From: a virus
Reading direction: 5' to 3' (one strand)
DNA: 21,433 nt
IMG/VR virus record: IMGVR_UViG_3300046028_005466
Span: 1 to 21,433 of that record
Numbering within the stretch: the stretch's first letter is position 1; every line of letters begins with the position of its first letter. This document shows positions 1 to 21,433 of the stretch, in pieces. The notes beneath the pieces were generated by a model, which saw only the letters and a program-made list of their open reading frames with translations, was not told where the DNA came from and made no database searches. Both the position numbers and the translations under genes were made by a program.

Positions 1-1
1 C

Positions 2-787
2 GGAGAAGCTGGAGCTAAAGCGTCTAGACTTAAAGAAGAATTAGTTATTCTGAATGAAGCTAAAAATCTTAAATCTAAGATGGCTATCTATGATAAAGAG
101 TCAGCTACTGCGGAGAAAATTCATGGCGATGCTGTAAGTAGAATTAACCAACTTGAACAAGTAGGACAGATAAGCAGTTTAAGTGCTACTATGGCTAGAA
201 CTAAAGCTAATGAAAGACTTTTAGAGATTAGACAGAAAGATGTTGACTTAGCTAAGAAAGCTTTAGATGAAGCTAAACCAGAAGCTAGACCAGCTAGTCA
301 AGCTACTTACGATTTAGCAGTCCAGAGACTTGAAAGTCTAAAACTAGTAGCTAATGAAACTGGAGCTATGATTGAGCAATCTTTAGGTAATGCTTTTGAT
401 ACTGCATTCATAGGTTTAATTAATAAGTCTATGACTGCTAGTCAAGCATTTAAAGCTTTTACTAATAGTGTACTTGCAGACATAGCTAAGATTATCGCTC
501 AAGAGTTAAGAAGTCAGATACTAGGTTCTATTTTAAGACCTTTAGCTGGAGCTGCTTTATCTGGTCTTGGAAGTTTAGGACAAAGTGCAGGGTTATTCCA
601 AGCTACTAATATAAGTTCTGATGCTGCCTTTAGAGGTCCTATGAAACCTACTTTTGCAGCTAATGGCGGAGTATTTGCAGGTCCTGGAATCTCAGCACAC
701 TCTGGTACAATAGTTAGTTCTCCTACAGTATTTCCTTTTGCAAAAGGTGTTGGTTTAATGGGCGAAGCGTGTGCTCTTCCGATCTAG
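2..787 (+). CDS. Tape measure protein, C-terminal part (5' cut by window edge, 3' interrupted by adapter sequence)
   Basis: The frame is open from base 2, so the gene starts outside the window. The protein would set tail length inside the growing tail tube. Visible are a helical, Ala/Lys/Glu-rich stretch and then a block (about nt 360-530) of the kind seen at the C-terminus of lambda-family tape measures: IEQSLGNAFDTAFIGLINKS, then an ASQAFKAF and VLADIAKII helix. A Gly/Ala/Phe-rich tail follows, ending in GLMGEA. In lambda-type tape measures GLMGEA is normally followed by GPEAI.PL, but here it runs into adapter-derived residues (CALPI) and a stop at 785-787. The real protein therefore continues in the next fragment, in another frame. 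The gpM, gpL, gpK, gpI and gpJ homologues downstream support the identification. The family call is firm; the native junction sequence cannot be recovered from this window. Confidence 0.9.
   Translation, partial: GEAGAKASRLKEELVILNEAKNLKSKMAIYDKESATAEKIHGDAVSRINQLEQVGQISSLSATMARTKANERLLEIRQKDVDLAKKALDEAKPEARPASQATYDLAVQRLESLKLVANETGAMIEQSLGNAFDTAFIGLINKSMTASQAFKAFTNSVLADIAKIIAQELRSQILGSILRPLAGAALSGLGSLGQSAGLFQATNISSDAAFRGPMKPTFAANGGVFAGPGISAHSGTIVSSPTVFPFAKGVGLMGEACALPI
768..785 (+). other. Illumina TruSeq read-2 adapter remnant inside the contig
   Basis: CGTGTGCTCTTCCGATCT is an exact 18-base match to the 3' end of the Illumina TruSeq read-2 adapter, in the orientation in which the adapter precedes an insert. 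It is GC-rich compared with its surroundings. It lies exactly where a conserved tape measure motif (GLMGEA before, IPLKR after) is broken and shifted in frame. This is an assembly or read-trimming artefact rather than biology. Confidence 0.96.
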
Positions 788-1028
788 GAGAAGGAGGATA
801 CCTTTGAAACGAAATGCACAGGGCAAATTAGGGATTGCGGCTGAAAATGCTGGACATTCTAATAATAACCTGTATAATATCACAGTAAATGTAGAAGCTA
901 AACAAGGTGAATCCGCTTCTCAATTTGGAGATAGAGCTGCTCAAGCTATTATACGTTCAATAGCTAAAGAGGAAATCTCTAATGCTAGAAGACCTGGAAA
1001 TACCTTAAACAAATCGAGATTCGCCTAA
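786..1028 (+). CDS. Tape measure protein, extreme C-terminus (same gene, after the adapter)
   Basis: The open frame begins formally at a GTG (771) that is adapter sequence, so only bases after 785 are credited here. The product starts around RRRRIPLKRNAQGKLGI and ends NKSRFA. The IPLKR...GKLG block followed by an ITVNV strand and a final Ala/Arg-rich helix (AAQAIIRSIAKEEISNARR) is the usual end of lambda-type tape measure proteins. It therefore belongs to the upstream fragment. Deleting only the 18 adapter bases does not restore one frame, so a few native bases are also missing or altered (the net correction must be 1 mod 3). The stop overlaps the next start as TAATG, showing translational coupling to the gpM-like gene. 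It should not be annotated as a separate 85-aa gene. Confidence 0.85.
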   Translation, partial: RRRRIPLKRNAQGKLGIAAENAGHSNNNLYNITVNVEAKQGESASQFGDRAAQAIIRSIAKEEISNARRPGNTLNKSRFA

Positions 1029-1390
1029 TGACAACTACTGCACTTCCTTTAGGAAACAAGATAGCTATTGATAGTACTAAATCTGTTTCTTTTACAGAAA
1101 TGTCTTCTCAGTTTGGGGATGGGTACGAACAAGTAGCTCCTAAAGGTATAAACAATATAAGAGAAGCTTGGAATATAACTTGGGGAGCTTTAACTGAAAC
1201 TGAAAAGAATACAGTTATTGGGGTTATCGAGTCGGTAGGTTCTTGGGGTATTTTAACTTGGACTCCTTGTGGAGAAACAGTTCAGAAAAAGTACAGACTC
1301 GGTAAAGATGGCTATACCTTAAAACGTGAAGGTTCTAATGCTATCTTTTCAGTAAGTTGCTCACTTCGTCAAGTCTTTGATATAACTTAG
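1028..1390 (+). CDS. Minor tail protein, lambda gpM family
   Basis: A 120-aa protein, slightly longer than lambda gpM (109 aa). The N-terminal third has the signature of the phage minor tail protein family: a short beta strand, then FGDGYEQVAPKGINNIREAWNIT in pieces (FGDGYEQ, then INN.REAW). After it come an acidic helix and a Trp-rich loop (SWGILTWTPCGE), ending with a strand rich in charged residues. In lambda, gpM acts after the tape measure in building the tail tip between the tube and the gpL/gpK/gpI/gpJ complex. It starts at ATG in a TAATG overlap with the tape measure stop and is followed 8 nt later by the gpL-like gene. The gene order matches lambda H-M-L-K-I-J, which makes the call secure. 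Confidence 0.9.
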   Translation: MTTTALPLGNKIAIDSTKSVSFTEMSSQFGDGYEQVAPKGINNIREAWNITWGALTETEKNTVIGVIESVGSWGILTWTPCGETVQKKYRLGKDGYTLKREGSNAIFSVSCSLRQVFDIT

Positions 1391-1398
1391 GAGGTAAA

Positions 1399-1911
1399 GT
1401 GGATATAGATGACTTAACCCAGCGGTCTACCTTACCAGCCTATGTTGAACTTTTTGATATTGACTGTTCAGCTATTACTGGAATTGGGACTATTTATAGA
1501 TTAACTCCAAATGTAGGGTCTAATAACTCTAATATTATGTTTGGAGGGGATGCTTATACTCCTTTTCCAATCCAAATAACAAGTTATGCTCAAGATTCAG
1601 ACTCTGCGCCAGCTAGACCTACTCTTAGTATATCTAACGTAAGTAAGTTATTCGGTATGTTATCTTTTACTTTTCAAGATATTATAGGAGCTAGAGTTGT
1701 TTATTATAGAACTTTTGCAAACTATCTTGGACAATCTACTAAAGTTTCTGCAGCTCCTTTAAAGTTTACTATAGCTAGAAAAACTGCCCATAGCATGGGA
1801 ATGCTTAGTTTTGAACTTCGCTCTCCTTTAGACTCTGAAAGAGCTGTACTTCCTAAACGTCAGATGCTTAAAAAAGACTTTCCAGGACTAGGTATTAATA
1901 AGGTAATGTAA
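1399..1911 (+). CDS. Minor tail protein, lambda gpL family (short form without the C-terminal Cys domain)
   Basis: A 170-aa protein. The start is GTG with a strong AGGAGG at 1389-1394 that overlaps the gpM-like stop. The N-terminal two-thirds carry gpL family features: VELFDIDCSAITG.G.IYRLTP, then FGGDAYTPFPIQI, and ARPTLSISNV before a helix and strands. The C-terminus reaches a Leu-Pro-Lys-Arg motif and DFPGLG and then stops. Lambda gpL (232 aa) continues into a domain with four cysteines that binds an iron-sulfur cluster; this protein has only one Cys in total and lacks that domain. The stop overlaps the gpK-like start (TAATG). Function by family: part of the tail-tip hub onto which gpK, gpI and gpJ assemble. 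The family call is firm; the missing domain is directly visible. Confidence 0.88.
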   Translation: MDIDDLTQRSTLPAYVELFDIDCSAITGIGTIYRLTPNVGSNNSNIMFGGDAYTPFPIQITSYAQDSDSAPARPTLSISNVSKLFGMLSFTFQDIIGARVVYYRTFANYLGQSTKVSAAPLKFTIARKTAHSMGMLSFELRSPLDSERAVLPKRQMLKKDFPGLGINKVM

Positions 1912-2618
1912 TGTACGATATAGATGAACTGAATAGAGGGATTCTAAATAACTACCCTAATGAAAGTTGTGGGTTTATTCTTCAAGATAATACTATTATC
2001 TTCTGCATGAATATATCAGAAACTCCAGAAAAAGCTTTTAAGATAAATCCGGTAGATTATGTTAAGTTTTCTGGACAACTTAAATATATCTTTCATAGCC
2101 ATTGTATAAATCCTAGAACAAGTAGAAACTTAGACCCTAGAACTCCTTCAGTTGCTGACATGAAAGGTCAAGAGGTATCTGGAATTCCTTGGTTAATCTT
2201 TGCTACCGAAGGTTGGGTAGTTTCAGACCCTATAGAACTTCCAAGAACTTCTTCAAGCGAGTATCTGGAAAGACCTTTTATTTGGTTTATTAATGACTGC
2301 TATACCCTTGTTCAAGATTATTATAAATTCGAATTAGGTATTGAGTTAAAACCTTATATCCTGCACGACTACACAGCAATTCGGAAGTCAGATAAAGTTT
2401 TTGATGAATTTATAGAAGATTATGGCTTTATGGAACTTCAAAACCTAGATGACCTGCAGAATGGAGACCTTTTCATACTAGATAATTCTGGATTTAGAGA
2501 AAACCACTTAGGAATCTACCATGAAGGTTGCCTTATTCATCAAGGACTTTTATCTTGCAAAGAACCACTGGAAAACTATATGTCTCAGATTAAAAAGAGG
2601 TTAAAATATGTTGGTTAG
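1911..2618 (+). CDS. Tail tip endopeptidase, lambda gpK family (JAMM metalloprotease plus NlpC/P60)
   Basis: A 235-aa two-domain protein. Residues 1-110 resemble a JAB/MPN metalloprotease: an N-terminal NESCGFI with E18, then H62-S-H64 and a later S80-x-x-D83, which would bind zinc. Residues 120-230 are an NlpC/P60 peptidase: C130 in NDCYTLVQ, H199 in NHLGIY, and H210 in LIHQG as the likely third residue. In lambda-like phages this protein probably cuts peptidoglycan stem peptides during tail-tip assembly or DNA entry. It overlaps the gpL-like stop by one base and extends 11 bases into the gpI-like gene. The gap between the HxH pair and SxxD is longer than in most JAMM domains. Its sequence context (INPRTSRNLDPRTPS) suggests a loop insertion, not a loss of function. 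Confidence 0.9.
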   Translation: MYDIDELNRGILNNYPNESCGFILQDNTIIFCMNISETPEKAFKINPVDYVKFSGQLKYIFHSHCINPRTSRNLDPRTPSVADMKGQEVSGIPWLIFATEGWVVSDPIELPRTSSSEYLERPFIWFINDCYTLVQDYYKFELGIELKPYILHDYTAIRKSDKVFDEFIEDYGFMELQNLDDLQNGDLFILDNSGFRENHLGIYHEGCLIHQGLLSCKEPLENYMSQIKKRLKYVG

Positions 2619-3195
2619 AATCTATAGAACTTTAAATGAATGTATTAACTTTGAGACTGACCTTACAGATACTAGAGAGATTTTTAACTCTATAAAATAT
2701 ACTTATGGTGAAGATATTATAGATAGTCTGCTATACGCTAAACACGTTTTTGTAGGAACTATTGGTGAAAGAGTAGATGCTTTAACTCCTTCTACTTTAT
2801 TTTCAGATTTAACTCTCTATGAAGAATTGTATATAATTCCTAAAGTTGAAGGGGCAGAACCTATTACAGCAACTATGGTTATGTCAGCTTCTATATCAGC
2901 TACTTCTGCTGTAGGCGTAACTGGTGGTACTATTCTAATGTCAGCTGGTGTAGCTTCTGCCATTGCAGCTGTAGCTAATTTAGCTATAGGTATTGGTATA
3001 TCCATGTGCGTATCAGCTTTAATGTCTCCTACAAATACTTTTGGAAGTGATGCTGCTAGGTCTCAAAAATCAAGTACTATGTTTAATTCAGCTGTTACAA
3101 TTACTGAACAAGGTGGTTCAGTCCCACTAACTTATGGAAATCCTTTCTGCGGTGGTGTTTTAATTTCTTCTGGTCTTACTTCAACGGATAAATAA
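2608..3195 (+). CDS. Tail assembly protein, lambda gpI family
   Basis: A 195-aa protein. Residues 1-80 form a mixed alpha/beta domain ending YEELYIIPKVEG, as in the lambda tail assembly protein I family. Residues 86-139 are a long Ala/Gly/Ser/Met-rich hydrophobic segment that could span or insert into a membrane. Near the C-terminus, VPLTYGNPFCGGVLISSG (172-189) is the conserved family motif. The start lies within the gpK-like gene (11-base overlap). The stop is followed two bases later by the gpJ-like ATG. By family it is needed for tail-tip assembly together with gpJ and is thought to leave the finished particle. The alternative small minus-strand frame inside it is a shadow. Confidence 0.9.
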   Translation: MLVRIYRTLNECINFETDLTDTREIFNSIKYTYGEDIIDSLLYAKHVFVGTIGERVDALTPSTLFSDLTLYEELYIIPKVEGAEPITATMVMSASISATSAVGVTGGTILMSAGVASAIAAVANLAIGIGISMCVSALMSPTNTFGSDAARSQKSSTMFNSAVTITEQGGSVPLTYGNPFCGGVLISSGLTSTDK

Positions 3196-3197
3196 TA

Positions 3198-6100
3198 ATG
3201 AGTACAGAACTTATCGTAGCTGGTGAAATGGGTAAAGGTGGTAGTGGACCTGTTGAGAGCGTAGATACCTTAATTAGCCGTCAAACTGTTAAAACTTTAT
3301 TTGTAGTAGGCGAAGGTGTTATTAGTGAAATTGAAGAAGTCTATTTAGATACTGTAAGTATTGATAGATTTGACGCAGATTTGCTTACTAGAACTGGAAC
3401 TGATGGACAAGAAGTTATCGAAGGTTTTACAGATACAGAAGCTCCTCTTCCTGGATTTGTAGGTAAAGTAATAGATAAAGGTGATGAAAATATACCTAAT
3501 GTAGATATATCTCCCCTTGTAACTACAAATATTACTAATTTTGTAGTTAATAAGTTCTACAGAATTACCAGCCTAGGTAATGCTACATCTGCACAATGGA
3601 TGGCTGTTGGTGCAGGTACAAAATATGTACCAGCTGCTATTGGTATGGTTTTTAAAGCTAAAAAAGCTGGAGTTGGTGTTACTGGTGCAGGTGTTGAGAA
3701 AGTTAGTTTCCAGCAAAATACTTATGAAACAGCTATTCCTTACGATGCTAATAGAGCTAGACTTACTTTCACTATTCCTGTTATGCTTCATGTAGATGGG
3801 GATGGTAATACTGGCGGAAGTGCAGTAGAACTTGATATTTATACAAGACCAAATAGCACAGCTAATTGGAATCTGGTAGCTAACTTTACTAAAAAAGGTA
3901 AAACTACTCACGGCTATACTTTTGACAAAGAAGTAACTCGCCCGTCTAATGTAAATCCTAATAATAGAATACCTTGGGAAATCAAAGTTCTTCGGGTTAC
4001 TGATGACTCAGCTACAAATGATAGTAAAACCCAGAATAAAGTAAGTTGGTCAGCTGTTACTCAAATTTATGATACTACTAATACTTATCCAAATTCTGCC
4101 TTAGCTGGTATTACCCTACGAGATGCAAGTCAGTTTGGTAACAAAGTTCCAGAAATTATGTTTAAAGTTAAAGGTAAACTTGTTTTAATACCTTCTAATT
4201 ATAATGCAGCAACTAGAGTTTATACTGGAAACTGGACTTCAGGCAGTTGGTACTCAGTTCTAGGAGTACTTACTAAAGTTTACACTAATAATCCAGCTTG
4301 GATTATCTATGATGTTCTTACAGATACAAGAGCAGGTCTAGGGTTAGCTCAAGCAGACATAGATATTTATTCTATCTATCTCTTAGGCAAGTATGCGGAT
4401 GAACTTATTCCTTATACTGAAGGTATTAATAATATACAAATCCCTAGATATACTTTGGATTATTCTTTTCAAACTAGACAACCAGTTAGAGATTTCCTTA
4501 GCCAAATTCTAAGTATCTGTAATGCTAACTTGATTACTAATGAACTTGGGCAGGTAGCTATTGTCTTCCAGTATCCTGGACAAGTAGTTAGAAGAAATAT
4601 AACTAATGCTAATGTAGTTGATGGTATTTTTACTTACCAAAGTTCAAATATTGAGCAAAGAACTACTTTAGTTAATGTAACTTATAACAATGGTAAGAAC
4701 TTTGGGCGGACAGATACTGCTACAGTATTTGAGCAAGACCTTATAGATAGGTATGGGTTACAACCTATAGATGTAGTACTGCCTGGTTGTTATTATGAAG
4801 CTCAAGCTATTAGAAAAGCTCGTTGGACTTTATACTCTAACTGTCACTTTACTAATTTTGTAACTTTTAACGTATTCCTGGACGGTTTAAACTATAAGAT
4901 TGGGGATTTAGTTAGAGTTTATGATAACTATAACCAAAATACTCAACAAGCAGGAACTATTGTTTCTTACTCTAATGCCAGCGGCACAACTACTGTTATC
5001 TTTGACCGTACATTAACCTTAAATAATGGCTCTTATACTTTCTATTGCTATGATACTTCTGGGGCTGAAATAACAAAGACTATATCAGTTGCTGGTTCTA
5101 TAGCTACTGCAACTACAGTTGCAATTCCAGCTGGAACTACTAATCACCCAGATTATGACTACCAAGGTTATGTAACTAAATACGGGATTCCTGCTACTGG
5201 AGTTCATCTAACTGATGAATTTAAACTACCTTCGCATATTACATTTAGTACTAATTCAATTTATAGTTCTACTAACTTTTTAGGCGGAACTTGGACTGGA
5301 AGTGGGACTACTTGGCACTTTTACCCTTCAATCTATAACTTAACCCAGTATAATGCTGCTGAGTACATAGACTACTTTACTCATGTAGAGTATATAGGAA
5401 CTTATCTACATTTAAATGGGCAAACTTACCAAGGGACAGTTGCTTTAAACGGAACTCCTTCTGCAACTACAGTTTATATTGCTAAACAATTTCCAGGAGC
5501 TATTGACCAAAGAACAGTAAATGCTTCTACTTTAGATAGGATTACTTTAAACTCAGTAGTTACTTTAAACTTAGGTGGGATATTTATTCTATCTGGGGCA
5601 GCTGCTGGTAAAGTTTATAGAATTACTAATATAACTAAAAGCGAGGAAAGTCAATATGCCGTTACAGGGTTAGAGTTTAGTGATTCTATCTTTGATTATA
5701 TAGATTCGGGCATAGATATAACTCCTTTAACGGGGGACTTTGTAGATGTAGACCAATTCTATACTACAGATGTTGAATCTATTTCTTGGTCAGATAGTTC
5801 AGCTACTAATGGTAGTTATTCTAATAGTACTTTACATATAAGTTGGATTTGGGACTCAGCTAAGACTCAAAAGTATAGAGCTAATTTTAAACTAAACTAC
5901 TATGGTCCTAGTGCTAATACAGTTATGGTAGACCAGATTACTACTGATAACTATGATATTCCTAACCCAGTCCCAGGAAGATATATAGTCACTTTATGGG
6001 CGATTAATCCTTTTACTGGAATTAGTTCTAAACCTAAAATTCAAGTTGTAGACTTTAAAATAGATTCTACAGTAGTTTCTACTTTGCAAGCTCCTATTAA

Positions 6101-9100
6101 TGTTAGAATTACTGGAACTACGGCTGTAAGCCCTCAACCAGCTAGTCTTAGTTTTACAACCCCAGATTTAAATATAAGTTTTGATTATAACCCAGACAAC
6201 CAAGCTGTTGATGATGCTTTAGGAGACTATCTTCTTGAAGTATGGGAAATTGCTATAAATCCTAATACTCAAGCAGTTACTTATACTACTCTTAAAAACT
6301 CATACCCTATAGCAGCAGAAGCAGGCTCTCTTATAGTTGACCCTACAAGCCCAGATACTAGCTTTACACCTTTAAATGGTAGTTTTCAATTTTCTTTAAG
6401 CGAGAACTTACATACGTTTGGAGGAAGTCCTTCAAGAACTTTAGGAATTAAAATCTATAGTAGAGATTTGTTTGGGCATATTTCAGCTAACCCAGCTACT
6501 GTAGTTTTTTCTAACCCAGTTCCAGTTAAAATTACTACTACAGACTATAGCGTAGTTTCTGGAGTATCTTCTGTATTTGTCAATATCAAAGCAAGTACTG
6601 AGGTTGATGTTAAAGGTTATTTAGTTTGGAGAAGTACCTCCCCACTATTTATTAAAAACTCAAGTACTTTAGTATATGACGGACCTAATAACTATGTAAC
6701 TTTACCAGTACCTACTGCAACTAAGTATTGGTACTCGGTAGCTGCTTATGATAACTTTAGTAAGACAGAGTACTCTCCTTCTGACGAGCAAGATTCAACT
6801 CCTGCAAGTGCTGATGCAACTACTTGGACTAAAACTGGACTTCAGTTTACAGCTAATGCGATTACTAAAACTCTTAGTTGGACAGCTGGTACTGTTATAA
6901 GAAATGCTACTAATACTTTTAATATAGTAGCTGGTACTTCAGTATGGTCTACTGGATTTTTATATGTTTACTTTAATCCTAGTGTTTCTACGACTGCTTT
7001 GCAAGTAACTACTACGCTCCTAAACGCAGTTCAAATAGGTTGTTATCCTATTGCGACTTATACTGGCGGAGATAATAGTACAATCAAAGGCGGAGATGGT
7101 AATGCTTTCATTTCTGGTTCTCAGATTATAGCTGGAACTGTAGGTGCTTCAGAGATTAAAGCTGGTTCTATTGTTGCAAGTCTTTTAGATACTACAAATG
7201 CAGTTATTACTGGAACAGCTCAGATAACTGATGGTATTATTACTAACGCCAAAATCGGAAACTCTATTATGAGCTTGGACTACAATCCAACTACTTATAA
7301 AGGTTGGATTATAGATAAAGCTGGCAATATTAATACTTATGGCTCTTTAGGACTCTACGATACTAATGGCAATGTAGTATTTGCAGGTGGTAACTTTAAT
7401 TGGAATAATGCTAAAGGCACTGGAGTTCCTCAAGTAGGGGCTACTAGAAACGTATTTACAGGACCTTGGTTAACTAATACTACTTATGTAATTGGTGATA
7501 TAGTTACTGATGGTTTAGGTTATGGTTGGTCTTGTGTTACAGCTCATACATCTTCTGCTTCAGTTAAAACTCCAGTATATCCTATAACCTCTAATTCTTA
7601 CTGGGCAATTTATACTGTTAAAGGCGATTCAGCATCTTCTACAACTATAGTTTCTATCTATAGAAGAGTAGCTGGGACTAATCCTTCATTGCCATTGCCT
7701 TCTGGAACTGTAACTTATAATTTTAGTTCTGGAACTCTTACTGGGTTAGATAATGGTTGGTCTAAAGATGTTCCAGCTGGAGTAGACCCTCTATATATCT
7801 CAGCTGCTACAGCTGTAGGAACGGGTAGTGCTACTATAGGTGGATGGGCAACTCCAGTTCTTTTTGTAAGTAACGGTATTGATGGGACTCCTGGCACTAA
7901 TACTGCTACAGTTACCTTATACCAAACTACAGCTACTTCTTCACCTCCAACACGCCCTCTTATACCACTTACTTATAAATTTTCAGATGCTACAATAGCT
8001 GAAACCTTGCCTAATAACTGGCAAAGAAGTTTACCTACTACAGGTGCTTATCGGTGGATAACTACAGCTACCGCTCTAGGAACTACAGCTACAGATACTA
8101 TTTTAGCTAGTGAATGGGCACCTGTAAGTTTACTTGCTCAAGATGGTGTTAATGGTCTTAGAACAGCTATCATGGATATGTACCAATGGGCAACTTCAGC
8201 TCCTACTACGTTTCCTTCTGGGGTATCTACTTTTACATGGGCAAACGGACAGTTTACAACGCCACCAACCCCTAATAATTGGCACACAACTCCTCAGACT
8301 CCAGTTAAAGGTCAAACTTTATATATAGCTAGAACTATTTATACTGATTCTGGTACTTCTGAAAATAGTTTAATTTCTTGGACAGCTACTACTGCTACTC
8401 CTAGAAGCATTGCAGGTATAGATGGTACTCCAGGAACTAGAACAGCTTACTTAGAAGTATATAAATGGTCTGCAGTTGCTCCGACTAGCTTTCCTCAAGG
8501 AACTTCTACATATACTTGGCTAAATGGAACTTTTACAGATGCTAATGTAAATACTAATGGCTGGTTGTTAGTTCCTGGAGCTTCTGTACAAGGGCAAACT
8601 CTTTGGGGAATTAGCCAAGCTTATAGTGATACAGGAACTTCTAGTACTAGTTCTGTTACTTGGTCAAGCATATCACCTTATGCTTTAGGATATGCTGGTA
8701 TAGATGGAACTGCAGGTAAAACAGCTGCTAACTTTGGTATAGATAATGCTGCAGCTATATTTAATAAAAATGCTAGTAATGTTATAGCCCCTAGTGCGGG
8801 TATTACCTTAACAACTAGCTACCAAAATATAACTGGAACTCTCAGCTATCAATGGCAAAAGAATGGAGCTAATCTTGCGGGTGCTACTTCCAGTAGTTAT
8901 ACAGTTCCAACTTCTGACTATAACTCTGTAACTTCAAATACCTATAAAGTTACTATAACTGGAACTATTAATGGGGTTGCAACTTCTTTATCAGATACTA
9001 TAACTATCCCTATGCTTATAGACGGTGGTTCTAGTGCTGTTGTTCTTCTTTCTAATGAGAATATAACTTTTAGTGCGCCTAATGTCTTATACTCTGGTAT

Positions 9101-12100
9101 AGATTTTAGTAATGGTACTTGCGATATTACAGCTTATATAGGCTCAACCCAGTTAACTTATGCAAGTAGTGGGGCTAACACTTTTAGTTTAACTTATACA
9201 AGTACTTCTGCTTCAGTAGGTGCTGGGTCTAATCCAGTCTCGCAGATATTAAGAATTCCTGCTCCAACTGCAATGTCAGCTGAAAGTGCTGCTGTTACTA
9301 TAACAGTAACTGTTAGGGATAATGCTGGAAATGCTTTACCTTTAATTGTTAAAACTTTACGATACAATTTAAGTAGAGCTGGTGCAGTAGGTATGTCTTA
9401 CTGGTTGTCTAATACAGACTATTTGAAACGGTCTACTAGTTTAGTCTACAGTCCATCTGCTATTACTTTAAATGGTTATAGTGCTGCAGGTTCTGGAAGT
9501 CCAGCTGCTTACGCCTGTAGATTCAAAATCTACGAAGACGGTAGTGCTAGTGCAATTTATACTTCTTCTGTAGATGAAGCAGCTAAGTCCTATACTCCAA
9601 GTACAACTTCTGTAGGATATATAAAAGTTGAAATGTACCTAGCCGGAGGTACTACAACTTTAGTAGATTATTCTACTATTCCAGTAGTCCAAGACGGCTC
9701 ACAAGCTTTAACTCTTGTAGAACCTAATTCTGCCGTACTTTTATCTTCTGACTCAGCTGGGAATGTAAGCTCCTATGCAGGTTCGGGTACTACTATTAAA
9801 GTATTTGAAGGGTCAACTCCACTTCTATTTACAACTGGAGTTGTTACTAAAGGTTATTTTGGGGTTAGTGCTTCAGTTACTAGTGGTTCTATTGCTATTG
9901 GAGGTTTAAGTGGAGCTTACACGTCTACCTGTACAGTTGCAAATCATTCTAATCTAAGTACTGACTCAGCTAATATTACATATACAATAAATGTAGTAAA
10001 AGCTGATGGAAGTGCAGTTACTTTAACAGATATTCAGACTTTAACTAAAAGTAAAGCAGGGGTTAAAGGTGATTTAGCTCAGTTAGTTATAGTTAATGGT
10101 GAGCAAGCATTTAAATTTGCAGCTGATTCAACTACCCCAGTTAATACTTCTATAACTCTTTCGGCAGCTTTATCTGGAGGACTTACTACTTACAGTTGGG
10201 AATATTGGTACGCTAATCTTGTTTGGCTTCCTTTACCTGCTCCAAATACTGGCTCAACTTATAGCTTAACCTATAATAATTCAGCTTTTGGTACTTCTAA
10301 TAGTTTAAGAGTACGTTGTTTATCTGGCACAGCTTATGATGAAATAACTATTGTAAAACTTTATGATGGAGCTAAAGGTAAAAATGCTATTACAGGTTAT
10401 CTAACTAATGAAAGCGCAGCTTTACCTGCTGATTCTTCTGGTACAGTATCTAGTTATGCTGGAGCTAGTGGCAGTTTTAAAGTATTTGATGGTACAACTG
10501 ATGTTACTAATAGTTCTACTTTTACACCTACAGTAACTACAGTTAGTGGTGTTACTGTAATTCTTAATAGCCCAGGTGGTACTTATAGTGCTTCTGGGAC
10601 TATGAATGCTGACTCAGCTTCATTTACTTTAAGTGCTACTTATGGCGGAGTTACAATTAATAAAGTTCTATCTCTGACTAGAGTTAAAGCTGGTGTAACT
10701 ACTACTACAACTAATACTATTGTAGCTGATACAGTAACTATAACTGGTGGGCAAGCATTTAACTATGCCGCTGGAAATACTACAACTCCTACTGGAACTG
10801 GCATAATAACTTTAACTGCTTCTTTAACAGGAACATTAACAACTTATGCTTGGGAATACTGGAATGGTGGTTGGGCGTCTTTAGGGGTTTATAGTTCTAC
10901 TTATTTTTTAACCTACACTAGTACCGCATTTGTTGGAGATACTGCAAGAATTCGCTGTTTGTCTGGTACTAAGTACGATGAGATGACAATAGTTAAACTT
11001 TATAGTGGAACTAATGGTAAAGATGCTGTAGTTGGGTATTTAACTAACGAAACAGCTACTTTCCCAGCGGATAGTACTGGTGTTATTAGCGATTATACGG
11101 TAGCAGCTGGTCAATTTAAAGTATTTAGCGGTACTTTAGATATAACTTCTGGTTATTCTACCACTTATAGTGTAACTACAGCTACTGTTGGCGGGTTAAC
11201 TCTTAGTATAAACTCATCTGGAGCTTATTCGGTTGCTGTAAGTACTCAATCTACTGTAAATACTACTAATTCCTTTACTTTTGAAGTTAAAGCAGTTACT
11301 TCTTCTAGTTATGGTAATGTTACTGTAGTTAAAAGTATTAAATATGCTAAGAGTAAAACTGGAACTCCAGGGATAGGTACTAATGGCGCAGATGCTGTTA
11401 TAGGTCAATTAAGTTCAGATTCTATAATGTTGTCTTGTGACTCAGCTGGTAATCCAGTTGGCACATCTCCTTATGCTACTGTAACTATGACATTAAATAA
11501 AGGAGGGGTAGATGATTCAGCTAATTGGACTTACTCTGCAAGTCTTAGTAATTTAACTTCTAGTTCTGCTTCTAACTCAAGAACTCAAAACATTACTGCA
11601 TTTGGCGGTGGTACTACTAACCAAACAGGTTATATAGATTTTACTGCTAGTAGAACTGGTTACGCGTCTATAGTTAAAAGATGTGTCTTTGCTAAGTCTA
11701 TTCCAGGGATTGCTGGAGCTGGTACTAATTATACAGGAGCTAGTGACCCAACTACTTCTAACCCAGCAGCTGCTATTAATGGTGATAGTTACTTTCAAAC
11801 AACTACTCAGTTAATGTGGGTAAAGGTAAATGGAACTTGGCAGAAAGTAGTTCCTCAGATTACTAGCGGGAATGCTACACAATTTATAGCTACTGCAGCT
11901 ATCGGGCAAACTCAAATTGGCAGTGCAGCTATTGGAACTGCTCAGATTATTGATGCTAATATTAGTACTTTGAAGATTCAAGGAAATGCTGTTACTGTAC
12001 CTTTATCTAACAATGTAGTTGGGCCTACAACTAATAATACTAGTTATTCTGGAACTACCTTTAGTCCTGCTATGTGTTCTTTAACTTTTACTAATCCTTC

Positions 12101-12413
12101 TGCCACAGAACCTATAAAGATTTTAGTATCTTTTGGGTTTAGTTATTTCTTCCGAGGAGCTTTAACTGCTGGAGGTTCTTTTAAAGGCTGTCTTATGAAT
12201 GGAACTACTACAGTCTATTCTGCTTCGTGGGGAGGTAGTATGTTTATTAGCACTGGCTTGATGAGTATTGCGGAAGGAGCAGGTTCTAGTTCAGTTATAC
12301 TTACCGTAGCTGCAGGAGCTTCTATAACTTTAGATGTTAAGCATCAAAAAACAGGCGCAAGTTTATTTACTTACTCTAATGCGTTTATTTCTATAGTTGG
12401 TTGTCGGAGATAA
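3198..12413 (+). CDS. Giant central tail fibre / host specificity protein, lambda gpJ family (3071 aa)
   Basis: At 3071 aa it is about 2.7 times lambda gpJ (1132 aa). Residues 1 to about 900 are the conserved gpJ hub: PVESVDTLISRQ, FVVGEG.ISEI and a YLDTV strand at the start, then the phage tail hub fold (e.g. RYTLDYSFQTRQPVRDFLSQ). FnIII-like strands follow from about 960. A coiled region rich in AGTVGASEIKAGSI, like the central straight fibre of J homologues, lies near 1310-1380. Next are four tandem 87-93-aa modules (residues 1482-1841) linked by collagen-like GxxGTxG turns, an Ig-like segment (about 1860-1946), and alternating Ig-like modules (2171 to about 2860). A second IGTAQI.DANI coil near 2900 leads to a C-terminal beta domain that should contact the receptor. 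Codons and composition are uniform, and no frameshift is visible. The hub call is certain; the receptor is unknown. Confidence 0.93.
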   Translation: MSTELIVAGEMGKGGSGPVESVDTLISRQTVKTLFVVGEGVISEIEEVYLDTVSIDRFDADLLTRTGTDGQEVIEGFTDTEAPLPGFVGKVIDKGDENIPNVDISPLVTTNITNFVVNKFYRITSLGNATSAQWMAVGAGTKYVPAAIGMVFKAKKAGVGVTGAGVEKVSFQQNTYETAIPYDANRARLTFTIPVMLHVDGDGNTGGSAVELDIYTRPNSTANWNLVANFTKKGKTTHGYTFDKEVTRPSNVNPNNRIPWEIKVLRVTDDSATNDSKTQNKVSWSAVTQIYDTTNTYPNSALAGITLRDASQFGNKVPEIMFKVKGKLVLIPSNYNAATRVYTGNWTSGSWYSVLGVLTKVYTNNPAWIIYDVLTDTRAGLGLAQADIDIYSIYLLGKYADELIPYTEGINNIQIPRYTLDYSFQTRQPVRDFLSQILSICNANLITNELGQVAIVFQYPGQVVRRNITNANVVDGIFTYQSSNIEQRTTLVNVTYNNGKNFGRTDTATVFEQDLIDRYGLQPIDVVLPGCYYEAQAIRKARWTLYSNCHFTNFVTFNVFLDGLNYKIGDLVRVYDNYNQNTQQAGTIVSYSNASGTTTVIFDRTLTLNNGSYTFYCYDTSGAEITKTISVAGSIATATTVAIPAGTTNHPDYDYQGYVTKYGIPATGVHLTDEFKLPSHITFSTNSIYSSTNFLGGTWTGSGTTWHFYPSIYNLTQYNAAEYIDYFTHVEYIGTYLHLNGQTYQGTVALNGTPSATTVYIAKQFPGAIDQRTVNASTLDRITLNSVVTLNLGGIFILSGAAAGKVYRITNITKSEESQYAVTGLEFSDSIFDYIDSGIDITPLTGDFVDVDQFYTTDVESISWSDSSATNGSYSNSTLHISWIWDSAKTQKYRANFKLNYYGPSANTVMVDQITTDNYDIPNPVPGRYIVTLWAINPFTGISSKPKIQVVDFKIDSTVVSTLQAPINVRITGTTAVSPQPASLSFTTPDLNISFDYNPDNQAVDDALGDYLLEVWEIAINPNTQAVTYTTLKNSYPIAAEAGSLIVDPTSPDTSFTPLNGSFQFSLSENLHTFGGSPSRTLGIKIYSRDLFGHISANPATVVFSNPVPVKITTTDYSVVSGVSSVFVNIKASTEVDVKGYLVWRSTSPLFIKNSSTLVYDGPNNYVTLPVPTATKYWYSVAAYDNFSKTEYSPSDEQDSTPASADATTWTKTGLQFTANAITKTLSWTAGTVIRNATNTFNIVAGTSVWSTGFLYVYFNPSVSTTALQVTTTLLNAVQIGCYPIATYTGGDNSTIKGGDGNAFISGSQIIAGTVGASEIKAGSIVASLLDTTNAVITGTAQITDGIITNAKIGNSIMSLDYNPTTYKGWIIDKAGNINTYGSLGLYDTNGNVVFAGGNFNWNNAKGTGVPQVGATRNVFTGPWLTNTTYVIGDIVTDGLGYGWSCVTAHTSSASVKTPVYPITSNSYWAIYTVKGDSASSTTIVSIYRRVAGTNPSLPLPSGTVTYNFSSGTLTGLDNGWSKDVPAGVDPLYISAATAVGTGSATIGGWATPVLFVSNGIDGTPGTNTATVTLYQTTATSSPPTRPLIPLTYKFSDATIAETLPNNWQRSLPTTGAYRWITTATALGTTATDTILASEWAPVSLLAQDGVNGLRTAIMDMYQWATSAPTTFPSGVSTFTWANGQFTTPPTPNNWHTTPQTPVKGQTLYIARTIYTDSGTSENSLISWTATTATPRSIAGIDGTPGTRTAYLEVYKWSAVAPTSFPQGTSTYTWLNGTFTDANVNTNGWLLVPGASVQGQTLWGISQAYSDTGTSSTSSVTWSSISPYALGYAGIDGTAGKTAANFGIDNAAAIFNKNASNVIAPSAGITLTTSYQNITGTLSYQWQKNGANLAGATSSSYTVPTSDYNSVTSNTYKVTITGTINGVATSLSDTITIPMLIDGGSSAVVLLSNENITFSAPNVLYSGIDFSNGTCDITAYIGSTQLTYASSGANTFSLTYTSTSASVGAGSNPVSQILRIPAPTAMSAESAAVTITVTVRDNAGNALPLIVKTLRYNLSRAGAVGMSYWLSNTDYLKRSTSLVYSPSAITLNGYSAAGSGSPAAYACRFKIYEDGSASAIYTSSVDEAAKSYTPSTTSVGYIKVEMYLAGGTTTLVDYSTIPVVQDGSQALTLVEPNSAVLLSSDSAGNVSSYAGSGTTIKVFEGSTPLLFTTGVVTKGYFGVSASVTSGSIAIGGLSGAYTSTCTVANHSNLSTDSANITYTINVVKADGSAVTLTDIQTLTKSKAGVKGDLAQLVIVNGEQAFKFAADSTTPVNTSITLSAALSGGLTTYSWEYWYANLVWLPLPAPNTGSTYSLTYNNSAFGTSNSLRVRCLSGTAYDEITIVKLYDGAKGKNAITGYLTNESAALPADSSGTVSSYAGASGSFKVFDGTTDVTNSSTFTPTVTTVSGVTVILNSPGGTYSASGTMNADSASFTLSATYGGVTINKVLSLTRVKAGVTTTTTNTIVADTVTITGGQAFNYAAGNTTTPTGTGIITLTASLTGTLTTYAWEYWNGGWASLGVYSSTYFLTYTSTAFVGDTARIRCLSGTKYDEMTIVKLYSGTNGKDAVVGYLTNETATFPADSTGVISDYTVAAGQFKVFSGTLDITSGYSTTYSVTTATVGGLTLSINSSGAYSVAVSTQSTVNTTNSFTFEVKAVTSSSYGNVTVVKSIKYAKSKTGTPGIGTNGADAVIGQLSSDSIMLSCDSAGNPVGTSPYATVTMTLNKGGVDDSANWTYSASLSNLTSSSASNSRTQNITAFGGGTTNQTGYIDFTASRTGYASIVKRCVFAKSIPGIAGAGTNYTGASDPTTSNPAAAINGDSYFQTTTQLMWVKVNGTWQKVVPQITSGNATQFIATAAIGQTQIGSAAIGTAQIIDANISTLKIQGNAVTVPLSNNVVGPTTNNTSYSGTTFSPAMCSLTFTNPSATEPIKILVSFGFSYFFRGALTAGGSFKGCLMNGTTTVYSASWGGSMFISTGLMSIAEGAGSSSVILTVAAGASITLDVKHQKTGASLFTYSNAFISIVGCRR
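7641..8720 (+). repeat. Four tandem 87-93-aa modules within the gpJ-like protein
   Basis: Module starts fall at residues 1482, 1569, 1656 and 1749, ending at 1841, so the lengths are 87, 87, 93 and 93 aa. Each begins with a T[AT]-x-x-x-[IVLM]-Y strand (SIYRR, TLYQT, DMYQW, EVYKW). Each then has a P-rich turn, a TYxFxxGx strand, an N-N/G-W motif, and an Ala/Thr strand before a collagen-like G-x-x-G link. They are diverged at both protein and DNA level, so the duplications are old. Confidence 0.85.
9708..11790 (+). repeat. Alternating two-type Ig-like modules in the C-terminal half of the gpJ-like protein
   Basis: Type A modules start at residues 2171, 2397, 2610 and 2733. They share a run of N/S-E/D, then LPADSxGxVSxY, then a KVFxGTxD strand. 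Type B modules start at 2294 and 2506. They share QAFxFAA, TTYxWEYW and RxRCLSGTxYDExTIVKLYxGxxGK. The order is A-B-A-B-A-A with spacings of 123, 103, 109, 104 and 123 aa. This indicates duplication of an A-B pair in the fibre shaft. Confidence 0.8.
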
Positions 12414-12415
12414 TT

Positions 12416-12913
12416 ATGTTTTATATATACAATACTATAACAGGACAGATAAGAAGTATTTTTACAGGTCCTGTAGATTTCTTAGAAAGTCAATTACAGG
12501 CTAATGAGGATTATTTAGAGTCTGTAGAGAACGCTACCGATGCTACACACTATGTAGATGTAAGTAGTAAAACTTTACTAGAGTTCCCAGTTAAAATTAA
12601 CAAATACCAAGAATTTAACTGGGAGTTTAAAGAATGGGAAACTCCTGCAGGTACTTTAGAGTTAGCTAAAATAGATGGAAAAACTGAGGTAAATACCCTA
12701 GCAGGTATAACTATCTTGGAAAAATACCCAACTTATCGTCAAACAAACTACAACAGAGAACCAACAGCTCCAGCTACTATAGAAATGAACCTTTGGATAG
12801 ATGCTATACGAGCTGAAAGTAATATAGCTACTTCATCTATAGATTCAGCTACTGATTTAGCAACTATAGAGGGTATTGTAGATGGATTTAAAGCTTATTT
12901 AGCTGGTTTATAA
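12416..12913 (+). CDS. Small tail-associated protein downstream of the fibre gene (possible fibre chaperone)
   Basis: A 165-aa product. I chose the ATG at 12416 because GGAGA (12406-12410) sits five bases upstream, inside the end of the fibre gene. An upstream in-frame TTG at 12401 would leave no such site. The protein starts FYIYNTITGQIRSIFTGP, a strand-turn-strand type of start seen in many small proteins encoded just after phage fibre genes. A central region, THYVD....LLEFPVKI, precedes an acidic helical C-terminus (WIDAIRAESNIATSSIDSAT). No catalytic motif or membrane segment is visible. The position suggests a fibre assembly or virion-associated role. This is inference from context; the family is not certain. 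Confidence 0.75.
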   Translation: MFYIYNTITGQIRSIFTGPVDFLESQLQANEDYLESVENATDATHYVDVSSKTLLEFPVKINKYQEFNWEFKEWETPAGTLELAKIDGKTEVNTLAGITILEKYPTYRQTNYNREPTAPATIEMNLWIDAIRAESNIATSSIDSATDLATIEGIVDGFKAYLAGL

Positions 12914-12919
12914 GGTTTA

Positions 12920-12957
12920 TGCGTCAAGTTTCTGGCTAATGTCGGATTCTTGGCGCA
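12920..12957 (+). terminator. Long RNA hairpin after the tail operon
   Basis: TGCGTCAAG (12920-12928) pairs with CTTGGCGCA (12949-12957). Inside it, TCTGGC pairs with GTCGGA around a TAAT loop, separated only by a TT/TT internal loop. Several pairs are G-U on the plus strand and would become mismatches on the minus strand, so the structure fits a plus-strand transcript. It is followed by AAATTCCC, not a T run. It is therefore a possible terminator or 3'-end stabiliser rather than a standard intrinsic terminator. Confidence 0.55.
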
Positions 12958-12976
12958 AAATTCCCTTAAATATGTC

Positions 12977-13005
12977 TTGAAATTGTAACAAAACAAGAGT
13001 ACACT
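12977..13005 (+). promoter_or_regulatory. Predicted sigma70 promoter for the 13.1-14.7 kb genes
   Basis: TTGAAA (12977-12982) and TACACT (13000-13005) are 17 bases apart, in the gap between the tail operon and the next gene. They match the consensus at 5/6 and 4/6 positions. The rest of this about 220-bp gap holds only the hairpin at 12920 and an about 130-nt leader without a convincing ORF. Confidence 0.45.
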
Positions 13006-13136
13006 AACTAGAAATAGTAAGGTAATTTTATAATTAACTTAGTTTAGTTATAAACTTAACTTGCTGATACAGGTTTTGAGTAGCTATTACTCAGAAATGA
13101 CACTGCATTACAGTGGGAAGAACTAGGAGATTGACT

Positions 13137-13991
13137 ATGGCAGTCGATTCTACAAGTACAGGTTCAGGTATTGACTTGAACAATCTCTTTCAATCAGCAA
13201 TTACAGGTGGTAATATGGGTAATATCTTCGGTGGCGGTACTGATGGTAGCGGTGGCTTTGTAATGGGAGCTTTATTAGGCAGATTACTATTTAATCCTAA
13301 TGGTAATGACCTAAATGGTAATGGCAACCAAAATGCTGCTACTGATGCCGCAGTTGCAGCTGCTCTAGCTAATGCTAATCAAGCTAATAACAATGCTATG
13401 CTACTCTTGAAAGACATTCAAGATAGTTCACAAGAAGTTCTCTCAGCTATCAGTGCTTCAGAAAATGCTATTAACTCTACAGTTAATTCTACCGCGCAGA
13501 CTGCTTTAGTACAACAACTACAAGCTCAGATTGCAAACCTCCAAGGACAAGGCGAGATTAAAGCTTCAGTAGCAACTTCTACTGGAACTATTGTTAATGA
13601 GTTGCATGAATCTACTCAGCAAATTGGTAATCAGTTAGATGGTATTACTGTATCTATGCTTAATGGGTTTAACAATGTAACTAGAGAAATCACTAATGAT
13701 GGTGATAAAACTAGAGCGTTGATTACAGCTAACATGGTTACTGACTTGAACAACCAGATTGCGGACTTGAGAACTCAACGTCATGTAGCTGATAGTGGAG
13801 TTAATGTTACTAATAATATCAATCAGAATCAACTTCAACAACAGCAACAACAACAGTTAGGGTATGTAGTTAATGCTCTAAATGGAGTTGTTAGTGAGTT
13901 ACAGAGAAACACGCAATCTGTGGTTAATCTTGGAACAATGTCGGGTTCAGCTGGTTCGCAAACAGCTAATAACACTAGAGTTAATGGCTGA
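13137..13991 (+). CDS. Phage protein of unknown function, Gly/Asn-rich with coiled coil and poly-Gln
   Basis: A 284-aa product. The ATG at 13137 is preceded by AGGAG at a 7-base gap; a GTG eight codons upstream has no such site. The N-terminal 65 residues are Gly/Asn-rich around a short hydrophobic patch (GFVMGALLGRLLF). An Ala-rich stretch (AATDAAVAAALANANQANNN) and a long helical, Gln/Asn-rich middle follow. The C-terminal part has LNGFNNVTREITNDGDKTRALI and then a run of seven glutamines (about residues 232-240) from a CAA/CAG tract. The low-complexity ends and repeated heptad-like helices suggest an oligomeric or virion-associated protein. I do not recognise a named family. It heads a three-gene plus-strand unit with its own predicted promoter. 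Confidence 0.75.
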   Translation: MAVDSTSTGSGIDLNNLFQSAITGGNMGNIFGGGTDGSGGFVMGALLGRLLFNPNGNDLNGNGNQNAATDAAVAAALANANQANNNAMLLLKDIQDSSQEVLSAISASENAINSTVNSTAQTALVQQLQAQIANLQGQGEIKASVATSTGTIVNELHESTQQIGNQLDGITVSMLNGFNNVTREITNDGDKTRALITANMVTDLNNQIADLRTQRHVADSGVNVTNNINQNQLQQQQQQQLGYVVNALNGVVSELQRNTQSVVNLGTMSGSAGSQTANNTRVNG

Positions 13992-14035
13992 AATCGGTAT
14001 GGTCTGGTTAGTTTAGGTTCTAAATCGAGGTAAAG

Positions 14036-14419
14036 ATGAGTTCTTCAATAGATGAGTTACAAAAACGGATAGCAGAACTGCAAGTAGCGGGGAATTTACT
14101 CCCTAAAGCTGCAGTTCCAGCTGTAAATGACAGTCCTAGTGACATAAAAAGTTTAATTAGGGATGTTATTCGTGAAGAAATGAGTTTATTGAAGGACTCA
14201 ACTCTAGTTAAACCCGAACCTCCTGTAGTTCCAGCGCGAGAATTAACTATGTTGGAAGCTATAGGTCAGTGTTTAACCCCAGAAGAGCAAGTTTGGCTCT
14301 CTAAACCATATATTCTACAACAAGTTGACAAGAAATTAGCAACTTATTTCCAGACGGAGGAAGGAAAGTCAGCTGTAAAGACTTTCTTCACCTACTTTCG
14401 AGGGTTCTATGAAAATTAA
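14036..14419 (+). CDS. Phage protein of unknown function (127 aa)
   Basis: The start ATG has GAGG five bases upstream. The product begins with a helical segment (SSIDELQKRIAELQVAGNLL). A Pro-rich linker (KPEPPVVPARE) separates this from a C-terminal helical region ending FFTYFRGFYEN. No catalytic or DNA-binding motif is apparent. The gene lies 44 bases after the poly-Gln protein and overlaps the next gene by 11 bases, so the two are likely translated together. Function not recognised; its location at the end of the late operon allows a structural or lysis-related role, but nothing in the sequence decides this. Confidence 0.7.
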   Translation: MSSSIDELQKRIAELQVAGNLLPKAAVPAVNDSPSDIKSLIRDVIREEMSLLKDSTLVKPEPPVVPARELTMLEAIGQCLTPEEQVWLSKPYILQQVDKKLATYFQTEEGKSAVKTFFTYFRGFYEN

Positions 14420-14666
14420 ACATACAGTTGAAGCTACTGCGAAGGAGGTTAATGACCTCTTTGACATTAGTATGAAGGCTTGCCTAGCTAGTTATAGCAC
14501 AGTTGAAGAGCAAGCAGTTGCTATCGCAGCTGCTAAGGTTGAGTTTGAAAAGTTACTTAACTGCTATGCGGATATTGCACTACAGTTAGGTAAGAAGTTG
14601 GGTAAAGTTAGTGCTGATTCAGAAGATGATGAGATGTATGCGGCTATGGAAACTCCTGTAGCTTAA
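14409..14666 (+). CDS. Phage protein of unknown function (85 aa)
   Basis: A small, mostly helical protein (KHTVEATAKEVNDLFDISMK, then an Ala-rich helix) with an acidic C-terminus (SADSEDDEMYAAMETPVA). It starts inside the end of the previous gene with GAGG five to eight bases before the ATG. It has no signal peptide or membrane segment and no recognised family. It is the last plus-strand gene before the convergent minus-strand block, with a large stem-loop just after its stop. Confidence 0.7.
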   Translation: MKIKHTVEATAKEVNDLFDISMKACLASYSTVEEQAVAIAAAKVEFEKLLNCYADIALQLGKKLGKVSADSEDDEMYAAMETPVA

Positions 14667-14675
14667 CTTCAACTT

Positions 14676-14726
14676 AGTCCTCTTTCGGGTATGTATTAGA
14701 AGTTAGTATATAGCTGAAAGGGGATT
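14676..14726 (+). terminator. Near-perfect 22-pair stem-loop between convergent operons
   Basis: AGTCCTCTTTCG (14676-14687) pairs with TGAAAGGGGATT (14715-14726). The pairing continues inward (14688-14698 with 14704-14714) with a single G/G mismatch, closing a five-base loop GAAGT. Five pairs are G-U when read on the plus strand, so the element fits the end of the plus-strand transcript. No T run follows. It probably separates the late plus-strand operon from the rep operon. Confidence 0.6.
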
Positions 14727-14742
14727 CCTAGCCAAAATGAAA

Positions 14743-15105
14743 TTACTCTACCAAATCTTGAGGTTCCCAAACTTTAAAATCTTTAGTAGAATTTGATTCG
14801 AATATTTTCCATAAATGATGGTTAAGATTACATTCAGTTTTAGGAAAGTAGAAAGTTAGATGTATTGTATCTTCTGGGACATGGTTCATCTCTATTCTAA
14901 ATAGACCATATTCAGCTACTAAATCTTTTAACATTGGGTAAGTGATTTCAGCTAAATCATTACTATCAACTTCTATTCTTCTATGCCATTCTTTATCTAA
15001 TAAAGAAACATAGGTGAGATAGCATTCTCTGAATATACCTTCCCTACTAAATTCTTTTATTGGATGGTAGTCACAACTAACTGTTACTTTTATATAAAGT
15101 TTCAT
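14743..15105 (-). CDS. Unknown protein directly downstream of the replication initiator (120 aa)
   Basis: The ATG follows the Rep stop codon with no gap (TAA ATG). Its ribosome site (AGAGGTT) lies inside the end of rep, so the two genes are almost certainly co-translated. The protein is rich in aromatic and charged residues (YLTYVSLLDKEWHRRIEVD, LTFYFPKTECNLNHHLWKIF) and looks like a small alpha/beta domain. No recognised motif. Position implies a role in replication or copy control, as for many genes next to plasmid initiators, but this is inference from context only. Confidence 0.72.
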   Translation of the reverse strand: MKLYIKVTVSCDYHPIKEFSREGIFRECYLTYVSLLDKEWHRRIEVDSNDLAEITYPMLKDLVAEYGLFRIEMNHVPEDTIHLTFYFPKTECNLNHHLWKIFESNSTKDFKVWEPQDLVE

Positions 15106-15870
15106 TTATATAACCTCTTCTTGTTTTAGATTAGTTTTAGCTATCGTAAAGATAACATGAGTTTTTCTATTACCACTTGTTTTAAAGCTTACTGAAGTAA
15201 ATAAGTTTGTATATAGATTTATAGCTTCTATAGCTGGGTCTATGACTTTACTCCTTAGGTTCTTAAAAGTTTGATACTCCATTTCACTAAACCCCATTAC
15301 TTCCTTAAACTCTTCTATAGTGTATTTCTTAGTCTTTAAGTTTGCCCATCTATTTAAGATTCTATAAAGTCTTATAGCATGAATACTCTTTAACTTTCTA
15401 ACATCATCAAGACAATACTTAGAGTAAGGCATCTCTTCCCCAAACTGACAGAGTAGATGTAAGATAGAGTCGTGCCATTTAATCTCTACAGAAGAAGTAT
15501 CTGAGTTATATCTGCAAGAATGAACCCAGTGTACAATAGTTTTACTTTTCTCGTGAGCTTCTGAGTCTAGTAAAGTAGTTTTAAGAGTTATAGTTCTAGT
15601 CATTAAAGTTTTACAAGCATCTACTAGAGTATTGTAAGCGGCATTCTTAGATAAGCCGTACATTTCAGCATATTTATCCAGCTCAACTTCATAGTACTTA
15701 TCTCTATCTATAGCTTCCACTTGGTAAATAGGAGCTAGGCATAGTTGAAGAAGTTTAATCTCGGTTTCATTGAGTTGATGGTAACTTTCTATTATCTGAT
15801 TAGCTTCACAGATAACTCCATTACCCAGTCTCCCCTTTGCCGTTATCTTCTTCTCTATTTTCACGCTCAT
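15106..15870 (-). CDS. Plasmid-type replication initiator, Rep_3 (RepB) family
   Basis: About 254 aa, with the two winged-helix halves of Rep_3 initiators. The N-terminal half has LNETEIKLLQLCLAPI, then YYEVELDKYAEMYGLSKNAA and the CKTLM.R helix. The C-terminal half has KLKSIHAIRLYRILNRW, then YTIEEFKEVMGFSEMEYQTF, KNLRSKVIDPAIEAIN and a final strand RKTHVIFTIAK. Such proteins bind iterons and open the origin. Three 21-bp iterons lie 216 bp upstream of this start. I favour the ATG at 15870, which has AGAGG nine bases before it; an in-frame ATG at 15879 would put that AGAGG directly against the start. The 5' end overlaps a 48-aa gene in another frame, suggesting translational coupling. Family call is confident. 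Confidence 0.9.
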   Translation of the reverse strand: MSVKIEKKITAKGRLGNGVICEANQIIESYHQLNETEIKLLQLCLAPIYQVEAIDRDKYYEVELDKYAEMYGLSKNAAYNTLVDACKTLMTRTITLKTTLLDSEAHEKSKTIVHWVHSCRYNSDTSSVEIKWHDSILHLLCQFGEEMPYSKYCLDDVRKLKSIHAIRLYRILNRWANLKTKKYTIEEFKEVMGFSEMEYQTFKNLRSKVIDPAIEAINLYTNLFTSVSFKTSGNRKTHVIFTIAKTNLKQEEVI

Positions 15871-15967
15871 CTCTATCATCCTCTTGTTTAACTTTAATGT
15901 CTTTAAGTTCTCTAGCTCTTAACTTATCCAAGTAGCTAGGTTCAGTTGGTTGTTGTGGGTCGGTCAT
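15821..15967 (-). CDS. Small highly charged leader protein overlapping rep (48 aa)
   Basis: The ATG at 15967 has GGAG seven bases upstream. The frame runs 48 codons to a TAA at 15821-15823, ending about 50 bases inside rep in a different frame. The peptide begins TDPQQPTEPSYLDKLRAREL and then becomes a run of Asp, Glu, Lys and Arg (25 of 48 residues are charged). It is the first gene after the predicted rep promoter. It could act as a translational leader that opens the rep start, as known for some plasmid initiators, or be a small control protein. No homologue recognised. Confidence rests on the good ribosome site, the promoter position and the overlap. Confidence 0.55.
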   Translation of the reverse strand: MTDPQQPTEPSYLDKLRARELKDIKVKQEDDRDERENREEDNGKGETG

Positions 15968-16014
15968 AGTAGTTCTCCAGTAAGTAGAGAAGATAGTCTA
16001 CCATGAATTCCCGC

Positions 16015-16032
16015 TTATATCCAGTGATATAA
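16015..16032 (-). promoter_or_regulatory. Inverted repeat at the rep transcription start
   Basis: TTATATC (16015-16021) and GATATAA (16026-16032) form a perfect 7-bp inverted repeat around CAGT. It sits just downstream of the rep -10 box on the minus strand, where transcription would begin. It may be an operator or a 5' hairpin. Confidence 0.4.
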
Positions 16033-16038
16033 AGGTCA

Positions 16039-16067
16039 ATTATAGTCGATTAGGGTATAAAAGTCAA
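16039..16067 (-). promoter_or_regulatory. Near-consensus sigma70 promoter of the rep operon with embedded inverted partial iteron
   Basis: On the minus strand, TTGACT (16067-16062) and TATAAT (16044-16039) are separated by exactly 17 bases, reading toward the 48-aa gene and rep. The spacer contains TTTATACCC. This resembles the distal part of the iteron (CTTATACCT or CTTATCCCT) but is inverted relative to the iterons. In Rep_3 replicons such inverted half-iterons let the initiator repress its own gene. Confidence 0.7.
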
Positions 16068-16085
16068 CCGCTGATTTATCCGTTA

Positions 16086-16148
16086 GTGAAAATTCTTATC
16101 CCTCTCGTGAAAATCCTTATACCTGCCGTGAAAATTCTTATCCCTAGA
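16086..16148 (+). repeat. Three 21-bp iterons (Rep binding sites, probable replication origin)
   Basis: GTGAAAATTCTTATCCCT occurs at 16086 and 16128, and GTGAAAATCCTTATACCT at 16107. The starts are exactly 21 bases apart, two helical turns, as in iteron origins. A degenerate TTATCC half-site lies just upstream (about 16075-16080). They lie between the rep promoter and a structured non-coding stretch. I saw no clear DnaA box. Confidence 0.85.
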
Positions 16149-16222
16149 CCCTTCCAAGTCGTTGATTTATAAGCAGAAATCGCCCCCCTAAAGTATATAA
16201 ACCTTATAAAGCTCTCAACAGC

Positions 16223-16566
16223 AATAACCCTAGGAGTGTAGTGGGTATTAACTTCGACAAGCTAGAGTCGGTGTGCCTTGGGTATTAGTAACTGTAGTCT
16301 ATAGTACTTAGTTTATATACTTATTATAACCTAGCATAGCTCGTAGGGAAGACAACTCCAGCGGAGATTGTCACTTATACTTTTATACTAGAGGGAGGAC
16401 AGGAGTTTCCAGCGAATCAGCTCTATTAAGGACTAGTTCTGGGAACTAGAAGCTAGAGCGGAGTAAGTATGCGTGGAGGTTTTGAAAGTTTGTATATAGA
16501 GTAGGTGCGCCTATTTACCTTACGCATCCAGTATAGTCGCTGGTAGTACCTTACTAGATACCACCA
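16223..16566 (+). ncRNA. Candidate structured RNA or structured origin region (no gene)
   Basis: The gap of about 430 bp between the iterons and the next gene has no convincing ORF but a chain of stem-loops. 16223-16234 pairs with 16276-16286, enclosing 16251-16258 with 16267-16274. ACTGTA/TATAGT is at 16291-16305. TAGTTTATA/TATAACCTA is at 16309-16333. GACAACTCC pairs with GGAG-A-TTGTC at 16351-16372. GCTCTA/TAGAGC (16420-16459) encloses a perfect CTAGTTC/GAACTAG. ATGCGT/ACGCAT pairs 16469-16474 with 16522-16527. TGGTA/TACCA is near 16542-16566. The few wobble pairs are G-U on the plus strand, which weakly favours a plus-strand RNA. A DNA role at the origin is the alternative. No named RNA family recognised. 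Confidence 0.4.
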
Positions 16567-16575
16567 ACTAGCCTA

Positions 16576-16878
16576 CTATCTTATTAACTTGTTAACCCTT
16601 AAACCTTGCAAGGTAGCGTCAAAAAACTCTTTTGAAACTGTAACTATACAATTTTCCATCTTGCTTACTTCTCTTTTATGAGTTATTGTTGTGCGACTAC
16701 ACCATTCATGTGTAACATACCATTGCATGTTTGTTTTAACTGCTATAATGGTATTGTAACTAATATAAATATGAGTGCCATATATTTCACTATAGCCGTA
16801 GAATAGTTGTTTTGACCCTATCTGTTTATTAAAGCCTAGATTGTAAGTTATAACTACATCTTTCAATTTAACTGCCAT
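16576..16878 (-). CDS. Small phage protein of unknown function (100 aa), last gene of the four-gene operon
   Basis: It begins MAVKLKDVVITYNLGFN and has a beta-rich core: YSEIYGTHIYISYNTIIAVKT, then a Trp-rich stretch and WCSRTTITHKREVSK. This resembles a small domain seen in phage hypothetical proteins that carry HGxxIYxSYxTxIA and a W-S-RTT-xH pattern, but I cannot name it with certainty. The C-terminus is helical. The start ATG follows the stop of the 55-aa membrane protein after a single base, with GGGGTG as a possible ribosome site. No catalytic residues are evident. Confidence 0.7.
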   Translation of the reverse strand: MAVKLKDVVITYNLGFNKQIGSKQLFYGYSEIYGTHIYISYNTIIAVKTNMQWYVTHEWCSRTTITHKREVSKMENCIVTVSKEFFDATLQGLRVNKLIR

Positions 16879-16879
16879 G

Positions 16880-17047
16880 TTACACCCCTTTAATTAAATT
16901 ATAGATATTGATATAACCAACTATACCACCAACTAGGATGAACAGTGCCCCTATAATTGGATAATGTGGCACTGTTTGACCTGTATAAATACAGATAGCA
17001 CTAAGGAAAGTTAGCATTAAGCTGAAATAGATCTCAATTGTTTTCAT
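16880..17047 (-). CDS. Small two-span membrane protein (55 aa)
   Basis: Translation from the ATG at 17047 gives MKTIEIYFSLMLTFLSAICI and then YTGQTVPHYP. A second hydrophobic stretch follows, IIGALFILVGGIVGYI, ending NLIKGV. There are two predicted transmembrane segments (about residues 5-23 and 31-50) joined by a short polar loop. The stop is one base before the start of the 100-aa gene, so it fits the operon. A modest AAGG lies upstream. A perfect 12-bp hairpin at 17072-17098 sits just before it and could reduce transcription into it. Function unknown; small phage membrane proteins of this shape include holin-like and superinfection-blocking proteins, but nothing decides between them. Confidence 0.6.
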   Translation of the reverse strand: MKTIEIYFSLMLTFLSAICIYTGQTVPHYPIIGALFILVGGIVGYINIYNLIKGV

Positions 17048-17071
17048 GTTATCGCCTTATAAAGTTATTTA

Positions 17072-17098
17072 AGTAAGCGGGTAATATACCCGCTTACT
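17072..17098 (-). terminator. Perfect 12-bp hairpin inside the small-gene operon
   Basis: AGTAAGCGGGTA pairs perfectly with TACCCGCTTACT around a three-base ATA loop. Read on the minus strand it is followed by TTAAATAACTTT, a weak T-rich tail. It is therefore a plausible intrinsic terminator or attenuator between the 58-aa and 55-aa genes. The stem motif AAGCGGGTWA also occurs at 17905-17914 and 18111-18120. Confidence 0.65.
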
Positions 17099-17109
17099 AT
17101 TGAGTTAGA

Positions 17110-17286
17110 TTATCTACTATATCGCTTTATAGCCTTGTCATATGGTAGCGTAGATATAAAATAAAAGTGAATCATTCTACCCGCACGGCTTAAAGTCAAC
17201 AGGTACTTCATAGCCATATAACGTGTTTTAAAACTTGTTACTTGGTTAATAGTTTCATCACTATTATGTGAATAAAGATAATACAT
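17110..17286 (-). CDS. Small basic protein of unknown function (58 aa)
   Basis: The ATG at 17286 lies just after the TAG stop of the 173-aa gene, with GAGGG a few bases upstream inside that gene. The product begins MYYLYSHNSDETINQVTSFK and ends with a Lys/Arg-rich tail (YDKAIKRYSR). The middle, RYMAMKYLLTLSRAGRMIHF, looks helical and amphipathic. No family recognised. Its tight spacing to the upstream gene and its ribosome site support it as a real gene. Confidence 0.55.
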   Translation of the reverse strand: MYYLYSHNSDETINQVTSFKTRYMAMKYLLTLSRAGRMIHFYFISTLPYDKAIKRYSR

Positions 17287-17288
17287 AC

Positions 17289-17810
17289 CTAACCCTCACT
17301 TTTTGGCAATTCACACTTTAAACCAATAACTTTAAAACCGTCCACCAATGGACTAATATTATCGAACCCGTTTACACTTAAAATAGTGACTATTTCGGGG
17401 GTTGGTTCACAGATTAATTGTGTTAACTTTGACCCTTTGCCATTACTTTTGACTTCAGTAATACCCAAGCTATCAAACAATACTTTGTATTGGGCGTATT
17501 TATCAACGCTAACAGTTGAACTAGTACCGTCCGTATGATTCAAAGATAAATAAGTACCGCTGTTTAAATGTTTAAACAACTTATCTAAATTTTCTATGCT
17601 ACGGTCTTTTATATCTTTATGGAATAGCATAATGAAATAAGCTTTTAGATGTTCTTCACTTTTGAATTGTAACTGATAAGTGCCATTTAAATAATCGAGG
17701 GTTAACCCGTCGAAAGTGTACTTGACAGCTAACTCTATAGTGTTACCTTGGCCTTTATCAAAGGAAGTTAATACAGCATGAATTGAATTGTTTGTTGTTA
17801 AGTTTGACAT
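17289..17810 (-). CDS. Unknown protein heading the small-gene operon (173 aa)
   Basis: The protein starts MSNLTTNNSIHAVLTSFDKG with AAGG upstream of the ATG. It has a beta-rich N-terminal part (IELAVKYTFDGLTLDYLNGTYQLQF in pieces) and helices around 55-85. A Ser/Thr-rich strand region and a Gly/Lys-rich loop (SNGKGSK) come next, then a final mixed segment ending KSEG. I do not recognise a family. It is the first gene after a 110-base leader that carries a boxA-like element and a stem-loop, so it is probably the first product of an antitermination-regulated transcript. Confidence 0.75.
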   Translation of the reverse strand: MSNLTTNNSIHAVLTSFDKGQGNTIELAVKYTFDGLTLDYLNGTYQLQFKSEEHLKAYFIMLFHKDIKDRSIENLDKLFKHLNSGTYLSLNHTDGTSSTVSVDKYAQYKVLFDSLGITEVKSNGKGSKLTQLICEPTPEIVTILSVNGFDNISPLVDGFKVIGLKCELPKSEG

Positions 17811-17878
17811 TGTCTTTTACCTTGTAAAATAGAATTGAAATAAATAATAAATAAATAATAAGTTTATAACCCACTAAG

Positions 17879-17895
17879 CACGCAATTTAGGCGTG
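17879..17895 (-). promoter_or_regulatory. Stem-loop downstream of boxA (boxB-like)
   Basis: On the minus strand CACGC, a seven-base loop CTAAATT, and GCGTG form a small hairpin about 29 bases after the boxA-like site. Position and size recall lambda boxB, but the loop is longer and the spacing wider than in lambda nut sites. Confidence 0.35.
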
Positions 17896-17920
17896 ACTAT
17901 AGCAAAGCGGGTAAATGTCC

Positions 17921-17936
17921 AAATTGTTAAAGAGCG
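17921..17936 (-). promoter_or_regulatory. boxA-like antitermination element
   Basis: Read on the minus strand this is CGCTCTTTAACAATTT. The core GCTCTTTAACAATTT is identical to the E. coli rrn boxA plus its following bases, and the leading C is as in lambda boxA. boxA RNA is bound by NusB/NusE. It lies in the leader of the minus-strand small-gene operon, ahead of a hairpin and of the first start codon at 17810. Confidence 0.6.
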
Positions 17937-18466
17937 ATAAACCAAACTACGGGTATAGGTTAACATAAAATAGACTTTATGCAAACAATTTATTGTATAA
18001 AGTAAATTTATTTTAATAACTGATTATAGATTAGCGTTTAAATGTAGTTAGAATAGGCTTTATAACTTGTTAAAGTTATTTTATAGGATAAGTTAAGGTT
18101 ACAGCTGATTAAGCGGGTTATAGCTTGCAAGGATAGCTGATTGAATCTCTATAGGTATATATTATAAAGTATAAAGATTTATAAAAGCTTTATAAACCAA
18201 TGACTTGAAAGTGTAGACTATTCTAGGCAATTTATCCTTTTATATCAATGACTTGCAAGGATAGAGTTATATCACTATATAAATCAATAGGTTACAAGTG
18301 TTTAAAATATATCTTTATATAAATCAAGTACTTAGAAAACCTTACAATCTGTATTGATTTAATTGGCTAGAATAGATATGTTTTATAGGTTATTTTGAGT
18401 AGATGATGTAGTGTAGGTGGGCTACGGAGATAGGTTTGAAGAGTTGTTGCCAGTAGGTGATTTAGT
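17937..18466. other. AT-rich non-coding stretch
   Basis: No ORF with a ribosome site was found on either strand. The stretch is very AT-rich up to 18360. It contains two copies of CTTGCAAGGATAG (18124-18136 and 18252-18264) and four degenerate units listed separately. No clear sigma70 promoter could be fixed for the small-gene operon, although one is expected here. The last 70 bases become rich in G on the plus strand. Confidence 0.6.
18191..18341. repeat. Four degenerate AT-rich direct repeats
   Basis: Units of the form TATAAAtCAATGACTTg.AAg begin at 18191, 18241, 18278 and 18318. Their CAA cores are spaced 48, 39 and 40 bases apart. The third and fourth copies have diverged. Two units share longer identity around CAATGACTTG. 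They could be binding sites for a phage regulator. Confidence 0.5.
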
Positions 18467-18483
18467 TTGAATTGTCTATACAC

Positions 18484-18680
18484 GTTAATGAGGCTCGTTC
18501 GCCAGCGGCTATGCGCTGAAAATATCGTCAGAATGGTATTAACAAGGCTCGTTCGCTGGATGGGAGATGGGATGAGTGCTGTTAATGAGGGTCGTTCGCT
18601 GGGGGAGGAGTTGGGAAAGGGGAGGGAGGTTTGGGGAGTTTGGGTGGGTAGGTGGGGTATTAATGAAGTGCGTTCGCTGG
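18484..18680 (+). repeat. Four dispersed 22-bp repeats, the last two flanking a G-rich tract
   Basis: The pattern is [GA]TTAATGAGG followed by .TCGTTCGCTGG. Copies lie at 18484 (end altered to CGCCAGCGG), 18538-18559, 18581-18602 and 18659-18680. Spacings of 54, 43 and 78 bases are irregular, and the copies fall in two reading frames, so conservation is at the DNA or RNA level. Between copies 3 and 4, bases 18601-18657 contain eight runs of three or more G, able to form quadruplexes. Confidence 0.75.
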
Positions 18681-18689
18681 AAGCAAAGT

Positions 18690-18718
18690 TAGCCTAAGTA
18701 CATTACATACTTAGGCTA
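18690..18718 (-). terminator. 11-bp perfect hairpin after the exonuclease gene
   Basis: TAGCCTAAGTA and TACTTAGGCTA pair perfectly around a seven-base loop. It begins six bases beyond the end of the exonuclease gene on the minus strand and is followed there by ACTTTGC, a weak T tract. It is the likely terminator of the right-hand metabolism operon. Confidence 0.65.
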
Positions 18719-18724
18719 CTATCT

Positions 18725-19489
18725 CTACCTATCAGCTAGTTCTTTGACTACAGCAGCCATAACTGGAGGACTTAAATCGGGTTGTCTAACTAACCACTTC
18801 AAGTAGTCAGTAGGGATTTCACTAAACCTCTTTCCTCCATGTTTACCGAAAGGCATAAGAGTAATAGCTTCTACCACCTTATTAAGTTCCTCATAAGTCC
18901 TAGTTCCTTGAGAACATAAACTAACTAAATCCTGCCAGTCTTTAACTTGCGGAAGCTTCCGAACTATCTTCAGAAGGACTAAATACACCAACTTACAGTC
19001 TAGAAGTGCCCCGTGAGCTTTAAGTGTTAGCTTCTTCCCTTCTTCTTTATACAAGAACTCAACTAAAGTAGTTAGTTTATGGTTAGCAAGACCATCTTTT
19101 TTAGTATAAACTAGTTGGGCAAGCTCTTTAGTGCAGATAAGCTTAACGTCTGGTTTCTGGAATACCCTCCAGTCATAAGCAATGTTATGTCCAATCATAA
19201 ACTCAACTGACTTTGGGTACTCAAACTCCCTAATAGATGGACAATTTATCAAGTCCTTCATGTAAATGCCAGTAACTTGACTAGCTCTAGGGTCTATAGC
19301 CTTAGTTGGTCTGTACCTTTGCTCAAAAACACTAGGATGAACTTCATGTGAGGTTAGGAAAGCTACGGGGTCGGGTATATCTAGCTCTCTGAACTCGTCA
19401 AAGTTCTCTGGCATAGTTATGAAGGCTACTTCGCAAGCTTGAGGTTCAACTAACCCAGTCGTTTCAGAATCTGCAATAACTATTTTCAT
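18725..19489 (-). CDS. ExoX-like DEDDh 3'-5' exonuclease with C-terminal DUF3820
   Basis: A 254-aa protein. Catalytic residues visible are D7 and E9 in IADSETTG, D106 in GHNIAYD, and H159 and D164 in KAHGALLDC; together they make the DEDDh set of the DnaQ superfamily. Residues 212-250 (MPFGKHGG then a helix with YLKWLVRQ) match the small DUF3820-type domain that also ends E. coli ExoX. The enzyme would degrade DNA from 3' ends using two metal ions. The ATG overlaps the ligase stop as TAATG, with GGAG nearby, so the two are coupled. It is the last gene of the operon before a hairpin terminator. Likely role: processing DNA ends during phage replication or repair. Confidence 0.88.
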   Translation of the reverse strand: MKIVIADSETTGLVEPQACEVAFITMPENFDEFRELDIPDPVAFLTSHEVHPSVFEQRYRPTKAIDPRASQVTGIYMKDLINCPSIREFEYPKSVEFMIGHNIAYDWRVFQKPDVKLICTKELAQLVYTKKDGLANHKLTTLVEFLYKEEGKKLTLKAHGALLDCKLVYLVLLKIVRKLPQVKDWQDLVSLCSQGTRTYEELNKVVEAITLMPFGKHGGKRFSEIPTDYLKWLVRQPDLSPPVMAAVVKELADR

Positions 19490-20358
19490 TAATCTATCTC
19501 CGCTAAAGTTTTATCATGTCTAATACACTTGAAACGAGGTTCTCTAAGCTGCCCATCTGGAAGTTCTTTCATAGCTTTAACTTCTACTACTTGACCTACA
19601 ATTAACTCTCTTGAGTTCCACCATCTTTCCCTCTGGTCATCGGTCATACCAGAAACTTGATGTTTAGTACCATCTCTACTCTGAACAATCAAAGCTCCTA
19701 AAGTTCCTTGATACTTACCTTCGCCTTCAACCATACCTACTACGGCTAAGTCTTTAGTTACTTCTTCCTTGATTTTCATCATATTAGCGTTGCGCTTTCC
19801 GAAGAAGTAACCTGCTTCCCAGTTCTTTAAGATTACACCCTCTCCTCCAAGCTCTAAAATAGAGTTAAAGTACTTATATATAAGTTCTTCGTCACTTGTA
19901 ACTGCAAGAATTGGAATTAACTCTACCCAATGACCTAACCATACTTTTAACATTTCATAAGCTATATTAGCGTACTTGTATCTTTCTTTAAAAGCTAACT
20001 CTGGTCTATCTAAAAAGATAGCATCATGTAAGTTTAGAACTACATCACTAGCTTCTTCTGACTTTCTATTTAGAACTCCATTAAGTTCATGGAAAGGTAA
20101 ATTTGGTATAGTAGCTTCAAAGATAAGTCTTAAATTCTCTTTAGGAGATAGAGATTTAACTATAAGCTCGTTCAAGTAATCTACTGAAGGGATTTCCCGT
20201 TCAGCTCTTGAGCTTAACTTACCCCATTTACCATCTATATAGTCGATATAGAGCAGCCATCCATCCTTTTTCTCCATAATAGCATAGGTTTCAAGTTTAA
20301 AGTTCTTTTTAGCTTTAGCTTCATGGAAATGAAGTACTTTCTGTATTGGATATGTCAT
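19489..20358 (-). CDS. ATP-dependent DNA ligase
   Basis: A 289-aa small ligase. Motif I is MEKKDGW, with K30 as the nucleophile that takes the AMP. Motif Ia is around SSRAE (49-53), motif III LIFEATI (78-84), motif IV EGVILKN (173-179), and motif V MMKIKE (193-198). Residues from about 203 onward form the OB-fold domain (GKYQGTLGALIVQS and the final KAMKEL..GQLREPRF strand). It lacks an extra N-terminal DNA-binding domain, as in other compact phage ligases. The start overlaps the ThyX-like stop as ATGA with a strong AGGAG. It would seal nicks during phage DNA replication. Family call is secure. Confidence 0.93.
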   Translation of the reverse strand: MTYPIQKVLHFHEAKAKKNFKLETYAIMEKKDGWLLYIDYIDGKWGKLSSRAEREIPSVDYLNELIVKSLSPKENLRLIFEATIPNLPFHELNGVLNRKSEEASDVVLNLHDAIFLDRPELAFKERYKYANIAYEMLKVWLGHWVELIPILAVTSDEELIYKYFNSILELGGEGVILKNWEAGYFFGKRNANMMKIKEEVTKDLAVVGMVEGEGKYQGTLGALIVQSRDGTKHQVSGMTDDQRERWWNSRELIVGQVVEVKAMKELPDGQLREPRFKCIRHDKTLAEID

Positions 20359-20945
20359 ACTGACTCCTTAATAAAGTGTGGATGTTCTAAGTTATTCAGA
20401 AGAAACTCACAAAAAGTTCTCCAATGTTTATACCTATGGTCATGTCTCTGTCCGTAGATATGTCTCAGAACCTTATAATTCGTAGTAACTACTCGTTCTT
20501 GTAACCAACCTTCTGGAAGGTTCTCCTTGAGCCTAGTTATATCATTGTAGTAAGGTGACTTAGGACTTTTATACGAAAGTAAGCACTTATTAAAGGCTGA
20601 AATCATACATTTAGAAGTTCCCTCTTCAAAGTCACTATACCCAACAATCCTAGCTTTCAAAGTGTGCATTGTAGAAGCACTTTGTTTACTAACTCCTACA
20701 CGGTAAGTATCAAACTCCTGCCAGAAAGCTCTTGTAGCTTGTACATATAGCTGAACTGTAATGTGTTCAAGAAGCTTATTATGTCCTCCATCTTTATGAG
20801 CTAGGAGTTTAGCTCTTTTGTCCGCTTTGAGTATCTTCTCTTCAGTCCACCAGTCTTCTAAAGGAGTTATATGGTCATAGTAGCTTAAAGCCATACCAAG
20901 TAAAGCTCCAGAATACCCTGTTTCTTCTATAATGTTTATTTTCAT
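20355..20945 (-). CDS. FAD-dependent thymidylate synthase-like protein (ThyX family, altered motif)
   Basis: A 196-aa protein. HNKLLEHITVQLYVQATRAFWQ (in pieces, residues 55-76) matches the ThyX helix with conserved H55, E60 and H61. The segment after it, DTYRVGVSKQSAS, occupies the place of the ThyX signature RHRxxSxxxxS. Here one His-Arg is replaced and the serines are shifted, so the family's hallmark is only partly kept. The C-terminal LPEGWLQERVVTTNYKVLRH and YGQRHDHR resemble the usual ThyX end. Members make dTMP from dUMP using FAD and methylene-tetrahydrofolate. It lies between a nucleotide kinase and DNA ligase, consistent with supplying dTTP precursors. Activity with the altered motif is unproven. 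Confidence 0.8.
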   Translation of the reverse strand: MKINIIEETGYSGALLGMALSYYDHITPLEDWWTEEKILKADKRAKLLAHKDGGHNKLLEHITVQLYVQATRAFWQEFDTYRVGVSKQSASTMHTLKARIVGYSDFEEGTSKCMISAFNKCLLSYKSPKSPYYNDITRLKENLPEGWLQERVVTTNYKVLRHIYGQRHDHRYKHWRTFCEFLLNNLEHPHFIKESV

Positions 20946-20958
20946 AACTATCTCTTAG

Positions 20959-21432
20959 TTAGGTTATTTTCTCAACTAGCTTTTGAACTTCAACCTTTAA
21001 GTCCTCCAAGCTCCCATTATTATCTATAACAAAGTCACAGTCACTCTGCATAATAGTTATAGAAGTTGAAGGTTCTGGGGCTTTGCGCTTTGAAGCATCT
21101 ACCCAGACTATACAGTCAACTAGACCTTCTACAATCATAGTCTCTAGTTCGTCCATGTTGCGAAGTCCGCAGTAAATATCATAGTACTGGAAGATGTCCC
21201 GTCCAAGTCTAGCTAAGTCGGGCATGTTGTAAGCTTTAATAAGCTCGAACCACTCTTGTCTATGATTAACTCTGTCATTATAGCAGTCCTCAAAGGTCTT
21301 ATACTTGTATTTTAACCTCAAAGTAGGGTAGACAGCTTTAAATCCTGCCGCTTGCGAACTAGATTCAAATGTAAATCCATGCTCTTCTTTAAGTAGCTGA
21401 CATACGGTATCTTTACCGTGTCTAGCATGATC
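20959..21432 (-). CDS. P-loop nucleotide kinase, phage deoxynucleoside monophosphate kinase type (5' cut by window edge)
   Basis: The frame stays open to the window edge, so the annotated TTG at 21321 is not the real start. The first visible residues, DHARHGKDTVCQLL, contain a Walker A of the form xxxxGKDT that is common in phage dNMP kinases. The rest fits that group: a sequence with FESSSQAAGFKAVYPTL, then an acidic-aromatic block (FEDCYNDRVNHRQEWFELIK), an IYCGLRN motif, VWVDASKR, and a final DFVIDNNGSLEDLK segment. It would phosphorylate dNMPs made from degraded host DNA or from the ThyX step. It precedes the ThyX-like gene by 13 bases. Substrate not determinable here. Confidence 0.8.
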   Translation of the reverse strand, partial: DHARHGKDTVCQLLKEEHGFTFESSSQAAGFKAVYPTLRLKYKYKTFEDCYNDRVNHRQEWFELIKAYNMPDLARLGRDIFQYYDIYCGLRNMDELETMIVEGLVDCIVWVDASKRKAPEPSTSITIMQSDCDFVIDNNGSLEDLKVEVQKLVEKIT

Positions 21433-21433
21433 C

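Follow-up and report, generated by a model that had tools for sequence, protein, structure and literature searches.

Adapter sequence with a probable library-kit tail divides a lambda-type tape-measure gene in a viral contig

The locus and its surroundings

The window analysed here is the whole of a stretch of viral DNA of 21,433 nucleotides (IMG/VR record IMGVR_UViG_3300046028_005466). Near its beginning lie two open frames, 2-787 and 771-1028, on the left and on the right of a site carrying CGTGTGCTCTTCCGATCT on the plus strand (768-785). The TruSeq read-2 adapter ends in exactly these bases. Downstream come lambda-type minor tail and tail-assembly genes. A PHROG search assigned positions 628-844 of profile phrog_1716 to the left half and positions 852-928 to the right half. 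Relatives of the tape-measure protein were present in 11 IMG/VR contigs (65-87% identity). All of them have an uninterrupted frame through GLMGEAGPEAILPLKR, and the motif GPEAILPLKR is invariant in the 11. Because the profile continues from one half into the other, and because the frame is continuous in every relative, the two apparent genes are one tape-measure gene, falsely cut, as the initial annotation had proposed. The comparison relied on IMG/VR contigs because INPHARED phage records gave no DNA match to the window and their protein matches were distant only, mostly to phages of E. coli.

Further into the window, an open frame of 3071 residues (3198-12413, plus strand) has an N-terminal part that resembles tip attachment protein J (Pfam FNIII-A_GpJ, Phage-tail_3), with no Pfam match over most of its length. 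A Rep3 replication initiator of the plasmid type is encoded on the minus strand (15106-15879; Pfam Rep3_N, Rep3_C), alongside the lambda-type tail genes of this phage. Rep3 was also found in 3 of the 10 related contigs searched, and its presence in the window suggests a phage-plasmid or a plasmid-like mode of replication. Finally, at 18725-20945, again on the minus strand, an exonuclease of the RNase T type is clustered with an ATP-dependent DNA ligase and with a weak match to a ThyX-like thymidylate synthase.

Extent of the foreign block

The sequence GTGTGCTCTTCCGATCT has a single site in the window, even when up to three mismatches are tolerated, a tolerance at which chance would yield a mean of 0.04 sites. 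By simple arithmetic, 21 kb read on both strands should contain a given 17-mer without mismatch about 2.5e-6 times. The motif GCTCTTCCGATCT is common to both TruSeq adapters, and it has no second site in the window at up to two mismatches.

Alignment with the two nearest relatives, contigs L002 and L003, places the limits of the block. The window departs from them after C768 and rejoins them at T799 (Table 1). The base at the position of 768 is C in the 11 relatives, followed by A or T, so that C768 is native and the foreign adapter comprises 17 bases. The adjoining stretch 786-798, AGGAGAAGGAGGA, matches none of the relatives. The block 769-798 spans 30 bases where the relatives have 17 different ones, a net gain of 13. 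On both sides the likeness to L002 is close: 166/168 bases (98.8%) over 601-768, and 229/229 (100%) over 799-1027. Judged from these alignments, C768 is native and 769-798 is foreign, standing in place of 17 native bases. It is because the net change amounts to +13 that the frame is broken, and that it is not restored by taking out 18 bases alone.

Table 1. Native and foreign segments of the tape-measure locus
Feature	Position	Strand	Evidence
Left part of the tape-measure gene, native; start outside the window	2..768	+	PHROG tape-measure matches; relatives 65-87% identical
Foreign: final 17 bases of the TruSeq read-2 adapter	769..785	+	Exact, sole match; absent from all relatives
Foreign: tract of 13 purines, most likely a 3' tail from a library kit	786..798	+	Absent from all relatives; same arrangement in other contigs; tail chemistry PMC9699676
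End of the same gene, native; stop codon included	799..1028	+	229/229 bases of 799-1027 identical to L002; phrog_1716 852-928

The initial annotation had thus seen much of this correctly. The exact 18-base match at 768-785 is confirmed, and the window has no other. Its interpretation as an Illumina adapter embedded by artefact in the assembly is supported by the exact and sole match and by 11 relatives that are continuous and devoid of adapter. That removal of the 18 bases would leave the frame broken is explained by the shift of +13. Two of its statements hold in part. The adapter origin stands, and the count of foreign bases falls to 17 (769-785) with a native C768; native bases are lost, and they are 17 rather than a few. 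Where the foreign part had been limited to the adapter, the alignments extend it by the 13 purines of 786-798.

The purine tract as a probable library-kit tail

All 13 bases of 786-798 are A or G, and runs of 13 purines begin at only seven positions of the plus strand of the window. Read on the minus strand, the order is native sequence, TCCTCCTTCTCCT, then AGATCGGAAGAGCACAC: the tract TCCTCCTTCTCCT, made of C and T only, lies directly before AGATCGGAAGAGC, between the 3' end of the fragment and the adapter. A single-strand kit of the Adaptase type would produce this order, adding a C/T-rich tail to fragment 3' ends and then ligating the read-2 adapter. The tails of Accel-NGS 1S Plus are mostly C/T, with a mean of 8 and up to about 12 bases, and are found at fragment 3' ends (PMC9699676). 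In a paper on such libraries (with a JGI-type pipeline), the first 10 bases of reads were discarded on account of the tail, and adapters were trimmed with k=23 (PMC6511391). The tract 786-798 is most likely the reverse complement of a C/T-rich tail from an Adaptase-type kit (Swift Accel-NGS 1S Plus); we infer the type of kit, and likewise the link between Accel-NGS 1S Plus chemistry and the library from which the window came. Taken as a whole, the block 769-798 is very probably library-preparation sequence, 17 adapter bases with the 13-base purine tract next to them.

One might suppose instead an ordinary TruSeq contamination, with 769-785 alone foreign and 786-798 native but altered by errors or by strain difference. 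The elements AGG and AGAAG of the tract do recur, in the same order, in the 17 bases of the relatives. However, with the GPEAILPLKR motif unchanged throughout the 11 relatives and flanks 98.8-100% identical to L002, a burst of change restricted to 13 bases is not to be expected; the frame stays broken whether 17 or 18 bases are removed; and a purine tail after the adapter recurs in other contigs. We regard this explanation as unlikely.

Adapter-bearing contigs elsewhere in IMG/VR

The same 18 adapter bases are present in more than 100 other IMG/VR contigs. If the tail is a library product, purines should follow the adapter more commonly than pyrimidines, and this was the prediction behind targeted scans. 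Adapter followed by 10 purines was found in 12 IMG/VR contigs, in every case near a contig end, and adapter followed by 10 pyrimidines, the control, in three. The purine runs of the 12 contigs extend from 10 to 25 bases and differ in sequence. Half of these contigs (6/12) start exactly at GTGTGC, and in five more it is preceded by 1-7 bases that differ from the continuation of TruSeq; the full adapter is absent upstream in 11 of the 12, as it is in the window. A general scan of adapter-bearing contigs found no purine bias after the adapter, with a run of at least 9 purines at 1 of 128 sites and more of the TruSeq adapter upstream at most of the 128; the tail is therefore not something that adapter contamination shows in general. 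IMG/VR sample 3300046012 is the source of one purine-tail contig, and samples 3300046007, 3300046009 and 3300046011 are sources of phage relatives, a proximity of numbers that is only suggestive.

Two other public contigs carry the adapter at unusual places. In L030 (3889-3906) the adapter lies 1.3 kb inside the contig, with P7 index sequence upstream; in L069 (68-85) it is near the contig end in outward orientation, preceded by sequence resembling the read-1 adapter. A literature search on adapters embedded in assemblies returned nothing specific among the matches listed.

How the block may have entered the assembly

Survival of so short a piece of adapter would be accounted for by trimming with longer k-mers (k=23, for example), blind to an internal match of 18 bases, and a tail of 13 bases exceeds the 10 that are discarded. 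The join of the adapter to the left flank, GGCGAAGC, might stem from a chimeric library molecule or from the assembly of a strain mixture. As a conjecture, a mixture of strains diverging just left of the site may have made the assembly fragile there. An internal adapter joined directly to native sequence is unusual among the contigs scanned, and this counts against an artefact of the kind proposed. Should trimmed reads keep the 18 bases, this would fit the artefact too, if a library chimera or long-k-mer trimming is at work.

The adapter might also mark a misjoin between two different strains, or two different phages, which we consider improbable. Identity to L002 and L003 is indeed 88-89% over 50-768 and increases to 99.6-99.7% over 799-3770. 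Yet the same step separates L002 from L003, without any adapter (90.0% on the left, 99.9% on the right), and in the comparison with L002 identity already climbs near 600, to the left of the junction. A switch of strains at the junction, with that step already present between the two relatives, is not favoured. Moreover, the collinearity of both contigs with the window holds from the first tens of bases as far as 3773 and so includes the site; no large misjoin is present in that stretch, and the change is a local replacement of 17 bases. The misjoin that the initial annotation had entertained does not fit, if meant as a large one, since the order and spacing of the flanks are those of two near relatives on both sides. 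The step in identity is natural variation in the tape-measure gene.

This variation deserves a comment of its own. Over the minor tail genes the strains are 99.6-99.9% identical; immediately upstream, in the tape-measure gene, the difference is 10-12%, the pair L002 and L003 included. Such divergence beside near-identical genes suggests local recombination or fast change.

It is scarcely credible that the gene is interrupted by a natural insertion which, by providing a ribosome-binding site for TTG at 803 as start codon, lets the C terminus be made separately. AAGGAGG does stand six bases upstream of this TTG in the recorded sequence, but the insert is exact adapter sequence, no relative has it, and purine composition accounts for the resemblance to a ribosome-binding site. 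Even more remote is a phage variant whose tape-measure C terminus is translated as a protein of its own, from a newly arisen purine-rich ribosome-binding site.

Consequences for annotation

The relevance of these observations is to data quality only: the record contains a false gene split, a laboratory artefact and not biology. The purine tract 786-798 is open to misreading as a ribosome-binding site, but it should not be read biologically, and the artefact ought to be masked in annotation. For viromes made from low input, 17-18 adapter bases together with a purine tract, in an internal position, are a practical signature of contamination of a kind that trimming by longer k-mers can miss.

Comparison with known systems

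One close counterpart is the Adaptase tail of Accel-NGS 1S Plus, which shares with the window a tract of C and T only, at the fragment 3' end and directly before the read-2 adapter. It differs in length: the 13 bases of the window are slightly above the quoted mean of about 8 and maximum of about 12, with 10-25 in the other contigs, and the last purine could be native-like by chance. With TruSeq read-2 contamination of metagenome contigs the window has in common an exact adapter sequence that no relative carries; in the contigs scanned, by contrast, the adapter is nearly always within some 230 bases of an end, often with more adapter upstream, whereas in the window it is internal and limited to 17-18 bases. 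Finally, the likeness to the lambda-type tail tape-measure protein (phrog_1716) lies in the consecutive parts of the profile that the two halves match, and the difference, an interrupted frame in the window, is due to the artefact only.
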